Positions 1-64,000 of a stretch of 64,000 bases of DNA are shown in pieces. Where the stretch lies: the NCBI RefSeq assembly GCF_017743935.1, contig NZ_JAGHRE010000006.1:124001-188000 (forward strand), in the 5' to 3' direction. Every line of letters begins with the position of its first letter. The stretch's first letter is position 1. The notes beneath the pieces were generated by a model. That model was not told the origin of the DNA. It saw nothing but the letters and a program-made list of their open reading frames with translations, and did no database searches. The position numbers and the translations under genes are program-made. This stretch comes from Tropicibacter sp. R16_0. Its GTDB lineage: Bacteria > Pseudomonadota > Alphaproteobacteria > Rhodobacterales > Rhodobacteraceae.

Positions 1-408
1 AAATTTGTCGGCCCCTTTGTCACCGCACGCGAGGTCTTGCCCTATCTGAATCAGGGCGGTTCGATCTCGTTGTTTTCAGGTGTCCTGAGCCGCCGTCCCT
101 CGGCAGGGGCCGTTGGGTTGGGGAGCGTGAATGCCGCCGTCGAAGCCTTGGCCAAAGGGTTGGCCCAAGAGTTGGCCGGACAGGCGCGCGTGAACTGTAT
201 CAGCCCCGGCATGGTCGCGACCGAAGCCTATGCAGGGATGCCGGAAGATGCCCGCGAGGGGATGTACGCCCAAGTCGGCAACAGCTTGCCTGTGGGTCGC
301 GTCGGCGAAGCCCAAGAGATCGCGCAAGCTGTTGTTCTGACTATGACAAACGCCTTCATGACCGGGGCCATCCTGGACGTGGATGGCGGCCATCTGATCA
401 AAGCTTGA
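1..408 (+). CDS. SDR-family protein, 3' part only
   Basis: The frame is open from the first base, so the N-terminal Rossmann half lies outside the window. The visible 135 residues match the C-terminal half of classical short-chain dehydrogenases: a Ser after beta5 (SLFSG), the helix NAAVEALAKGLAQELA, then RVNCISPG and a closing TGAILDVDGGH. The catalytic Tyr-x3-Lys is missing: at the aligned place the protein reads L-G-S-V-N, so both Tyr and Lys are replaced. A subgroup of bacterial SDR-like proteins is known with this loss, so this is probably not a sequencing error. Substrate and activity are unknown. A hairpin terminator follows the stop. Confidence 0.75.
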   Translation, partial: KFVGPFVTAREVLPYLNQGGSISLFSGVLSRRPSAGAVGLGSVNAAVEALAKGLAQELAGQARVNCISPGMVATEAYAGMPEDAREGMYAQVGNSLPVGRVGEAQEIAQAVVLTMTNAFMTGAILDVDGGHLIKA

Positions 409-414
409 CCCGGG

Positions 415-441
415 GTGGGGCTGAAACATGCCCCACTTTTT
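415..441 (+). terminator. Rho-independent terminator after the SDR gene
   Basis: Stem GTGGGGC/GCCCCAC with an 8-nt loop is followed by TTTTTAT, seven bases after the SDR stop. It separates this gene from the convergent M81 peptidase gene. Confidence 0.8.
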
Positions 442-546
442 ATCAGGGTCGAAGTGGCTGCGTCGCTCGCCAATGTGGTCACACAAACTGCACCTGACCA
501 GACACCGGCAATGCAAAATTCACCCGAAACCAACCACGAGATCCGA

Positions 547-2022
547 TCAAGTGAGGCAGGCTGCGGTTTCTTCGTCAAAGGGGTGCTCAACGGCAGGCCA
601 GAACGGAAGCTTGCGTTTCTTCAACTGGATGTTTCGGAACTCTGGCTGTGTTCCGCCGGGACTTGCCACTTGGATGATGTGGTCCGAAATCTGACTGAAT
701 GGCCCGTAGAAGTGAAACAGGGATTTGACCGCGACGGCTGACTTTTCCGACAATCGGATGCCAATCTGCTCAAAGGCCTCCGGATGGTAGACTTGGACCC
801 GTAGGTCGTTGACCAAAAGGTCGATGTCGTTTGCCAATCTCAACCAGACCAACGTGCCGAGCGGTTCTTCGCCCTCGCCCAAATGTTGACCCAGGCCTGA
901 ACGAATGTTCATCACCTTGGCCGTCAAATCCAGCGGGGTTCCAGACACAACGCCGGTCTTGCCACCAAGCCTGAGAGCCAATTGGCTGCCTATCCCTGCG
1001 TCCTGACAAATCCGAACCACACCGGGGTCCCAGAAAATTCCGCTGGCAAAATTGGTCATGCCACGGTCGAGCATGACTGCAAGCAGATGCGTCGCATCGC
1101 CCGGCGCGCCGCCCCCCGAATTATCCCCCATGTCTGCCAGCACCGACAATCCCGCCGTCTGCTCAACCGCAGTCAACGCCTCGGCGATCGGCACATAGCG
1201 CGTTGTCACCGCGTTCCGCAGATCAAAGAAACGTTGACCCATCTGCTGGGCCAGCCCTTCGGCCAAGGCTTGATCTCCATCCGTCACCACCAGCATGCGC
1301 GCGCCCACATCGGCGACATCGGCCCACGGGAAGCCGTGGCTCAACGAGACAGACAAAACCCCAGGCTGCGCCTCTAGCGCGGTCATATCCGAGACGAAAT
1401 CCTGCATCGCTCCCGCTTTGGTCAAATAAAGGTTTACCATTCGGGTGTCGTACATCGCCATGCGCGGGCTGATCAGCCCCTGATGCGCTTTGTGGGCCAG
1501 GTCAAACAGCTCGACGGCGCGAGGGCCGGCATCGTCGTGGGGGTACTCTTTGAACAAGATCGCAAGATCGCTGGCATCGAGCATTTTTTCGGTCAGGTGA
1601 CAGTGAAGATCCAAACTGACCCCGATGGTGGCCTGCGGGCATTGCGCACGTACGCGGGCCAGAATGTCACCTTCGCAATCCTCAACATGCTCGGCCACCA
1701 TTGCGCCATGCAGCTGCAACAGGATGATGTCCGCACCACCACATGCCGCCAGATCCGCAAGGATCTCTCCACTCAGCGCATCGTAACAGGCCCGCGTTGT
1801 AGGCCCGGCAGGTTCTGCAATGGCAGCCAGGCTTTCGACCACGTCCCAACCCAGCCCTGCGGCCCGCGTGCGCCAGATGTGCAGCGCCTCGGTCATCAGG
1901 TTCGGGGGGTCCTGGGTGGCCGTGCCATGACGCAGGAAGTACTCTTCGAACCCCGACATCGCCGTTGGCATGGTGCAGAACGTGTTGGTTTCGGTCGACA
2001 GGGTCGCAATGAACAGTTTCAC
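547..2022 (-). CDS. M81 family metallopeptidase (MlrC-like)
   Basis: A protein of 491 residues with the N-terminal signature of the MlrC/DUF1485 family (FIATLSTETNTF), the putative metal-binding stretch SLDLHCHL, and a later ADMGDNSGGGAPGDAT segment typical of the family. Family members are zinc-dependent peptidases or amidohydrolases; MlrC of sphingomonads hydrolyses linearised microcystin, but most homologues have unknown peptide or amide substrates. Translation probably begins at GTG 2022. It lies 81 bp downstream of a peptide-type solute-binding protein gene on the same strand, which suggests the imported compound is its substrate. No signal peptide is seen, so it should act in the cytoplasm. 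Confidence 0.85.
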   Translation of the reverse strand: MKLFIATLSTETNTFCTMPTAMSGFEEYFLRHGTATQDPPNLMTEALHIWRTRAAGLGWDVVESLAAIAEPAGPTTRACYDALSGEILADLAACGGADIILLQLHGAMVAEHVEDCEGDILARVRAQCPQATIGVSLDLHCHLTEKMLDASDLAILFKEYPHDDAGPRAVELFDLAHKAHQGLISPRMAMYDTRMVNLYLTKAGAMQDFVSDMTALEAQPGVLSVSLSHGFPWADVADVGARMLVVTDGDQALAEGLAQQMGQRFFDLRNAVTTRYVPIAEALTAVEQTAGLSVLADMGDNSGGGAPGDATHLLAVMLDRGMTNFASGIFWDPGVVRICQDAGIGSQLALRLGGKTGVVSGTPLDLTAKVMNIRSGLGQHLGEGEEPLGTLVWLRLANDIDLLVNDLRVQVYHPEAFEQIGIRLSEKSAVAVKSLFHFYGPFSQISDHIIQVASPGGTQPEFRNIQLKKRKLPFWPAVEHPFDEETAACLT

Positions 2023-2103
2023 AGAGTTTAGGTCCTGAACACAAGGTGGGATGACCCAAAGGTCACCCCATAAGAAAGAGTTGGAATCAAGCCTAGACCG
2101 GGC

Positions 2104-3705
2104 TTAGTCCGCTTTCCACCAACGTTCCATAAAGCTGCTTCCATCCAGATCCAGGTTGGACCCGAACTTCTCCGGCGTACCGACAGTTGGCCGTGTGCCA
2201 AACACGTAAGAGGCAAACATCGGGATCGCGACACCGCCCTGATTTGCGACAATGTCCTGCAGCTCACCGTACATCTCGCGGCGTTTGTTGGTGTCCAATT
2301 CGGCGCGGGCTTCGACCAGGATCTTGTCGAATGTCTCGTGCGACCAGAAGGACTCGTTCCACGCCACACCCGACTGGAACGCCAGCGAGAACATCAGATC
2401 CTCGACCGGGCGACCCGCCCAATAGCTGGCGCACCACGGTTTCTTGGTCCAGACCTCGGACCAGTAGCCATCATTGGGTTCACGCTTGACCGAGACATTG
2501 ATCCCGCATTTCGCTTGCGAGTTCGAGATCAAGGTCGCCGCATCCACCGCCCCGGCAAAGGCCGCATCCGATGATGACAACTCGACATCCAAAGACGAAA
2601 GACCTGCTTGCTTGAGGTAGAATTTCGCCTTGTCGGGATCAAAGCTCTTTTGCTCCAGCTCGCTGTTGAAATACCGCTGGCCGGACCCGATGGGATGGTC
2701 GTTGCCGACCTCGCCATAGCCAAGCAGGATCTTGTCGACCAGTTCCTGCCGGTCGATGCCCCATTTGATCGCCTGACGCACGTTGTTGTCATCAAACGGC
2801 GCTGCGTTGGTCAGCATTGGGAAGGAATAGTGCTGTGTCCCCGCCACCGAATGCAAGTTGATCGCCGGATTGCGGGTGATGAACTTTGCGGTTTTGGGGT
2901 CGATCTTGTCGGCTACATCCACAGTACCTGCCGTCAACGCCGCGATGCGGGTAGTGGCGTCGAGGAGCACAAAGAGCTTCCATTCATCAACGTAACCCGC
3001 CGCGTCGTTCCAATGATTGCCATGGCGCACCAGATCAGCGGACACACCCGGTTGGAAATCCTTGAGCTGGTAGGAACCGCAGCCGATGCCCGATTGCCAA
3101 TCGATGCTGTCACCCTCGGCAGGCAGGATCGCAAAGCGATAGTCGCTCAGGATGGCGGGGAAATCTGCGTTGCCGCCCTCCAGCTCGAACACAACTGTAC
3201 TCGGACCATCCGCGCGCAAGTCTTTGACACCTGCCAACAAAGGCGCCCCGGTCGAGGTTGTCCCTTCGCCCCGGTGATAGTTGATCGAAGCAATAACATC
3301 CTCGGCCGTCACGCTGCGACCGTTGTGGAATTCGACCCCATCGCGCAATTCAAAGGTCCAGATTGAGGCATCGGGTGAGGCCTCCCACGATTGGGCAATC
3401 GACGGCTGCACTGTGCTGTTGGCGTCGATGACGGTCAAAAACCCGTTCATGCCCAGGCTCAGCGGGATCAGGAACCCAGCCGAGATCTGTCCCGGGTCCA
3501 GCTTTTCGGTGGTTGAGCCATGACCGATGCCTGCGGCCAGCTGACCGCCACGCTTGGGTGTCGCCGCCTCGACCCGGTCGGCCAGCATCGTCGCAGCCGT
3601 GACGGTCATGCCGGTGGCCAGAACGCCGCGCATGAACTGACGTCGATCCAGTTGGCGGGTTTGTAGGCGCTGTTCCAGCTGCCGCAGATATTGAAACTTG
3701 TCCAT
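2104..3705 (-). CDS. ABC transporter solute-binding protein, family 5 (peptide/opine type)
   Basis: A 533-residue extracytoplasmic binding protein of the DppA/OppA type (SBP_bac_5). The N-terminus carries a likely twin-arginine signal: R21-R22-Q-F-M followed by a hydrophobic stretch and an Ala-rich cleavage region near residue 45-48. Later segments such as WTFELRDGVEFHNG and DNNVRQAIKWGIDR are hallmark SBP_5 motifs. The start has a GGGAGG site six bases upstream. No dpp-type permease or ATPase genes lie next to it: the only downstream gene is the M81 peptidase, and the divergent neighbour is an XRE regulator. The permease must be elsewhere or be shared with another system. The ligand is unknown; a peptide or opine-like amide is a reasonable guess. 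Confidence 0.85.
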   Translation of the reverse strand: MDKFQYLRQLEQRLQTRQLDRRQFMRGVLATGMTVTAATMLADRVEAATPKRGGQLAAGIGHGSTTEKLDPGQISAGFLIPLSLGMNGFLTVIDANSTVQPSIAQSWEASPDASIWTFELRDGVEFHNGRSVTAEDVIASINYHRGEGTTSTGAPLLAGVKDLRADGPSTVVFELEGGNADFPAILSDYRFAILPAEGDSIDWQSGIGCGSYQLKDFQPGVSADLVRHGNHWNDAAGYVDEWKLFVLLDATTRIAALTAGTVDVADKIDPKTAKFITRNPAINLHSVAGTQHYSFPMLTNAAPFDDNNVRQAIKWGIDRQELVDKILLGYGEVGNDHPIGSGQRYFNSELEQKSFDPDKAKFYLKQAGLSSLDVELSSSDAAFAGAVDAATLISNSQAKCGINVSVKREPNDGYWSEVWTKKPWCASYWAGRPVEDLMFSLAFQSGVAWNESFWSHETFDKILVEARAELDTNKRREMYGELQDIVANQGGVAIPMFASYVFGTRPTVGTPEKFGSNLDLDGSSFMERWWKAD

Positions 3706-3782
3706 CCGTTGCCTCCCTCGGGTCCAAAGCTTTGAGAGAAACTTACGAATCGACGCTTCGTTAACAATTGCGCTAAGCTATG

Positions 3783-3796
3783 CTAACTTTAGTTAG
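3783..3796. promoter_or_regulatory. Inverted repeat in the SBP/XRE divergent promoter
   Basis: CTAAC-TTTA-GTTAG lies 15 bp before the XRE regulator start and about 80 bp before the divergent solute-binding protein gene. It is a candidate operator for the XRE protein, by position only. Confidence 0.35.
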
Positions 3797-3811
3797 TTTA
3801 AGCGACTTCTC

Positions 3812-4576
3812 ATGACGACCGATCTGCCCATCAATCTACAGCACCTGTGTGCCAACCACCCGTCCGTCGCGGCTGTATGCCGGGAAATTGGCATCAATCA
3901 CCAACAGTTCAGCAAATATCTTTCGGGGCGGAGCCAACCTTCACCGAACAACCTGCGCAGAATAGCAAGGTTCTTTGGTGTCGAAGAGACAGTGTTGTTG
4001 GGCCCTCACCCCGAGTTGCGCCGACAAACGACGCGAACCGCACGGTCCAGAACCGAGCTCCGCCGCGACCCACTGATTGACGCGTTTCCCGGGGACCTCC
4101 CACGCTTACGTGCGTTTTTAGGATCTTATCGCGTGTTCTTTTGCGCCCCGAACGACCCGTCCAAGGTTGTCGTAAATGCGGCCTTTCTGGATGAGCGCGA
4201 TGGCCTCGTCTTTAGCCGCGTGGTTGAAACGCTTGTCGATTCCCGCTCTTCGGCGCGTCGCTGGACACGCTGTGACGGCAAGGCTTCTTTTACGGCAGGG
4301 CAACTGTTTATCGTCGACAAGGAACGCGGCACCGATGCTCCGCTCAGTTTGTACATCCTGAACAAACAGCACCGAGATCGCTCTGGAAATCTGTTCGGCA
4401 CCATGTCGTATCTGGCTTCGCTGTCCGGGCGGCAGCCAACATCATCCGCCGTTGTTTGGGCCAAGGTGCGCGCGACGACACCTGTGCGAGATTTGTTCCA
4501 AGACTGCGGGATATACGGTCTTCACAGTCAGATCGTGCCACCGAAAGTGAAGCAATTTCTGACAAATCAGACCTAG
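3812..4576 (+). CDS. XRE-family transcriptional regulator
   Basis: A 254-residue protein with an N-terminal helix-turn-helix at about residues 8-62 (SVAAVCREIGINHQQFSKYLSG, broken here into AVCREIGINHQQ and FSKYLSG, then PSPNNLRRIARFFGV), the Cro/C1 fold. The C-terminal 180 residues form a conserved-looking domain that I cannot assign; it may sense a ligand. It is transcribed divergently from the solute-binding protein gene, with 106 bp between the starts, so local control of the SBP/M81 pair is likely. No other partner genes are visible. Confidence 0.75.
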   Translation: MTTDLPINLQHLCANHPSVAAVCREIGINHQQFSKYLSGRSQPSPNNLRRIARFFGVEETVLLGPHPELRRQTTRTARSRTELRRDPLIDAFPGDLPRLRAFLGSYRVFFCAPNDPSKVVVNAAFLDERDGLVFSRVVETLVDSRSSARRWTRCDGKASFTAGQLFIVDKERGTDAPLSLYILNKQHRDRSGNLFGTMSYLASLSGRQPTSSAVVWAKVRATTPVRDLFQDCGIYGLHSQIVPPKVKQFLTNQT

Positions 4577-4725
4577 GTCTCTGGTCTTGGATAGGTTGCA
4601 AAGTAGGGAAGTCGTCCAGCAATCCAACGGATAAGCTAGGCGTGATCCCGACTGACAACGCGGGCAATCATTCCCCCTTTGTGTCCGAGCACTTCGGTGT
4701 TCAAAGGCGAGTGACAGCGCCGGAT

Positions 4726-5742
4726 CTAGGTTGGGTCGTCGAGCAACGCGCTCTGGTAACCAAAAAGCGCAGGCAACCCACCCGTATGAATCATCACAAC
4801 TTTCTGTCCGGGTTGAATTTCCCTTGTGTTCACCAGATGCAATAGCCCCGCGAAGGTTTTGGCAGAATAGACGGGATCAAGGAATATACCCTCGGTGCGC
4901 GCCATCTTTTCCAAGGCCGCGCGGGTCATTCCACTCAGTTTCCCATAGCCGGGGGGGAGCGCCTCATCCAATACGTTGACCTTAGACTGGAGCGGCGCAG
5001 CGTCGATATCCAGCAAGTCAGCCAGTTTCTGAAGGACGGTGTTCATTCGGGTCGTTTGCTTTTCTCGATCGCGACGTACGCAGACCCCGAACACCGAAGC
5101 TGCATTTTCTTCCACGGCCATTCCCGTCAGCAACCCACCATGCGTGGCACCACTCCCCGACGGGACGATGACCGCGTCCGCATCTGGCATCTGCCGACAC
5201 AATTCCTGTCCCGCCGCGACATAGCCCAATGCGCCCAGGGGCGGATGATTCAATCCCAGATGAATGACATACGGTTTGCGCCCCTGAGATTTCAGTTCGG
5301 CTGCACGTGCATGCAGCGCAGCATCCGCTCCGGCTTCGTCCTCACCTTCGGGGTAACTCATGTGTTCGGCGCCCAAGATCTTTGCCAACAGCACGTTGCC
5401 CGAGCTGTAGTACTCCCCGCCCATGTCGGGCACACGTTCTTCCAGTTGCAATACGGATTGCATCCCCAATTTGGCAGCAGCGGCAGCAGCAGATCGGACA
5501 TAGTTGGACTGAACAGCGCCGGTGATCAGAATGGTGTCGGCCCCTTGTTCCTGGGCATCACCCAAATAGAACTCCAGCTGGCGTGTCTTGTTGCCACCGA
5601 ACCCAAGACCGGTCAGATCATCGCGTTTCAACCACAGGTCTATGCCCAGCTCCGAAGACAGCCTGTCCAATCGGTCCAAGGGTGTTGGACCTGTCATGAG
5701 TTGGGCTCTTGGAAACCTGTCCAGAATGCTCTTTTGTGTCAT
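4726..5742 (-). CDS. PLP-dependent D-cysteine desulfhydrase / L-cysteate sulfo-lyase family enzyme
   Basis: A 338-residue fold-type II PLP enzyme of the ACC deaminase/D-cysteine desulfhydrase family. The PLP lysine is K52 in GGNKTRQLE; the substrate loop AVQSN (77-80 region) and the C-terminal HTGGLPALFGY are family motifs. Members cleave D-cysteine to pyruvate, sulfide and ammonia, or in the roseobacter enzyme CuyA cleave L-cysteate to pyruvate, sulfite and ammonia. The start at 5742 is chosen because a GGAGGG site sits just upstream; the frame extends further 5' but would overlap the preceding gene. It is the last gene of a six-gene operon that also encodes a TauE/SafE-type exporter, which favours a sulfite-releasing (CuyA-like) role. 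Sequence alone cannot separate the two activities. Confidence 0.75.
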   Translation of the reverse strand: MTQKSILDRFPRAQLMTGPTPLDRLDRLSSELGIDLWLKRDDLTGLGFGGNKTRQLEFYLGDAQEQGADTILITGAVQSNYVRSAAAAAAKLGMQSVLQLEERVPDMGGEYYSSGNVLLAKILGAEHMSYPEGEDEAGADAALHARAAELKSQGRKPYVIHLGLNHPPLGALGYVAAGQELCRQMPDADAVIVPSGSGATHGGLLTGMAVEENAASVFGVCVRRDREKQTTRMNTVLQKLADLLDIDAAPLQSKVNVLDEALPPGYGKLSGMTRAALEKMARTEGIFLDPVYSAKTFAGLLHLVNTREIQPGQKVVMIHTGGLPALFGYQSALLDDPT

Positions 5743-5758
5743 CTTTTGCCCTCCGACT

Positions 5759-6487
5759 TTATGCGATCGTAAATGCGCGATGAAAGAGAACACCGCAGGC
5801 CAGCAAAGAAACCACTCTGATAGCTGTGGTAACGAGCGTCTGCGGCAAAACCGGCCTCACACGTCGACCAATCAGGCTACTAATCAATGTCAGCGCGACG
5901 AAACCCCAGATTTGCGGGCCATAGCTGAATGCCATCGGCGTTGACAGGCTGTGCAACAGGAATGCGGTACCATAAGCCACCAAGGCGATAGGTTGGACCA
6001 GTTTTGCGACGTCTTTGGCGCCGCGGCCCTTGGCAATCAATCCAAAAACCATAAGAGGCCCAGGTGTCGCGGCCCAAACGGTCGCCAGCCCTGACAAGCA
6101 GGAAATAATTGAAAACCCGACCGTACCCACAGAGCGGCGCAAGGGCAGCAAAGTCGTGAGTAGCCCAATCGCCAACAGGCTGGCCGTCAGGGCAAGAACA
6201 AATGCCTCGGTCAGCCAAGGATAGACAGCGAGACCGACGACCACTCCTGCAAGGCAACCAAAGATTGCCGTGCGAATGGTCTGACGGTCGGTGGTCAGAA
6301 CCTGTCGATCCGTCGCGACCACCGAAACAACGGTGTTCAACATCAGCAAAACGGGAACGGCCGTCGATGTGCCGAGCAATATCATCATTGGCGGACCCGC
6401 AATAATGCTAAACCCGATACCAACGCCGACCTGCAGCATTGCGCCAAGGCCTATGGCGACCATCAGCATGGCAAGGTCAACGGACAC
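5759..6487 (-). CDS. TauE/SafE-family membrane exporter
   Basis: A 242-residue, highly hydrophobic protein with about seven to eight predicted membrane helices and the N-terminal signature of the TauE/SafE (DUF81) family (GVGIGFSIIAGP, followed by a repeat of the same fold in the second half). Family members export sulfite, sulfoacetate or related anions. It lies 16 bp upstream of the desulfhydrase/cysteate-lyase family gene and would be the exit route for sulfite made in the cytoplasm. The start is probably GTG at 6487. The substrate is inferred from context. Confidence 0.75.
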   Translation of the reverse strand: MSVDLAMLMVAIGLGAMLQVGVGIGFSIIAGPPMMILLGTSTAVPVLLMLNTVVSVVATDRQVLTTDRQTIRTAIFGCLAGVVVGLAVYPWLTEAFVLALTASLLAIGLLTTLLPLRRSVGTVGFSIISCLSGLATVWAATPGPLMVFGLIAKGRGAKDVAKLVQPIALVAYGTAFLLHSLSTPMAFSYGPQIWGFVALTLISSLIGRRVRPVLPQTLVTTAIRVVSLLACGVLFHRAFTIA

Positions 6488-6524
6488 TCAGTTCCCCCAT
6501 ATCGCACGCGTTACTGCTGGAACC

Positions 6525-7265
6525 TCATGTCCATGGCATGATGCCAGAATAGGGTTCGCGCGTCGCAACGGTATGGGCCATCTGCGCCAGTGTCGTCAAA
6601 TCGAAGACGGGAAGTTGCAGTTCCTGCTGAAGTCGCGCGGCATATGGCGGCAAATCAGTACACTCCAGTACCAATGATCGAATCTCCGGAGCTTGATCCT
6701 TTAGTCGTCGAGCCGCCCCAAGAACCTCGGCTTCGATCAGATCTGTGTCCATTCGGGTCCGCGTGTTCCGCAGGATCACCTCTGAGAATTCGCTGGTATC
6801 CTCCAGCCCTTGAACCGCAACGGGAATACCTGCTGCCCCGACACCTTCGAAATGTTTGGGCGTCAGTGCCGATGCATCTGCGGTCAAGACACCCACCGGC
6901 GCATTGGCCCCGGTCATGTGAAACGCAAGCGGAACCTGGATCAGGCTGGATGCAAAGACAGGCACGGAAACGGCTGCTGCAAGTTCCTTTTGAAACAGGG
7001 CCAGAAAACCACAGCTTCCGGTGATAGCGCGAACCCCTTCCGCTTCCAGCCTTTTTGCGCCCTCGATGAAAGGGGCCAGCAACTCGGGCGTCGGGTTGTT
7101 CAACAGAGTAGGAACGGTGATGCCGTCAATCATCTCATACAGCACCGGAAACGGAAGGCTGGATGGATTCTTGATATGTCCCGGCGGTTTCGGAAAATAG
7201 CTTTCAAGGCACAGAACCCCGATCGAAGCCCCGCAGATGTTCTGACCGCCCTCATAAATTGGCAT
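6525..7265 (-). CDS. Aspartate/glutamate racemase superfamily protein
   Basis: A 246-residue protein of the Asp/Glu/hydantoin racemase superfamily. Both catalytic-type cysteines are present: C85 in TGSCGFLA and C202 in LECTDLPP, the two-cysteine arrangement used for cofactor-independent 1,1-proton transfer. Family relatives also include maleate isomerase and arylmalonate decarboxylase, so racemisation is likely but not certain. It sits between the DadA-like oxidase and the sulfite-type exporter in a single operon. A plausible role is interconverting D- and L-forms of the imported amino acid so that the terminal PLP lyase receives its preferred isomer. Confidence 0.7.
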   Translation of the reverse strand: MPIYEGGQNICGASIGVLCLESYFPKPPGHIKNPSSLPFPVLYEMIDGITVPTLLNNPTPELLAPFIEGAKRLEAEGVRAITGSCGFLALFQKELAAAVSVPVFASSLIQVPLAFHMTGANAPVGVLTADASALTPKHFEGVGAAGIPVAVQGLEDTSEFSEVILRNTRTRMDTDLIEAEVLGAARRLKDQAPEIRSLVLECTDLPPYAARLQQELQLPVFDLTTLAQMAHTVATREPYSGIMPWT

Positions 7266-7293
7266 GGTGCATGGGTCCTTTCGAATTGTAGAT

Positions 7294-8532
7294 TTAGAAG
7301 CGGGCCAGCGAGAATGGATCCAGGTTCAAGTTCGGACTGCGTCCAGATACGAGGTCCGCCACAAGTTCCCCTGTTTTTGGCGCCATCATCAGGCCGTAGT
7401 GAGAGTGCCCAAACGCTGAATAGAGCCCGTCTTTGCCAGGAAGCTGCCCAATCGCGGGCAAACTGTCCGGAAATGATGGACGTCGGCCCATCCAAAACTG
7501 CGCTTCGTCTGTATTCAGATCCGGCACCAAGGACTTGGCCTGATCGGTCAGTATCTGTTCTTTCCGAGGGTCAGCCGGGGCATCGACGCTTGCAAATTCG
7601 GCTGTACCGGCAACCCGCAGACCACCTTGCATCGAACTTGCGACGACCTTTGCATCCACATCCATGACTGAATTGTTCAGCACGGCAGATGGGTTCGGAA
7701 ACTCGACATGGTACCCCCGCTCGGCGACCAGAGGCACGGGTAGTCCCAGAGGCTTCAACAACTCGGCAGACCATACTCCGGCAGCGAGGACGACATTGTG
7801 TGCATTCAACGTGTCTTGCGACGTGGAGATTTGCCAGGTGCCATCCTCTGCGCGGCTCAAGCCGCGAACTTCGGCTCGCACAAATTCGGCGCCTTGCGCA
7901 CGCGCTTTTTCGGCCAAAACAGCGCCCAATCGACCCGGAGACGTGGCGCGCGCCTGCCCTTTGATCACGATCGCCGCCTTGAACTCCTCTGACATTGCAG
8001 GTTCCAGGCGCCGCAGTTCACTGCCGTCGACACGCTCCAACTCACCGCCCTTTTCCCGACGGATCTGATACCCAAGCGCATCAAGATTTGCCTCGTCCGG
8101 GTTGCGGAACGCGTGGATATAATAGCTGTCAGCGATCAGGCTTTCATGCCCCGTACCGTGCAGGTGTCGACGGTACAGATCGATGGATGGGCGGCACAGG
8201 ATCTCCATCGCATCGGACACTTCGCGCACGGATTTTTCGTCGGATTTACCCAGAAAGCGCATCCCCCAGGGGATCATCTTGGGCCAAAACGACGCTCGAA
8301 CCGACAATGCGCTTTTCGAATCCAGCAGCATTTGGGGAAGTTTCTTCCAAATGCCTGGAACCGCCTGGGGAATGATCGACCATGGCGACACCACTCCGGC
8401 ATTGCCAAAAGACGTTTCCTGTCCCGGTTCGCCCCGGTCCACAAGTCGGACCGGGATGCCCCTCTCTTGCAGGGACAATGCGCAGCATATGCCAACGATC
8501 CCTGCGCCGATGATAGTAACTTGTTCGGTCAT
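7294..8532 (-). CDS. D-amino-acid dehydrogenase-like FAD oxidoreductase (DadA family)
   Basis: A 412-residue flavoprotein with an N-terminal dinucleotide-binding motif GAGIVGICCALSL and the DadA/DAO signature SFGNAGVVSPW; the C-terminal part (AFGHSHYGLMMAPKTG) completes the FAD site. Family members oxidise D-amino acids to 2-oxo acids and pass electrons to the membrane chain. The gene begins four bases after the TRAP permease stop, so it is cotranscribed with the transporter. In this operon it would oxidise the D-isomer of the transported amino acid. Roseobacter genomes carry several DadA-like proteins with other amine substrates, so the precise substrate is open. Confidence 0.8.
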   Translation of the reverse strand: MTEQVTIIGAGIVGICCALSLQERGIPVRLVDRGEPGQETSFGNAGVVSPWSIIPQAVPGIWKKLPQMLLDSKSALSVRASFWPKMIPWGMRFLGKSDEKSVREVSDAMEILCRPSIDLYRRHLHGTGHESLIADSYYIHAFRNPDEANLDALGYQIRREKGGELERVDGSELRRLEPAMSEEFKAAIVIKGQARATSPGRLGAVLAEKARAQGAEFVRAEVRGLSRAEDGTWQISTSQDTLNAHNVVLAAGVWSAELLKPLGLPVPLVAERGYHVEFPNPSAVLNNSVMDVDAKVVASSMQGGLRVAGTAEFASVDAPADPRKEQILTDQAKSLVPDLNTDEAQFWMGRRPSFPDSLPAIGQLPGKDGLYSAFGHSHYGLMMAPKTGELVADLVSGRSPNLNLDPFSLARF

Positions 8533-8536
8533 CTCA

Positions 8537-10750
8537 TCAGGCCGGGGATTGGCTGCGATTGCGTGCCATCAATTGCGTGACGATGACAGGCGAGGCCACG
8601 GCCAGAGCAATCAGGTCCGCCGTCAGGCTTGGCGCAACAAAGATGATGCCCGCGATTGCCATCAGGATGCGACCTGCGACGTTCACCGGCTGCAGCCAAT
8701 AGCCGACGACAGCAGCCGACAGGGCGATCACGCCTGCGATACAGCTGGCGGCGGTGTAGGTGAACTCCCACAGGTCAAACCCGGTCGAGGACACGAACAG
8801 CAGAACCGGCGCATAGACAAAAGCCATCGGCGCGATCACTTTGCCCAAACCCAGGGTAAAGGCCGACAGGCCGGTTCGGAATGGGTTCGAGTTGGCAATG
8901 GCAGCCGCCGCATAAGCCGAGGTACAGACCGGCGGCGTAATCTCAGACACTACGCCGTAATATAGCACGAACAGGTGGCTGGCGATCGGCGGCACACCCA
9001 GTTGCGCCAGTGCGGGCTGAGCTACGGAGACCAGCATGATGTACAGCGCTGTGGTCGGGATACCCGCCCCCATAAGGATGCAAACCACCGCGATGAACAC
9101 CAGCGAGATGAAAAGCTGCAGATCCTGCATCGCAAACAGCTCGAACCCGCCAAACGAGATCATGTTGTAGAGGTCAGCCGCCAGATTGCCCGCGCCCTGG
9201 GTCACCATGAACCCGATGCGGAACCCGATCCCCGTGGTGTTGATCACACCCACGACGATGCCAACTGCAGCTGCAGCGGCGCCAACGGCGAGCGAATATT
9301 TCACGCCCAACTCGACAGCCCCCAGCATCTCGGGCACTTCGATCCGGCGTTGTGGATTCAAGGTGGCCACCACTGTCAGGACCGACAGAATCGTGGTCAT
9401 GGTCAGGTCAAAGCCCCCGTCCGAGAACTTCCACAAGACAAAGGCCAGGAAAGCGGCGGCATAGACCAGCGTTGGCGGCTGTTTGATCCGAGACATGCCG
9501 GTGATCACCGCCAGCGAGATACCGCAAAAGGCCGACATGAAGGGCGTGTAACCGGTGAACAGAACAACCAGCAGACCGATAAGAGGCACGATGTTGGCCC
9601 AACCTTCGGACCACACGGCCTTGAGCTGCGGCAGTTGCTCTTTTGCCAGACCTTGCAGGTTCAGCTTGCGCGCCATCAGGTGCACAACGGCAAAGACGCC
9701 GACATAATGCAGGATGGCGGGGAAGATCGCGGCGATGACGATGGTTGTGTAAGGCACCTCGAGGAACTCGGCCATGATAAAGGCCGCAGCCCCCATGATC
9801 GGCGGGGTGATCTGACCGCCTGCGGAAGACGCGGCCTCGACCCCGCCCGCAAAATGGCCCGGATAGCCCAGGCGTTTCATGTTCGGGATGGTCAGCGCGC
9901 CTGTCGAGACGGTGTTGGCTACGGATGAGCCCGAGATGGTGCCAAAGAATGCGGATGACACCACCGACACTTTGGCCGGGCCACCGGTGTAGCGGCCAGC
10001 AAGGATGGTGGCGTTGTCGATGAACAATTGCCCCAAACCAGTGCGCTGCGCGATCACGCCGAACAGCACGAAATGGAACACGATGGTCGAGACGACCCAG
10101 AGCGTCACGCCATAGATCCCCTCTTGTGGGAAATACATCGACGAGACAAAGGTTTTGAAATTCACACCAGGATGCTGCAACAGTCCTGGGAAATACGGCC
10201 CCAACAGGGCGTATGAAATGAACACACAGATGATCAGCGGCAGCACCCAGCCCAGGGTGCGACGTGCGATGTCCAGTACCAGCAGGATGATGATCACCCC
10301 CAGCACCACGTCATAGGTGTTGGGATTGCCCATGCGGAATGTCTGTTCCTCGATCCCCAGCATGGGTATGCCGCGCCAGGCAAAGCCCACATAGAGCGCG
10401 GCCACGATGCCAAGCGCCATGAAGACCAGATCATAGAGGGGGATGTTGCCGATGCGGAACCGGCTGACTTTCAACGCATAAAGGCTTTTGGCGCCGATCA
10501 CGGGGATGGTGGCATAAACCAGGATGAACAACAGGGCCAGATAGATGCCCATGTGCCAATGGTCCGCAGGCAGACCGAACCCGGCCGTAAAGAATTCGTA
10601 GAACGCAAAGATCAGGGCGACGACTCGCAGAACCTGGCCAGTTGCGGGCGTGACCTGCCGGACGGCGGCGCCTTCGTCGAACTGTTCTTCGATGGCAGCC
10701 AGCTCTTCGGCTGTCAGTTCGTGGTCATCCATTTTCTGGGTCTCGGACAT
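8537..10750 (-). CDS. TRAP transporter fused permease (DctQM-type, TAXI system)
   Basis: A 737-residue polytopic membrane protein combining the small four-helix and large twelve-helix TRAP subunits in one chain, as is usual for TAXI-type systems. The N-terminal 50 residues are acidic and cytoplasmic; hydrophobic helices then run to the C-terminus. The segment GTISGSSVANTVSTGALTIP and the repeat-equivalent GAGIPTTALYIMLVSVAQPA are conserved in the DctM domain. It uses a sodium or proton gradient to import organic anions delivered by the TAXI binding protein encoded 79 bp upstream. A 9-bp hairpin lies in that gap. Substrate is unknown; the downstream enzymes suggest an acidic sulfur-containing amino acid. 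Confidence 0.9.
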   Translation of the reverse strand: MSETQKMDDHELTAEELAAIEEQFDEGAAVRQVTPATGQVLRVVALIFAFYEFFTAGFGLPADHWHMGIYLALLFILVYATIPVIGAKSLYALKVSRFRIGNIPLYDLVFMALGIVAALYVGFAWRGIPMLGIEEQTFRMGNPNTYDVVLGVIIILLVLDIARRTLGWVLPLIICVFISYALLGPYFPGLLQHPGVNFKTFVSSMYFPQEGIYGVTLWVVSTIVFHFVLFGVIAQRTGLGQLFIDNATILAGRYTGGPAKVSVVSSAFFGTISGSSVANTVSTGALTIPNMKRLGYPGHFAGGVEAASSAGGQITPPIMGAAAFIMAEFLEVPYTTIVIAAIFPAILHYVGVFAVVHLMARKLNLQGLAKEQLPQLKAVWSEGWANIVPLIGLLVVLFTGYTPFMSAFCGISLAVITGMSRIKQPPTLVYAAAFLAFVLWKFSDGGFDLTMTTILSVLTVVATLNPQRRIEVPEMLGAVELGVKYSLAVGAAAAAVGIVVGVINTTGIGFRIGFMVTQGAGNLAADLYNMISFGGFELFAMQDLQLFISLVFIAVVCILMGAGIPTTALYIMLVSVAQPALAQLGVPPIASHLFVLYYGVVSEITPPVCTSAYAAAAIANSNPFRTGLSAFTLGLGKVIAPMAFVYAPVLLFVSSTGFDLWEFTYTAASCIAGVIALSAAVVGYWLQPVNVAGRILMAIAGIIFVAPSLTADLIALAVASPVIVTQLMARNRSQSPA

Positions 10751-10782
10751 GATGGCCCCCGATGTCGCATAGTTCGAAAGTG

Positions 10783-10804
10783 CGGTGCCCCGATTGGGGC
10801 ACCG
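10783..10804 (-). terminator. Intercistronic hairpin between TAXI binding protein and permease
   Basis: Perfect stem CGGTGCCCC/GGGGCACCG with a 4-nt loop and no U-tract. In this position such hairpins usually lower downstream expression or protect the 3' end of the binding-protein mRNA, giving excess binding protein over permease. Confidence 0.6.
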
Positions 10805-10829
10805 GACGTTGGTTAGTTGTGAGGTGCGA

Positions 10830-11837
10830 TTACTTCAGAAGTCCGGCTTCTTTGTAGAACTTCTCGGACCCCGGATGCAGCGGCACGCCCAAGGCTGCAA
10901 CGCCGTCCAGAGCGGTGTCAGCCGTGATCTGCTTGCCCTTGGCGTGGCCATTGTCCAGCAGCTTGCGGGTGTTGTCGTTCCACAAAGCTTTGGTCAGGTT
11001 GTAAACCAGCTCTTCGGACAGGTCCGAGGACACCACCAGCATGGCGCTGACCGCAGGGGTTTTGGTTTCCGCATCGATGCCTTCGTACACACCACCCGGA
11101 ATGGCCGAAGGGATATATGCAGGGATGATCTCGTTGATCTTGGCCAGATCTTCGTCGCTGAAGGAATGCAGGTTCATCCCCTTGGTCGACGACAGCTGCA
11201 CCATGGCGGCAACCGGCCAACCCGCGGCATAGAAATAGGCGTCCAGCTGACCATCGGCCAGGCGCTCGGCGCTCTGACTGTTGTTCAGCTCGGCTTCGTC
11301 CATGTTGTCGCGATTGACGCCCCAGGCATCCAGCATCTGCAGCACCGCCACTTGGGTGCCGGACCCTGCCTGGGCGATGCCGACGCGTTTGCCTTCAAGA
11401 TCGCTCAGGTCGTTGATGCTTGCGCCTTTGGGCAGCACCAGATGCAGATCTTCGGGGAAGAGGTTGGCAACGATGCGCAGCTTGGGGTGCGGTTTGCCTT
11501 CGAACTTGCCTTCGCCCAGGTACATCGAGCGGGTAACATCCGCCGCCGCCAGGCCAGCCTCAAGCTCACCGTTTTGCACGGCAGCGTTGTTGAAGACCGA
11601 CGCGGTGGTCGACTGCGCGATGGCAATCAGGCCGGGAACGCCGCACTGACCACCCTGGTCGCAGGGGCGCGAACCCGGAGGGGCTGAAATACCGTTTGCG
11701 ATCGTCCCACCGATGGGGAAATAGGTGCCGCCCGCACCACCGGTGCCAATGCGGAAAAAGGTCGGGTCCTGCGCCAGAGCGGGGGCTGCCAGAGCACCTG
11801 CCAACGCAAGGCCAGCCAGGCTTTTCACAAATTTCAT
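10830..11837 (-). CDS. TAXI-family TRAP transporter solute-binding protein
   Basis: A 335-residue periplasmic protein with a clear Sec signal peptide (MKFVKSLAGLALAGALAAPA, cleavage after ALA near residue 22). The mature protein opens with FFRIGTGGAGGTYFPIGG, the diagnostic TAXI family motif, and also has VGIAQAGSGTQV in the second half. TAXI proteins deliver dicarboxylates or acidic amino acids such as glutamate to fused TRAP permeases. An upstream in-frame extension to 11921 exists, but 11837 is chosen because it places the signal peptide at the N-terminus and has AGGGAG-like bases just before it. First gene of the six-gene operon, divergent from the LysR gene. Confidence 0.9.
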   Translation of the reverse strand: MKFVKSLAGLALAGALAAPALAQDPTFFRIGTGGAGGTYFPIGGTIANGISAPPGSRPCDQGGQCGVPGLIAIAQSTTASVFNNAAVQNGELEAGLAAADVTRSMYLGEGKFEGKPHPKLRIVANLFPEDLHLVLPKGASINDLSDLEGKRVGIAQAGSGTQVAVLQMLDAWGVNRDNMDEAELNNSQSAERLADGQLDAYFYAAGWPVAAMVQLSSTKGMNLHSFSDEDLAKINEIIPAYIPSAIPGGVYEGIDAETKTPAVSAMLVVSSDLSEELVYNLTKALWNDNTRKLLDNGHAKGKQITADTALDGVAALGVPLHPGSEKFYKEAGLLK

Positions 11838-11911
11838 CTTAGTCTCCCTTGTTGGATCGTTGGATTCGGTTCCGCCGAATTTTCGATCTTTGAAGCCTAG
11901 AGAAACTTCCC

Positions 11912-11930
11912 ATAAATACAAATTTGTTAT
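11912..11930. promoter_or_regulatory. Candidate LysR-type operator
   Basis: AT-rich symmetric stretch ATAA-N11-TTAT with an inner palindrome ACAAATTTGT, in the 129-bp gap between the TAXI gene and the divergent LysR gene. It matches the T-N11-A style of LysR boxes and is the only strong symmetry in the gap. Confidence 0.45.
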
Positions 11931-11966
11931 ATTTCACAAAACTAAACTTTACCTTATACATTGAGT

Positions 11967-12941
11967 ATGAACCTGACACAGCTCACTGTATTCCGCGAAG
12001 TGATGGAAACCGGCTCCATCTCGCAAACTGCGAAGAAACTGAACCGTACTCAGCCCGCCATCAGCCTTGCCTTGAAAAACCTGGAAAAGACGCTGGGGCT
12101 GACGCTGTTCGAGCGCAAAGGGCGGCGATTGGTACCTGTGCCCGAAGCCCATTACCTTTTGGCTGAGACCACAGGCATTCTCGATCGCCTTGCGGCAATC
12201 TCCAGCACGATGGAGGGGCTGATTAAAGGGCACTCAGGAAGCCTCAACATTGCGACAATGCCAGGTCCGTCCGCCTTCTTGTTTCCGCGCTATATCAGCC
12301 AATCGGTCGGCGAGAACCCCGAGATACGCATCACACTGTCTACACGCAGTTCGCCGCAGATCATGGAGCTTGCGGGCACGCAGAACATTGATTTTGGTTT
12401 CGCAGACTTCGAGCATTCGGACGGCAAAGAGCCTCAGTATTCAACAGAACTGATCCGGGCAGATTGTTTTTGTGCGGTAGACATAGACAGCCCGCTAGCC
12501 TCCCAGAAAATCATAAACATCTCCGACCTCGACGGGTCCCCAATGGGCGGGCTGCATCCCACGCATCCGTTCCAACGCAAAATTCGACAAGAGTTTGAGG
12601 ATGCATCCGCCGACTACAACCCAACGGTGACCTGTCAGTACTTTCTGCCGTTGATACCCTTTGTGAGTTCGGGTCAGTGCTACTCAATCGTGGATCCGTT
12701 GACCGTGGCGACGGAACGAGAACTGAACCTGTCAAACGGAAAGGTCGCGTTTCTACCATTCGAGAAACCGCTACGGTACGAATACGCACTTCTTGAGCCC
12801 GACCACCGGCCGCCGTCTCAGCTGGCTTTGAAAATCAAAGCGGGCTGGAAAGCAGAAGTGTTGGCGAGGCTGGAAAGCGTAAAGGCCAACCCTCATGCAA
12901 TCGGCATGGATCAAGCAGAAAGCGAGCAGAGTTCAGCTTGA
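11967..12941 (+). CDS. LysR-family transcriptional regulator
   Basis: A 324-residue LysR protein: winged helix at residues 1-60 (TQLTVFREVMETGSISQTAK, then RTQPAISLALKNLEKTLG) and a C-terminal periplasmic-binding-protein-like effector domain. ATG 11967 is preferred; a TTG two codons earlier is possible. It is divergent from the TAXI-TRAP/racemase/lyase operon and is very probably its activator, responding to the imported substrate or a product. Its 3' end is embedded in a large hairpin shared with the convergent nadC gene. Confidence 0.85.
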   Translation: MNLTQLTVFREVMETGSISQTAKKLNRTQPAISLALKNLEKTLGLTLFERKGRRLVPVPEAHYLLAETTGILDRLAAISSTMEGLIKGHSGSLNIATMPGPSAFLFPRYISQSVGENPEIRITLSTRSSPQIMELAGTQNIDFGFADFEHSDGKEPQYSTELIRADCFCAVDIDSPLASQKIINISDLDGSPMGGLHPTHPFQRKIRQEFEDASADYNPTVTCQYFLPLIPFVSSGQCYSIVDPLTVATERELNLSNGKVAFLPFEKPLRYEYALLEPDHRPPSQLALKIKAGWKAEVLARLESVKANPHAIGMDQAESEQSSA

Positions 12942-12962
12942 GGTTTTCAAGCTCAACTCTGC
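12926..12962. terminator. Long hairpin at the LysR/nadC convergent junction
   Basis: A 16-bp stem with one mismatch and a 5-nt loop; the LysR stop codon (12939-12941) is the end of the left arm. It lies between two convergent genes and lacks a U-tract on either side, so it is a probable but atypical bidirectional terminator. Confidence 0.45.
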
Positions 12963-13000
12963 AAGGCTCGCTTAAATCCATTTGGGCAGGTCATGAGGTT

Positions 13001-13870
13001 TCAGCTTTCAATCGGTTCAAAATCCAGGCCGATGTCCAGGCACGGCGCGCTATGCGTGATCCAGCCAGACGAGATAAGATCGACACCAGCTTCGGCAACC
13101 GCTCGAACGCTGCTTGGTGTAATGCCACCCGAAGCCTCGGCGATGGCGCGCCCGTCGATCATCGCAACGGCCTTGCGCAGGGTTGCCGGGCTCATGTTGT
13201 CCAACAGAACTGCATCCGCTCCAATCTCCAGCACCTCGGCCAGTTGTTCCAGCGTATCGACTTCGATCTCGATCTTGACCATGTGACCAACGTTTGCCCT
13301 TGCGCTTGTCAAAGCTGCGATCACGCCACCGGCAATGGCGATATGATTGTCTTTGATCAGCACTGCATCCGCCAGCGAGAACCGATGGTTGACACCGCCG
13401 CCAGCACGAACGGCGTATTTTTCAAGCGCGCGTAGGCCCGGGGTCGTTTTGCGGGTACAGGCAATCGCCGCCCCGGTGCCATCAATGGCCCGCACAAGTC
13501 CAGCGGTGGCTGTTGCGATACCGGACAAGTGTCCAAGGAAGTTCAAAGCCGTCCGTTCGGCCACCATCAGACTGCGCGACGGTCCTTGGAACGTGGCAAC
13601 ACGCGCGCCAGGGGTGACAGCATCCCCGTCTTGAACATGGCGGGTCATGGTGATGGCGGGGTCGACTAAAGCGCAGGTCATCTCGGCGCAATCCAGCCCG
13701 GCAATGGTTCCGGGCTGACGTGCATTGGCCACAACCTGGGCGGTGTGACCGGGCGGGATGACTGCGTTCGAGGTGATGTCGCCAGCCTCGCCCAGGTCTT
13801 CGGCAAGGGCACGGCGAACCGCGGGTTCGATGATTGTTTTGGGCAGTGGGGTAAGGGGCATAAGCTGCAT
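13001..13870 (-). CDS. nadC: Nicotinate-nucleotide diphosphorylase (carboxylating)
   Basis: A 289-residue quinolinate phosphoribosyltransferase, normal length for the family. It converts quinolinate and PRPP to nicotinate mononucleotide, CO2 and diphosphate. Recognisable motifs are [14 protein letters not shown] near the N-terminus, [18 protein letters not shown] and [20 protein letters not shown] around the active site, and the C-terminal [20 protein letters not shown]. It starts three bases after the nadB stop and is the last gene of nadQ-nadA-nadB-nadC. Control is expected through the NadQ operators upstream of nadA. Confidence 0.95.
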
Positions 13871-13873
13871 TGG

Positions 13874-15415
13874 TCAGGCTGGTCTTTTCAACAAGGATTG
13901 CGCGTTGGCACTTTGGGCATGGGTCAGAATTTCGGTCAGAGTCATCGTGTTCGACCGGGGGTTCAACGCGGGTTCTGGATGGTCGCTTCGATAGTGACCG
14001 CCACGGGACTCGCGGCGCAGGTCGGCAAAGACCGCAACAGACAGGGCGACAAGGGCAGGATCGGATGCGGCGTAGCCCGCGTGAACATATGGCTCAAGCC
14101 AAGATATGGCCCGTTCCAAACCCACACCGTTACGGGTCACGCTAAGTTCTCGCGAAATCACGGGATGAAGTGTCGAAGCGCTGGCTTTTTGAAGGACCGG
14201 GGGCTCTGTTTCGACAGAGGGGATGAAACCATCTTGCCCGGCGACATCACCAGCTGCACGGCGCCCCATCACCACCGCCTCGAGCAGTGAATTGCTGGCC
14301 AGCCGATTGGCCCCGTGTAAGCCAGTGGCCGCACATTCGCCAATGGCCCAAAGGCCCGGAACCGTGCTGCGCCCCTGTCTGTCCACGGCGATCCCGCCCA
14401 TGTGATAATGCGCGGCCGGGCGCACCGGGATTGGGTCCACCGCCGGATCGATGCCATCGGCTTGGCACATGGCATGGATGCCGGGAAACCGGGTCTTGAA
14501 CCGCGCGCCCAAGGATTTTCGGGCGTCCAGATATGCCCGCCCGCCGTCAGCTATCACCCGGTGCACGGCCCGCGCCACCACGTCGCGCGGGGCCAGTTCA
14601 GCGCCCGGTGTACCTGACATGAAACGGCGGCCATTCTGATCGATCAATGTGGCGCTTTCACCTCTGACCGCTTCGCTGATCAACGCCAGAGGCGCACGCG
14701 TGGTGGCAAGCGCGGTGGGATGAAACTGCATGAATTCCATGTCCCGCACAGCAGCTCCGGCATGGAGCGCCATGGCCAGCCCGGCACCAAAATTGCCCGA
14801 CGGGTTGGTGCTGGCATCGAACAACCCGGCGCAGCCCCCGGTGGCCATGATGACCTGCCCCGTGTGAAGGACTGCGGCGCCATCATCGTCTTGCAGATGC
14901 ACCCCGACGATACGCCCGTTGCGCACCATCAAGCGGCGTGCGTCAACTCCGGTCAGACAGGTGACAGACGGACAGTTCTGCACCGCCCGAACCAGAGCCG
15001 AGGTGATACCAGCCCCTGTACCATCGCCGCCAATGTGCAGGATGCGGCGCCGCGAATGGGCGGCCTCGCGTCCAAAAGAAAATGTGCCGCTTTCGGTGCG
15101 ATCAAAGGCAACACCGTGGTGCTCAAGGGCAGCGATCGCGTCGCCGGTTTCCGACAATATCCCGGCAGCTACGTCGGCATTGCACAGCCCATCACCCGCG
15201 GCCAGCGTATCGGCCAGATGCAGTGCCACGTCATCATCCGCGCTCAAAGCTGCGGCTATTCCACCCTGCGCCCAGGCGCTGGAGCTTTCTTGCCCCAAAC
15301 CTGAACGCGTGATCAGCACAACTGGACGCGGCGCCAACTCCAGCGCCGCCATCAACCCGGCGATGCCGCTGCCGATGATAGCAACCTGACCGTGAAGCCC
15401 GTCAAGCCTGGTCAT
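13874..15415 (-). CDS. nadB: L-aspartate oxidase
   Basis: A 513-residue flavoenzyme of the succinate dehydrogenase/fumarate reductase flavoprotein family. It oxidises L-aspartate to iminoaspartate for NadA. The N-terminus has the FAD motif [28 protein letters not shown] and the active-site region [15 protein letters not shown] with [15 protein letters not shown] are characteristic of NadB. Its ATG overlaps the nadA stop by four bases (ATGA), so the two are translationally coupled. Confidence 0.95.
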
Positions 15416-16383
15416 TTCACAGCCAGCATCCGTTCCACAGACCGGCGCGCGTCGTCAGCAATGGCAGGGTCTACGGTGACTTCATGATGACCCAGCTCCA
15501 GCGCCTCGCGGATGTTGCGCAAGCTGATGCGTTTCATGTGCGGGCAGAGGTTGCAGGGGCGGACAAATTCCACTTCGGGGTGGTTCAGAGCCACGTTGTC
15601 GCTCATCGAGCATTCGGTCAGCAAACAGACGCGGGCCGGTTTCTGGTCGCCCACGAAATCCGACATCACAGCCGTCGAGCCCGAAAAATCGGCCTCAGCC
15701 ACGACCTCGGGCGGACATTCGGGGTGCGCCAGCACGGTTACTCCGGGCCAAGCCTCGCGCATGGCGCGCACGTCCTCTGGTGTGAACAGTTCGTGCACTT
15801 CGCAATGCCCATGCCACGCGATCAGCTCCACATTGGTTTCTTTGGCCACATTGCGGGCCAGGTATTCGTCAGGGATCATCAGAACCTTGGGCACGCCAAG
15901 GGACTCGACCACTTTGACAGCATTACCCGACGTGCAGCAGATGTCGGACGCGGCCTTTACCGCGGCTGATGTGTTAACATATGTGATCACCGGCACCCCG
16001 GGATGAGCCTCGCGCAGCAGAGCAATGTCTTCGGGCGTGATGGAATCCGCCAGCGAGCACCCTGCCCCCATGTCCGGGATCAACACGGTCTTTTCCGGGT
16101 TCAACAGCTTTGCCGTTTCAGCCATGAAATGCACGCCTGCCAGCACGATGACATCGGCATCGACCGTGACAGCCTCGCGGGCCAACGCCAGGCTGTCACC
16201 CACGATGTCCGCGACGCCATGGAAAATCTCGGGCGTCTGGTAGTTGTGCGCAAGAATGACCGCGTTCTTCTCACGCTTGAGCTTAAGGATGGCCTCCACA
16301 TCCTCTTCGTACTGCATCCATTCGGCCGCAGGGATGATTTGGCTGACCCGGTCATACAGGTCCGGAAGACGAAAGTCTTTCAT
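15412..16383 (-). CDS. nadA: Quinolinate synthase
   Basis: A 323-residue quinolinate synthase, which condenses iminoaspartate with dihydroxyacetone phosphate using a [4Fe-4S] cluster. Family motifs visible are [26 protein letters not shown] (split as [11 protein letters not shown] and VGDSLALA), the cluster cysteine candidates in [19 protein letters not shown] and PCNLCPHM, and [15 protein letters not shown]-like [13 protein letters not shown]. First structural gene of the nadABC set; two NadQ-like palindromes lie 15-63 bp upstream of its start. Confidence 0.95.
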
Positions 16384-16397
16384 GGCTTCTCCAGTTT

Positions 16398-16413
16398 ATA
16401 CTCGGAATGAGTA
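16398..16413. promoter_or_regulatory. NadQ-type operator copy 1 upstream of nadA
   Basis: ATACTCGGAATGAGTA contains the inverted repeat TACTC-N5-GAGTA and lies 15 bp upstream of the nadA start. It aligns base for base with copy 2 at an offset of exactly 33 bp (10 of 16 positions identical). Confidence 0.6.
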
Positions 16414-16430
16414 CATTGGAGGCGTTGGTT

Positions 16431-16446
16431 ATTCTCGATTCGAGAT
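16431..16446. promoter_or_regulatory. NadQ-type operator copy 2 upstream of nadA
   Basis: ATTCTCGATTCGAGAT contains the perfect 13-bp palindrome TCTCGATTCGAGA. Same pattern AT-CTCG-GAG as copy 1, three helical turns away, between nadQ and nadA. Confidence 0.6.
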
Positions 16447-16484
16447 TATGTCAAGCGCAGTTGATCCGAGATCGAAGTTTTGAA

Positions 16485-17369
16485 CTAAGAGCGGGAGAGA
16501 GGCAGCCGAGCACCCGACAGCATGCGGGCTTCGAGAATTGCGGTGCGGAACCGAAACAGACGCGCCGGACGCCCACCTGTACCGCTCGACATTTCACCTG
16601 TATCTTCGATCAGGTTTTGCTGATCGATCTGACGACGAAAGTTGGGCTTGTGCAAACGAAGCCCCGACAGCGCCTCGACCACGCGCTGCAATTGCAGCAG
16701 CGTGAAGCTTTCGGGCATAAGTTCGAACACAACCGGCGAATATTTGATTTTGGCCCGCAGCCGCGAAATACCGGTCGCCAGAATACGACGGTTGTCGCCT
16801 TGCATCGGCCGACCAAACTGTGGCGCATCAATCAAACCCGCCTCATACATCAGTTCATACCGTTGCAGAACCAGTTCTTCGTTCCAAGTCTTGTCCCCTA
16901 CCCCAAACAGGTAATCAACCCGCTGGCGCCGCATAGAATCGTTCTGCGCCCAAGCCCCCAATCGCTCTGTGATTTCTACCAATTCATCAGGCACGCGATC
17001 GCGGTGATCTTCCCACGGGAAAAAACTGTACCAACTGTACCAGGCAGGACGCCCGACCCCGGCTGCATCTTGCTCCCGCACAAGCCCAAGATAGCTGATC
17101 GAGATCCGACCAGCTTCTTCGGTCAATTCCCCTGACCTCGGATCACGATCCTTGTCGGCGAATGTGTACAGCTGCTCAAGGTACCCCACAGGATGACCTG
17201 TCTGACGTTCGATCCAGGCCCGCAAGCTCTGTTGCAGGCTGCGGTGCGATGTTTCAAACGGACCAGATGGCAGAGCTTCGCCGCCACGCAAAGTCATCAC
17301 GCGGGGCTGATCGTCGGTCACGGCAGCAAGAACAGCGATCAATTCCGCAGGGGCTAATCCAGTAGGCAC
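16485..17369 (-). CDS. nadQ: NadQ-type (Nudix-like/winged-helix) regulator of NAD synthesis
   Basis: A 294-residue protein with an N-terminal Nudix-like domain (about 1-160; TLRGGEALPSGPFE and HRSLQQSLRAWIERQTGH are recognisable, but the Nudix catalytic box is not intact) and a C-terminal winged-helix region (FTLLQLQRVVEALSGL, then NFRRQIDQQNLIEDTG). This is the architecture of NrtR/NadQ proteins; the NadQ branch is the alphaproteobacterial regulator predicted to repress nadABC. Translation starts at GTG 17369 with CAGGAG five bases upstream. It is immediately upstream of nadA on the same strand, with two matching palindromes between them. Assignment to NadQ rather than NrtR rests on context and the missing catalytic box. 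Confidence 0.75.
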   Translation of the reverse strand: MPTGLAPAELIAVLAAVTDDQPRVMTLRGGEALPSGPFETSHRSLQQSLRAWIERQTGHPVGYLEQLYTFADKDRDPRSGELTEEAGRISISYLGLVREQDAAGVGRPAWYSWYSFFPWEDHRDRVPDELVEITERLGAWAQNDSMRRQRVDYLFGVGDKTWNEELVLQRYELMYEAGLIDAPQFGRPMQGDNRRILATGISRLRAKIKYSPVVFELMPESFTLLQLQRVVEALSGLRLHKPNFRRQIDQQNLIEDTGEMSSGTGGRPARLFRFRTAILEARMLSGARLPLSRS

Positions 17370-17713
17370 GTAAACTCCTGTATCGTGAACGGTCCGTGCT
17401 CTGTGATCTGGATATCTGTGATACAGCCCGCCATGCTCCGGCTTTAAACAACCGACAAAACAACTCTACTACATTGCCGCAAAAGGAACAATCTGCCCTG
17501 ACTGCGGTTTCTTCTGGCACCTGGCTGCATCACACCAACTGACGATTTGCGCGAACATCAGAGCTCGGCTCCTGGTGTTGGTAACGCCTGAATGTGAAAG
17601 AAAGGCGATACAAGACTGCTGAGAGTGAACCGTGACCCGCACGTACCACGGTTTTGTCTAAACAAGGTGTGACCTGTGCAGTTACAAAGGACAAAAAACC
17701 GGAGGTCACGAAT
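17370..17713. other. Intergenic region between nadQ and the DUF2520 gene
   Basis: 344 bp between two divergent genes. It must hold both promoters. The only symmetry I see is a distant CTGTATC (17378-17384)/GATACAG (17420-17426) pair near nadQ. No convincing small gene, RNA or repeat is visible. Confidence 0.4.
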
Positions 17714-18562
17714 ATGCCCACAGCAAGATTGAATGTCATAGGAGCCGGGCGAGTTGGCAGGACATTCATGCGCCTTTTGAAAGAGACCTCTGACTACTCA
17801 ATCCAGGACGTTATGAGCTCGAACTTTCGATCCGCACAAGAGGCTACAGATCTGATCGGAGCGGGGCGCGCGGTTCAAGACTATGCGCAACTGAAACCCG
17901 CAGATCTGTCGTTGCTGACCGTCCCGGACACGCAGATTTCTGAGGTGGCGCAGAAACTGTCCGACACCTTCGACGTTGAGGCCCACGGTGAGCAACCTTC
18001 AGTCGCCGTACACTGCAGTGGGTTTTTCCCAGCTGACGAAATGGCCCCTCTCAGGAAGCTGAATTGGCACTTGGCGAGTATACACCCTGTTCTGTCCTTT
18101 ACAGATCCAGTTGCCGCCCAGCAACAATTCAAAGGCGCTTTGTGTGGGTTAGAGGGGGATGAGGAAGCGATCAAAACCGTCCGCCGCTTGGTCGACCGGC
18201 TGGGCGCTGACAGTTTCCCGATCAATTCGGAAACAAAGAGTCTCTATCACGCGGCTGCTGTGTTTTCGAACAATTTCACGGTTGTACTACAGGCAATAGC
18301 CAATGAAGCCTGGACCCAAGCTGGTGTACCTTCCGAGATCGCACGAAAACTGAACAAAACGCTGCTGCAAGGAACAATCGAGAACGTGATAGCCGAGGGT
18401 CCACGCAATGCGCTGACGGGCCCGGCAGCGCGGGGTGATACCTATGTCGTAACCAGACAGGGTGAGGACGTCTCAAAATGGCATCCAGCCGCAGGGCAAA
18501 TCTACAAGGCTATGAGCGAGCTGGCAAAAGAACTCAAAACAAGAGGAACAACAGGTTCGTAA
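17714..18562 (+). CDS. Rossmann-fold oxidoreductase-like protein with DUF2520 domain
   Basis: A 282-residue protein. The N-terminal half is a dinucleotide-binding fold (LNVIGAGRVGRTFMRLL) and the C-terminal half is the helical DUF2520 domain (SLYHAAAVFSNNFTVVLQAI and a GPAARGD motif), as in a widespread group of predicted NAD(P)-dependent reductases related to ketopantoate and pyrroline-carboxylate reductases. Start 17714 has GGAGG upstream; a 20-residue N-terminal extension is possible but has no ribosome site. Function unknown. It stands alone between nadQ and the partition genes. Confidence 0.75.
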   Translation: MPTARLNVIGAGRVGRTFMRLLKETSDYSIQDVMSSNFRSAQEATDLIGAGRAVQDYAQLKPADLSLLTVPDTQISEVAQKLSDTFDVEAHGEQPSVAVHCSGFFPADEMAPLRKLNWHLASIHPVLSFTDPVAAQQQFKGALCGLEGDEEAIKTVRRLVDRLGADSFPINSETKSLYHAAAVFSNNFTVVLQAIANEAWTQAGVPSEIARKLNKTLLQGTIENVIAEGPRNALTGPAARGDTYVVTRQGEDVSKWHPAAGQIYKAMSELAKELKTRGTTGS

Positions 18563-18751
18563 CAGCACGCGGTCGGCAGCTTGGTCTCACTCGCCAGAGT
18601 CGGTTTGCATAAAGCGGACGGGCCATTTTGTCCCGCCGATCCTCACATTCGGGCTACCCAAGCTCGGAGCTTCTTGCTCCTGCGACCTCGGGTAGTCTCA
18701 GCCGCGAAGTGTCCTGTACTTCCGAGAAATGCGCCCAACCTGCGGTGTTAC

Positions 18752-18880
18752 GTTGTCAGTTTTCGAGTTGCCCAAAAAGACGAGGCCAAGGCGTGACCGG
18801 ACGTTTGCGGACCATGCGCACAAGGTCGATGCCTAGCGGAGCGGTCGGCGTGTTTGAAAGGAGTTTGAATACTGACAACG
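18752..18880. mobile_element. MITE-like segment with terminal inverted repeats
   Basis: The ends are CGTTGTCAGT and ACTGACAACG, a perfect 10-bp inverted repeat that extends imperfectly to 16 bp (14 of 16 matches), enclosing 129 bp with no intact gene. The size and structure fit a miniature inverted-repeat element or an IS remnant. No clear target-site duplication is seen, and there is no second copy in the window. Confidence 0.3.
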
Positions 18881-18929
18881 CACCTAAGCCCTCAAGCACA
18901 ATTTCTATTTGTTTTCTTGGCTTTGATCT

Positions 18930-18963
18930 GTAGCGATCAAAATGAACCTCTTTTGATCGCTAC
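18930..18963. terminator. Strong hairpin downstream of parB
   Basis: Perfect 13-bp stem GTAGCGATCAAAA/TTTTGATCGCTAC with an 8-nt loop, 22 bp past the parB stop. A third TTTGATC copy (18922-18928) allows an alternative pairing. It may terminate parAB transcription, but there is no U-tract after the stem. Confidence 0.5.
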
Positions 18964-18985
18964 TTCGTATTCTCAAAAACCTACC

Positions 18986-20050
18986 CTAGTTCTTGTCTTC
19001 AAGAATACGCCGAATTTCTCGCAAGATGATCTCACCTGTTGTCGGATCCACCTTGCGGCCGAACAATTCGATCCGGAAACCATTGGCAGAAAGCTCGCCA
19101 CGCAACTCGGCTCCATCTTCCACCTGAACCAAGGGCAAACTCACATTGCTGCTTGGACGACCACCCTTGCTCGGATCCCGTTCCGCCCTGCCCCGCTTTG
19201 CCAAAACCTTGTTCAAAACAGCCCATTCTTCGGCAGCTGATGTGCAATCCGAACTGTCCAACGCGACCCTTAGATCCGCCTGCGCCCCCTCTCGCAAAGC
19301 GCTTGCAAGTTGCAATCCGGCCTTTTCGGTAAGCGTTGATGGATACCGCAACAAGTCACCCAGGCATTCGTGCACCAAGGCGAAGCTGCGAACCTTTGAA
19401 CGTTTGGCCTTTGAAACGGATGCAAACAAAACATCCACCGCATCCGACACCGTAGAAAACACCCCCTGCCCCGTCGACAGAACCGCGATCCGTCCTCGCT
19501 CGTACGGTGTCAGGTTGGCGCGCACCTCGTTCTCTTCGACCATGGAGACATAGGCATCCTGCCCCGCATCTGCTTCGCGGACATAGGCCGGAATCATCCC
19601 GTATTTGGAATCTTCAGATGCCAGTGCCTGAAACGCCTTGAGGCGCCGATACCCCGAGATCAAACCGAACCCGTCGGGGGTGGCCGCAACCTCGATCGGG
19701 CTGCGCAATCCCGACGACCGGATCGAGTTCAAAAGCTCATCCATCGTTTCGGGGTCTTCGGTCAAACGATCTCGGCGGATAAAATCTGCTTCGATCAGAT
19801 CCAATGCAATGGGTTGAGCCACCAGCCCTGCGGCTTTGGCCTGTCTGAACTGCCGAGCATCCGCTGCATCCCGAGCATGTTCAGCGCGATCCGTGACCGA
19901 AGTCATACCGGCAAGCGCCGCAGCCTCTCCTGCCACCTGGGCAATTGGTGGCGTCATCGAAAGTGCATCAACTGGTTTCGCGGCGAAACCTTCGTCCAGC
20001 TCTCGCAAGGTTTCAGCATCCGGTGCTGTCAAACGTCTACGTTTTGCCAT
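18986..20050 (-). CDS. parB: Plasmid partitioning protein ParB
   Basis: A 354-residue ParB/RepB-family centromere-binding protein. The N-terminal ParB domain has the motif ISGYRRLKAFQAL and the core MVEENEVRANLTPYERGR; the central helix-turn-helix follows (VSKAKRSKVRSFALVHECLG) and the C-terminal region should dimerise. It binds parS-like sites and loads ParA for segregation. The start at 20050 overlaps the parA stop by one base (TGATG), which is typical coupling. The gene itself contains one of four GTTTCG-N3-CGAAAC palindromes (19975-19989). Confidence 0.9.
   Translation of the reverse strand: MAKRRRLTAPDAETLRELDEGFAAKPVDALSMTPPIAQVAGEAAALAGMTSVTDRAEHARDAADARQFRQAKAAGLVAQPIALDLIEADFIRRDRLTEDPETMDELLNSIRSSGLRSPIEVAATPDGFGLISGYRRLKAFQALASEDSKYGMIPAYVREADAGQDAYVSMVEENEVRANLTPYERGRIAVLSTGQGVFSTVSDAVDVLFASVSKAKRSKVRSFALVHECLGDLLRYPSTLTEKAGLQLASALREGAQADLRVALDSSDCTSAAEEWAVLNKVLAKRGRAERDPSKGGRPSSNVSLPLVQVEDGAELRGELSANGFRIELFGRKVDPTTGEIILREIRRILEDKN
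19975..19989. repeat. parS-like palindrome inside parB
   Basis: GTTTCG-CGG-CGAAAC, flanked by G and C so that symmetry extends to 17 bp. Here it is read in a different codon phase (Gly-Phe-Ala-Ala-Lys-Pro) from the copies in parA and repB, so the DNA rather than the peptide is conserved. Confidence 0.6.
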
Positions 20051-21429
20051 CAGTCGTCGCCCTCCAGGTTCACATCTCTCCACCAGCACCCAATCAACAG
20101 TTCTTTAAATTCCGCATATGTCCGATCAAATGTCTCGCGTCCCCGGACATAGGTTTCGCGGTTGAATTCGCGGTAATCGGCTTCATAAATCCCGTTGACC
20201 TGCTCACCTGCCTGACCAACCAAAGCCGTGTAGTCCTGACGGTAAGCATTCATGAAATCCCCGAAATAAGCTTGGATCACGTTTGCCATATCCGTCTGTT
20301 GCGAGGCATCGAACCGGGTGACAATGGCACGCACCACATCCCACTCGAACTTCATCTCGGGCAAACCGGCCGCGCGTCTGGACGCGTTCTCGCCGTCTTC
20401 TATCGATGCGAAGGTCGAATATAGCATGTCAAAGAAGCGGCCCGTTGAATCGAACTCCAGGAAAGACGCGCCAAGTGGAACCAACAGAATATCGGCAGCC
20501 GCCAGTGCGTTGATCGTTAGATAGCCAAGGGCAGGGGGGGTATCCAGGAAGATGATGTCATAGTCACCCAGCACACCCTCATCTTCCAGGAAATTGGTCA
20601 GACCGTCCCATAAGGGCCAGGACCGCAACCCCATGCGCCAGACCGGTATCTGAAACTCTGCCCAGTACAAATTCAGCTGGGCGCCGATCAGATCAATGTT
20701 CGGCCAATGCGTTTTCTGAATGACGTTTCGCGACGAAACCTGCAGGGCTTCCTGCAGTGTTTCGTCCAACGGAATCTCGGCCTGGCCGCCAGCCCGGCGA
20801 ACTTCGTTTTCTGCAGTTACGGATTTGGCAAAGTCCTTGGCAATCAGCGGAAAGACAGTTGACCATTCATCAGGGACGGTCCCGCCCAGAATTGACGTCA
20901 TTGACCCTTGGCTGTCCAAATCAATGACAAGCACCTTATAGCCGTCCAAAGCCGCGGACATCGCCAGGTGAGCCGCCGTACTGGTCTTGCCGACACCGCC
21001 CTTGAAATTAGCGACCGAAACAACTTTGGCCTGGGCCTCTTTCGGGCGATAGGGCAGATATTCTTTGGTGCTCACACCCTCACTCGCAAAGTGTTGGCGT
21101 AGGGTTAGGACCTCTTCCAGAGTGAACCATTTGGACCCGCCATCGCCTTCGCCTTGAGGCAGCTCCGGATTGGCCTTCAAAACCCGACGAAGATGCGCCG
21201 GAGCGACCGGAATGAGGTACTTCGTGATTTCCCAGGTCGAGAACTTGCGCAGTCGCTTTTGTCCATCTGGGGCATACCCTCGCCGCGCCAAATCCTCGCG
21301 GCCCTTGGCGCAGAAAGCTGCGGCTTTGGCGAATCGTGTTGTGTCAATAGGATCAGGAAGACGCGCTGCGGCTGCTTCTGGATTGAGGTTCAAGTAGGGG
21401 GGCACTGTTTGTGTTGGTTGTTTGCTCAA
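20050..21429 (-). CDS. parA: Plasmid partitioning ATPase ParA
   Basis: A 459-residue ParA/MinD ATPase of the large plasmid type. An N-terminal DNA-binding region of about 130 residues (KFSTWEITKYL, then FTLEEVLTLRQHF) precedes the deviant Walker A motif KGGVGKT at residues 143-149; VLVIDLDSQGSMTSI and IIFLDTPPALGYLTINAL carry the Walker A' and B aspartates. Such proteins both segregate the replicon and autorepress parAB. Translation probably begins at TTG 21429 with GAGG upstream. Divergent from repB across the origin. Confidence 0.92.
   Translation of the reverse strand: MSKQPTQTVPPYLNLNPEAAAARLPDPIDTTRFAKAAAFCAKGREDLARRGYAPDGQKRLRKFSTWEITKYLIPVAPAHLRRVLKANPELPQGEGDGGSKWFTLEEVLTLRQHFASEGVSTKEYLPYRPKEAQAKVVSVANFKGGVGKTSTAAHLAMSAALDGYKVLVIDLDSQGSMTSILGGTVPDEWSTVFPLIAKDFAKSVTAENEVRRAGGQAEIPLDETLQEALQVSSRNVIQKTHWPNIDLIGAQLNLYWAEFQIPVWRMGLRSWPLWDGLTNFLEDEGVLGDYDIIFLDTPPALGYLTINALAAADILLVPLGASFLEFDSTGRFFDMLYSTFASIEDGENASRRAAGLPEMKFEWDVVRAIVTRFDASQQTDMANVIQAYFGDFMNAYRQDYTALVGQAGEQVNGIYEADYREFNRETYVRGRETFDRTYAEFKELLIGCWWRDVNLEGDD
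20725..20739. repeat. parS-like palindrome inside parA
   Basis: GTTTCG-CGA-CGAAAC within the parA coding region, encoding Val-Ser-Ser-Arg-Asn on the minus strand. Second of four copies in 3.1 kb. Confidence 0.6.
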
Positions 21430-21547
21430 TTTCGTTGCCTCACGATATGTTCGCCTTTTCAGCGTATGTAGACAACAATAGCGAACATCTGGGAGTTAGA
21501 CTACCCAGAATTGGCTCCGCGCGGCCTGGTTTGCGCAAACAAGTAGG

Positions 21548-21562
21548 GTTTCGTCACGAAAC
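21548..21562. repeat. parS-like palindrome in the origin region
   Basis: GTTTCG-TCA-CGAAAC, the only copy of the four outside a gene, about 120 bp upstream of the parA start and 17 bp from the DnaA box. A good candidate for the centromere or the parA operator. Confidence 0.65.
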
Positions 21563-21578
21563 CACCAAAAATCACAAG

Positions 21579-21587
21579 TTATCCACA
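21579..21587 (+). promoter_or_regulatory. DnaA box
   Basis: TTATCCACA, a perfect match to the bacterial DnaA consensus, placed beside the AT-rich segment and about 85 bp before the iteron array. Confidence 0.8.
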
Positions 21588-21670
21588 CAACAAACTGTTT
21601 ATTTTCTTTAGGTAGTTTAGATTCTTTGGAACACGAAAAATTAAATATGTCATAGACTTAGAAGGACTTT

Positions 21671-21780
21671 GGGACCTAAAAGCAGGCTGAAAGGTACCGG
21701 TTTCCGGGTCAATAGGTACCCATCTACGGGCTCGAGGGTACCCGTATACGTGAGTTAAGGTACCGATTCTCGGTTTGACG
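21671..21780 (+). repeat. Iteron array, 22-bp period
   Basis: GGTACC recurs at 21693, 21715, 21737 and 21759, each exactly 22 bp apart. A degenerate unit (GGGACC) stands one period earlier at 21671. After GGTACC the units keep a looser pattern, roughly C-x-T-x-TACGG. Head-to-tail 22-bp repeats before a Rep_3 gene are the expected RepB binding sites for initiation and copy control. Confidence 0.85.
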
Positions 21781-21889
21781 AAAAATCCCTGAATAGAGCC
21801 TAATTTCGCCCGTTTTTGCGCGTTTGGGAACCTGCCGAAGCGGCGTTTCTCCGGAGATCGACTGCGTTTTTTCGGTATCCAACTCGGAT

Positions 21890-21945
21890 GGTACCCAGAT
21901 ACGGGATGACTGGTAAGAACCCATGCATACTTGATCTGAGGTACC
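21890..21945 (+). repeat. Additional iteron copies next to repB
   Basis: One good unit begins at 21890 (GGTACCCAGATACGGG) and resembles the second unit of the main array; a degenerate GGTAAG follows at 21912, again 22 bp on, and GGTACC recurs at 21940 out of phase. Their place just before repB suggests autoregulation. Confidence 0.6.
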
Positions 21946-21982
21946 TTTTGTGCGACGACTCCCCAAGAGCAGAAAGATAAAA

Positions 21983-23254
21983 ATGACCAGTGCACAGATA
22001 GATATGGACCAGTTGACCGGTGCTTTGCGTCGCGAGACTGTCAAAAAGAACGTGGCAGCCATACACATCAGCGGCAAGCTCAGCTTGTTGCAGAGAAAGC
22101 TGTCGAACGTTCTTTTGCTAAACGCATACGACGCTTTGACGACGGCCCAAACCCACACCATCGATGCGCGCACCTTGGCAACCATGGTCGGTTACAATTC
22201 CAACGACATGGACACTTTGAGAGCCAGCCTCCGCGCTTTGGCCGAGACCGTCGCGGAATGGGATATGCTGGACGAGGAAGGGCGGCAGGAGTGGGGGGTC
22301 TCTTCGCTGCTGTCTTTTGCCAAGCTCAAGAGCGGTGTTTGTGAATATGCTTACTCTCCGGCTTTGGCGCAGAAACTGCATGACCCCAAAATCTATGCGC
22401 TGATCAATGTCCACATTCAAAGGAACTTTACCTCAGGCCACGGTCTTGCCTTGTATGAAAACTGCTATCGGTTTGTGCGCACCGGATCCACGGGGTGGTG
22501 GTCGCTGGAGATCTTTCGCAAGCTTATGGGGGTGGATGGATCGAATTATTATGAGAGCTTCAAGCACCTCAATGCCAAGATCATCAAGCCCGCGGTGGCC
22601 GAAGTAAACCGAAACTCGGATATCGAAATTACGCCCGAGTTCAAGAAGAAGGGCAGGGCGGTTGCCGATATTCGCTTTCTGATTAAGGAAAACCCACAGT
22701 TGGCCATGTTTCAAATCGGTGATGATGAAGGGATACGTAACCTTGATGTCTTCAAGAAACTTATCGATCAAGGCGTGTCAGATCGCTTGGCGCGTCAGTG
22801 GATTTCCGAACATGGTGAAGACTATGTAGCGCAAAAACTGGACTACGTTCGACGCCAACCGGACGTCAAGTCTGCTGCGGGTTACCTCAATGCTGCATTG
22901 AAGGACGATTATTCGATCAAAGAGGTCAAAACCCAACCTCCGAGTCCAGAAGCAATGCAGCGTGCCCAAGATCGTATTGATCAAGAACGCAAGGCAGACG
23001 CAGAGCTAGACATGCGACTGGCCGAACGCGCCAAGCGAGCCCGCAAATTCGAAATCGTGTCTAACCTGGTTTCGCGACGAAACCCCACGCAGCGTGATGC
23101 TGATAAACGTTTGTTCTTGGCCGGACTTGAAGATGACCTTGAGCGGATGGAGTTTCGCAACCATGGTTGGCAGTCCGCGTTGAACGCCAATGCCATCTTT
23201 ACCTTTTGGGCGGAAATGAACCCGGGCGCATTTGACGAAGTCGAAAACAGCTAG
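21983..23254 (+). CDS. repB: RepB-type (Rep_3) replication initiator
   Basis: A 423-residue initiator of the Rep_3 superfamily, one of the four replicase classes known for roseobacter plasmids. It has two winged-helix domains: the first around residues 20-160 (LSLLQRKLSNVLLLNAYD) and the second around 170-250 (YENCYRFVRTGSTGWWSLE, split as YENCYRFVRTGS and GWWSLEIFRKLMGV). A charged C-terminal tail includes the site of another parS-like palindrome. ATG 21983 has AGAAAG before it and is preferred over GTG 21950, although the extra 11 codons cannot be excluded. Divergent from parAB across an iteron origin. Confidence 0.88.
   Translation: MTSAQIDMDQLTGALRRETVKKNVAAIHISGKLSLLQRKLSNVLLLNAYDALTTAQTHTIDARTLATMVGYNSNDMDTLRASLRALAETVAEWDMLDEEGRQEWGVSSLLSFAKLKSGVCEYAYSPALAQKLHDPKIYALINVHIQRNFTSGHGLALYENCYRFVRTGSTGWWSLEIFRKLMGVDGSNYYESFKHLNAKIIKPAVAEVNRNSDIEITPEFKKKGRAVADIRFLIKENPQLAMFQIGDDEGIRNLDVFKKLIDQGVSDRLARQWISEHGEDYVAQKLDYVRRQPDVKSAAGYLNAALKDDYSIKEVKTQPPSPEAMQRAQDRIDQERKADAELDMRLAERAKRARKFEIVSNLVSRRNPTQRDADKRLFLAGLEDDLERMEFRNHGWQSALNANAIFTFWAEMNPGAFDEVENS
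23069..23083. repeat. parS-like palindrome inside repB
   Basis: GTTTCG-CGA-CGAAAC, flanked by G and C for 17-bp symmetry, encoding Val-Ser-Arg-Arg-Asn. Fourth copy of the set. Confidence 0.6.
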
Positions 23255-23494
23255 CGACATTCGTTCAACGTGAGGCTGTCTGCCTCCTATCAGAGTTGGA
23301 ATGGGCGTTAAAGCCACACCCCTTTGTCTGCCCAAGTCTGTTCACCTTTCTGGGTGAAAGAGAGAACACAGGGACAGGCCCGGCGACGATGAGGGCAATC
23401 GAGGATTACCGCAAAAAAACCGTGAATCCCTTTCGCTGAACTGTACTTGATCACCAGTTCTGTCACCTTGCCACTGCAAGTGGGAGGTCAGAAG
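23255..23494. other. Intergenic region after repB
   Basis: 240 bp between repB and the next gene. It contains a small TTCACC/GGTGAA hairpin (23341-23358). It should include the promoter of the downstream gene; nothing else is recognised. Confidence 0.35.
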
Positions 23495-25534
23495 ATGAAC
23501 ATCACCTGGGATAAACCGAAGACGGTGGTGTCCGGTCACAAACCGGCACATTCTGTTGAACCCTATGAAGATTGGGAACAGGCAACCCGTTCTCCGGAAC
23601 TTGCTAAAGATGCGCAGATTTGGAAGCCAATCTATGTCGATCTGAACAAGGGTGAGCAGGGTGATTTCACCTCTGCAATCAAAGCGTTGGTAAAATTCAT
23701 GCTCAAGACAGATCGGGGGAACTCAATCCAGCATGATGCCGATTTCCTACCTGTGGTCGTGAACATCATTGTTGGTGAATTGGTTGGTGAAAACGTTGAG
23801 CGTTTCACGCGTTTCTTCCTTTATCGCCCAGAAGCGAAGGCCTATGACGCCATCCCTGAATGTGAAACGCTGCATATCGGCGTCGGGTTTCCGCTTTCCA
23901 AGTCAATTGCGGCCACAAAACTGGACACATTGGACAGGGTTTTTCGGGCTGCAAAGACCTACGCACGCAACTCGATGACCGGGACAATGCCTCCGGAGGT
24001 TCTGCATCATTTTGTGTTCGATCGCCCGTTGGGTGATAAGATCATGTTGGGTGTCATCGACAAACACGAGGCGGTCCGGAATCACCTTTCCAATTGTCAG
24101 GGTGACGATCATCCGGCGCATCTTTCCTTCGGGTTTGCGCGGAGTTGGCCGCAATCCAAGGTGGCATCCCGCAATGGATCCGAGTTGGAATTTGGGCGTA
24201 GTCTGAACGGTGCAGATGTTAGCGCTGACTACAATGACGTTGTTTATGATGGCACAGTGGATGAGATCCAGCTGTACTGTGGTTTGAGAGCGGACAGTCG
24301 CCGGACCTACCAATCCGATAGCCGGCTGAATGTCGTCACGGATATGCATGGCGTGCAGGTAAACGCTAACAATGCCATTCAGTTGGAAGCGTTCACAGAC
24401 AATCGATTGAGCGAACCTACTGGTCGGGCAGATTCAACCATGTTTGTGCAGCTGCCGCAGTTGACCAAGGCCGAAACCTGGGGTGGTCGGTTGGAGTTTT
24501 TCATCCTTACTGGGTTGATCCGCATTTTTTCCTGGGCAGACAACTTTAAGTGTGAAGCAGGAGAATTAACTCGTTCTCCGATTGTAGTTCAAATAAATCA
24601 TGAGATTCTCGACGGAAGCCAAAACAGCACCGGTTTTCTGAAATCCGAGATTGAACGTTTGGCGCGTCAACGAAGCGCTGAAGGTGTGGCAACGGCCGTC
24701 GTCTTTACCAATAGTAGCAAGTCGAGAACAAACGGTCATGCCTTGAAGAAGTTACCTCGAGGCGATGATGATCACATCGACTGGCGGATAGCACCTGAAG
24801 ATCAGTCCACGTCTTTTGTCGAGCTTTGGCTGGACCAGTTGAACCGCGCCACATTGACCCTGAACGGGCCTGACGGGATAGCGGTGGAAATGAAGCTAAG
24901 CCGCAATGAATTCACGGATGACAATGATGAGGTTATCCTTCCGTCCTACACTGTGGATGCAACGCGTCAGATCACTGGGCGAGGGGACTTTCTGGTTGCT
25001 CGCGCCTATGTGCGACGGTTTGCAAGCACGTCCAGGACCCGCGTCGTTTTGGCCTTCGCTCCCGGTCTGAACAAGAAGAACCGCGGCCAGTCGGTGCAAA
25101 GTGGGAATTACAGCTTGCGCCTGAAGAACACGGTCGGCGCGACTCTGTATGCATTGATCAAGGTTAAAAGGGATGACGCTCCTTTGGCGTTCCCATTGGA
25201 TGTCAAAGGGTCTGGCCAGAACACCCCAAAGGACCAAAGGACAGAGGTGACACCCGACGTTCGGGCCAAGCCATTGTGGACAGTTGGTTCTGTGACACGC
25301 CTGGGAACGTTGTCGGTTCATTCCGGCGGCAATTCGACAGACGTCCACGTTTCTGATTGCCGATACGTTCTCAACACAAACTCGACCTCTTTCTCCAATG
25401 CCTCGTCGCAGTCTCTTGAAGAAAAGTACACAGCTGATGTGTCAGCGGTGACCGAGGTGGATAGCGCGAAGGATGCGCAGTCAGGAGTTTACGCTCTGCC
25501 ACTAAAGGCAGGGGGCGGTCACAAACCGCGATGA
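23495..25534 (+). CDS. Divergent subtilisin-like protein of unknown function
   Basis: A 679-residue protein with no signal peptide or membrane segments. I recognise only weak similarity to a class of large S8 (subtilase) proteins: a strand ending in GVIDKH where the catalytic Asp would be, DMHGVQVNANNA where HGTHV is expected, then FVQLPQLTKAETWGG, and IDWRIAPEDQSTSFVELW near the substrate-binding half. The usual GTSxAAP serine loop is not found and the protein ends soon after RLGTLSVHSGG, so it may be catalytically dead. GGAGG precedes ATG 23495. Base composition looks less GC-rich than neighbouring operons, which fits acquired DNA. It is followed by a strong terminator and stands alone beside the replication genes. 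Confidence 0.4.
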   Translation: MNITWDKPKTVVSGHKPAHSVEPYEDWEQATRSPELAKDAQIWKPIYVDLNKGEQGDFTSAIKALVKFMLKTDRGNSIQHDADFLPVVVNIIVGELVGENVERFTRFFLYRPEAKAYDAIPECETLHIGVGFPLSKSIAATKLDTLDRVFRAAKTYARNSMTGTMPPEVLHHFVFDRPLGDKIMLGVIDKHEAVRNHLSNCQGDDHPAHLSFGFARSWPQSKVASRNGSELEFGRSLNGADVSADYNDVVYDGTVDEIQLYCGLRADSRRTYQSDSRLNVVTDMHGVQVNANNAIQLEAFTDNRLSEPTGRADSTMFVQLPQLTKAETWGGRLEFFILTGLIRIFSWADNFKCEAGELTRSPIVVQINHEILDGSQNSTGFLKSEIERLARQRSAEGVATAVVFTNSSKSRTNGHALKKLPRGDDDHIDWRIAPEDQSTSFVELWLDQLNRATLTLNGPDGIAVEMKLSRNEFTDDNDEVILPSYTVDATRQITGRGDFLVARAYVRRFASTSRTRVVLAFAPGLNKKNRGQSVQSGNYSLRLKNTVGATLYALIKVKRDDAPLAFPLDVKGSGQNTPKDQRTEVTPDVRAKPLWTVGSVTRLGTLSVHSGGNSTDVHVSDCRYVLNTNSTSFSNASSQSLEEKYTADVSAVTEVDSAKDAQSGVYALPLKAGGGHKPR

Positions 25535-25599
25535 TGCTTTTGTGGGTGAACCCCAGTCGCACAAAGTGGGAATTTCCAGATTGGTGACCAAACACATGA

Positions 25600-25638
25600 G
25601 CGAGGGCCTGACGGGAATCTGGTCAGGCCCTCGCTTTT
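25600..25638 (+). terminator. Rho-independent terminator
   Basis: Perfect 13-bp stem GCGAGGGCCTGAC/GTCAGGCCCTCGC, 9-nt loop, then TTTT. Ends transcription of the subtilisin-like gene 66 bp after its stop. Confidence 0.9.
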
Positions 25639-25898
25639 GCCCGAGTTGGGGACTCGGGACTTAAACAGGCACAACGGCCACTCAACGCGTACCTGTTTTC
25701 ACAAACGCCAAGAGGCGCTGATCACTGCTGATGTGACGAGATCGCAGGTTGGGCTAACCGTTCGCATATGTCCCAACAAGGTCAACTTGACGTTAAAGCC
25801 GTAAGAGGTTTTTGACGCTTTTTTCACGCAACAACGGACTGCGCCGCCTAAGCGGTTCAGTACATGCACCCGTCGGAGGAGTGACAAAGCCGGGTATG

Positions 25899-25965
25899 TC
25901 AGGACAGTTTGGCGGCTTTCAGATCGGTTTCAATGACGCGCCGCCAATTGGATGTCCCGTAAACG
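25899..25965 (-). pseudogene. Possible C-terminal remnant of a secreted binding protein
   Basis: The minus strand encodes a short tail reading TSNWRRVIETDLKAAKLS and a stop, directly after the tex stop and in a different frame. The pattern W-x-x-V-I-x-x-x-L-x-x-A resembles the C-terminus of TctC/Bug-type solute-binding proteins. There is no start, and upstream the frame runs into tex. Low-confidence relic. Confidence 0.2.
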
Positions 25966-28299
25966 TCAACGTTTCTTGAACGCATCCATCAAGGCGGCAC
26001 CCAATGCGCCGGTGTCGGTTCCTTTTGATTTCGGCTTGGACGAATGATTGACGTTCTGCGTCCGTGGCCCTTTGGCCTGCGGTTTGCCGCGCGGCGCGGA
26101 TCTATGGTTGCCCCGGTCGTCACGGGAAGACGCGCCGCCATCCTTGCGCATGCTCAAGCCGATGCGTTTGCGGGCAACATCGACTTCGGTCACGCGCACT
26201 TTGACAACCTGACCGGTTTTGACCACCTCATGCGGGTCCTTGACGAAGCGGTCGGCCAGTTGGCTGACATGCACAAGCCCGTCCTGATGCACCCCGATGT
26301 CGACAAAGGCACCAAAGGCTGCAACGTTGGTCACCGTTCCTTCCAATGACATGCCAGGTTTGAGGTCCTTGATGTCCTCAATCCCATCCGCGAAAGAGGC
26401 TGTAACAAAGCTGGGGCGGGGGTCACGGCCTGGTTTTTCAAGCTCTTCAAAAATGTCCTGCACCGTCGGAAGACCAAAGTTGTCATCGACGAATTGTTCG
26501 GCGCGCAGGGTTTTCAAGGCTCCGTCATTGCCCATGATCTGGCGAATGTCGCGCCCGCAGGCTTGTACAATTTCCCGAGCGATTCCATATGCTTCTGGGT
26601 GAACAGAAGAGGCATCAAGCGGTTCTTCCCCGTCCCGAATACGCAAGAAGCCAGCACATTGCTCAAACGCGCGGGGACCCAGGCGGGCCACCTTCAGCAA
26701 TTCCTTGCGGGACCCGAATGCACCATTCATATCGCGATGCGCTACAATTGCTTCGGCCAGTCCCGGACCCAGGCCGGACACATGCGCCAACAGCGGGGCA
26801 GAGGCCATGTTCAGGTCCACGCCAACGGCGTTCACCACATCTTCGATCACCGCTTCCAGCGATTTGCTCAAGCGGTGCTGGTCCACATCGTGCTGGTACT
26901 GGCCAACGCCGATGGATTTGGGTTCGATCTTGACCAGCTCCGCCAGTGGGTCTTGCAGACGTCGGGCAATCGAAACCGCACCTCGTAATGACACATCCAG
27001 ATCGGGAAACTCACGTGCGGCCAGTTCTGAGGCCGAGTAGACCGATGCGCCGGCCTCGGATACAACGACCTTGGTCGGGGCCTTGATCCCCTTGGGCAAC
27101 AGTTTCAGTGTGTCCGCCACCAACCGTTCCGTTTCCCGGCTTGCTGTGCCATTTCCGATTGCGATCAACTCGATGCCGTGGGTTGAGACCAGTTTCAGGA
27201 TCGTGGCCTCGGCCCCGCGCAGATCGTTCTTGGGTTGGAAGGGATAGAGCGTGTCCGTCGCCACCAGTTTGCCGGTCGCATCCACAACGGCGGCTTTCAC
27301 GCCGGTTCGAATGCCCGGGTCCAGCCCCAATGTTGGCCGCGCACCTGCCGGGGCGGCGAAAAGCAGGTCCTTGAGGTTGCGGGCAAAGACTGTGATCGCA
27401 TCTTCTTGCGCGCGGCTGCGCAGATCGGCCATCAGCTCAACCATCATCGACAGCGACAGTTTCACCCGCCAGGTCCAACCGGCCACCTTGCGAAGCCATT
27501 TGTCGCCAGGCGCATCGCTGCGGGTCTGCAACTGCGCGGCGACGATCCCCTCGGCGCGCTCGGCTCCTGTTTCCGGGTCGGGGGCCACGTCCAGTGTCAC
27601 GACCCCTTCTTTCGAAGCGCGCAACATCGCCAAAGCCCGGTGGGATGGCACATCGGCCCACCGTTCACGGTGATCGAAATAGTCTGAAAACTTGGCCCCA
27701 TTGGCCTCTTGCCCGTCGATGATCTTCGAGGTCAGGAACGCTTCGGCCTGCATGAACTTGCGCAATTCTCGCAGAAGGCCCGCGTTTTCGGTCAACCCTT
27801 CGGCAATGATGTCGCGCGCGCCGTTTAGGGCGTCTCGCACCGTTGGAACAGCCTCGGACACGTAACCTTCTGCAACGGTTTCAGGCACTTGGTTGCGATC
27901 GGCCAGGATTGTCTCGGCCAGAGGCTCCAACCCGTTTTCACGCGCGATCATCGCTTTGGTACGGCGCTTGGGTTTGTAGGGCAGATAGATGTCTTCCAAC
28001 TCGGCTTTGGTGCCGGCCAGGGTGATGGATTTCGCAAGATCGTCGGTCAGTTTGCCCTGATCCTTGATCGAGGCCAGGATGGTGTCCCGCCGGGCATCCA
28101 ACTCGCGCAGATAGGTCAGCCGATCGGACAGCTGTCGCAGTTGGGTGTCGTCCAGACCTCCGGTCGCCTCTTTGCGGTAGCGCGCGATGAACGGCACGGT
28201 CGAGCCTTCGTCCAGCAGGGCAACAGCGGATCGCACCTGTTCGGGGCGGGCGCTGATTTCGGTTGCGATGGTCTGGGCGATGCGGTGTCCGGTATCCAA
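25966..28299 (-). CDS. tex: Tex-family RNA-binding transcription accessory protein
   Basis: A 777-residue protein, matching the usual Tex length of about 775. Domains in order: N-terminal helical Tex region ([20 protein letters not shown]), YqgF-like RNase H fold ([19 protein letters not shown]), helix-hairpin-helix ([21 protein letters not shown], split over the two HhH turns) and a C-terminal S1 RNA-binding domain ([20 protein letters not shown]). Tex binds nucleic acid and influences transcription and RNA turnover. Start TTG 28299 is chosen because GGGAGG lies seven bases upstream and the length then fits the family; the frame is open further 5'. It follows glpD by 74 bp. Confidence 0.9.
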
Positions 28300-28373
28300 T
28301 GCGGCCTCCCTCAGGTTTGGACGGACACCCTTCTTACTCAGACGACTTGGGCGCGCCAAGGGGGAATGAAACC

Positions 28374-29984
28374 TCAGCTGGCTTTCGCTGATCCCGATTG
28401 CAAGGTGGCTTTGATGTAGGCATCGATTGCGCTGGCCTGTTCCGCGGTCAAACGCAGTCCCAGTTTGGACCGCCGCCACAGAAAATCATCTGCGCTGCGC
28501 ACCCATTCATTGTGGATACACCAGTCCAATTCGCGTTCTGTGATGGTCGCGCCGAAATCGGTCCCGAGGGCGTCGACTGTTGCAGCATTTCCCATGACAT
28601 CGGTCACTTCGGTTCCGTAGGCGCGTACCAATCGTGTCGCCCAATCCTGATCCAGAAACGGATACTGCGCCCGGGTCGAGGCGATCAGGCTGTCCAATCC
28701 ATCAACCGGGAAGTCCCCGCCGGGCAGGGGGACGCCAGCAGTCCAATCCGGCTTGGTACCGGGGAACACCTGAGCCACCTTTTCCAACGCGGCCTCGGCC
28801 AGTTTGCGATAGGTGGTGATCTTGCCGCCAAACACATTCAGCAACGCAGCGCCGTCCGGTTGCTCCAGTTTCAGCACATATTCACGGGTCGCAGCGGTGG
28901 CGGATTTGGCCCCATCATCGAACAATGGCCGGACGCCAGAGTACGTCCAAACCACATCGTCAGTGGTCAAGGGCGTGGCGAAGTACTGAGACGCAAAGTC
29001 GAGCAGATAGTCGCGCTCGGCCTCTGTGCATTCGGGTTTGGTGTCGGCACCGGTGTGATCTGCGTCCGTTGTGCCGATCAAGGTAAAGTCACCTTCATAG
29101 GGGATGGCAAAAATGATCCGCCCATCGGTGCCCTGAAAGAAGTATGCCTTGTCGTGATCAAACAGTTTTCGGGTCACGATATGGCTGCCGCGCACCAGGC
29201 GCACGCCGTCGGACGAATTGCTGCGCAACGTGTTCTGGATGATGTCGCCAACCCAGGGTCCGCCCGCATTGATCAGCATCTTGGCCTGCAAAGTCTGGCG
29301 CTGACCGGATGCGGTGTCTTCGGTTGTTATGGACCACAGCCCACCGTCGTGTTCAGCGCTCACAACCTTGGTTCGGGTCATGATCTGGGCGCCCCGGGCC
29401 TGCGCATCACGCGCGTTCAGAACCACCAGACGGGCGTCTTGAATCCAACAATCAGAGTATTCAAAGGCTTTTCGAAACTTGTCCTGCAAGGGGCGTCCCG
29501 CAGGGTCGGTTTCCAGATCCAGCGTGCGGGTCGCTGGAAGGATCTCGCGCCCGCCCATCGTGTCATACATGAACAGCCCAAGCCGCACCAACCAACTGGG
29601 GCGGCGCCCCTTCATCCACGGCATCACGGTACCCAACATGCGCGACACCGGCGTGTCACTTTCGAACCGCATATCCGGGTGATACGGCAGGACAAAACGC
29701 ATCGGCCAACTGATATGCGGCATTGCTTTGAGCAGAACCTCACGCTCGATCAGGGCTTCGCGTACAAGGCGGAATTCCAGAAACTCCAGATACCTCAGAC
29801 CACCGTGAAACAGCTTGGTCGAGGCGGATGAGGTGGCCGAGGCCAGATCGTTCATCTCGGCCAGAGCAACAGAAAACCCGCGACCAGCAGCGTCACGTGC
29901 GATACCGCAACCGTTGATGCCACCGCCGATGATAAAGATGTCCAGCGGTTCGTTGCCCATTTGGGCCGATGCGTCAGCTTGCAT
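28374..29984 (-). CDS. glpD: Aerobic glycerol-3-phosphate dehydrogenase
   Basis: A 536-residue FAD enzyme that oxidises glycerol 3-phosphate to dihydroxyacetone phosphate and feeds the quinone pool at the inner membrane. The N-terminal FAD motif is [19 protein letters not shown], followed by [16 protein letters not shown], and the C-terminal GlpD domain includes [16 protein letters not shown] 29984 overlaps the end of glpR by 11 bp; ATG 29960 is an alternative. Together with the ugp uptake genes at 46-51 kb it gives a path from phospholipid head-group glycerol to central metabolism. Confidence 0.93.
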
Positions 29985-30750
29985 TCAATTCGTCCAATAC
30001 CAAAATCTCGGTCTGCCCGGCACGGGCGGCTTCAATGAATTCGATCGGGGGGATCTGATCGGTCACGACATAGTCGAGGTCCTGCACTGCGCAGATGCGG
30101 ATCGGGGCAGAGCGTTCGAATTTCGAACTGTCACACACCAGGATCTTGATGCGCGAATTGCGCAGGATGGCGCGGGCGACAGACACCTCGCGCGCATCAA
30201 AATCCAGAACCGCGCCATCCGCGTCCAAGGCAGAGGCTCCGATGACCGCATAATCGACCTTGTAGCGCTCGATGAATTCGACTGCGTCTTCGCCGACAAT
30301 GGCTCCGTCACTTTGGCGCACCGCGCCGCCCACAAGGATCAACTCTTTTGATTGCGTTCCGATCAGGATGTTGATGATGTTTATGTTGTTGGACAGAACC
30401 GTCAGGTCCTTGTGGTGGCTGAGCGCTTTGGCCACCTGTTCGGTCGACGTACCGATGTTCAGGCTGACCGAGCAGTTGTCAGGGATCAGGGAGGCCGTCA
30501 GCCCTCCCATGGCCTCTTTTTCCTGGCCTTTCAGTTTACGTCGTTCCGCATATTCCCGGTTCGACACCTGATCGACCCGCACCGCCCCACCATGGGTGCG
30601 CGTGGCCAGGCCGCGATTGCTCAGGTCTCGCAGATCGGCGCGGATGGTCTGGTTCGATACGCCAAATCGCGTCGACAGGTCGTCGACTGTGACGCGTTCG
30701 TGCTCGCGCAGAAGGTTCAGGATTTCGCTTTGGCGTTCTTCGGCATCCAT
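29974..30750 (-). CDS. glpR: DeoR/GlpR-family repressor
   Basis: A 258-residue regulator with an N-terminal DeoR winged helix at residues 5-57 (RVTVDDLSTRFGVSNQTIRA) and the sugar-isomerase-like sensor domain with SLNIGTSTEQVAKAL. It is translationally coupled to glpD, so glycerol 3-phosphate-responsive repression of glpRD is the natural reading. A perfect 16-bp palindrome 80 bp upstream is a candidate operator, and it lies in the gap shared with the divergent reductive dehalogenase gene. Confidence 0.88.
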   Translation of the reverse strand: MDAEERQSEILNLLREHERVTVDDLSTRFGVSNQTIRADLRDLSNRGLATRTHGGAVRVDQVSNREYAERRKLKGQEKEAMGGLTASLIPDNCSVSLNIGTSTEQVAKALSHHKDLTVLSNNINIINILIGTQSKELILVGGAVRQSDGAIVGEDAVEFIERYKVDYAVIGASALDADGAVLDFDAREVSVARAILRNSRIKILVCDSSKFERSAPIRICAVQDLDYVVTDQIPPIEFIEAARAGQTEILVLDELNAS

Positions 30751-30816
30751 GGTCGGCAGCCTTTGATGTGTCAGTGATTGCTATTTATGCGTCTGTTGAC
30801 TGAATGTCATTACCGG

Positions 30817-30846
30817 ATTTTCGATTTACTTTCGAAAATTTTCGAA
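30817..30846. promoter_or_regulatory. Candidate GlpR operator
   Basis: TTCGAAAATTTTCGAA (30831-30846) is a perfect 16-bp palindrome, preceded by another TTTTCGA. Repeated TTTCG elements are the usual target of DeoR/GlpR repressors. It sits between glpR and the divergent leader/dehalogenase transcript. Confidence 0.6.
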
Positions 30847-30919
30847 TGCAGTGATCTAGCTTGCGAATTTGAGCTGCATTCCTGGTAAGCAGCTGCCCAT
30901 TCAAGTGTCAGGAGTTGAC

Positions 30920-30988
30920 ATGGCAACAAAACTGCGGCTTGTTCGGCGCCAAGCCAAGGGCATTTGTCATCAAGCGGGGAGGGCATGA
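30920..30988 (+). CDS. Short leader ORF upstream of the dehalogenase
   Basis: A 22-codon frame (MATKLRLVRRQAKGICHQAG and two more residues) has a good CAGGAG site five bases upstream. Its last codons contain the GGGGAGGG ribosome site of the dehalogenase, and it stops three bases before that start. This layout suits translational coupling or attenuation. The peptide is basic and matches nothing known. It could be chance. Confidence 0.4.
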   Translation: MATKLRLVRRQAKGICHQAGRA

Positions 30989-30991
30989 CGC

Positions 30992-33900
30992 ATGGGGATT
31001 CGATTCTTTTCGGACCGGGACCGGCCGGTTCACATGGGATCATATCCCCTGGAGCGTCTGTCTCGGCTGACGGCTGCACCAGCCCTGTCAGATGTCCCGG
31101 CGATGCCAACGCTCAGCTTTCATCGCCCTGAACATCCCGAAAGCATCGTCAACGCGATGGGAGAGTTCCAGGCGATGATGGACGCGATCCGGGATGGGTT
31201 CGTCAACGCTGCGCAATCCGACATTCCAGATGACCCGCAGGAACGATCCAACCACCTCAAGGCGTTTGGCTATTACAATGATGCGTCGATGGTTGGGGTT
31301 GGAAGGTTGACGGCCGACACAATCCTTGAGGTGCCGCGCCGAAACCCCGACATCGACCGGCTGGCCCATGCACTCAAGACGCGCCAGACCAAAACTTTTG
31401 CCTCGGGCATCGACATGATCATGGCCGATCTCAAGGAAAGCATCGAGGCGCCGGTGACGCCCGTGGATGGGCACAAGAACGCGATCGTCTTCCTGTATGA
31501 GCACACCCGCGACCCGCGTCCGGACGAACCGGGCAGCGAGTGGATTCTGGATGCACAGGATCATCGCGCCTGTCTGCGTGGAACCGAAACAGCGGTGGTG
31601 ATTGCAAACTACATCCGACTGCTGGGTTACGATGCACGGGCCCACACCCTGACGACAAGTGAGGTTGATCTGGGTCGGCTTGCGGTTGCCGCCGGTTTGG
31701 TGAGCGCCGAGCAGGGGGCCTTGGTGGCGCCTTGGTTGGGCAGGCGATTTGGATTGGCCGCAATCACGACCGAGATGGATCTTGCGCCCGATCAACCCTT
31801 GGCGCCGATGTCGCAGCAACCCTGGTTCAAGACCCAAGGTCCAGCCTGGTGGCTTGGTAAAGGGTTTGCAAAATCCGCACTCAACCGAGACCCATTTGCG
31901 CGGCGAAACTATGTTGATGGCGGGCATCCGTTCGAACGGCTCAAGCGGGTGGACAAGCCTACGACCTATATTGATGAAGCCAATGTCGCGCGCGTGCCAA
32001 AGAGGGCAGACATGTTTGCCCGTTCGTTGTTTGGCGACATGGGCAAAGGCAACCAAGAAGCTGCGCGTGGTGGCCATTACGTCCGAAAGTCCGCACCCAG
32101 CTTTGCACAGCGACGCGCCCTTGGCGCCTTTGTCCTGCTGCAGGATGGCGATGCCAACCCGCACGGCACGCGGCCCACGCAGGAACAGCGCAACGCAGAC
32201 AACCTCAAGGCGGCGAGCTATTTTCTGGGTGTCGATGCGGTCGGCACCAGCCGTTGCCCCGAATGGAGTTGGTACAGCCACGACGCCGCAGGCCAGCCGA
32301 TCGTGCCTACGCATGACCATGCGGTAAGCATGATCATCGACCAAGGCTTTGAAACGATGGAAGGCGCAAGCGGCGATGACTGGATCGCCGTCAGTCAGTC
32401 GATGCGCGCTTACTTGCGGTTCTCTTTGTTGGGCGGTGTGATCGCGCAACAAATCCGCAACCTGGGCTATAAGGCCAAGGCACATACCGTGATGGATGGC
32501 GAGGTGTTGCAGCCACCGCTTTTGCTGCTGGCAGGGTTGGGAGAGGTCAGCCGGATCGGTGAGGTCATTTTGAACCCTTATCTGGGCCCGCGCCTGAAAT
32601 CCGGGGCGGTCACCACCGATATGCCGATGGCGCATGACAAACCGATCGACTTTGGGCTGCAGAACTTTTGCAACTCGTGCAACAAATGTGCGCGGGAATG
32701 CCCATCGGGGGCGATCACCGCAGGTCCCAAGCTGATGTTCAATGGCTATGAGATCTGGAAGTCCGACAGCCAGAAATGCACCACTTATCGCATCACTCAA
32801 CAGGGCGGCGCGATGTGCGGGCGCTGTATGAAAACCTGTCCTTGGAACCTGGAAGGGCTGTTTTCACAAGCACCGTTCCGGTGGGCGGCAACGAACATTC
32901 CGTCCTCGGCCCCGATGCTGGCCAAGCTGGACGATGCGGTTGGCAATGGCGGTCTCAATGAGGTCAAGAAATGGTGGTGGGACGTCGAACTGGATGAAAG
33001 CGGCGGGTATCGGCAGGCCAAGCATCCGGTGAACCGCCGTGATCTGCAGCTTGATCTGGACCTGAAGTATGAGGATCAGACGCTTGCGGTCTATCCCGCG
33101 CCGTTGGCTCCGCCGCCGTATCCGTATCCTTTCCCGATGGATCGCGAGGCGGGGATCGCGGCCTATGAGGCAATGATCTCGGCTGAGGAATACCAAGATC
33201 GGCTGTCGCGCGGCGACATGTCGATGGTGCATCGCTATACCAATGACGGTGATGCACCGGTGATCCAGGTGTCGATCAGCAAAGTCGATCAGATGACCGC
33301 CGATGTGACCAAGTATGAGTTTTCGACGCTGGACGGATCACCTCTGCCCGAATGGACGGCAGGGGCGCATCTGGACATCGTTGTGGCACCTGAGTTCCTG
33401 CGCCAATATTCGATGTCCGGCAATCCGGCCGAGACGGGGACCTATCAAATCGGCGTTCTGCGCGAGGATGAAGGGAGGGGCGGTTCGGCGTTGCTGCATC
33501 GGATTTTTACCGAAGGGCGCAAGGTTTTCATCTCGAAGCCGATCAACCATTTCGAATTGGATGAGACCGCCAGCAAGACCTTTCTGATGGGCGGTGGCAT
33601 TGGCATCACACCCATGATTGCCTTTGCGCACAGGCTGCACGCCTTGTGCGCAGATTTTGAGCTGCATTATTCAGCCAGCCGCAAGGACGGGGCCGGGTAT
33701 CTGGATGATCTGGCCACCATGCCTTGGGCGGATCGGGTATCTTTGCACTTCTCCGATCAGGGAACGCGCGCGGATCTGGATCAGGTGTTGTCTGGGTATC
33801 AGCCTGGCTGGCATGTCTACACCTGCGGCCCCGATCGCTATATGGATGGCGTGATGCAGGCCGCAGAACGTCAGGGTTTTCCGGAAGAGGCGCGGCATCT

Positions 33901-34207
33901 GGAGTATTTCAGTGTTCCGGAACAGCCAGACTATGAGAACCATCCCTTCAAACTGGTACTTGCGCGATCCGGCCGCGTGCTGGATGTGCCCGCCGACAAG
34001 ACGGCGGCGGATGTCATGGTCGAAAATGGGTTGCCGGTGGACATCAAATGCTCGGACGGGATTTGCGGCGTGTGCAAATGCGGGTTGATCTCGGGAGAGG
34101 TGGAGCACCGCGACTTTGTCTTGTCGAACAAGCAGCGCGAAACGGCGATCATCACCTGTCAATCACGCGCGGCGGACCCCGATGGGATCATCGAAATCGA
34201 CGCGTGA
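30992..34207 (+). CDS. Self-sufficient cobalamin-dependent reductive dehalogenase fused to an FMN/[2Fe-2S] reductase
   Basis: A 1071-residue cytoplasmic protein without a Tat signal. Residues 1-700 are a catabolic RdhA unit of the NpRdhA/BhbA type: the B12 domain, then two [4Fe-4S] clusters from C560, C563, C566, C570 and C596, C609, C612, C616. Residues about 750-1071 are a phthalate-dioxygenase-reductase-like module: FMN site RQYSMSG, NAD(P)H motif GGGIGITPM, and a C-terminal plant-type [2Fe-2S] ferredoxin with C1020, C1025, C1028 and C1056. Y474, K536 and R600 have the same spacing as the NpRdhA active-site Tyr426, Lys488 and Arg552 (numbers recalled). Such enzymes remove bromine or chlorine from phenolic aromatics using NAD(P)H and tolerate oxygen. 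No membrane anchor gene (rdhB) or dedicated transporter is nearby. GGGGAGGG precedes the start. Confidence 0.92.
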   Translation: MGIRFFSDRDRPVHMGSYPLERLSRLTAAPALSDVPAMPTLSFHRPEHPESIVNAMGEFQAMMDAIRDGFVNAAQSDIPDDPQERSNHLKAFGYYNDASMVGVGRLTADTILEVPRRNPDIDRLAHALKTRQTKTFASGIDMIMADLKESIEAPVTPVDGHKNAIVFLYEHTRDPRPDEPGSEWILDAQDHRACLRGTETAVVIANYIRLLGYDARAHTLTTSEVDLGRLAVAAGLVSAEQGALVAPWLGRRFGLAAITTEMDLAPDQPLAPMSQQPWFKTQGPAWWLGKGFAKSALNRDPFARRNYVDGGHPFERLKRVDKPTTYIDEANVARVPKRADMFARSLFGDMGKGNQEAARGGHYVRKSAPSFAQRRALGAFVLLQDGDANPHGTRPTQEQRNADNLKAASYFLGVDAVGTSRCPEWSWYSHDAAGQPIVPTHDHAVSMIIDQGFETMEGASGDDWIAVSQSMRAYLRFSLLGGVIAQQIRNLGYKAKAHTVMDGEVLQPPLLLLAGLGEVSRIGEVILNPYLGPRLKSGAVTTDMPMAHDKPIDFGLQNFCNSCNKCARECPSGAITAGPKLMFNGYEIWKSDSQKCTTYRITQQGGAMCGRCMKTCPWNLEGLFSQAPFRWAATNIPSSAPMLAKLDDAVGNGGLNEVKKWWWDVELDESGGYRQAKHPVNRRDLQLDLDLKYEDQTLAVYPAPLAPPPYPYPFPMDREAGIAAYEAMISAEEYQDRLSRGDMSMVHRYTNDGDAPVIQVSISKVDQMTADVTKYEFSTLDGSPLPEWTAGAHLDIVVAPEFLRQYSMSGNPAETGTYQIGVLREDEGRGGSALLHRIFTEGRKVFISKPINHFELDETASKTFLMGGGIGITPMIAFAHRLHALCADFELHYSASRKDGAGYLDDLATMPWADRVSLHFSDQGTRADLDQVLSGYQPGWHVYTCGPDRYMDGVMQAAERQGFPEEARHLEYFSVPEQPDYENHPFKLVLARSGRVLDVPADKTAADVMVENGLPVDIKCSDGICGVCKCGLISGEVEHRDFVLSNKQRETAIITCQSRAADPDGIIEIDA

Positions 34208-34255
34208 AATGAAAGAGCGCGAATACCCCGCGACCGACGGCAATCTTCGACGCAG

Positions 34256-34672
34256 CTAACCCAGATTAGGAACCTGATTGGAATGCGCCCGTTGCATCCC
34301 CATCATCAGGCTCTGGCCAATACGCCGCGCCATCAAGTCGAAGAGGTCAGCCTTGGCGGGCGACAAAACCTCATGGGCTGTTGTTTCGAACAGGTTCAGC
34401 CAGACGTCGAAATGGTTCGGTGTGATCTCGGGCATGGCCAGATGAGTTTGCATCGGGTTGCCCTGATAGGCCCGGTCGCGCAGCATGACATTGGCCCAGA
34501 AATCTTCGATCTTCGCAAGGTGAATGGCCCAGACTGCATCGTCTTCACCGATGTGATGGTGAAAGATCGGGCCAATGGTCTCGTTAGCACGGACGCGCGT
34601 GTAGAATTCGGCCAATAAAGCCTGAATATCTGCCCGCGTGATGTCGGCCTTGGGGGATCTGTCCATGTTCAT
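34256..34672 (-). CDS. Group III truncated haemoglobin
   Basis: A 138-residue globin of the trHbIII group: FYTRVRANETIGPIF, then the distal region WAIHLAKIEDFWANVML, and the proximal-histidine stretch NHFDVWLNLFETTA. Group III globins bind oxygen or nitric oxide and are thought to protect against or sense these gases. ATG 34672 has AAGG upstream. Its 3' end faces the dehalogenase gene, 48 bp away. A protective role beside an oxygen-sensitive corrinoid/Fe-S enzyme is speculative. Confidence 0.88.
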   Translation of the reverse strand: MNMDRSPKADITRADIQALLAEFYTRVRANETIGPIFHHHIGEDDAVWAIHLAKIEDFWANVMLRDRAYQGNPMQTHLAMPEITPNHFDVWLNLFETTAHEVLSPAKADLFDLMARRIGQSLMMGMQRAHSNQVPNLG

Positions 34673-34771
34673 GTGGCGCACCTTGGTTCTTATCGGTTCC
34701 TGACTTGCTTTCAGTCATGGCGCAATGCGGGATTTTGACCCGGGCTAGGTGCGATCCATGAGCAAAAAACG

Positions 34772-34831
34772 TGATCAAAAATTCCGAAATACGATGAAAG
34801 TTTAAGGCAATGAGAAAAAATATTTTGATCA
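34772..34831. promoter_or_regulatory. Spaced inverted repeat upstream of the FAD oxidoreductases
   Basis: Arms TGATCAAAA (34772-34780) and TTTTGATCA (34823-34831) are perfect 9-bp inverted copies 42 bp apart, in the promoter gap between the globin and the FAD oxidoreductase genes. Possible paired operator sites or a stem; the regulator is unknown. Confidence 0.4.
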
Positions 34832-34905
34832 TATCTGGATTCAACGGGTGCAGAGGCGTAGGCTGACACGGAAACAAACCCGCCCAGATATGGAACAGAG
34901 TGCAA

Positions 34906-36213
34906 ATGGATCTGTTGACGATCAATGACCAACCCGGGCGCTATCCTGGGTCTTACTATGCGGCCAACGCGCAGGCAAACAAGGTAGGGGCTCGCCCGGC
35001 GGCCAAGGGCGATCTGCGGTGTGATGTCTGCGTTGTGGGCGGGGGTTTCACGGGGTTGAGCAGCGCGCTGCATCTGGCGCAGCGTGGGTACGACGTGATC
35101 TTGCTCGAAGCACAGCGTGTGGGCTTTGGCGCCTCGGGGCGAAATGGCGGCCAAGTGGGGCAGGGGCAACGGGTCGAACAGGACGAGCTTGAGGAGATGG
35201 TCGGCCACGACCGGGCCAAAGCCTTGTGGCAGATCGCGCGGCAATCGGTGGATCTGGTGCGTGATTTGTCCAAGTCCGATCTGGTGCATGCCGATTTCCA
35301 CCCCGGTATCATCCATGCGGATCATCGGGCGCGCTATGTCAAACACAGCCACGACTACGTTAAACACCTGCAGGACACATACGGATACACCAACATCCGA
35401 GCGCTCGACCGCGAAGAGTTGCGGTCGCTGGTGAACTCTCCTGCATATCACGGGGGCAGCATCTATGAGGATGCAGGCCACATCGATCCGCTCCAATATG
35501 TTCTGGGCCTTGGGCGGATGGCCGAGGCGGCAGGTGTGCGTATCTTTGAGCAGTCGCGTGTGACATCACTGCAAGAGGCCTCTCCCGCCGTGGTGACGAC
35601 GGATGCGGCGCGCGTCACGGCCGATCATGTCGTGTTGGGCTGCAACGGCTATCTTGGCAAGCTGAATGGTCATGTCGCTGCGCGTGTCATGCCGATCAAC
35701 AATTATGTCGTTGCGACGGAACCCTTGGGGCCGGACCGACAGGAAGAGCTCATTCGCAACAACCACGCTGTGGCGGACAGCAAGTTCGTGGTGAATTACT
35801 TCCGCTTCTCGGACGATCACCGCCTGCTGTTTGGGGGCACCGAAAGCTATCGCTACAAGTTCCCCGATGACATTGCAGGCGCGGTTCGGGTTCCGATGCT
35901 CGAAATTTTTCCGCAACTCAAGGACGTGCGCATCGACCACGCTTGGGGCGGAACGCTGGGGATCACCATGAACCGGATGCCGCATTTCGAGCGGCTGCGC
36001 GGCAATATCCTGAGCCTTTCGGGGTTCTCGGGCCACGGTGTGGCCATGGCCTCGCTTGCCGGGCAAATCGCGGCCGAGGCGATCACGGGTCAGGCCGAAC
36101 GGTTCGATCTGATGGCTTCGGTTCCAACTCCTCGCTTCCCGGGCGGGGCGGCTTTGCGATCTCCGCTGCTGGTTCTGGCGATGCTCTGGTACAGTTTCCG
36201 CGACAAGCTGTAA
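34906..36213 (+). CDS. FAD-dependent oxidoreductase, PuuB/DAO family (first of a pair)
   Basis: A 435-residue flavoprotein with the FAD motif GGGFTGLSSALHLAQRG and the signature GFGASGRNGGQVGQGQR shared with gamma-glutamylputrescine oxidase (PuuB). PuuB-type enzymes oxidise primary or secondary amines on amino-acid-like substrates. The start at 34906 follows GGAACAGAG. It is paralogous to the next gene, from which it is separated by eight bases, so the two form a tandem duplicated pair in one transcript. Substrate unknown. Confidence 0.82.
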   Translation: MDLLTINDQPGRYPGSYYAANAQANKVGARPAAKGDLRCDVCVVGGGFTGLSSALHLAQRGYDVILLEAQRVGFGASGRNGGQVGQGQRVEQDELEEMVGHDRAKALWQIARQSVDLVRDLSKSDLVHADFHPGIIHADHRARYVKHSHDYVKHLQDTYGYTNIRALDREELRSLVNSPAYHGGSIYEDAGHIDPLQYVLGLGRMAEAAGVRIFEQSRVTSLQEASPAVVTTDAARVTADHVVLGCNGYLGKLNGHVAARVMPINNYVVATEPLGPDRQEELIRNNHAVADSKFVVNYFRFSDDHRLLFGGTESYRYKFPDDIAGAVRVPMLEIFPQLKDVRIDHAWGGTLGITMNRMPHFERLRGNILSLSGFSGHGVAMASLAGQIAAEAITGQAERFDLMASVPTPRFPGGAALRSPLLVLAMLWYSFRDKL

Positions 36214-36221
36214 GGGGCGCG

Positions 36222-37556
36222 ATGAAACGCATCTACGAAGACATGGCCTATGGCGACCGTCCTATCCAGGAACGGTACTGGCCGTCGACCATCGATACGC
36301 CGCCGCCCGAATATCCCGAACTCGACGGCGAGCTGCGATGTGACTTTGCCATCATCGGGGGCGGCTACACTGGCTTGTCGGCGGCGCTGACCTTGGCCGC
36401 TGAAGGGGCGGATGTTGTCCTTTTGGATGCCAATGTTCCGGGCTGGGGCGCATCGGGTCGCAATGGCGGTCTTGTTTCCGTCGGCAGTGCCAAAATGGAT
36501 GATGAGGACATCGTTCGAAAGTATGGCGCGTCGGATGCTCAGGTGTTCTTTGACGCCGAACGCGCGTCGGTAGATTTGGTTGAACAGTACCTGACCGAGT
36601 TTGAGCTGGACGTGGATCGCCACTCCAAAGGCTACACCTTTGTGGCGCACAAACCCGGTGCGGTGCCTGCGGTTAAAGAGTATGGCGAGGAATACACCAA
36701 GCGCTATGGCCTACCTTTTGAGTTCGTCCCGAAAGAGGCGATGGCGGCGCATGGGCTGAATAGTCCGGACTTTCACGGCGCGGTGCATTTGCCCATCGGC
36801 TTTGCCCTCAATCCGATGAAATTTATCTTTGGTCTGTACCGGGCCGCTCATCAACGCGGAGTGCGGATTTTCAGCAAATCACCAGTGACAAAAATCGAGC
36901 AAACGGGCGGTTATGTTCTGCATACCTCCAAGGGCCGCGTCCGGGCCAAGAAACTGATTGTTGGGACAAACGGGTATTCCAGCGACGACATGCCAGGCGC
37001 CATGTCGGCGCGGTATCTGCCGGTACAGTCCAACATCCTGGTGTCGCGTCCACTGACCGAGGATGAGATTCAAGCGCAAGGGTGGTGGAGCCGCCAGATG
37101 CTGGTCGATTCCCGCACCTTGCTGCATTATTTCCGCCTGTTGCCGGACAATCGGATGTTGCTGGGGCTCCGCGGCTCTGTCCGCGTGACCGAACAGAACA
37201 TGTCGGCAACCCGCGCAATCGCACGCGCCGATTTTGATCGCATGTTTCCTGAATGGCGCCATGTCGAAACGCCCTATTTCTGGTCGGGCCTCATTTGCAT
37301 GACCCGAAATCTGGTGCCTTTTGCGGGGGAACTGCTGGGGATGGAAGGCGCCTTTGCTGCCTTTGGCTATCACGGCGGCGGGGTGACGATGGCGAATTAT
37401 GCTGGGGCACTGATTGCCGATATGGCCTTGGGTAAATCCCGAAGGCCACATCCAGATCTGATGAAGCGTGCGCCGCGCCGGTTCGAATTGGGGCTGTTTC
37501 GCCGCGCGTCCCTACCGCCGGCATTTGCGTGGTACAAACTGCGGGACGCGATGTAG
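36222..37556 (+). CDS. FAD-dependent oxidoreductase, PuuB/DAO family (second of a pair)
   Basis: A 444-residue paralogue of the preceding protein: FAD motif GGGYTGLSAALTLAAEG, signature GWGASGRNGGLVSVGS, and C-terminal FGYHGGGVTMANYAG closing the flavin site. The frame is open far upstream, but ATG 36222 fits the family and avoids overlap. The N-terminal extension of about 40 residues before the Rossmann motif (RPIQERYWPST) is usual for PuuB-like proteins. Its 3' end lies four bases from the convergent WGR gene. Confidence 0.82.
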   Translation: MKRIYEDMAYGDRPIQERYWPSTIDTPPPEYPELDGELRCDFAIIGGGYTGLSAALTLAAEGADVVLLDANVPGWGASGRNGGLVSVGSAKMDDEDIVRKYGASDAQVFFDAERASVDLVEQYLTEFELDVDRHSKGYTFVAHKPGAVPAVKEYGEEYTKRYGLPFEFVPKEAMAAHGLNSPDFHGAVHLPIGFALNPMKFIFGLYRAAHQRGVRIFSKSPVTKIEQTGGYVLHTSKGRVRAKKLIVGTNGYSSDDMPGAMSARYLPVQSNILVSRPLTEDEIQAQGWWSRQMLVDSRTLLHYFRLLPDNRMLLGLRGSVRVTEQNMSATRAIARADFDRMFPEWRHVETPYFWSGLICMTRNLVPFAGELLGMEGAFAAFGYHGGGVTMANYAGALIADMALGKSRRPHPDLMKRAPRRFELGLFRRASLPPAFAWYKLRDAM

Positions 37557-37560
37557 CGCT

Positions 37561-37812
37561 TTACAACAGCGGCAACTGCACCGGGATCGGCGCATAGCCG
37601 GACCGCGTCTTGGCGTCTTTCATGGTCAACAGTGCTTGAACAGCATCCGCACGGGACGGCAGGTAATCTGTCCGTTTGATGCCTACATTTGCCCCGATGG
37701 AACCGGATTCCTGGGTCAGGCACCATTCACCGAACAGCGTTTCGGATACGCTCAGCACGTAATACCGGCTCTGCCGTTTGACATGATTGATTCTTTCCAG
37801 CCGAATCTGCAC
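37561..37812 (-). CDS. WGR-domain-like small protein
   Basis: An 83-residue protein that is essentially one WGR-like domain: RYYVLSVSETLFGEW, then SIGANVGIKRTDY and a closing ALLTMKDAKTRSGYA. The defining Trp-Gly-Arg is replaced by Glu-Ser-Gly-Ser in this copy. WGR domains occur in PARPs and in bacterial MolR-like and stand-alone proteins, some with nucleic-acid roles; here the function is unknown. The start is probably GTG 37812. Confidence 0.6.
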   Translation of the reverse strand: MQIRLERINHVKRQSRYYVLSVSETLFGEWCLTQESGSIGANVGIKRTDYLPSRADAVQALLTMKDAKTRSGYAPIPVQLPLL

Positions 37813-37959
37813 GTGCGTTCCCCGTAGTTGGACAGCCTGTTTACGAAGGTAAACGCGAGTCGCAAACAAATTGCTTAGGGAAAATCAGAATGTGTTGCTT
37901 GCAGGTCAACGGGTTACGTCTTAGCTCTGATTGAAAGCTACATAAACTATAGGTATGTC

Positions 37960-38391
37960 ATGCTGTCGATTGGGGCATTGTCTCGCCAGACCGGAACCAA
38001 GGTTCAAACAATCCGCTACTATGAGCAGATAGGCTTGATGAATGAACCCGGCCGGACCGAAGGGGGCCAGCGGCGGTACCATGCGGCGGACATGGATCGC
38101 TTGGCCTTTATCCGGCATGGACGACAGTTGGGGTTTTCGCTCGACGCTATCCGCGAGTTTCTGGACCTGTCCGACAATCCGGATCAATCCTGCAGCCATG
38201 TGGATTCCATCGCACAGCGGCAGTTGATACAGGTGCGTCAACGCATGCTGCGCCTTCAGGCGTTGGAGGCCGAGCTGGAACGGATGATCGCCAATTGCGA
38301 TGGCGGCTCAGGCCAGGATTGCAACGTTCTGAAGGTTCTCAGCGATCATTCCGAGTGCCTGACGGATCACGACAGCATCGGCGAAGGGTAG
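37960..38391 (+). CDS. MerR-family metal-responsive regulator
   Basis: A 143-residue MerR protein: winged helix at 1-70 (IGALSRQTGTKVQTIRYYEQ) and a dimerisation helix followed by a metal-binding loop. C78 plus C113-x7-C121 matches the soft-metal sensor layout of CueR/ZntR/CadR-type proteins, and a further C133 lies near the end. No efflux pump or metallochaperone gene is adjacent, so the target promoter is elsewhere. The neighbour on the 3' side is the convergent hydroxypyruvate reductase gene, 36 bp away. Confidence 0.82.
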   Translation: MLSIGALSRQTGTKVQTIRYYEQIGLMNEPGRTEGGQRRYHAADMDRLAFIRHGRQLGFSLDAIREFLDLSDNPDQSCSHVDSIAQRQLIQVRQRMLRLQALEAELERMIANCDGGSGQDCNVLKVLSDHSECLTDHDSIGEG

Positions 38392-38427
38392 GGGCCTGCC
38401 GATCAGGAAACCGGCAGACCAAAAGGG

Positions 38428-39399
38428 TCATATGACGCGGTCGCGGGGCGTGCGCCCGGCAAAAAAGTCATCCAGATTGTCCAGCACACGGAACCCCATG
38501 GCTTCACGCGCCTCGCGGGTGGCGCTGCCCAGATGGGGCAACATCACCAGGTTGTCACACCCAGCCAGGTCCGGGTTAATCCGGGGTTCTCCGTCATAAA
38601 CATCCAAACCTGCACCGGCGATGATGTCGAACCACAGCGCTTGGGCCAGTGCATGTTCATCCACGACCTCGCCGCGGGCGGTGTTGATCAGGAAAGCGTC
38701 CTGTTTCATCAGATCCAACCGCCGCCCGTTGATCAGGTGCCGGTTGGCCGGGCCGCCGGGGCAATGCAGCGAGACGAAGTCACACTGCGGCAGCAACGCG
38801 TCGACGCTGTCGACCTGGGTGGCGTTGAACTGCGCCAACACCTTGGGATCAACGGCCGAGCGGTTCTGGACCAGGATCTTCATCCCGAACCCGTGGTGCG
38901 CGCGTTTGGCCATTTCTTGACCGATGCGGCCAAAGCCGATGATACCAAGCGTCTTTCCGCTGACTTTGGTCCCGATCAGATGGGTTGGTCGCCAACCGCT
39001 CCACTGGCCGTTGCGCAACTCGCGTTCACCTTCAGACGCTCGGCGCGCCGCCATCAACATCAGCGTCATGGCGATGTCGGCGGTGCATTCGCTGAGCACA
39101 TCCGGCGTGTTGGTCACGGTCAGCCCCAGATCGCGTGCACAGCCCTCGTCGATGTGACTGTATCCGACACCATAGTTGGCCAAAATGCGTGCCCGCGCCT
39201 GTGGCACATCCAACGCCTCGGCGCCCAGTTTGTCGGTCACCGTGGGCAGCACGGCGTCATAAGTCTTGAGCGCATCGCGCAACTCGGGGGCCGCCAGCGG
39301 CTTGTCCCCTGTGTTGAGCACGACGTCGTAATCTTCGGCCAAGCGCGCCTCGACGGCGGCGGGCCAACGGCGGGTTACAAAAACGCTGGGTTTCACCAT
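38428..39399 (-). CDS. D-2-hydroxyacid dehydrogenase, probable glyoxylate/hydroxypyruvate reductase
   Basis: A 323-residue D-isomer-specific dehydrogenase. NAD(P) site GIIGFGRIG; catalytic Arg in NTARGEVVDE, Glu in GLDVYDGEPRIN and His in LPHLGSAT. The length and the ILANYGVGYSHID motif match the GhrB/GRHPR branch, which reduces glyoxylate and hydroxypyruvate. It overlaps the mtkB stop by one base, so it is cotranscribed with the malate-CoA ligase genes and the aminotransferase; in the serine cycle this step turns hydroxypyruvate into glycerate. Confidence 0.85.
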   Translation of the reverse strand: MVKPSVFVTRRWPAAVEARLAEDYDVVLNTGDKPLAAPELRDALKTYDAVLPTVTDKLGAEALDVPQARARILANYGVGYSHIDEGCARDLGLTVTNTPDVLSECTADIAMTLMLMAARRASEGERELRNGQWSGWRPTHLIGTKVSGKTLGIIGFGRIGQEMAKRAHHGFGMKILVQNRSAVDPKVLAQFNATQVDSVDALLPQCDFVSLHCPGGPANRHLINGRRLDLMKQDAFLINTARGEVVDEHALAQALWFDIIAGAGLDVYDGEPRINPDLAGCDNLVMLPHLGSATREAREAMGFRVLDNLDDFFAGRTPRDRVI

Positions 39400-40289
39400 C
39401 ACGCGGCCTTTCTCATGACGTTTGCGATCGTTTCACCAATGACGGCAGGATTCTCGGCGACCGTGACGCCAGCAGCAGACAGGATTTCCACTTTCTCGCT
39501 GGCGCTTTCGCCAAAGGCCGAGATGATGGCGCCCGCGTGCCCCATGGTCCGACCTTTGGGCGCGGTCATGCCCGCGACGTAGGCTATGACCGGTTTGGTG
39601 ATGTGGTCACGGATATACTCCGCCGCCTCTGCTTCCTGCGGGCCGCCGATTTCACCGATCAGAGCGATTACGTGGGTTTCGTCATCTTGTTCAAACCGTT
39701 CCAGGATATCCTTGAACGACGAGCCGTTGATCGGGTCACCACCAATGCCGACCGAGGTCGAGACACCAATGCCAAGCTCTTTGAGCTGCGCGGCCGCTTC
39801 ATATCCAAGCGTGCCCGAGCGTCCCACGATGCCGACATTGCCCGGAAGATAAATGTGACCGGGCATGATCCCCAGCAGTGCCTTGCCGGGGCTGATGGTG
39901 CCGGCACAGTTCGGGCCGGTCAGCACCATGCGCTTGTCCTTGGGATAGCGGTACATGTAGCGCTTGACCCGGATCATGTCCTGCGCCGGAATGCCGTCGG
40001 TGATGCAGACGCAATAGCGGATGCCCGCATCTGCGGCCTCCATGATCGAATCCGCGGCAAAGGGGGGCGGCACAAAGACCAGGCTCGCTTCGGCACCGGT
40101 TGCGGCGATCGCCTCTTTCACCGTGTTGAAAACCGGCACGCCTTCGACCGTTTCGCCACCTTTGCCGGGGACCACGCCGCCGACAACATTGGTGCCATAG
40201 TTCATCATGTCCCGCGTGTGGAACTGCGCCATACGTCCGGTGATGCCCTGAACGATGACCTTGGTATCGCGATCAAGAAGAATGCTCAT
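39399..40289 (-). CDS. mtkB: Malate-CoA ligase alpha subunit (SucD-like)
   Basis: A 296-residue homologue of succinyl-CoA ligase alpha: CoA site and Rossmann core at the N-terminus ([18 protein letters not shown]), [10 protein letters not shown], and the phosphohistidine H251 in RTMGHAGAI. Length and sequence are close to Methylorubrum MtkB, and the gene neighbours (aminotransferase, hydroxypyruvate reductase, malyl-CoA lyase) point to malate rather than succinate. It forms malyl-CoA with MtkA. The start at 40289 overlaps the mtkA stop (ATGA). The in-frame extension to 40334 has no ribosome site. Confidence 0.85.
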
Positions 40290-41485
40290 TTGACAGCCCT
40301 CACTCTGGTGGCCTGAGACAGGTCGTTTTTCCATGCGCCCACCGAGCGTTCGGCGGCTTCCATCAGTGTCGTAGCGCGGATGATGGGCAGGCCGGACTTG
40401 GCCAGGATCTTTTGCCCCTCTTCCACGTTGGTTCCGGCCAGGCGGACAATGACAGGCACGTCGACCTGCACCTCTTTCAACGCCTGAACCACGCCTTCGG
40501 CGACCCAGTCACAGCGGTTGATCCCGGCAAAGATGTTGACCAGTACGGCCTGCACATTGCCGTCTGACATCACCAGCCGGAAAGCCTTGGCCACCCGCTC
40601 GGGCGTGGCGCCGCCACCGATGTCGAGGAAGTTCGCAGGCTCGCCGCCTGCCAGCTTGATGGTGTCCATCGTCGCCATGGCCAAACCGGCACCGTTGACG
40701 ATGCAGCCGATGTTGCCGTCCAGGCCCACATAAGACAGTCCCCGATCCGCCGCGCGGCTTTCGCGGGGGTCTTCCTGGCTTTTATCCCGGAACTCCGAAA
40801 TCTGGGGATGACGGAACAGGGCATTGTCGTCGAAGGTCATCTTGGCATCCAGCGCGACAATGCGGTTGTCGCCCGTGATCACCAGCGGGTTGATCTCGAC
40901 CATGGTTGCATCCAGCTCGGTGAACGCGCGATAGCAGCCTTGCAGAGTCCGGACCATTTGCGCGGTCAGCGCAGGATCGATGCCAAGGGCAAATGCGATC
41001 TCACGCGCCTGAAACTCTTGAAGACCAACGGCGGGTTCCACGGTCGAGCGTACGATGCTGTCGGGCTTCTCGGCCGAAATATCCTCGATCTCCATCCCGC
41101 CTTCGCCGGATGCAACGATCATCACCCGCTGGCTGGAGCGGTCCAGAACAAAGCCCAAGTAGATCTCGCGATCAATGGGCACACCGGCCTCGACATAGAC
41201 ACGGTAGATGCCTTTGCCTTCGGGCCCGGTCTGATGTGTCACCAGCTTGCGGCCAAACATGCCTTCGCAAGCGGCTTGGATCTCGGTGTCGGACGAGCAG
41301 AGCTTTACACCTCCCGCCTTGCCGCGACCGCCGGCATGGACCTGCGCCTTGACGACCCATTTCTCGCCGCCCAGTTCGCGGGCGCGGTAAGCGGCCTGCT
41401 CGGGGCTATAGGCGATGGCACCAGGCGGTACCTCGACGCCGAAACCGGACAGGATGTCCTTGGCTTGATATTCGTGAATGTCCAT
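40286..41485 (-). CDS. mtkA: Malate-CoA ligase beta subunit (SucC-like, ATP-grasp)
   Basis: A 399-residue ATP-grasp protein ([17 protein letters not shown] at the N-terminus, [20 protein letters not shown] for nucleotide binding, and C-terminal [17 protein letters not shown]). It activates the carboxylate and, with the alpha subunit, makes the CoA thioester. Assigned to malate instead of succinate by operon context with mtkB, hydroxypyruvate reductase and a glyoxylate aminotransferase. GAGGTGAG precedes the start; the upstream aminotransferase gene ends nine bases before. Confidence 0.85.
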
Positions 41486-41494
41486 TGTCTCACC

Positions 41495-42739
41495 TCACGC
41501 TGCGAGTGCTTCGGAGTAGCGGTTGCGAAGAAGGGTCTCGATCTCTGCCAGGTCGATCTGGGCGCCGAGGTTATTCAGGGCCTGACCAAATCGCAGAGCA
41601 ATATCGGTAATAGCCTGTTCTGACAGCAGGTTCAGAATGCCAATGCGGACCTGAACCGGTTCCGAAAGGGTCGGCCAGATGCCAAAGCCCTGCGCGCGGC
41701 AGGCTTGTACCAGCTCCATTTCGCGCCCCTTGAAAGCGGGCGGCAGGTCCAGAACCAAAAGGCTGGTCATGTCCGAAGTCACGTCACATCCCATCACGGT
41801 GACAGCTTCGCGCAGGATCGCCTCGTGCCGGTTGTATTCCGCCGCGCGGTTGGCAACACCGTTCTCAAGCGCGATCCGCAGTGCCTCGTGGAATGCGGCG
41901 ACGGCATAGCCCGAGTGTGTGCGGTGGTAGGTGCCTTTTTCCGCATCATGACCGTCAATGATCGCCCAGTGACGTGCTTCCAGGATCGGATGGTGCGCAT
42001 AGGTGCGCGCGCCGGTTGCTTTGAGCACGTCGATGTAACGATCCGAAAAGCTCACCGGAGCATAAGTCAGCGGCAGGCAGGCGACGCCTTTCTGCGGGCA
42101 GGACGCCCAGCCGACGATGCCGGGGTAGTCGTCGATGGCAAAGTCTGAGACACCCAGCGACGACACGGCATCGACCAGACCCATCGCGCCGGTTGCCTCG
42201 CAGACGTCCGACAGCGCGCGGATGTCGTTGATCCGGCCTGATCCTGTTTCCCAATGCGCCATGAAGGCCCACTTTGGTTTGTGCTCGGTCAGCGCCGCCT
42301 CGATCACGTCGCGGGTCACGGATGTTCCGTGCGGCACGTTAATGGTCACGACCGATGCGGCCTGTGGGTTCAGCGGATCGGCCGCCAGCTCTTCGGCAGT
42401 CGCAGCTTTCATTCGCAGGGTCTGGCCGTCGATGCCGGAAAAGGTGCCGTTGACGAAGGCCACAACCGTGTCGCCCTGCTGAACGGCGCTGAACATCGTG
42501 TCCAAACCGCTCCACCCTGTTCCGGCCACGCCGAAGGTGTAGGTGTTCGTGGTGCCCCAAAGGCTGCGCAGCATGTGCTTGCATTCGATCATGCCCCGCA
42601 ACACGTCGGCCTGCATATGGTCGGCCAGACCGGCACCGGCAAACCGGGCAAGGACACGGGTGTCGGTCTGGCCGGGGCCGGGACCTGCGGCAATCGTCTC
42701 GGGGATGTCGAGAGGGGGAAAGGCGGTTAGCGCGTTCAT
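41495..42739 (-). CDS. Class V aminotransferase, probable serine- or alanine-glyoxylate aminotransferase
   Basis: A 414-residue fold-type I PLP enzyme of the AGXT/SgaA family: N-terminal AAGPGPGQTDTRVL, GTGWSGLD, the PLP-ring aspartate D190 in GLVDAVSSLG and the Schiff-base lysine K217 in SCPQKGVA. In the serine cycle the enzyme converts serine plus glyoxylate to hydroxypyruvate plus glycine. It differs noticeably from Methylorubrum SgaA, so alanine-glyoxylate activity is a fair alternative. It is the first gene of the minus-strand operon, with GAGGT seven bases before ATG 42739. Confidence 0.8.
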   Translation of the reverse strand: MNALTAFPPLDIPETIAAGPGPGQTDTRVLARFAGAGLADHMQADVLRGMIECKHMLRSLWGTTNTYTFGVAGTGWSGLDTMFSAVQQGDTVVAFVNGTFSGIDGQTLRMKAATAEELAADPLNPQAASVVTINVPHGTSVTRDVIEAALTEHKPKWAFMAHWETGSGRINDIRALSDVCEATGAMGLVDAVSSLGVSDFAIDDYPGIVGWASCPQKGVACLPLTYAPVSFSDRYIDVLKATGARTYAHHPILEARHWAIIDGHDAEKGTYHRTHSGYAVAAFHEALRIALENGVANRAAEYNRHEAILREAVTVMGCDVTSDMTSLLVLDLPPAFKGREMELVQACRAQGFGIWPTLSEPVQVRIGILNLLSEQAITDIALRFGQALNNLGAQIDLAEIETLLRNRYSEALAA

Positions 42740-42868
42740 CAATTGACCTCAGGTTGCGGCCCCCGATCAGGGGGAGTTTGATCGTTCGGCAGAGAAAAAA
42801 CCCGATTGAGTTTTCTCACAACGCCCGTTAATCCTGCTTTTGGGCAGCTAAATGGGTAGGAAAATGCC

Positions 42869-42888
42869 TATCCTTTAGTGTAAGGATA
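42869..42888. promoter_or_regulatory. Inverted repeat 1 in the aminotransferase/LuxR divergent promoter
   Basis: TATCCTT-N6-AAGGATA, perfect 7-bp arms. It lies in the 209-bp gap between the aminotransferase and LuxR genes, 40 bp from the second palindrome. Confidence 0.5.
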
Positions 42889-42908
42889 CGAAGGTATACT
42901 AAAACAGT

Positions 42909-42928
42909 ACCTACCCGAACGGGTAGGT
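42909..42928. promoter_or_regulatory. Inverted repeat 2 in the aminotransferase/LuxR divergent promoter
   Basis: ACCTACCCGAACGGGTAGGT has perfect 9-bp arms around AA, 20 bp before the LuxR-type gene. A related half-site GGGTAGG occurs at 42854-42860. Probable binding site of the adjacent LuxR-type regulator. Confidence 0.65.
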
Positions 42929-42948
42929 TTTGGGAAAATGAGCTGAAA

Positions 42949-43599
42949 ATGCAAGATCTTGCTGCACCTGCAAAGCCAATTGACGTCATGCTCGCCAACA
43001 GCAATCCGCTGGTCCTGTCCGCCATGTCCGAGATCTTTGACCGTGATCCGCGATTCTCGCTTGTGGCCACCTCTGCCACCGCCGAAGGGTTCCTGGGCAC
43101 GGTGATGCGGGTGCCGGTTCAGGTCGGCATCATCGATTGGGACCTGCCGGTTCTGGGGGCCGCCAAGTTGATCGAGGTGCTGCGCGACCAGGTCAACGCG
43201 CCCCGCTTGGTCGTCTACGGTGATGGCAACGGCGATCTGCCCCGTCTTGCGATGACGGCGGGGGCGGCAGGGTTTGCCGACAAGGCCGGTGATGTCGAGG
43301 GGTTGTTGGCCACCTGCGCCGACGTTGCCGCAGGCAAGATGGTGTTCCCCTACATCGACGTTCGCGAGCTGCAAAAAGACCCGATTCACAGCTTGTCGCG
43401 ACGCGAGCGTGCGATGCTCGAGGCACTGTCAAAGGGGCTTACAAATCGCGAGTTGTCCAAGGAGCTGGGGATTACCATCAACACGGTCAAATTCCACCTC
43501 TCGAACCTCTTCGAAAAGCTCTCGGTCAAGAACCGGGCGCAGGCCATCGCGTTCTACTATTCCTCGCGCCTGCCGGGAGAGAGTTCTGACCCCGAATAG
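42949..43599 (+). CDS. LuxR/NarL-family response regulator
   Basis: A 216-residue protein with an N-terminal receiver-like domain (about 10-125; the possible phospho-acceptors D63 and D65 are in GIIDWDLP, and a conserved-type lysine is in GFADKAG) and a C-terminal LuxR helix-turn-helix (SRRERAMLEALSKGLTNREL, then TINTVKFHLSNLFEKL). No histidine kinase is adjacent. It is divergent from the aminotransferase-mtkAB-reductase operon and upstream of the malyl-CoA lyase gene, so it is placed to control both halves of the serine-cycle block. Two palindromes lie between it and the aminotransferase. Confidence 0.85.
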   Translation: MQDLAAPAKPIDVMLANSNPLVLSAMSEIFDRDPRFSLVATSATAEGFLGTVMRVPVQVGIIDWDLPVLGAAKLIEVLRDQVNAPRLVVYGDGNGDLPRLAMTAGAAGFADKAGDVEGLLATCADVAAGKMVFPYIDVRELQKDPIHSLSRRERAMLEALSKGLTNRELSKELGITINTVKFHLSNLFEKLSVKNRAQAIAFYYSSRLPGESSDPE

Positions 43600-43721
43600 A
43601 GGGGCGAATCATGTTTCAAATGTATGCGATTGTGCGCAATAAAATTTCTTGACAGCGCGCGATTCTCGCTCCTTTTGTGGCCGTCACGTCCACTGACCAG
43701 ATTGAAAAGGAGCGGTCACAG

Positions 43722-44699
43722 ATGAGTTTTCTCCCCATCGAACAAGCCCCGGCACGGCTTAATCGCAGCGAATTGGCCATTCCTGGCTCGCAGCCACAAA
43801 TGTTTGAAAAAGCAGCAAAATCCGACGTCGATGTGATCTTCCTCGACCTCGAAGATGCGGTTGCACCGGATGAAAAGGAACAGGCCCGCAAGAACATCAT
43901 CGCGGCCCTCAATGACATTGATTGGGGCACCAAGACAATGTCGGTGCGCATCAACGGACTGGACACGCACTACATGTATCGCGATGTGGTGGACGTGGTT
44001 GAACAGGCGGGTGAGCGGCTCGATTTGATCATGATCCCCAAGGTCGGAACTGCGGCAGATGTCTATGCCGTGGACATGCTGGTGACCCAGATTGAGGACG
44101 CCAAAGGCCTCAAGAAACGGATCGGTTTTGAGCACATCATCGAGACCGCTTTGGGCATGCAAAATGTCAGCGAAATCGGAGCCGCTTCCAAGCGGAACGA
44201 GAGCCTTCATTTCGGGGTTGCCGACTATGCCGCCAGCACCCGTGCACGGACCACGATCATCGGCGGTGTGAACCCCGATTACTCGGTGCTGACCGATCCG
44301 ATGGACGACGGCGCGCGCATGACCCATTGGGGCGACATGTGGCACTATGCTCTGGCACGGATGGTGGTCGCGGCGCGGGCCAATGGCCTGCGTCCGATCG
44401 ACGGCCCATTCGGTGATTTCCAGGACCCCGAAGGTTACAAAGCGGCCGCCAAACGCGCTGCTGTTCTGGGCTGCGAAGGCAAATGGGCGATCCACCCCAG
44501 CCAGATCGAACTCGCCAATGAGGTCATGTCGCCGAGCGACGCCGAAGTCACCAAAGCGCAGCGCATTCTCGAGGCGATGGCCGATGCCGAGGCCGCAGGC
44601 AAGGGTGCGGTGTCTCTGGACGGTCGGTTGATCGATTACGCCTCGATCCGGCAGGCCGAAGTTCTGGTCGAAAAAGCACGCCAGATTTCAGGCGCTTAA
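43722..44699 (+). CDS. mcl: L-malyl-CoA lyase
   Basis: A 325-residue CitE-like lyase that splits malyl-CoA to acetyl-CoA and glyoxylate. It is very close in length and sequence pattern to the serine-cycle enzyme of Methylorubrum: the N-terminal RLNRSELAIPGSQPQMFEKA, DVIFLDLEDAVAPDEKEQAR (metal and substrate acidic residues), RINGLDTHYMYRDVVD, FGVADYAASTRART and the C-terminal GKWAIHPSQIELANEV. Start 43722 follows AAGGAG. It lies downstream of the LuxR-type regulator and ends in a strong terminator. Roseobacters also use such lyases in the ethylmalonyl-CoA pathway, but the adjacent mtkAB favour the serine cycle. Confidence 0.92.
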   Translation: MSFLPIEQAPARLNRSELAIPGSQPQMFEKAAKSDVDVIFLDLEDAVAPDEKEQARKNIIAALNDIDWGTKTMSVRINGLDTHYMYRDVVDVVEQAGERLDLIMIPKVGTAADVYAVDMLVTQIEDAKGLKKRIGFEHIIETALGMQNVSEIGAASKRNESLHFGVADYAASTRARTTIIGGVNPDYSVLTDPMDDGARMTHWGDMWHYALARMVVAARANGLRPIDGPFGDFQDPEGYKAAAKRAAVLGCEGKWAIHPSQIELANEVMSPSDAEVTKAQRILEAMADAEAAGKGAVSLDGRLIDYASIRQAEVLVEKARQISGA

Positions 44700-44709
44700 C
44701 CGACATGAG

Positions 44710-44746
44710 CCGGTGCCCGAAAACTCAATCGGGCACCGGTGTTTTA
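44710..44746 (+). terminator. Rho-independent terminator after mcl
   Basis: Perfect 11-bp stem CCGGTGCCCGA/TCGGGCACCGG, 8-nt loop, then TGTTTTA, eleven bases after the mcl stop. Confidence 0.9.
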
Positions 44747-44807
44747 CGCTTTGAAACACGCCAGCCACTCTGCATAGTGACCCAAAGCGAAGCCTTGGAG
44801 GTGCGAC

Positions 44808-45785
44808 ATGGTCGGCGGCGGTGATCCTTTCTTTCAACCTGTATCCGCGATGGATTTGCCGCGGTTCGCAGGCGTTCCCACCTTCATGCGCTTGCCGCAT
44901 CTGGCGCCCGATCATGACAGATACTCGGATGTTCAGATGGGGTTGGTAGGCGTCCCTTGGGATGGCGGCACGACCAACAGGGCCGGTGCGCGCCATGGTC
45001 CGCGACAACTGCGCGACTATTCCTCGATGATCCGGGCGATGAATGCGGCAACCGGGGTGAACCCCTTTGCGTCGGTGAACTGTGCCGATCTGGGCGATGT
45101 GCCGCCGAACCCGATCGACATTCAGGACAGTCTGAACCGGATTGCAGAATTCTATACCACTTTGAAAAACAACGGCATTGTCCCGATGACGGCGGGTGGC
45201 GATCATTTGTCGACATTGCCGATCTTGCGGGCCTTGGCCAGTGATGGACCCGTTGGATTGATCCAATTCGACAGCCACACGGATCTGTTCGATAGCTATT
45301 TTGGCGGCAACAAGTTCACCCATGGCACCCCGTTCCGCCGCGCAATCGAAGAGGGGCTGGTCGACCCGAAGCGCTTTGTCCAGATCGGCATCCGGGGCAC
45401 GGCCTATAACACCGAAGATGTGGAATGGGGCATCGAACAGGGAATTCGGATCATCCGGATCGAAGAGCTGTTTGATCGCGGCATTAGGGACGTGATGCGC
45501 GAGGCACGCCAGATCCTGGGCGATCAGCCCGCCTATTGCACCTATGATATCGATTTTGTCGACCCGACCTATGCACCTGGCACCGGTACGCCCGAAATCG
45601 GCGGTCCGAACAGTTTTCAGGCGCAGCAGGTTATTCGCGAGCTTGCAGGTGTGAACCTGATCGGGGGCGATCTGGTCGAGGTCTCCCCGCCTTTTGATCA
45701 AGGCGGAGGCACGGCCTGGCTTGGGATTTCGTTGATGTTCGAATTGATGTGCGTTCTGTCTCAGGCGATTTTGGCGCGGGGTTGA
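44808..45785 (+). CDS. Agmatinase-family ureohydrolase
   Basis: A 325-residue arginase/agmatinase superfamily enzyme with all binuclear manganese ligands: GGDHLS, DSHTD and DIDFVDP. The loop DPTYAPGTGTPEIGG is agmatinase-like. Members hydrolyse agmatine, guanidinobutyrate or guanidinopropionate to urea plus an amine, and some act on other guanidino compounds; substrate cannot be fixed here. GGAGGTGCGAC precedes the start. It is a single gene after the mcl terminator, and its 3' end overlaps the convergent phosphodiesterase gene by 25 bp. Confidence 0.85.
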   Translation: MVGGGDPFFQPVSAMDLPRFAGVPTFMRLPHLAPDHDRYSDVQMGLVGVPWDGGTTNRAGARHGPRQLRDYSSMIRAMNAATGVNPFASVNCADLGDVPPNPIDIQDSLNRIAEFYTTLKNNGIVPMTAGGDHLSTLPILRALASDGPVGLIQFDSHTDLFDSYFGGNKFTHGTPFRRAIEEGLVDPKRFVQIGIRGTAYNTEDVEWGIEQGIRIIRIEELFDRGIRDVMREARQILGDQPAYCTYDIDFVDPTYAPGTGTPEIGGPNSFQAQQVIRELAGVNLIGGDLVEVSPPFDQGGGTAWLGISLMFELMCVLSQAILARG

Positions 45786-46732
45786 TCCCGCTCCAGCCAA
45801 TCCAACCCGTGATCCAACAGCTTGCGCTGCACCCGGCCCGGATAATCGGTGACGATGGCATCGACGCCCAGGTCGATCATCTGGTCGATCTCGTCCGCTT
45901 CGTTCACCGTCCAAACGGCCACGATCAGGCCCAGATCGTGGGCGCGGGCAACCGTATCTGCGTTGACATCCAGGTAGTAGGGGCACCATAGCTTGCCACC
46001 AGCCTCGGCCACCAAGCCGGGCAGCGTATGATAGGTCTCGGCCGTGATCTCTGGCCCGGCCTGTGTGGCCTCATCCTCGCCAATGTCGGCATCGTTCTCG
46101 GGCAGTTGCGTCAGGAACGAGGTTGGCATCTCGGGCGCTTGCCGCGCACATTCCGCCAGCAGGTTCCAGTCAAAACTGTGCATCAGCGTCCGTTCGGTCA
46201 ACCCGGCATGTCGCACATCCGCAATGACGGCGGCTACAATCTCGGCGCGGGCTGTGGCGTCTTGCAGCCGCTCGGGATCGGATTTGATTTCCAGCATCAA
46301 GTGCACGCCGTGGTGCTGTGGTTGTGCCAGCATATCACACAGGTCGCTCAGACGCGGAATGCGCACCCCGTTCAGATAGGCCTGATCGGGAAACCGCTGA
46401 CCATAGGCGCTCTGCCCATCCAGCCCACCAACATCGTATTGGGCCAATTCGTCCCAAGTCAAAGCGGACAGTTTCGGCTCTGTACCTTGCAACCACGCGC
46501 CAGAGGCATCTCGGGCCACCGAGCGGGTCAGGTGGTGATTGTGCGTGATGACCGGTACGCCATCGCGGGTGATGGCGACGTCGAATTCCAGCAACTCGAC
46601 ACCACAGGCCAGCGTAAAGGCGAACCCCTCCATCGTGTTTTCGGGCATGACGCCGCGCGCCCCACGGTGCCCCACCAAACGGATCAGGCCCGGGCCGCGC
46701 CGAAAGGCGTCGAGCTGGGGAAAGGTGGTCAT
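45761..46732 (-). CDS. ugpQ: Glycerophosphodiester phosphodiesterase
   Basis: A 323-residue GDPD-family enzyme ([18 protein letters not shown] at the N-terminus, [19 protein letters not shown] carrying the metal and catalytic residues, and a C-terminal [12 protein letters not shown]). It hydrolyses glycerophosphodiesters to glycerol 3-phosphate and an alcohol in the cytoplasm. It is the last gene of ugpBAEC and its start overlaps ugpC (ATGA), so it processes the diesters imported by that transporter. The tail overlaps the agmatinase-family gene on the other strand. Confidence 0.9.
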
Positions 46733-47784
46733 GGGTTCAGCCGTTTTTCGGTTTTCGGATCAAACAGGTGGACCAGATCGGGCGCGATGGAAAACCGCCG
46801 CTGTGTCCCGCTGTCTGCTGTGACGTGACCCGAGACCGACGCCACCATCTCATGGCTGGTTCCGCTAAGCGTCCCGTGCAGCAAGGTGTTGGCCCCCAAC
46901 TGTTCCACCATTTCGACGTCGATGGACACAGGCCCGTTTTCGTCGGGCGTCAGATGCTCGGGGCGCAGGCCCAGCAGAACATCGCCCTGCGCATCCGTTT
47001 CACTGTTCACTTGAGCACCACCAGGCAGGGTGATGGTTCCACCCGCTGCCTGCGCCGGGATGAAATTCATCGCCGGGCTGCCGATGAAACCGGCCACAAA
47101 GACCGAGGCAGGGCGATCATAGAGCTCAATCGGCGTGCCGAACTGTTCGACATAGCCGCCGTTCAGCACCATCAACCGGTCGCCCAATGTCATCGCCTCG
47201 ACCTGATCATGGGTCACATAGATCGAGGTCACGCCAAGGCGCTGTTGCAGTTTGCGGATCTCCAGACGCATTTGCACCCGCAACTTGGCATCCAGGTTCG
47301 ACAGTGGCTCGTCAAACAAAAACACCTGCGGGTCGCGTACAATGGCGCGGCCCATAGCAACCCGCTGACGCTGCCCGCCTGATAGCTGCCGGGGCTTGCG
47401 GTCCAGGTATTGGCCGATCTCCAGGATGTCGGCCGCCTCTTCAACGCGGCGGTTGATCTCGTCCTTGGACAGTTTGCGGATTTTCAGACCGTACGCCATG
47501 TTCTCGCGCACGCTCATATGCGGATAGAGAGCGTAGTTCTGGAACACCATTGCGATGTCGCGGGCAGAGGGTTCCAGCTCGTTCACCCGTTTGCCACCGA
47601 TCTGGATTTCACCAGAGGTCACGGTCTCCAACCCCGCCACCATCCGCAGCAGAGTCGACTTGCCACAGCCCGAGGGGCCGACGATGACGATGAACTCGCC
47701 ATCTTTGATGTCGCCCTCGATGTGGTGCAGGACTTCGGTCGGGCCATAAGATTTGGTCAGATCGGTCAGTGTGATGTCAGCCAT
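46729..47784 (-). CDS. ugpC: sn-Glycerol-3-phosphate ABC transporter ATPase
   Basis: A 351-residue ABC ATPase of the CUT1/MalK type. Walker [10 protein letters not shown], signature [14 protein letters not shown], Walker [14 protein letters not shown], switch His in VTHDQVEAM, and a C-terminal TOBE/MalK regulatory domain. It powers uptake with UgpAE. The gene sits 12 bp after ugpE and is coupled to the phosphodiesterase gene. Confidence 0.92.
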
Positions 47785-47796
47785 GTCTTGGGCGTC

Positions 47797-48648
47797 CTAT
47801 TTGTCGGTTTCGGTCAAGCCCTGCACAAAGAGCTTTTGCATCGAGATCACGACGAAGATCGGGGGGATCATCGCCAAAAGCGCGGTCATCATGATGATGT
47901 TCCACTGTGGGCTTTGCTCGGCCGCTTCAAGCATCTGCTTGATCGACATAACAATCGTCGTCATGGACGTGTCGGTGGTGATGAGCAGCGGCCAGAGGTA
48001 CTGGTTCCAGCCAAAGATGAAAAGGATCACAAACAGCGCGGCAATGTTGGTCCGGCTCAGCGGCAGCAGGATATCCCAGAAGAACCGCATCGGGCCCGCC
48101 CCATCAATCCGCGCGCTTTCCAGCATCTCGTCCGGCACGGTCAGGAACACCTGACGGAACATGAAAGTCGCGGTGGCAGATGCGATCAGCGGAATCGACA
48201 AGCCCCAATAGCTGTTGAGCATTCCAAGGTTCGCGACCACCTCGAACGTGGGCAGAATGCGGACCTCGACCGGGAGCATCAGGGTGATGAAGATCATCCA
48301 GAAACACGCCATGCGGAACGGGAACTTGAAATAGACGATAGCAAAGGCCGACAGCAGCGAAATGGCGATTTTACCAAACGAGATCATCAGCGCCATGAAC
48401 AGGCTGTTGAAAAGCATCAGCCAGACGGGCGCGGATTCCGTTCCGCTCAGCCCCTCTCCAAACAGGGTCTGTTTCAGGTTCACCCACAGCTGATCTCCGG
48501 GCCAGAGCGGCAGCGGGGCCTGGGCCATGCGGATCTCGTCATGGCTGGCCGCAACAAAGGTAATCCAGATCGGCAAGGCGATAGCAATGACGCCAAGTAC
48601 CAGCACAAGGTGGGTGATGAAATCGGCAAGGGGGCGGTTCTCAACCAT
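47797..48648 (-). CDS. ugpE: sn-Glycerol-3-phosphate ABC transporter permease UgpE
   Basis: A 283-residue inner-membrane permease with six predicted helices and the ATPase-contact loop ESARIDGAGPMRFFWDILLP. MalG-type subunit of a CUT1 transporter. Its start overlaps the ugpA stop by one base. Confidence 0.9.
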   Translation of the reverse strand: MVENRPLADFITHLVLVLGVIAIALPIWITFVAASHDEIRMAQAPLPLWPGDQLWVNLKQTLFGEGLSGTESAPVWLMLFNSLFMALMISFGKIAISLLSAFAIVYFKFPFRMACFWMIFITLMLPVEVRILPTFEVVANLGMLNSYWGLSIPLIASATATFMFRQVFLTVPDEMLESARIDGAGPMRFFWDILLPLSRTNIAALFVILFIFGWNQYLWPLLITTDTSMTTIVMSIKQMLEAAEQSPQWNIIMMTALLAMIPPIFVVISMQKLFVQGLTETDK

Positions 48649-49529
48649 CAGTATTCCACCTTTCGTTCGACATAGCGGAATTGGACAACGGTCATTGCGA
48701 TGACCAGCACCATCAGGATCACGGATTGTGCAGCCGACCCACCAAGGTCGAGGCCGACAAAACCGTCATTGAACACCTTGTAGACAAGGATCGTGGTCGA
48801 TGTGCCGGGACCACCTTGAGTCACCGCATGGATGATCCCGAAGGTTTCAAAGAAGGCATAAACCATGTTGATCACCAGCAAGAAGAATGTGGTGGGAGAG
48901 ATAAGCGGGAAGATGATCGTCCAGAACCGGCGACCGGGGCCTGCACCATCAATTGCCGCCGCTTCGATCACCGAATTCGGGATCGACTGCATCGCCGCAA
49001 GATAGAACAGGAAGTTATAGGCCACCTGCTTCCAGGCCGCGGCCAGAATGACCAGCGCCATCGCCTGACCACCGTTCAAATAGTGGTTCCAGGTAACGCC
49101 GATCATTTCCAGGAAATAGGGCAAAATGCCAAGCGTGGGGTTGAACATGAACACCCACAACGCACCGGCCAGAACCGGCGCAATCGCATAGGGCCAGATC
49201 AGCAGCGTCCGATAGAGCATCGCGCCGCGCACCACGCGCTGAGCAAACCCCGCCAGGATCAGCGCGAACCCCATCGACAGGGCCGCGACCAGCACGGAAA
49301 ACACAGCCGTACGCCAGAACGCATCATGATAGTGGCTGTCTTCCCATAGGATCTGGAAGTTCTCGAACCAGACGAACTCGGACCCCAGGCCAAAGGCGTC
49401 TTCGATCAGGAACGACTGATACATCGCCTGACTGGCGGGCCAGATGAAAAAGATCAGCGTGATAGCCAACTGTGGCGCCACCAGCAAATAGGGCAGGGGC
49501 GACGACGGAAAATGAACGCGTTTCAGCAT
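48648..49529 (-). CDS. ugpA: sn-Glycerol-3-phosphate ABC transporter permease UgpA
   Basis: A 293-residue inner-membrane permease of the MalF type with six predicted helices and the EAA loop [20 protein letters not shown]. It forms the channel with UgpE. It is separated from ugpB by a 72-bp gap that holds a strong hairpin. Confidence 0.9.
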
Positions 49530-49553
49530 GCTTTTGCCTGTTCAAATGCGAAA

Positions 49554-49583
49554 ACCATGCCGCCCGTATCGGGGCGGCATGGT
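49554..49583 (-). terminator. Intercistronic hairpin between ugpB and ugpA
   Basis: Perfect 12-bp stem ACCATGCCGCCC/GGGCGGCATGGT with a 6-nt loop, followed on the minus strand by TTT. Likely a partial terminator or mRNA stabiliser that raises binding protein over permease. Confidence 0.7.
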
Positions 49584-49601
49584 CAGAGTTTCAAAAGAGG
49601 C

Positions 49602-50903
49602 TTAGTTGGCCGAACGCTCAAACTTGCGCAGCAGGGCGTTGCCACGCTCGGCGGCAGCGTTCAGGGCGTCGGTCGCGTTCTTTTCACCGCTCCAGACCGC
49701 TTCCATCTCTTCGTTGATCACGTCGCGGACCTGAACAAAGTTGCCAAACCGCAGACCACGCGAGTTGGCGGTGGGGGTGTTCAGGCTCAGCTGTTTGATC
49801 GCAGTATCCGTGCCGGGGTTGCTGTCATAGAAACCCTGCTCTTTCGACAGCTCATAAGCGGCCGTGGTGATCGGAACATAACCGGTCTCCTGGTGCCACC
49901 ACGCCTGAACCTCGGGCGAGGACAGATAGGTCATGAACTTGGCTGTGCCTTTGTATTCTTCGGCATCGTGACCGCCCAGAACCCACAGCGTTGCACCACC
50001 GATGATCGAGTTCTGCGGTGCGTCAGCGACCGAAGTATCGAGCGGCAGCATTGTCTGGCCAAAGTTGAACTTGGCCTGGCTCACCATCGAGCCGTAGTAG
50101 GCAGAAGAGTTCAGCCACATTCCGCATTCACCGTTGGTGAACATGGGCAGGCTGTCGCCGCGACGACCACCGTATTTGAATAGGTTGCCTTCGGACATGG
50201 ACGCGATGTCATCCAGACGCGCGGCGACCTTTTCGTTGTTAAAGGTGAACTCGGTGTCGAACCCGGCAAAACCGTTTTCCTTGGTGCCCAGTTCCAGGTT
50301 GTGCCAAGCCGAGAAGTTCTCGATCATGACCCATGACTGCCAGCCGAAGGACACGCCGCAGTCCATGCCGTTGTCGACCAATTTTTGCGCGGCCTCTTTC
50401 ACTTCGTCCCAGGTTTCGGGAACCTTGGCGCCAGCTGCGTCCAGCGCGTCTTTGTTGTACCACAGAACCGGGGTCGAGCTGTTGAAGGGCATCGACAGCA
50501 GTTCACCTTCGGGTGTCTGATAGTACGACACAACCGCCGGCAGGAACGCGTCGCCGTCAAACGGTTCGCCCGCGTCTTTCATCATCTGCTCAACCGGAAC
50601 GATTGCGCCTTTGGCGGCCATCATGGTCGCGGTGCCGACCTCGAAAACCTGAACGATCTGCGGGTGCTCTTTCGCACGGAACGCAGCAATCGCGGCGGTC
50701 ATGGTTTCGGTATAGTTGCCCTTGTAGACGGGAACGACCTTGTACTCGTCCTGCGTGGCGTTGAAATCTTCGGCGATCTTGTTGACGCGCTCACCGTTGG
50801 TGCCGCCCATGGCGTGCCACCACTGAACCTCGGTTTCAGCGAATGTTGTTGTTGCAAACGAGGCCAGAACAGCCGTCGAGCAGAGAATGGATTTAACAGA
50901 CAT
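49602..50903 (-). CDS. ugpB: sn-Glycerol-3-phosphate-binding periplasmic protein
   Basis: A 433-residue binding protein with a Sec signal (MSVKSILCSTAVLASFATTT, cleavage near FAE). It follows the E. coli UgpB pattern closely: KGNYTETMTAAIAAFRA, VFEVGTATMMAAKGAI, LSMPFNSSTPVLWYNKDA, GWQSWVMIENFSAWH and QNSIIGGATLWVLGG. It binds glycerol 3-phosphate and glycerophosphodiesters. Start 50903 is chosen for the signal peptide. It is divergent from a LysR gene, an unusual regulator for ugp, which is usually under PhoB. Confidence 0.93.
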   Translation of the reverse strand: MSVKSILCSTAVLASFATTTFAETEVQWWHAMGGTNGERVNKIAEDFNATQDEYKVVPVYKGNYTETMTAAIAAFRAKEHPQIVQVFEVGTATMMAAKGAIVPVEQMMKDAGEPFDGDAFLPAVVSYYQTPEGELLSMPFNSSTPVLWYNKDALDAAGAKVPETWDEVKEAAQKLVDNGMDCGVSFGWQSWVMIENFSAWHNLELGTKENGFAGFDTEFTFNNEKVAARLDDIASMSEGNLFKYGGRRGDSLPMFTNGECGMWLNSSAYYGSMVSQAKFNFGQTMLPLDTSVADAPQNSIIGGATLWVLGGHDAEEYKGTAKFMTYLSSPEVQAWWHQETGYVPITTAAYELSKEQGFYDSNPGTDTAIKQLSLNTPTANSRGLRFGNFVQVRDVINEEMEAVWSGEKNATDALNAAAERGNALLRKFERSAN

Positions 50904-50984
50904 TTTTTGTCTCCCCGTACGTTGGATGCGCAAAGAGTGTGCAAGCCTGCTCATAATGCAAGCAAAAGTTTTTTGACAAAAAGC

Positions 50985-50999
50985 ATAACACAACATTAT
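50985..50999. promoter_or_regulatory. LysR box in the ugpB/LysR divergent promoter
   Basis: ATAACACAACATTAT fits T-N11-A with symmetric ATAA/TTAT ends, 40 bp before the LysR start and 82 bp before ugpB. Confidence 0.5.
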
Positions 51000-51038
51000 A
51001 TCCAGAAAAACTGGAACATTGCTGCAGGCGGTAAGTCA

Positions 51039-51950
51039 TTGAAATTCAAGCTCAGACAACTCGAGGCATTCCAAGCCGTGGCCAAGACTGGGTCGGTGAC
51101 ACGGGCTGCAAAATCCTTGGGGATATCTCAACCAGCCACGAGTCGGCTGTTGTCGGACTTCTCGAAAACAGTTGCGATTGATCTGTTCCGCCGCGAAGGG
51201 GGCGTTCTGATTCCAACCAGCGAAGCGCGCTATCTGCTGTCTGAGGTTGGGCGCGTGTTTGACAGCTTGCAACACCTTGAAGAGCTGAACCGCGACCTGA
51301 CAGACCGGACCGCCGGGCATCTGCGCATCGCCTGTTTGCCGGGGTTTGCGACGACGCTATTGCCCGAATTGCTGGCCGAATTTCTAAAGGAACGCCCTGG
51401 CGTCAGCTTGACATTGGAACCGGATCGACCCGAGCGCATTCTGGAATGGATGATCGGCGAGCAATACGATTGCGGGATCACGGATGAATTCACGGGTCAT
51501 CCTGCGGTTGAGCATACAAATGTCCCGATCAAGACCGCCTGCGTTCTGCCCAAAGGGCACCCCCTGGCCGAGTTGGACTGCCTTTCGCCGCTGGATCTGA
51601 AGAACGAACGTTTCATCCACGCCCGCCGCGACAGCCCGTTTTACACTCGCCTGTCCAACACATTTGCGGACTACGGCGTGCTTATGAACACTTGGGTCGA
51701 AGTGCGGCAGTTCTCAACCGCCTGCATCATGGTGGGCCAGGGGCAGGGCGTCACCATCGTCAGCGCGCTGGATGCCGAACAATACCGCAACAGCAACATT
51801 GAAATCCGCCGGTTCGAGCCGGAAATCCATCACTGGCTCTCGATCCTCAAGCCCGCATCGGGCAGCCGATCACTGCTATCCTTGGACTTTGTCGACACCT
51901 TCATGGACAGCCTCAGCCCTTACATGAGCGACACCAAAGATCGTCTGTAA
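51039..51950 (+). CDS. LysR-family transcriptional regulator of the ugp locus
   Basis: A 303-residue LysR protein: winged helix at 1-60 (LRQLEAFQAVAKTGSVTRAA, then GISQPATSRLLSDF) and an effector-binding domain after it. Translation most likely starts at TTG 51039, because the helix-turn-helix begins immediately and no ATG is in frame nearby. It is divergent from ugpB and should control the ugp operon. The effector is unknown. Confidence 0.82.
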   Translation: MKFKLRQLEAFQAVAKTGSVTRAAKSLGISQPATSRLLSDFSKTVAIDLFRREGGVLIPTSEARYLLSEVGRVFDSLQHLEELNRDLTDRTAGHLRIACLPGFATTLLPELLAEFLKERPGVSLTLEPDRPERILEWMIGEQYDCGITDEFTGHPAVEHTNVPIKTACVLPKGHPLAELDCLSPLDLKNERFIHARRDSPFYTRLSNTFADYGVLMNTWVEVRQFSTACIMVGQGQGVTIVSALDAEQYRNSNIEIRRFEPEIHHWLSILKPASGSRSLLSLDFVDTFMDSLSPYMSDTKDRL

Positions 51951-52052
51951 ACGTGACGATACGGCAGGCAGCTTTGATTGCGCTTGTCTTGGCCGCGTTT
52001 CAAAACCAAATGTTATGCCAACTGCTCCGGCGCGTGCGGATAAGAGGTTGAA

Positions 52053-53027
52053 TTGACCGAGACAAGTAACCACCAGGGATTCGTTCCACCCGTCTGGCTG
52101 CGCTCACCCGTCGTCCAATCGGCGCTCGCCAGTGCCAAGTTCCGCAAACGCGGTGCGACGGATTTGGAAGGTGCGGCGCAGTACCACCTTCTGACCGGTG
52201 GATCAGGGGCGCGAACATCCTGCCTGTTGTCCCGTCATCCACAGTCACGCGGGTTGGTTGTGATCCTGCATGGGTGGCTGGGGTCGGTTCAATCGGCCTA
52301 TGTCGTGTCGACCGCCAAGTTTTTGTTTCGACAAGGGTACAGCGTCTGCCGCGTGAACTTGTTGGAACATGGCGATTCAGTCACGCTGAACCCCGGATTT
52401 CATCACGCAGCCGAAGATGCGGATCTGTTCGACGCCATTGCAGAAGCCACAGGCCTGACCGACGATGAATCGGTCTCACTGATCGGTTATTCTCTGGGGG
52501 GTAATTTTGCGCTGCGCGTTGCGCGTCGTCTGCGTTCACAACCTCTTCCCAAGATGGGTCATGTCTTTGCGATCAGTCCGGTGATCGATCCCGTCTCGTC
52601 GAGCCCGATGATCGATTCGCATCCACTTATGCGGGCATATTTCACGCGCAAACTGCGGCGGTGGCTGCGCGAAAAAACCGAAGCTTTCCCGGATCGGTAT
52701 CAGGCAGGCAACATCGCCAAGCACAAGGACGTTTTGGGCATGTCCCACGACATCATCTGTGGTTGGACCGAGTTTGAAACGTTGGACGACTACTTTCGCG
52801 CCTATCGGCTGCTGCCAAGTGACTTTGAGGGGTGCCCTGCGAAATTGACCTTGTTTGGCGCTTTCGATGATCCGGTGGTGAGCGGTTCAGATATTGCGGC
52901 GATGGCAGGGCGAGACATGGATGTCATCATGTCCCCTTTCGGCGGCCACAACGGGTTCTTTGACGCCGTCCGCGGGCCTACATTTTATGATCGGGCGATC
53001 TTGAACAGTCTGTCTTCTGCGATTTGA
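52053..53027 (+). CDS. Alpha/beta hydrolase (YheT-like)
   Basis: A 324-residue protein with the alpha/beta-hydrolase fold: oxyanion region VILHGWLGS, nucleophile elbow GYSLGGNF, an acid in FGAFDDPVV, and a late histidine in FGGHNGFFD. The long N-terminal segment before the fold resembles YheT/ABHD-type hydrolases. Ester or amide substrate unknown. The start is TTG 52053 with AGAGG upstream. It lies between the LysR gene and an FAD oxidoreductase. Confidence 0.7.
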   Translation: MTETSNHQGFVPPVWLRSPVVQSALASAKFRKRGATDLEGAAQYHLLTGGSGARTSCLLSRHPQSRGLVVILHGWLGSVQSAYVVSTAKFLFRQGYSVCRVNLLEHGDSVTLNPGFHHAAEDADLFDAIAEATGLTDDESVSLIGYSLGGNFALRVARRLRSQPLPKMGHVFAISPVIDPVSSSPMIDSHPLMRAYFTRKLRRWLREKTEAFPDRYQAGNIAKHKDVLGMSHDIICGWTEFETLDDYFRAYRLLPSDFEGCPAKLTLFGAFDDPVVSGSDIAAMAGRDMDVIMSPFGGHNGFFDAVRGPTFYDRAILNSLSSAI

Positions 53028-53114
53028 CGCTTTCGAACAATTTCGGTTCGCTGATGACTTGCTGAATCCGAAGGGTTCGTGAAAGGTGCCCGCAAATTCT
53101 GGCGCGAGGGTCAC

Positions 53115-54488
53115 ATGAAACACACCATCACAGAACCGGCCCGCGAGGTCGAAGTCATTCACGAAACCGACGTTCTGGTTGTGGGCTCTGGCCCCGGTGG
53201 GCTTCCTGCTGCCTTGGCTGCTGCCCGCGCCGGGGTCGAGGTCTGCCTGGTCGAGCGTTTTGGGTGTTTCGGCGGCAACCTGACGGTTGTGGGTGTCGAA
53301 GGGATGCATTGGTACCGTCACGAGCAGACGGTGGAATCGAACGGCATCGCACGCGAGTTTGAGGAGAGCGCCAAGGAGATGGGCGCCGCTGTCCCCGAAA
53401 GCCAGTCGCTCAGCTATGAGATCGACAGCGAAGGCTTCAAACTGGTGGCCGACAAGATGGTGCAGGATGAACCGAACATCCGGCCCATGCTGCACCGCCA
53501 ATTCGTGGCGCCGATCATGGACGGCAACGCGATTGTTGGCATCATCACCGAATCCAAAGCCGGGCGCGAGGCGATCTTGGCCAAACGTGTGATCGACGCC
53601 ACGGGTGATGCGGATGTGATCGAGCGGGCAGGGGCGCCCACTTACAAGACGCCCCTGGAACAGATGATGGCGGCCTCGGTCATGTTCCACGTTGCAGGCG
53701 TCGACAAGCAGAAGTTCATGGATGGGATCAAGTCCGACCCGCAGACCTATGCAGATTGGGGTGGCGGCGGTGAATGGAACATCGAGACGTCGGGCAAAGA
53801 GGACGAGATGTTCTCTCCGTTTCTGAAAAAGCCGTTCGAACAGGCGATCAAGGACGGCCTTATCCCGCCTCATCTGAATACGATCGCAGGCACCTGGGGT
53901 GCGGTGCATGACACGGGCGAGCTGACTTACATGAACCTCATCCATATGGATGATTGCGACGGCACCGACCCTGATAGCCTGACTAAGTATGAGATCGAAG
54001 GCCGCCGTCAGGCCATGCTCGCGATCGAGGCTCTGCGCCGCTACACACCGGGGTGCGAGGGCATCCGTCTGCGGAATTTCGGCATGTCCCTGGGTGTTCG
54101 CGATACTCGCAAGGTCGACTGCGCTTACAACATGACCAGCCTGGATGTGCGCGAACAGGGCCGGTTCGAGGATTCAGTGGGGATTTTTCCCGAATTCATC
54201 GACGGTTACGGCATTCTGATCCTGCCTACCACGGGGCGCTATTTTCAGATTCCCTATCGCAATCTGTTGCCCAAGAAAGTCGAGAACCTGCTCGTGGCGG
54301 GGCGCGCAACCGGCGGCGATCGCGACAGCCATGCCGCAACGCGCAATATGGCATGCTGCGCGGTAACCGGTCAGGCAGCGGGGATTGCGGCTGCAATCTC
54401 GATCAAACAACAGAATCAGCCCCTGGCACAGGTGGACCCGTTGCTGATCCAGAAGGAACTGGAACGTCAGGGCGGACGTCACCACTGA
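53115..54488 (+). CDS. FAD-dependent oxidoreductase (FAD_oxidored family)
   Basis: A 457-residue flavoprotein of the PF12831 type: DVLVVGSGPGGLPAALAAARAG for the ADP part, then ERFGCFGGNLTVVGVEG, and C-terminal LVAGRATGGDRDSHAATRNM followed by CCAVTGQAAGIAAAIS. Family members act on varied small organic substrates and are poorly characterised. Start 53115 follows GAGGG. It is convergent with the DUF1330/GntR pair. Confidence 0.75.
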   Translation: MKHTITEPAREVEVIHETDVLVVGSGPGGLPAALAAARAGVEVCLVERFGCFGGNLTVVGVEGMHWYRHEQTVESNGIAREFEESAKEMGAAVPESQSLSYEIDSEGFKLVADKMVQDEPNIRPMLHRQFVAPIMDGNAIVGIITESKAGREAILAKRVIDATGDADVIERAGAPTYKTPLEQMMAASVMFHVAGVDKQKFMDGIKSDPQTYADWGGGGEWNIETSGKEDEMFSPFLKKPFEQAIKDGLIPPHLNTIAGTWGAVHDTGELTYMNLIHMDDCDGTDPDSLTKYEIEGRRQAMLAIEALRRYTPGCEGIRLRNFGMSLGVRDTRKVDCAYNMTSLDVREQGRFEDSVGIFPEFIDGYGILILPTTGRYFQIPYRNLLPKKVENLLVAGRATGGDRDSHAATRNMACCAVTGQAAGIAAAISIKQQNQPLAQVDPLLIQKELERQGGRHH

Positions 54489-54612
54489 TTTCGCTGTCAG
54501 GACCTCTCAGACCGATTTCGACCCCCCACCTGGTGAGCGTAGGGCCGTACAGCGACCCGGGTGCTCGTGCCCAATGACGGCTCCAAGAGGGTTTGGGTCG
54601 TGGGTGGGGGGA

Positions 54613-54903
54613 CTAATCCATCCCTTCGGTGATGAAAATCTGAGCCTCGCAAGCACCGTCGCGCCGTTCCCGCGCGGTGGTGTAGTCCTCAGAATGGTAG
54701 CAGGCCAGAGCTTGTTCCATACTGTCAAACTCGATCACCACATGCCGCGCCCATTCCGGGCCTTCAACCGTTTCTGTTCGGCCCCCTCGAGCCAGAAACC
54801 GCGCACCGTGGTTTTGGAATGCCGCTGGCGCCACTGCTTGGTACCCGGCGTACCCGTCGGGGTCGGTTACGGTCACTTGGGCAATCCAATAAGCTTTGGG
54901 CAT
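54613..54903 (-). CDS. DUF1330 domain protein
   Basis: A 96-residue protein that is one DUF1330 domain (a ferredoxin-like alpha/beta barrel dimer): KAYWIAQVTVTDPDGYAGY at the N-terminus and VIEFDSMEQALACYHSEDY in the middle. Function unknown; such proteins are often found in catabolic clusters. It starts four bases after the GntR gene, so the two are cotranscribed. Confidence 0.8.
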   Translation of the reverse strand: MPKAYWIAQVTVTDPDGYAGYQAVAPAAFQNHGARFLARGGRTETVEGPEWARHVVIEFDSMEQALACYHSEDYTTARERRDGACEAQIFITEGMD

Positions 54904-54907
54904 CAGA

Positions 54908-55594
54908 TTATTCCTCTTCCTGGGCCAGCAGGCGTTTGGCGACGGCAGACGCATCATCAATGTGGGCGTGCACCGCGTCGCGTGCAGTCTTTGGATTCCC
55001 ATCTGCTATGGCAGAGTAGATCGCCGTCATGTGCCCCAAACCGGGCTTCTTTCGGTCTGCCGTCGATAACGTCATGACCCGCAACCGGCTGATGCGCCCG
55101 TTCAAACGGTTGACCACCTCCCAGGCAATGGAATGTCCGGCGCCGACAAAGATGACCTCATAGAATTGCGCCGTAGCCTTGAACAATGCCCGGGGGGAGC
55201 CGTCGTCAAAGGCCCTTTCCAAGTCAGCCAGCGCTGCCTTCAACGCCTTGCGTGTTTTCTTGTCTCCCAGTTCGGCACAGGCCACGGCGGCCGCTGATTC
55301 CAGCATCCGGCGAATGTCATAGATCTGGCGCGCATCGTCCCAATCCAGGTTGGCCACGATCGGACCCTTGTTGGGCAGGATCTCAACCAACCCTTCGGCT
55401 TCGAGATAGCGAATGGTTTCCCGTACCACTGTCCGGCTGACACCCAACTGATCGCATAAGGGTCGCTCGACCAAGCGTTGGCCTGGCTCGAAGTGCCCTT
55501 CGATGATTGCCTCGCGCATCTTCTCCTGCACGATTTCGCGCAAGGTGACTGGGGTGTGTTCGATCTTGAGGTCGGGAAAGCCGGTCTGGGTCAT
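54908..55594 (-). CDS. GntR-family regulator (FadR/FCD type)
   Basis: A 228-residue regulator: winged helix at about 12-75 (LCDQLGVSRTVVRETIRYLE, then GLVEILPNKGPIVA) and an all-helical FCD ligand-binding domain behind it (IYDIRRMLESAAAVACAEL). It is divergent from the AA_synth-hydrolase-flavin reductase-monooxygenase-ALDH operon. A nested palindrome in the gap is its likely operator; GntR proteins of this group usually repress until a carboxylate effector binds. Confidence 0.88.
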   Translation of the reverse strand: MTQTGFPDLKIEHTPVTLREIVQEKMREAIIEGHFEPGQRLVERPLCDQLGVSRTVVRETIRYLEAEGLVEILPNKGPIVANLDWDDARQIYDIRRMLESAAAVACAELGDKKTRKALKAALADLERAFDDGSPRALFKATAQFYEVIFVGAGHSIAWEVVNRLNGRISRLRVMTLSTADRKKPGLGHMTAIYSAIADGNPKTARDAVHAHIDDASAVAKRLLAQEEE

Positions 55595-55642
55595 GGCTGA
55601 TGTCTAACAATCTGCAGGGCGTGGAACAAGGTCATCTTGACG

Positions 55643-55664
55643 TATGGTATCATGGTATACCATA
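55643..55664. promoter_or_regulatory. GntR operator with nested palindromes
   Basis: Outer arms TATGGTAT-N6-ATACCATA enclose a second perfect palindrome ATGGTATACCAT (55652-55663). The TGGTATACCA core is typical of FadR-type GntR sites. It is 48 bp from the GntR start and 39 bp from the AA_synth start. Confidence 0.7.
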
Positions 55665-55702
55665 TTCTTGCCAGCGACTCACCCTATGATTCAGGTGCCC
55701 CA

Positions 55703-56305
55703 ATGCCCGCAGAAATTCGCAAGACACAGCTGTTCGTCGAAAACACCCTGATCGAGGGGGGCAAGACGGCTGCCACACCGCTCAAGATGATCGCGGCCAT
55801 CGCGGTTATCCGGAACCCGTGGGCCGGGCAGGGCTTTGTCGAGGATCTGAAACCGGGCATCCTGGATTGCGCACCGGGATTGGGAGAGTTGCTCACCGAG
55901 ATGGTGATTGATGCGGCTGGTGGTGGTGACAAGGTCGAAGGTTACGGAAAATCCGGCATCGTCGGTGTGAATGGCGAGGTCGAGCATGTCTCGGGCCTGA
56001 TCCACACATTGCGGTTTGGGAACCACTTCCGCGAGGCTGTAGGCGCCAAAAGCTATCTGTCCTTTTGCAACACGCGCGGGCCTGCGAATGCACCGCTGCT
56101 GATCCCGTTGATGGACAAGAATGATGCGGGCCGACGTTCGCACTACCTGACCATCCAAACCTCGGTTGCGGATGCGCCGGGGCCGGATGAGATCGTGATC
56201 GCGCTTGGGGCCAGCATCGGTGGCCGCCCGCATCACCGCATCGGCGACCGCTATCAGGATCTCAAGGATCTGGGCCATGACGTTGACAACCCTGCAGCTG
56301 TCTGA
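55703..56305 (+). CDS. AA_synth (DUF1185) family protein
   Basis: A 200-residue member of the amino-acid-synthesis/DUF1185 family: N-terminal RKTQLFVENTLIEGG, IAVIRNPWAGQGFVEDL, and C-terminal ALGASIGGRPHHRIGDRYQD. No reaction is established for the family to my knowledge. It is the first gene of the GntR-controlled operon. The frame runs further upstream across the operator, but ATG 55703 matches the domain start. Confidence 0.75.
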   Translation: MPAEIRKTQLFVENTLIEGGKTAATPLKMIAAIAVIRNPWAGQGFVEDLKPGILDCAPGLGELLTEMVIDAAGGGDKVEGYGKSGIVGVNGEVEHVSGLIHTLRFGNHFREAVGAKSYLSFCNTRGPANAPLLIPLMDKNDAGRRSHYLTIQTSVADAPGPDEIVIALGASIGGRPHHRIGDRYQDLKDLGHDVDNPAAV

Positions 56306-57083
56306 GCCATACGGTCAGATCGCCTATCGCGAGGCGGGACAGGGTGAACCGGTGATGTTGATCCATGGGGTTGGCATGCAATCAGCAGCTTGGGGTCCGC
56401 AGGTCGACGCGCTGTCAGCGACCCATCACGTTATTGCCGTGGATATGCCGGGGCATGGTGGCAGCGATCCTTTGCCCGAGGCGGCAGAGCTGCCGGATTT
56501 CGTAGCCTGGGCCAGTGAGGTTTTGAGAGCGTTGAATGTTGGCCCGGTCAATCTGGCGGGTCATTCGATGGGGGCGTTGATCGCTGGCGGAATGGCCATC
56601 GAGCATCCAGAGCAGATCAGACGTGTGGCCGTGGTGAACGGCGTCCACCGCCGATCTGCCGGAGCACGACAAGCGGTGGAAGCGCGCGCGCAGGAAATCC
56701 GCCAGGGCGCGATTGACCTTGAAACGCCTTTGAACCGTTGGTTCACATCGAAAGACTGTGCTGCCCGGGATCAGGTTGCGCGTTGGCTGGGGGCCGTGGA
56801 TCCGGGCGGTTACGCCACAGCTTATGGCGCCTTTGCGCGTGGCGATGACACCTATGCCGATGGTTGGCACAAAGTGGCCTGCCCCATGCTGGCGCTGACC
56901 GGCGATCGCGATCCGAATTCCACGCCCGAGATGTCTCAGGCCATCGCAGAGGCGGCCCAGGATGGAGAGGCGGTTGTTATTGAAGGCCACCGGCACATGG
57001 TAAATTTGACCGCGCCGGATGTTGTTACTGATATTATGCGAAAATGGCTGGCCCGTCCCGCCGAAGAAAGGAGCCCGGAATGA
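56277..57083 (+). CDS. Alpha/beta hydrolase (RutD/3-oxoadipate enol-lactonase-like)
   Basis: A 268-residue hydrolase with HGVGMQSAAWG for the oxyanion hole, nucleophile S97 in GHSMGA, an acid in TGDRDPNS and the late His in EGHRHMV. Closest in layout to RutD and enol-lactone hydrolases. It overlaps the preceding gene by 29 bp and the next gene by four, so it is tightly coupled. In the pathway it would open a lactone or hydrolyse a carbamate/ester made by the monooxygenase. Confidence 0.82.
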   Translation: MTLTTLQLSEPYGQIAYREAGQGEPVMLIHGVGMQSAAWGPQVDALSATHHVIAVDMPGHGGSDPLPEAAELPDFVAWASEVLRALNVGPVNLAGHSMGALIAGGMAIEHPEQIRRVAVVNGVHRRSAGARQAVEARAQEIRQGAIDLETPLNRWFTSKDCAARDQVARWLGAVDPGGYATAYGAFARGDDTYADGWHKVACPMLALTGDRDPNSTPEMSQAIAEAAQDGEAVVIEGHRHMVNLTAPDVVTDIMRKWLARPAEERSPE

Positions 57084-57997
57084 CCACGATTGACCCGCGC
57101 GCCTTGCGCAACGCCTTTGGCACCTTCATGACGGGTGTGACGGTGGTGACCTCGCATGACGCCGAGGGCAACCCGCTGGGGTTCACCGCCAACTCCTTCA
57201 CCTCGGTCTCGCTCGATCCGCCTCTGGTGCTGGTGTGCCTTGCCAACTCCTCGCAGAACTATGAAGCGCTGACACAGGCCAAGGGGTTTGCGGTCAACGT
57301 GCTGTCTGAGGGGCAAAAGGATGTGTCGAACACATTCGCGCGCCCGGTCGAGGATCGGTTTTCTGCCGTGAACTGGATCAACGGCCCGCATGGCTCCCCC
57401 GTGTTTGAGGATGTTTCCGCCTGGTTCGATTGCTCGATGCATCAGACGGTTCCGGCAGGCGACCATGTCATTCTGATCGGCAAGGTCGAGGCTTTTGACA
57501 CCAGCACCGCGCCCGGTCTTGGTTATTCCCGCGGGGCATATGTCACTCCGGCGGCCGAGGCCGAAGCGTTGCGGCGTGGGGCCAAGCTCGTCGTGAGCGC
57601 TCTGATCTCGCGCGGTGACGAGGTTCTGATGGTGGACGATGGTCTGGGTGGCGTGACGCTTCCCCAAATGCCGGTTGGGGCCGAAGGGGCCACCGCCGCA
57701 TTGACCCGGCTGATCGCCGAGGCGGGAGTGCCTGCTGATCCCGGCTTTATCTATTCCGTTTTCGAAGATGGTGCGCGCGAACACCAGCATATCTCGTTTC
57801 TGTGCCAGGCGGATGAAGGCGCGCCCAAGCAGGGCAGCTTTACCGATCTGAGCAAATCGACGCTGATGGATGTGGCCGACCCGGCCCTTCGCATCATGCT
57901 TGAACGCTTTGCCGGTGAGAACAGGCTTGGCAACTACGGGATCTATTTTGGCGATCAAATCAGCGGCAAGGTCCGCCCGATCATGTCAGGGAGTTGA
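57080..57997 (+). CDS. Flavin reductase with a degenerate Nudix-like C-terminal domain
   Basis: A 305-residue protein. Residues 1-160 form an HpaC/RutF-type flavin reductase (FMTGVTVVTSHDAEGNPLGF, then TANSFTSVSLDPPLVLVCLA) that supplies reduced FMN. Residues about 170-290 look like a Nudix fold (VVSALISRGDEVLMVDDG, then VFEDGAREHQHISFLCQ), but the Nudix box is broken: at its place stands TRLIAEAGV, one residue short and lacking the paired glutamates. The tail may bind a nucleotide or flavin instead of hydrolysing. It sits next to the luciferase-like monooxygenase, its obvious partner. Confidence 0.82.
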   Translation: MTTIDPRALRNAFGTFMTGVTVVTSHDAEGNPLGFTANSFTSVSLDPPLVLVCLANSSQNYEALTQAKGFAVNVLSEGQKDVSNTFARPVEDRFSAVNWINGPHGSPVFEDVSAWFDCSMHQTVPAGDHVILIGKVEAFDTSTAPGLGYSRGAYVTPAAEAEALRRGAKLVVSALISRGDEVLMVDDGLGGVTLPQMPVGAEGATAALTRLIAEAGVPADPGFIYSVFEDGAREHQHISFLCQADEGAPKQGSFTDLSKSTLMDVADPALRIMLERFAGENRLGNYGIYFGDQISGKVRPIMSGS

Positions 57998-58000
57998 GGC

Positions 58001-59035
58001 ATGAAATTTTCACTGTTTGCGCATATGGAGCGGATCTCTCCGGATGAGGATCAAAAACAGCTCTATGATGAGTTCATTGAGCTCTGCAAAATTGCCGATC
58101 AGGGCGGGATGCATGCGATCTGGACGGGTGAGCATCATGGGATGAACTTCACCATCTCGCCCAACCCGTTCCTGAACCTGATCGACGTGGCGCGCCATAC
58201 GGAAAATGTGCGCCTTGGCACCGGGACCGTGATCGCGCCATTCTGGCACCCGATCCGATTGGCGGGTGAGGCGGCGGTGACCGACATCATCACCAACGGT
58301 CGCCTGGATCTGGGCATCGCGCGTGGGGCGTATTCTTATGAGTACGAGCGCATGATGCCGGGGATGGACGCCTGGGAAGCAGGTCAGCGCATGCGCGAGT
58401 TGATCCCCGCTGTGCAAAAGCTTTGGGAAGGGGATTATGCCCAAGAGGGTGAGTTCCATTCTTTCCCCTCCACGACGTCTTCGCCTCTGCCTGTGCAGGA
58501 AAACGGACCGCCAATCTGGGTCGCGGCGCGTGATCCCAACAGTCACGAGTTCGCCGTGTCAAATGGGTGCAACGTGCAGGTGACGCCGCTGTGGCAGGGT
58601 GACGCTGAGATCGAGAGCCTGATGATCAAGTTCAACGATGCCTGCGCCAAGTTCCCCGAACGCCCGCGCCCCAAGATCATGCTACTGCTGCACACCTATG
58701 TGGCCGACAGCCCCGAGGACGTGAAACTGGGGGCCGAAGAGCTGAACCGGTTCTACAACTACTTTGGTGCCTGGTTCAAAAACGAACGCCCTGTGGATCA
58801 GGGGCTGATCAAGACGCTGAGCGACGAGGAGATGGCCGCCCATCCGTTCTATTCGCCAGAGGCGATGGAACGTGATCTGGTGATCGGCGAACCTGCGGCG
58901 GTGATCGAGCGGCTCAAGAAGTATGAGGCGTTGGGGTATGATGAGTATTCGTTCTGGATCGATTCCAGCATGAGCTTCGAGCGCAAGAAAGCCTCACTTG
59001 AACGGTTCATCTCAGACGTGATGCCCGCGTTTTAA
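58001..59035 (+). CDS. Luciferase-like (LLM class) flavin-dependent monooxygenase
   Basis: A 344-residue bacterial-luciferase-family protein: FSLFAHMERISPDEDQ at the N-terminus, GGMHAIWTGEHHGMNF, TVIAPFWHPIRLAGEAAVTD and NGRLDLGIARGAYSYEYERM are standard LLM motifs. It uses FMNH2 from the adjacent reductase and O2 to oxygenate a carbonyl or heterocyclic substrate. It starts three bases after the reductase stop. Substrate unknown. Confidence 0.85.
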   Translation: MKFSLFAHMERISPDEDQKQLYDEFIELCKIADQGGMHAIWTGEHHGMNFTISPNPFLNLIDVARHTENVRLGTGTVIAPFWHPIRLAGEAAVTDIITNGRLDLGIARGAYSYEYERMMPGMDAWEAGQRMRELIPAVQKLWEGDYAQEGEFHSFPSTTSSPLPVQENGPPIWVAARDPNSHEFAVSNGCNVQVTPLWQGDAEIESLMIKFNDACAKFPERPRPKIMLLLHTYVADSPEDVKLGAEELNRFYNYFGAWFKNERPVDQGLIKTLSDEEMAAHPFYSPEAMERDLVIGEPAAVIERLKKYEALGYDEYSFWIDSSMSFERKKASLERFISDVMPAF

Positions 59036-59044
59036 TAAGGACAG

Positions 59045-60511
59045 ATGATGCAACAGTTTCAGCAGTACATCGACGGTGCGTTTAACGATGGCGCGGCGCA
59101 GTTCGACAGTCTGGACCCGGCAACCGGCGCACCCTGGGCGCGGATGCCCGAGGCGAGCGTCGCGGATGTGAACCGCGCGGTCGAGGCGGCGGAACGGGCC
59201 TTTCTGTCGTCCGACTGGGCGCTGATGACGGCGACGCAGCGGGGCAAGCTGTTGCTGAAGCTGGCGGATCTGGTGGCGGAAAACGCGCCGCGTCTGGCCG
59301 AGCTGGAAACCCGCGACACGGGTAAGATCATCCGCGAAACCAGCGCGCAGATCGCCTATGTCGCGGAATACTATCGCTACTATGCGGGTTTGGCCGACAA
59401 GATCGAAGGCGCGCATCTGCCTATAGATAAGCCGGATATGGAGGTTTGGCTGCGCCGCGAACCCGTTGGCGTTGTGGCGGCTGTGGTGCCGTGGAACTCG
59501 CAACTCTTCTTGTCAGCGGTCAAGATCGGCCCCGCTTTGGCGGCTGGCTGCACGGTGGTCCTTAAGGCCAGCGAGGATGGTCCTGCCCCGATGCTGGAAT
59601 TTGCGCGAATCTTTGATCAGGCGGGATTTCCCAAGGGTGTGCTGAACGTGATCACCGGCGGGGTCGAGGCGGGTGCGACGCTCACCAGCCATCCCAAGGT
59701 GGATCATGTCGCGTTCACCGGCGGGCCAGAAACTGCGCGTCATATCGTGCGCAATTCGGCCGAGAATCTGGCCTCGACCTCTCTGGAACTGGGCGGCAAG
59801 TCGCCGTTCATCGTGTTTGAGGACGCAGACATCGAAAGCGCGGTGAATGCGCAGGTCTCAGGGATCTTTGCCGCTACGGGGCAAAGCTGTGTTGCCGGGT
59901 CTCGTCTGGTGATTTCGAACCAGATCAAGGATCAGTTCCTTGAGCGCCTCAAAGCCAAGGCCCAGGAGGTGGTGATCGGCGCGCCGGATGATATGGCGAC
60001 CGAAGTGGGGCCGCTCTGCACTTTGCGTCAGCGCGAGCGCGCGATTGCTTTGATCAAAGCCTCGGAACAGCAAGGCGCCAAGGTGATTACTGGCGGCGAC
60101 GCTTTGGATCGCGACGGGTTCTATTTCCCGCCGACAATCATCGACTGCTCGGATGCGCCGAATGCCGATTGCATCACCAACGAGTTCTTTGGCCCGGTCC
60201 TGTCGGTTCTGTCGTTTGATACCGAAGAAGAAGCGCTGGAGATCGCCAACAACACGGCCTTTGGCCTGGCCTCGGGCGTGTTCACCAACAGCCTGACCCG
60301 CGCGCATCGGATGATCCGAGGCATTCGGGCCGGGATCGTCTGGGTCAACACCTATCGCGCTGTTTCCCCGATCGCCCCCTTTGGCGGGCATGGACTGAGC
60401 GGACATGGGCGTGAGGGCGGAATGCAGGCCGCGCTGGATTACACCAAGGTAAAGGCGGTCTGGCTGAGAACCTCGGACGACCCGATTCCCGATCCCTTTG
60501 TGATGCGCTGA
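59045..60511 (+). CDS. NAD(P)-dependent aldehyde dehydrogenase
   Basis: A 488-residue ALDH with the cofactor motif FTGGPETARHI, the general base Glu in SLELGGKSPF and the catalytic Cys in TGQSCVAGSRL. It oxidises an aldehyde to an acid and is the last gene of the GntR-controlled operon, nine bases after the monooxygenase. Substrate would be the aldehyde released by monooxygenase and hydrolase. A second ATG at 59048 is possible. Confidence 0.9.
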   Translation: MMQQFQQYIDGAFNDGAAQFDSLDPATGAPWARMPEASVADVNRAVEAAERAFLSSDWALMTATQRGKLLLKLADLVAENAPRLAELETRDTGKIIRETSAQIAYVAEYYRYYAGLADKIEGAHLPIDKPDMEVWLRREPVGVVAAVVPWNSQLFLSAVKIGPALAAGCTVVLKASEDGPAPMLEFARIFDQAGFPKGVLNVITGGVEAGATLTSHPKVDHVAFTGGPETARHIVRNSAENLASTSLELGGKSPFIVFEDADIESAVNAQVSGIFAATGQSCVAGSRLVISNQIKDQFLERLKAKAQEVVIGAPDDMATEVGPLCTLRQRERAIALIKASEQQGAKVITGGDALDRDGFYFPPTIIDCSDAPNADCITNEFFGPVLSVLSFDTEEEALEIANNTAFGLASGVFTNSLTRAHRMIRGIRAGIVWVNTYRAVSPIAPFGGHGLSGHGREGGMQAALDYTKVKAVWLRTSDDPIPDPFVMR

Positions 60512-60774
60512 GACCTGACCAAAAATAGGGCTGTCCATGCTGCAAGACAGAAAAACTTGCAAACTGGGTCAAATTGCGCGCCTTTGTCCCCCCTTTGGTC
60601 GATTGATTGCCGCAACGAAGTCCTCTACATGGGGGGCATTCGCACGCCCGTGAGAGGGTTGTGCGCGCCCCGAGTGTTCGGGGCCGGGGCGAGTGCCCCA
60701 TACCAGCCGCAGCAGCCCGCTGCATGAGTTTCATCTTAGTCGCACGCCCCAGGAAGGGCGAGAAGGTAAGAAAA

Positions 60775-62988
60775 ATGGTCGAAAACTCAACCCAAGATCT
60801 ATTGTATACCATTGTAGACGAAGCGCCCGAACTGGCCAGCGCCTCGTTCCTGCCGATCATCCGCAAGTTCGTTTCCTCGGCTGGAATCACCGTTGGCACG
60901 CCGGATATTTCGCTGGCCGCGCGCATCATTTCGGCCTTTCCCGAAAGCCTGACCGACGAGCAGCGCCAGTCGAACGACCTGGCCGCCCTGGGTGAGCTGG
61001 TGAAGACACCTGCCGCCAACGTCATCAAGCTACCCAACATCTCGGCCTCGGTGCCGCAGCTGGTTGCCGCGGTTGAAGAGCTTCAGGCGCAGGGTTACGC
61101 GCTGCCCAACTACCCCGAAGAGCCGCAGACCGACGCCGAAAAAGACGTCCGCGCGCGCTATGACGCCATCAAAGGCTCGGCCGTGAACCCGGTTCTGCGT
61201 GAAGGCAACAGCGACCGCCGCGCCGCCCGTGCGGTCAAGAACTATGCCCAGAAGAACCCGCATTCGATGGGTGCCTGGGTTGCCGACAGCAAGACCAAAG
61301 TCTCGTCGATGCCCGGCAATGACTTCTATGCAAACGAAGTTTCCGCCACCATCACCGCCGCGCAAGCCGGTGTGGCCAAGATCGAATTCGTTGGCAAAGA
61401 CGGCGCCGTGACCGTGCTGAAAGACGCCTGGACGCTGGACGAGGGCACCGTTGCGGATGCAACATTCATGTCCGCCAAAGCGCTCAGCGCTTTCCTGGCC
61501 GAGGCTATCGAAGACACCAAGAAAGACGGCACCATGTTCTCGCTTCACATGAAAGCGACCATGATGAAAGTGTCCGACCCGATCATCTTTGGCCACGCGG
61601 TCAAGGCATGGCTGGCCCCGGTTTTCGAGCAGTTCGGCGACAAGCTGGACGCCCTGGGTGTGAACCCAAACTCGGGTCTGGGTGATCTGCTGGATCGCGT
61701 CAAAGACGACGCTGAGATCATGGCCGCCATCGAGGCCGTGAACGCGGACCGTCCGGCGATGTACATGGTCGACAGCGACAAAGGTATCACCAACCTGCAC
61801 GTGCCGTCGGATGTCATCATCGACGCCTCGATGCCAGCCGTGATCCGCGCAGGCGGCAAGGGCTGGGACGGCGAAGGCAAGAAGGGCGACACCAACTGTG
61901 TCATCCCCGACCGCTGCTATTCGACCGTTTATGACGAGACCATCAACTTCTTCAAAGCCAACGGCGCGCTGGATGTGACCACCGCCGGTGCCGTCGCCAA
62001 CGTTGGCCTGATGGCGCAGAAGGCCGAAGAATACGGCTCGCACCCGACCACGTTCGAGGCGCCCGCTGATGGCACCATTCGCATCGTTCTGGCCAATGGC
62101 GAGACGCTGCATTCGCACGACGTCGAAGGTGGCGACATCTGGCGGTCCTGCACCGTCAAGAAGGCTCCGATCGAGAACTGGATCCAGCTGGCGATGGACC
62201 GTCAGCGTTTGACGGGTTCCGAGGCGATCTTCTGGCTGGACGCAAACCGCGCCCATGACGCACAGCTGATCGAATATGTGAAGCCTGCTCTGGAGGCCGC
62301 CGGTGTTGCCGATAAGTTCCAGATCATGGCGCCGCGCGAAGCAACCGCTCAGTCGCTGAAAACCATTACGGCTGGCAACGACAGCATCGCGATCACCGGC
62401 AACGTGCTGCGCGACTACCTGACCGATCTGTTCCCGATCCTGGAACTGGGCACCTCGGCCAAGATGCTGTCGATCGTCAAGCTGATGCAGGGCGGTGGTC
62501 TGTTCGAAACCGGTGCCGGTGGGTCTGCCCCCAAACACGTGCAGCAGCTGGTCGAAGAAAACCACCTGCGGTGGGATTCGATGGGTGAGTTCTGTGCTCT
62601 GGGTGAATCGCTGAACTTCCTGGCTGATGCGCAGGGCAACGCCAAAGCAGGCGTTCTGGGCAATGCCGCCGAGGTTGCGACCCAGGGGATCCTGGACAAC
62701 AACCGGAGCCCCAGCCGCAAGGTGGGTGAGCCCGACAACCGCGACAGCCACTACTGGTTCGCGCGGTACTGGGCCGAAGCTCTGGCGGCACAATCGGACG
62801 ATGCCGATCTGGCGGCCGAATTTGCGGGTGTTGCCAAGGCCCTGGCCGATGGCGAAGCAGCGATCCTGGCAGAGCTGGCAGCCGTTCAGGGCCAACCGGT
62901 TGACCTGGGCGGGTACTACCACACCGACCCTGCAAAAACCGCCAAGGTTATGCGCCCGAGTGCGACCTTGAACGCGATCATCGACTGA
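60775..62988 (+). CDS. icd: Monomeric NADP-dependent isocitrate dehydrogenase
   Basis: A 737-residue IDH-II enzyme, matching the usual 740. It makes 2-oxoglutarate and NADPH. Motifs: [17 protein letters not shown] near the start, [17 protein letters not shown] around substrate binding, [20 protein letters not shown] (split LPNYPEEP and [10 protein letters not shown]) and [20 protein letters not shown]. Start 60775 follows AAGGTAAG and matches family N-termini; the frame is open 170 bases upstream. Unrelated in sequence to the dimeric enzyme. Single gene ending in a strong terminator. Confidence 0.95.
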
Positions 62989-63011
62989 TCCCGTTTCAGT
63001 CCTGAAATTTG

Positions 63012-63040
63012 AAACGCCCGGGGACTTCCCCGGGCGTTTT
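63012..63040 (+). terminator. Rho-independent terminator after icd
   Basis: Perfect 12-bp stem AAACGCCCGGGG/CCCCGGGCGTTT with a 4-nt loop followed by TTTCTTT-like sequence. The AAA/TTT ends let it serve the convergent transaminase gene too. Confidence 0.9.
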
Positions 63041-63061
63041 CTTTGGTAAATTGAAAGCACC

Positions 63062-63913
63062 TCAAAGCCCGTTTTTCAGGCTTTCCCGAATATGATCTTC
63101 GCGCAATTGCATCGTCATTGGGCCGGGTTTACCGGATCCGATTGTAACTCCGTCCAGCTCGACCACTCCGGTGGCAAAGAGGGGGGAGGCGGTGACAAAG
63201 GCCTCGTCCGCCTGCTGTGCTTCGGAGACGGAAAAACCGCGTTCTTCGATTTCCAGCCCTTGCTCCTTGGCGAACTCCAGGATCACCGCGCGAGTTACGC
63301 CGTGCAGGATGTCGTGGGACAGGGCGCGGGTGATGATGCGGTTGTCCTTGATGATGAAGGCGTTGCAGCTTGACCCTTCGGTCACCAACCCATCCTCGAC
63401 AAACCAGACGTCATCGGCGCCTTTGCGTTGTGCGTCGACCTTGCTCATGCAGGTCCACAGGATCTGGACCGTCTTGATGTCGCGGCGACCCCAGCGTTTG
63501 TCGGGGCAGGACACGACCTTGAACCCGGACTCGACAAACGGCATCGACAGCCATGGGATCGACTGCGTGAACGCGATCAGCGTGGGTTTCGGATCGGCAG
63601 GGTAGACAAAATCGCGATCTGCCGGGCCGCGGCTGACCTGCATGTAGATCATGCCCTGGTCCAGATCATTGCGCGCGATCAGCTCGTGGTGCATCGCCAG
63701 CAGCGCGTCCTCGTCAACGTCAAACGGCATTTCGATCTCGGCCAGCGACCGGGCGAGCCGGGCCATATGGGCCGGAAATTCGATCAGCTTGCCATCGATG
63801 ACGGTTGTAACCTCATAAATCGCATCCCCCATCAGAAACCCGCGATCAAAGATCGAAACGGTGGCCTGATCCTCGGGCACATAGCTGCCATTGACGAAAA
63901 CGGTGCGTGTCAT
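63062..63913 (-). CDS. dat: D-amino-acid transaminase (class IV)
   Basis: A 283-residue fold-type IV PLP enzyme. The lysine is K147 in RRDIKTVQIL; the N-terminal SIFDRGFLMGDAIYEVTTV and the later GLVTEGSSCNAFII are hallmarks of D-alanine aminotransferase, as opposed to branched-chain or aminodeoxychorismate lyase types. It interconverts D-amino acids and 2-oxo acids, for instance making D-glutamate. Start 63913 matches the family N-terminus; 24 further codons are open upstream. Convergent with icd. It may connect to the D-amino-acid operon at 5-12 kb only in function. Confidence 0.85.
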   Translation of the reverse strand: MTRTVFVNGSYVPEDQATVSIFDRGFLMGDAIYEVTTVIDGKLIEFPAHMARLARSLAEIEMPFDVDEDALLAMHHELIARNDLDQGMIYMQVSRGPADRDFVYPADPKPTLIAFTQSIPWLSMPFVESGFKVVSCPDKRWGRRDIKTVQILWTCMSKVDAQRKGADDVWFVEDGLVTEGSSCNAFIIKDNRIITRALSHDILHGVTRAVILEFAKEQGLEIEERGFSVSEAQQADEAFVTASPLFATGVVELDGVTIGSGKPGPMTMQLREDHIRESLKNGL

Positions 63914-64000
63914 GGGACTGTCCTGAAGCTGAATTCGAAAGTTCCAACGGGTTATGCGGGCATGTGGCCCCGAAGGCAAACACATGGTGGTACCGGCAGG

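Follow-up and report, generated by a model that had tools for sequence, protein, structure and literature searches.

The window analyzed here, a stretch of 64,000 nucleotides from Tropicibacter sp. R16_0, encodes a predicted reductive dehalogenase (RdhA) fused to its own reductase. We propose, with a probability of roughly 0.8, that this protein works in the cytoplasm as a self-sufficient catabolic reductive dehalogenase, by the mechanism outlined below, and we favor, somewhat less firmly, bromo-4-hydroxybenzoates as its main natural substrate. The reading frame is intact, as translation of 30992..34207 runs from an ATG start through 1071 amino acids to a TGA with zero internal stops. The features of the gene and its downstream flank are as follows.

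30992..34207, + strand: rdhA, predicted self-sufficient catabolic reductive dehalogenase, 1071 aa (intact reading frame; TIGR02486 over cut-off; best PDB matches NpRdhA)
31190..31798, + strand: N-terminal copy of the B12-binding fold, residues about 67-269 (alignment of a short RdhA; dehalogenase part aligned with NpRdhA structures)
31319..31468, + strand: insert at residues about 110-159, which NpRdhA lacks (seen in BhbA and the other fused rows printed, eight in all)
31991..32977, + strand: catalytic B12 and two-[4Fe-4S] core, residues about 334-662 (TIGR02486, NpRdhA matches, short-RdhA alignment)
32411..32413, + strand: Tyr474, proposed proton donor, NpRdhA Y426 (alignment)
32597..32599, + strand: Lys536, NpRdhA K488 (alignment)
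32669..32701, + strand: first [4Fe-4S] motif, C560/C563/C566/C570 (sequence, alignment)
32777..32839, + strand: second [4Fe-4S] motif, C596/C609/C612/C616, enclosing Arg600 (sequence, alignment)
32789..32791, + strand: codon of Arg600, NpRdhA R552 (alignment)
33260..34192, + strand: phthalate-dioxygenase-reductase-like module with flavin and NAD(P)H domains, residues about 757-1067 (2PIA match; reductase folds)
33965..34171, + strand: [2Fe-2S] ferredoxin domain (Fer2), residues 992-1060 (PF00111, 36.8 bits, cut-off 21)
34208..34255, no strand: 48-bp gap, at a place where both sister genomes carry about 2.2 kb with pobA and an AraC-type regulator (locus comparison)
34256..34681, - strand: bacterial-type globin gene, the convergent flank common to both sister genomes (PF01152, 22.0 bits, cut-off 21)

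The protein matches the TIGR02486 'reductive dehalogenase' profile at 206.6 bits (cut-off 160.35), and its best PDB matches are NpRdhA chains (E about 1e-158); PF13486 was not reported in the Pfam profile search. A short RdhA encoded in the same genome aligns to it twice, weakly at residues 67-269 (E 9e-6) and over the core at 334-662. By analogy with NpRdhA, the N-terminal copy of the B12 fold may be vestigial. All eight [4Fe-4S] cysteines are conserved in the 116 alignment rows. At the C-terminus, phthalate dioxygenase reductase 2PIA matches residues 758-1067 (E 3e-54), and the [2Fe-2S] cysteines C1020, C1025, C1028 and C1056 are kept in 115 of 116 rows; the remaining row has a gap there. 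The AlphaFold2 model has a mean pLDDT of 72.7; within the active-site region it drops below 50 at 453-468 and 532-534, and it does so too in residues 588-615 around the second [4Fe-4S] cluster and in the [2Fe-2S] loops. A simple pattern match detected no RR.F twin-arginine (TAT) motif within the first 80 residues, and the N-terminus aligns to NpRdhA starting at residue 2. A respiratory RdhAB system, with TAT signal and adjacent rdhB anchor, was considered and rejected, as there is neither an RR.F pattern nor an anchor among six scanned neighbors. The profile, structure and motif matches bear out the sequence-only reading of a B12/two-[4Fe-4S] dehalogenase joined to a flavin/[2Fe-2S] reductase and confirm, at the level of sequence, a TAT-less enzyme whose reductase is of the phthalate dioxygenase type.

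Judged by its sequence, window RdhA belongs to the self-sufficient catabolic type of BhbA and JtRdhA. BhbA of Comamonas sp. 7D-2 (plasmid pBHB, WP_015585978) shares 49.7% identity over 100% of the query, is equal in length and domain order, and has the same catalytic residues. Unlike the window gene, bhbA has bromoxynil and protocatechuate genes around it and sits on a plasmid classed as conjugative, and its pocket has Ser/Ala at the positions of NpRdhA A419/N452 where window RdhA has Val/Val. NpRdhA of Nitratireductor pacificus (PDB 4RAS, 6ZXU) is 43% identical over 669 columns of the dehalogenase part and matches in fold (TMt 0.85) and catalytic set, but lacks both the fused reductase and the insert. 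JtRdhA of the marine Jhaorihella thermophila, the closest fused enzyme to have been characterized and compared by its published description, is a TAT-less RdhA-PDOR fusion that keeps Y426/K488/R552 and has an insert relative to NpRdhA, described as specific to such fusions (PMC10463259). In a tree of 54 of the 116 rows, without JtRdhA, BhbA branches outside the marine clade and NpRdhA forms a long branch, the root being unsure.

The alignment places Tyr474, Lys536 and Arg600 opposite NpRdhA Y426, K488 and R552 at a constant offset of 48, so the spacing noted earlier from the sequence holds. All 115 fused rows, which include some genomes twice, have the same residues at the positions of NpRdhA F291, S422, M423, Y426, K488 and R552. 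Overall, the earlier interpretation of family, fused reductase, cofactor motifs and triad is supported at the sequence level. The position of NpRdhA K307, which in one pose salt-bridges the carboxylate of 3-bromo-4-hydroxybenzoate at the pocket entrance (PMC7565698), is Ala in window RdhA, and the second-halogen pocket differs by the replacement of A419 and N452 with Val. These three substitutions count against bromo-4-hydroxybenzoate as substrate.

The gene lies on contig C34, 344 kb long, in a draft genome of 37 contigs, and the term 'replicon' used previously is borne out only as far as this contig. A genome search for RepC (PF03428), as a sign of a plasmid origin, gave no match. Family profiles assign the six scanned neighbors to a DeoR/GlpR-like regulator (below model cut-offs), GlpD, the bacterial-type globin, and two FAD proteins resembling amino-acid oxidases plus a MerR-like regulator, these last three below every cut-off. 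The globin gene has no known role in dehalogenation. As stated in the sequence-only reading, none of these six was recognized as a gene for a transporter, a membrane anchor or B12 uptake.

The main indication of the natural substrate comes from other genomes. In both sister genomes examined, the space from rdhA to the globin gene is occupied precisely by pobA (4-hydroxybenzoate 3-monooxygenase; family match over cut-off) and a regulator of the AraC type; the window locus lacks this pair, and the pobA of its genome is unlinked. In two other genera pobA is the next gene after rdhA, in the same orientation, at 19 and 93 bp. For the 73 genomes common to the best-150 rdhA and best-150 pobA listings, random placement in 4 Mb would put pobA within 500 bp of rdhA in 0.02 genomes and within 15 kb in 0.55; the observed counts are 3 and 5, with distance cut-offs chosen after seeing the data and statistics that ignore relatedness. 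In the other 68 it is more than 15 kb away or on another contig, and drafts can hide linkage. The BhbA gene and the rdhA of Nitratireductor OM-1 are likewise set among 4-hydroxybenzoate/protocatechuate genes. The window genome itself encodes PobA (693.3 bits, cut-off 538.7), the protocatechuate 3,4-dioxygenase beta subunit (367.6 bits, cut-off 296.4) and CobN (over its cut-off). A literature search by title and abstract start found no paper on rdhA-pobA linkage, which may still be in print; a search on Bmp5 returned unrelated matches, mostly on bone proteins.

Because of this linkage in sister species and elsewhere, the substrate is probably 3-bromo- or 3,5-dibromo-4-hydroxybenzoate rather than a simple bromophenol. 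Bromo-4-hydroxyphenylacetate is also possible, since the best family match of the linked regulator is HpaA (4-hydroxyphenylacetate catabolism), below cut-off. Alternatively, the same type of enzyme may remove simple bromophenols or iodophenols as detoxification instead of food, which we regard as rather unlikely. The two Val positions of the pocket would suit this alternative, as would the fact that none of the six scanned neighbors is a gene of ring catabolism, which also counts against bromo-4-hydroxybenzoate. The description of JtRdhA (PMC10463259) bears on both sides: the enzyme deiodinates 2,4,6-triiodophenol at 66% of its top rate and debrominates tetrabromobisphenol A, but its top rate is on 3,5-dibromo-4-hydroxybenzoate and 2,6-dibromophenol reaches only 6.8% of this. 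Detoxification is further disfavored by the adjacency of rdhA to pobA in several genera and by a second RdhA in the genome, short and unfused (contig C37), whose cluster motifs are identical to those printed for a 2,6-dibromophenol debrominase, Ros_A3X954 of Roseobacter sp. MED193 (PMC13101508). Ros_A3X954, like window RdhA a TAT-less RdhA from a roseobacter, was considered as the published counterpart of the latter. It was rejected, as it is apparently short and unfused, and its printed motifs, Pfam range and implied mass of about 50 kDa (derived as kcat over specific activity) fit the short paralogue rather than the window protein. As a candidate electron partner of this paralogue (L125), a reductase-like ORF some 12 kb away was considered.

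The sequence-only reading had named a brominated or chlorinated phenolic. The brominated part gains from the pobA linkage and JtRdhA, and the chlorinated part is weakened: action of window RdhA on chlorinated phenols or hydroxybenzoates is very improbable. PMC10463259 credits NpRdhA with reducing chlorinated compounds, in contrast to JtRdhA, which is inhibited by chlorinated analogues and turned over no chlorinated compound that was tested. NpRdhA has no reductase module and is only 43% identical in the shared part.

At least 149 of 394 sampled family genomes have an rdhA match printed as E=0. Clustering of the neighbors of 80 loci plus the window, leaving out four loci (L007, L046, L053, L072) whose motif is absent from called ORFs, found no partner gene common to several clades, conserved neighbors being clade-specific. 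A molybdenum-hydroxylase-like set lies near rdhA in 23 of 85 loci (Ruegeria-type), in place of pobA; it would suit another substrate and so counts against bromo-4-hydroxybenzoate. A LysR gene is also among the conserved neighbors of the Ruegeria-type loci, and a fumarylacetoacetate-hydrolase-like gene lies near rdhA in 9 of 85 loci, those listed mostly from Shimia. The clade-specific neighbors would fit a homologue with a different corrinoid-dependent reduction, for example of a non-halogenated substrate near the Ruegeria molybdenum-hydroxylase-like genes, but the invariance of the six catalytic and substrate-contact positions named for NpRdhA and JtRdhA makes this hardly credible.

For the self-sufficient catabolic dehalogenase that we favor, we infer corrinoid and flavin binding, activity, halogen preference and substrate, together with an electron path modeled on NpRdhA and JtRdhA. 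NADPH, on which JtRdhA depends (PMC10463259), would reduce the FMN of the C-terminal module, and single electrons would travel by way of the [2Fe-2S] cluster and both [4Fe-4S] clusters to cobalamin in its base-off form. Once reduced, the cobalt would abstract the halogen from a 4-hydroxyphenyl substrate brominated (or iodinated) at the ortho position. Arg600 and Ser470 would bind the phenolate of this substrate, and Tyr474, tuned by Lys536, would donate a proton. By analogy, NADPH-driven debromination and deiodination like those of JtRdhA are expected. The resulting 4-hydroxybenzoate would be converted by PobA to protocatechuate and on to ring cleavage by enzymes encoded elsewhere in the genome.

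The fused type is common and already known, and has been expressed and studied as JtRdhA; the gene alone is thus not surprising, and the window adds one member. The analysis contributes a clearer guess at the natural substrate of this widespread type, as the pobA linkage turns a vague suggestion into a testable pathway from bromo-4-hydroxybenzoate through 4-hydroxybenzoate to protocatechuate. The sea is rich in natural organobromines. A bacterial route makes 2,4-dibromophenol from 4-hydroxybenzoate. We tentatively suggest that the fused RdhA of roseobacters may be the entry enzyme for a widespread marine recycling of natural brominated 4-hydroxybenzoates, and perhaps of the corresponding benzaldehydes, through PobA into protocatechuate, a catabolic mirror of that route. 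The adjacency of rdhA and pobA would have been made and broken repeatedly, because a self-sufficient enzyme can function at any site to which it is moved. The window lineage would have lost pobA and the regulator and would use the unlinked, 60%-identical PobA, with the second, short debrominase elsewhere in its genome. An oxygen-tolerant, one-gene debrominase in over a third of the sampled family genomes could make these bacteria an important organobromine sink.

The gene that the sequence-only reading placed at 30992-34207 is an intact, forward-strand open reading frame of 1071 aa with an ATG start. Its assignment as a reductive dehalogenase is borne out by a TIGR02486 match of 206.6 bits (NCBIfam cut-off 160.35); the Pfam scan reported 4Fe-4S and 2Fe-2S domains and did not report PF13486. 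The top phmmer matches in the PDB are three NpRdhA sequences (E about 1e-158), spanning residues ~160-730 plus a separate N-terminal piece. These are followed by two self-sufficient P450 enzymes, matched via the reductase part, and then by phthalate dioxygenase reductase 2PIA, which matches residues 758-1067. Foldseek searches with an AlphaFold2 model built from 37 sequences (mean pLDDT 72.7, pTM 0.72) ranked 14 NpRdhA chains first, then reductases, with chain 6zxx_A at a target-normalised TM-score of 0.85 and 38% identity.

All tested sequence-level features of the self-sufficient catabolic RdhA group are present in the protein, and those of respiratory RdhA were not found in it or among its six scanned neighbors. 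Given these features, the wide distribution of putative bhbA homologues in roseobacters described in the available text of a 2026 paper (PMC13101508), and the prior expression and characterization of JtRdhA, a fused enzyme from Jhaorihella thermophila (PMC10463259, available text), we conclude that the window protein belongs to an already known kind. An insert at ~110-159 occurs in all eight fused sequences printed, BhbA included, and is absent from NpRdhA; an insert specific to RdhA-PDOR enzymes is described in the available text on JtRdhA (PMC10463259).

The window genome also encodes a second, unfused homolog:

L124:10032-11201 (contig C37), short RdhA, 389 aa from ATG, TIGR02486 174.5 bits (cut-off 160.35)

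This protein matches PF13486 (positions 174-269, counted on a scanned stretch lacking the ATG), and its Fe-S motifs, CDICTKCADACP and CAICMRVCP, are identical to those published for Ros_A3X954, a debrominase of Roseobacter sp. MED193 (PMC13101508). The Pfam range agrees as well, with numbering equal or off by one depending on the start codon, so Ros_A3X954 appears to be of this short type, different from the fused window protein. The short RdhA aligns twice to the window protein, weakly at 67-269 (E 9e-6) and better at 334-662 (E 6e-23), which fits the duplicated B12-binding fold with a vestigial first copy described for NpRdhA (PMC10463259, available text); the window protein may likewise carry a vestigial N-terminal copy. 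By reading, the short gene adjoins a GMC-type oxidoreductase-like gene.

The spacing claimed for Tyr474, Lys536 and Arg600 is exact, as these residues align to NpRdhA Y426, K488 and R552. Together with S422, they surround the substrate in NpRdhA structures (PMC7565698, available text), and all four are kept in the window protein. Across 115 fused rows (window protein included; some genomes are represented twice, through two collections), there is no variation at the positions of NpRdhA F291, S422, M423, Y426, K488 and R552, and the Fe-S cluster cysteines are conserved. The pocket of the fused enzymes nevertheless differs from that of NpRdhA at A419 (Val in 113/115), N452 (Val in 112/115) and K307 (Ala in 101/115); at the first two positions, Ser and Ala take the place of Val in BhbA and Nitratireductor OM-1.

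The gene is widespread. We confirmed 291 related genome-contig stretches, the closest from Tropicibacter sp. Alg240-R139 (93%), and compared 80 of them together with five plasmid loci, some with short flanks. Matches at E 1e-20 or better, a count that would include short paralogs, occur in 236 of 394 family genomes sampled; at least 149 (150 rows listed) have a best match printed as E=0, covering ≥95% of the query in 144. Of 1047 plasmid records with a match in PLSDB, 8 show query coverage of ≥80%, among them pBHB, which carries BhbA (49.7% identity). A tree of 54 of 116 rows, in which NpRdhA forms a long branch and the root is unsure, places BhbA and OM-1 outside, then Aminobacter, then a mostly marine clade that includes the window protein together with its sister from Tropicibacter. 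Ruegeria sp. HKCCD8929 has two full-length fused genes (L009, L047) in one assembly, in different parts of the tree. Fused genes ~70-71% identical occur in MAGs labeled Granulosicoccaceae (Gammaproteobacteria; L062, L076), reflecting either gene transfer or mis-binning.

In the window, rdhA is flanked by a divergent glpR-like/glpD pair on one side and a convergent globin gene on the other. Beyond the globin gene lie two amino-acid-oxidase-like genes and a gene for a MerR-like regulator. Among the 85 loci, the globin, glpR and glpD neighbors are common only to the Tropicibacter locus L006, where the rdhA-globin interval is 2.2 kb longer; besides an AraC-type regulator, the extra stretch (13332-15463) encodes PobA, a 4-hydroxybenzoate 3-monooxygenase that scores 657 bits with TIGR02360 against a cut-off of 538.7. 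A second Tropicibacter genome, G073, has the same gene order at L135 (5158-7298), with a PobA of 657.8 bits and a regulator matching HTH_18. Between these two genomes, PobA is 84% identical and the regulator 73%; the top NCBIfam match of both regulators is HpaA (4-hydroxyphenylacetate regulator), at 156-158 bits, below the cut-off of 274.65. The window lacks both genes in the corresponding interval, 34207 to 34256. GlpD identities (window-L006 89.9%, window-G073 85.8%, L006-G073 83.6%) place the window genome nearer L006, so by parsimony the pair was probably lost in the window lineage, although the rdhA tree alone leaves the three unsplit. Searched with its own PobA (E 1e-60), the window genome has a single copy, on contig C36, 60% identical to that of L006. 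In the same search, the rdhA-adjoining copy is the only one in G073, and the L006 genome has a further 43%-identical homolog some 72 kb from its linked pobA.

We then consider linkage more broadly in the 73 genomes common to the best 150 rdhA rows (149 genomes) and the best 150 pobA rows (261 genomes matched). The genes lie within 500 bp in 3/73 genomes (0.02 expected) and within 15 kb in 5/73 (0.55 expected). Both expectations assume a random position of pobA within 4 Mb; the two cut-offs were set post hoc, and the counts ignore kinship. Intervals are 19 bp (G370, same strand), 93 bp (G227, same strand) and 362 bp (G197, divergent); G073 (243 bp, convergent) falls outside the 73, its pobA row not being among those listed. 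In the 85-locus set, which overlaps this sample in organisms, the flanking sequence covered includes a pobA homolog at 5 loci (BhbA, OM-1, L081, L075, L006) and ligAB-like genes occur in 4 (BhbA, OM-1, L073, L080). An aldehyde-dehydrogenase-family gene, apparently N-terminally shortened, precedes rdhA and pobA in G370, and an aldehyde dehydrogenase gene is directly upstream of rdhA in OM-1.

Other neighbors recur. Named by reading, CoxM/CoxL-like molybdenum hydroxylase sets occur in 23/85 loci, mostly just downstream of rdhA, and a LysR gene like one diverging from rdhA in 22/85. Both typify Ruegeria-type loci (L008, L009, L010 and others) and possibly indicate another substrate route or clade synteny. 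A MarR-family regulator adjoins rdhA in Roseibium, Aminobacter and Jannaschia (L078, L089, L090), with a TRAP transporter binding-protein gene also in L078 and L089. In genome G108, rdhA directly follows a set of same-strand open reading frames (L136:10979-15920) that reads as an ABC transporter operon of the branched-chain-amino-acid type; NCBIfam gave no match for the operon's binding protein at E 1e-20. Genes for PobA and protocatechuate 3,4-dioxygenase beta lie in the vicinity.

According to the available text on JtRdhA (PMC10463259), electrons are proposed to pass from NADPH via FMN, [2Fe-2S] and [4Fe-4S] to cobalamin, with tight coupling, in air as well. That enzyme acts on ortho-bromo and iodo phenols, fastest with 3,5-dibromo-4-hydroxybenzoate and 3-bromo-4-hydroxyphenylacetate (2,6-dibromophenol, 6.8%), and showed no activity with the chlorinated compounds tested there. 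With the pobA linkage added to this activity, a bromo-4-hydroxybenzoate is the probable substrate of the window protein, which is predicted to bind corrinoid and to be an active debrominase. Cobalamin would come from an endogenous pathway, marked by CobN alone in the window genome. The debrominated product would pass to the encoded PobA and then to protocatechuate 3,4-dioxygenase, of which a beta homolog is present. Marine bacteria are reported to turn 4-hydroxybenzoate into 2,4-dibromophenol (PMC10579414, available text), and a natural source for the brominated substrate is plausible.
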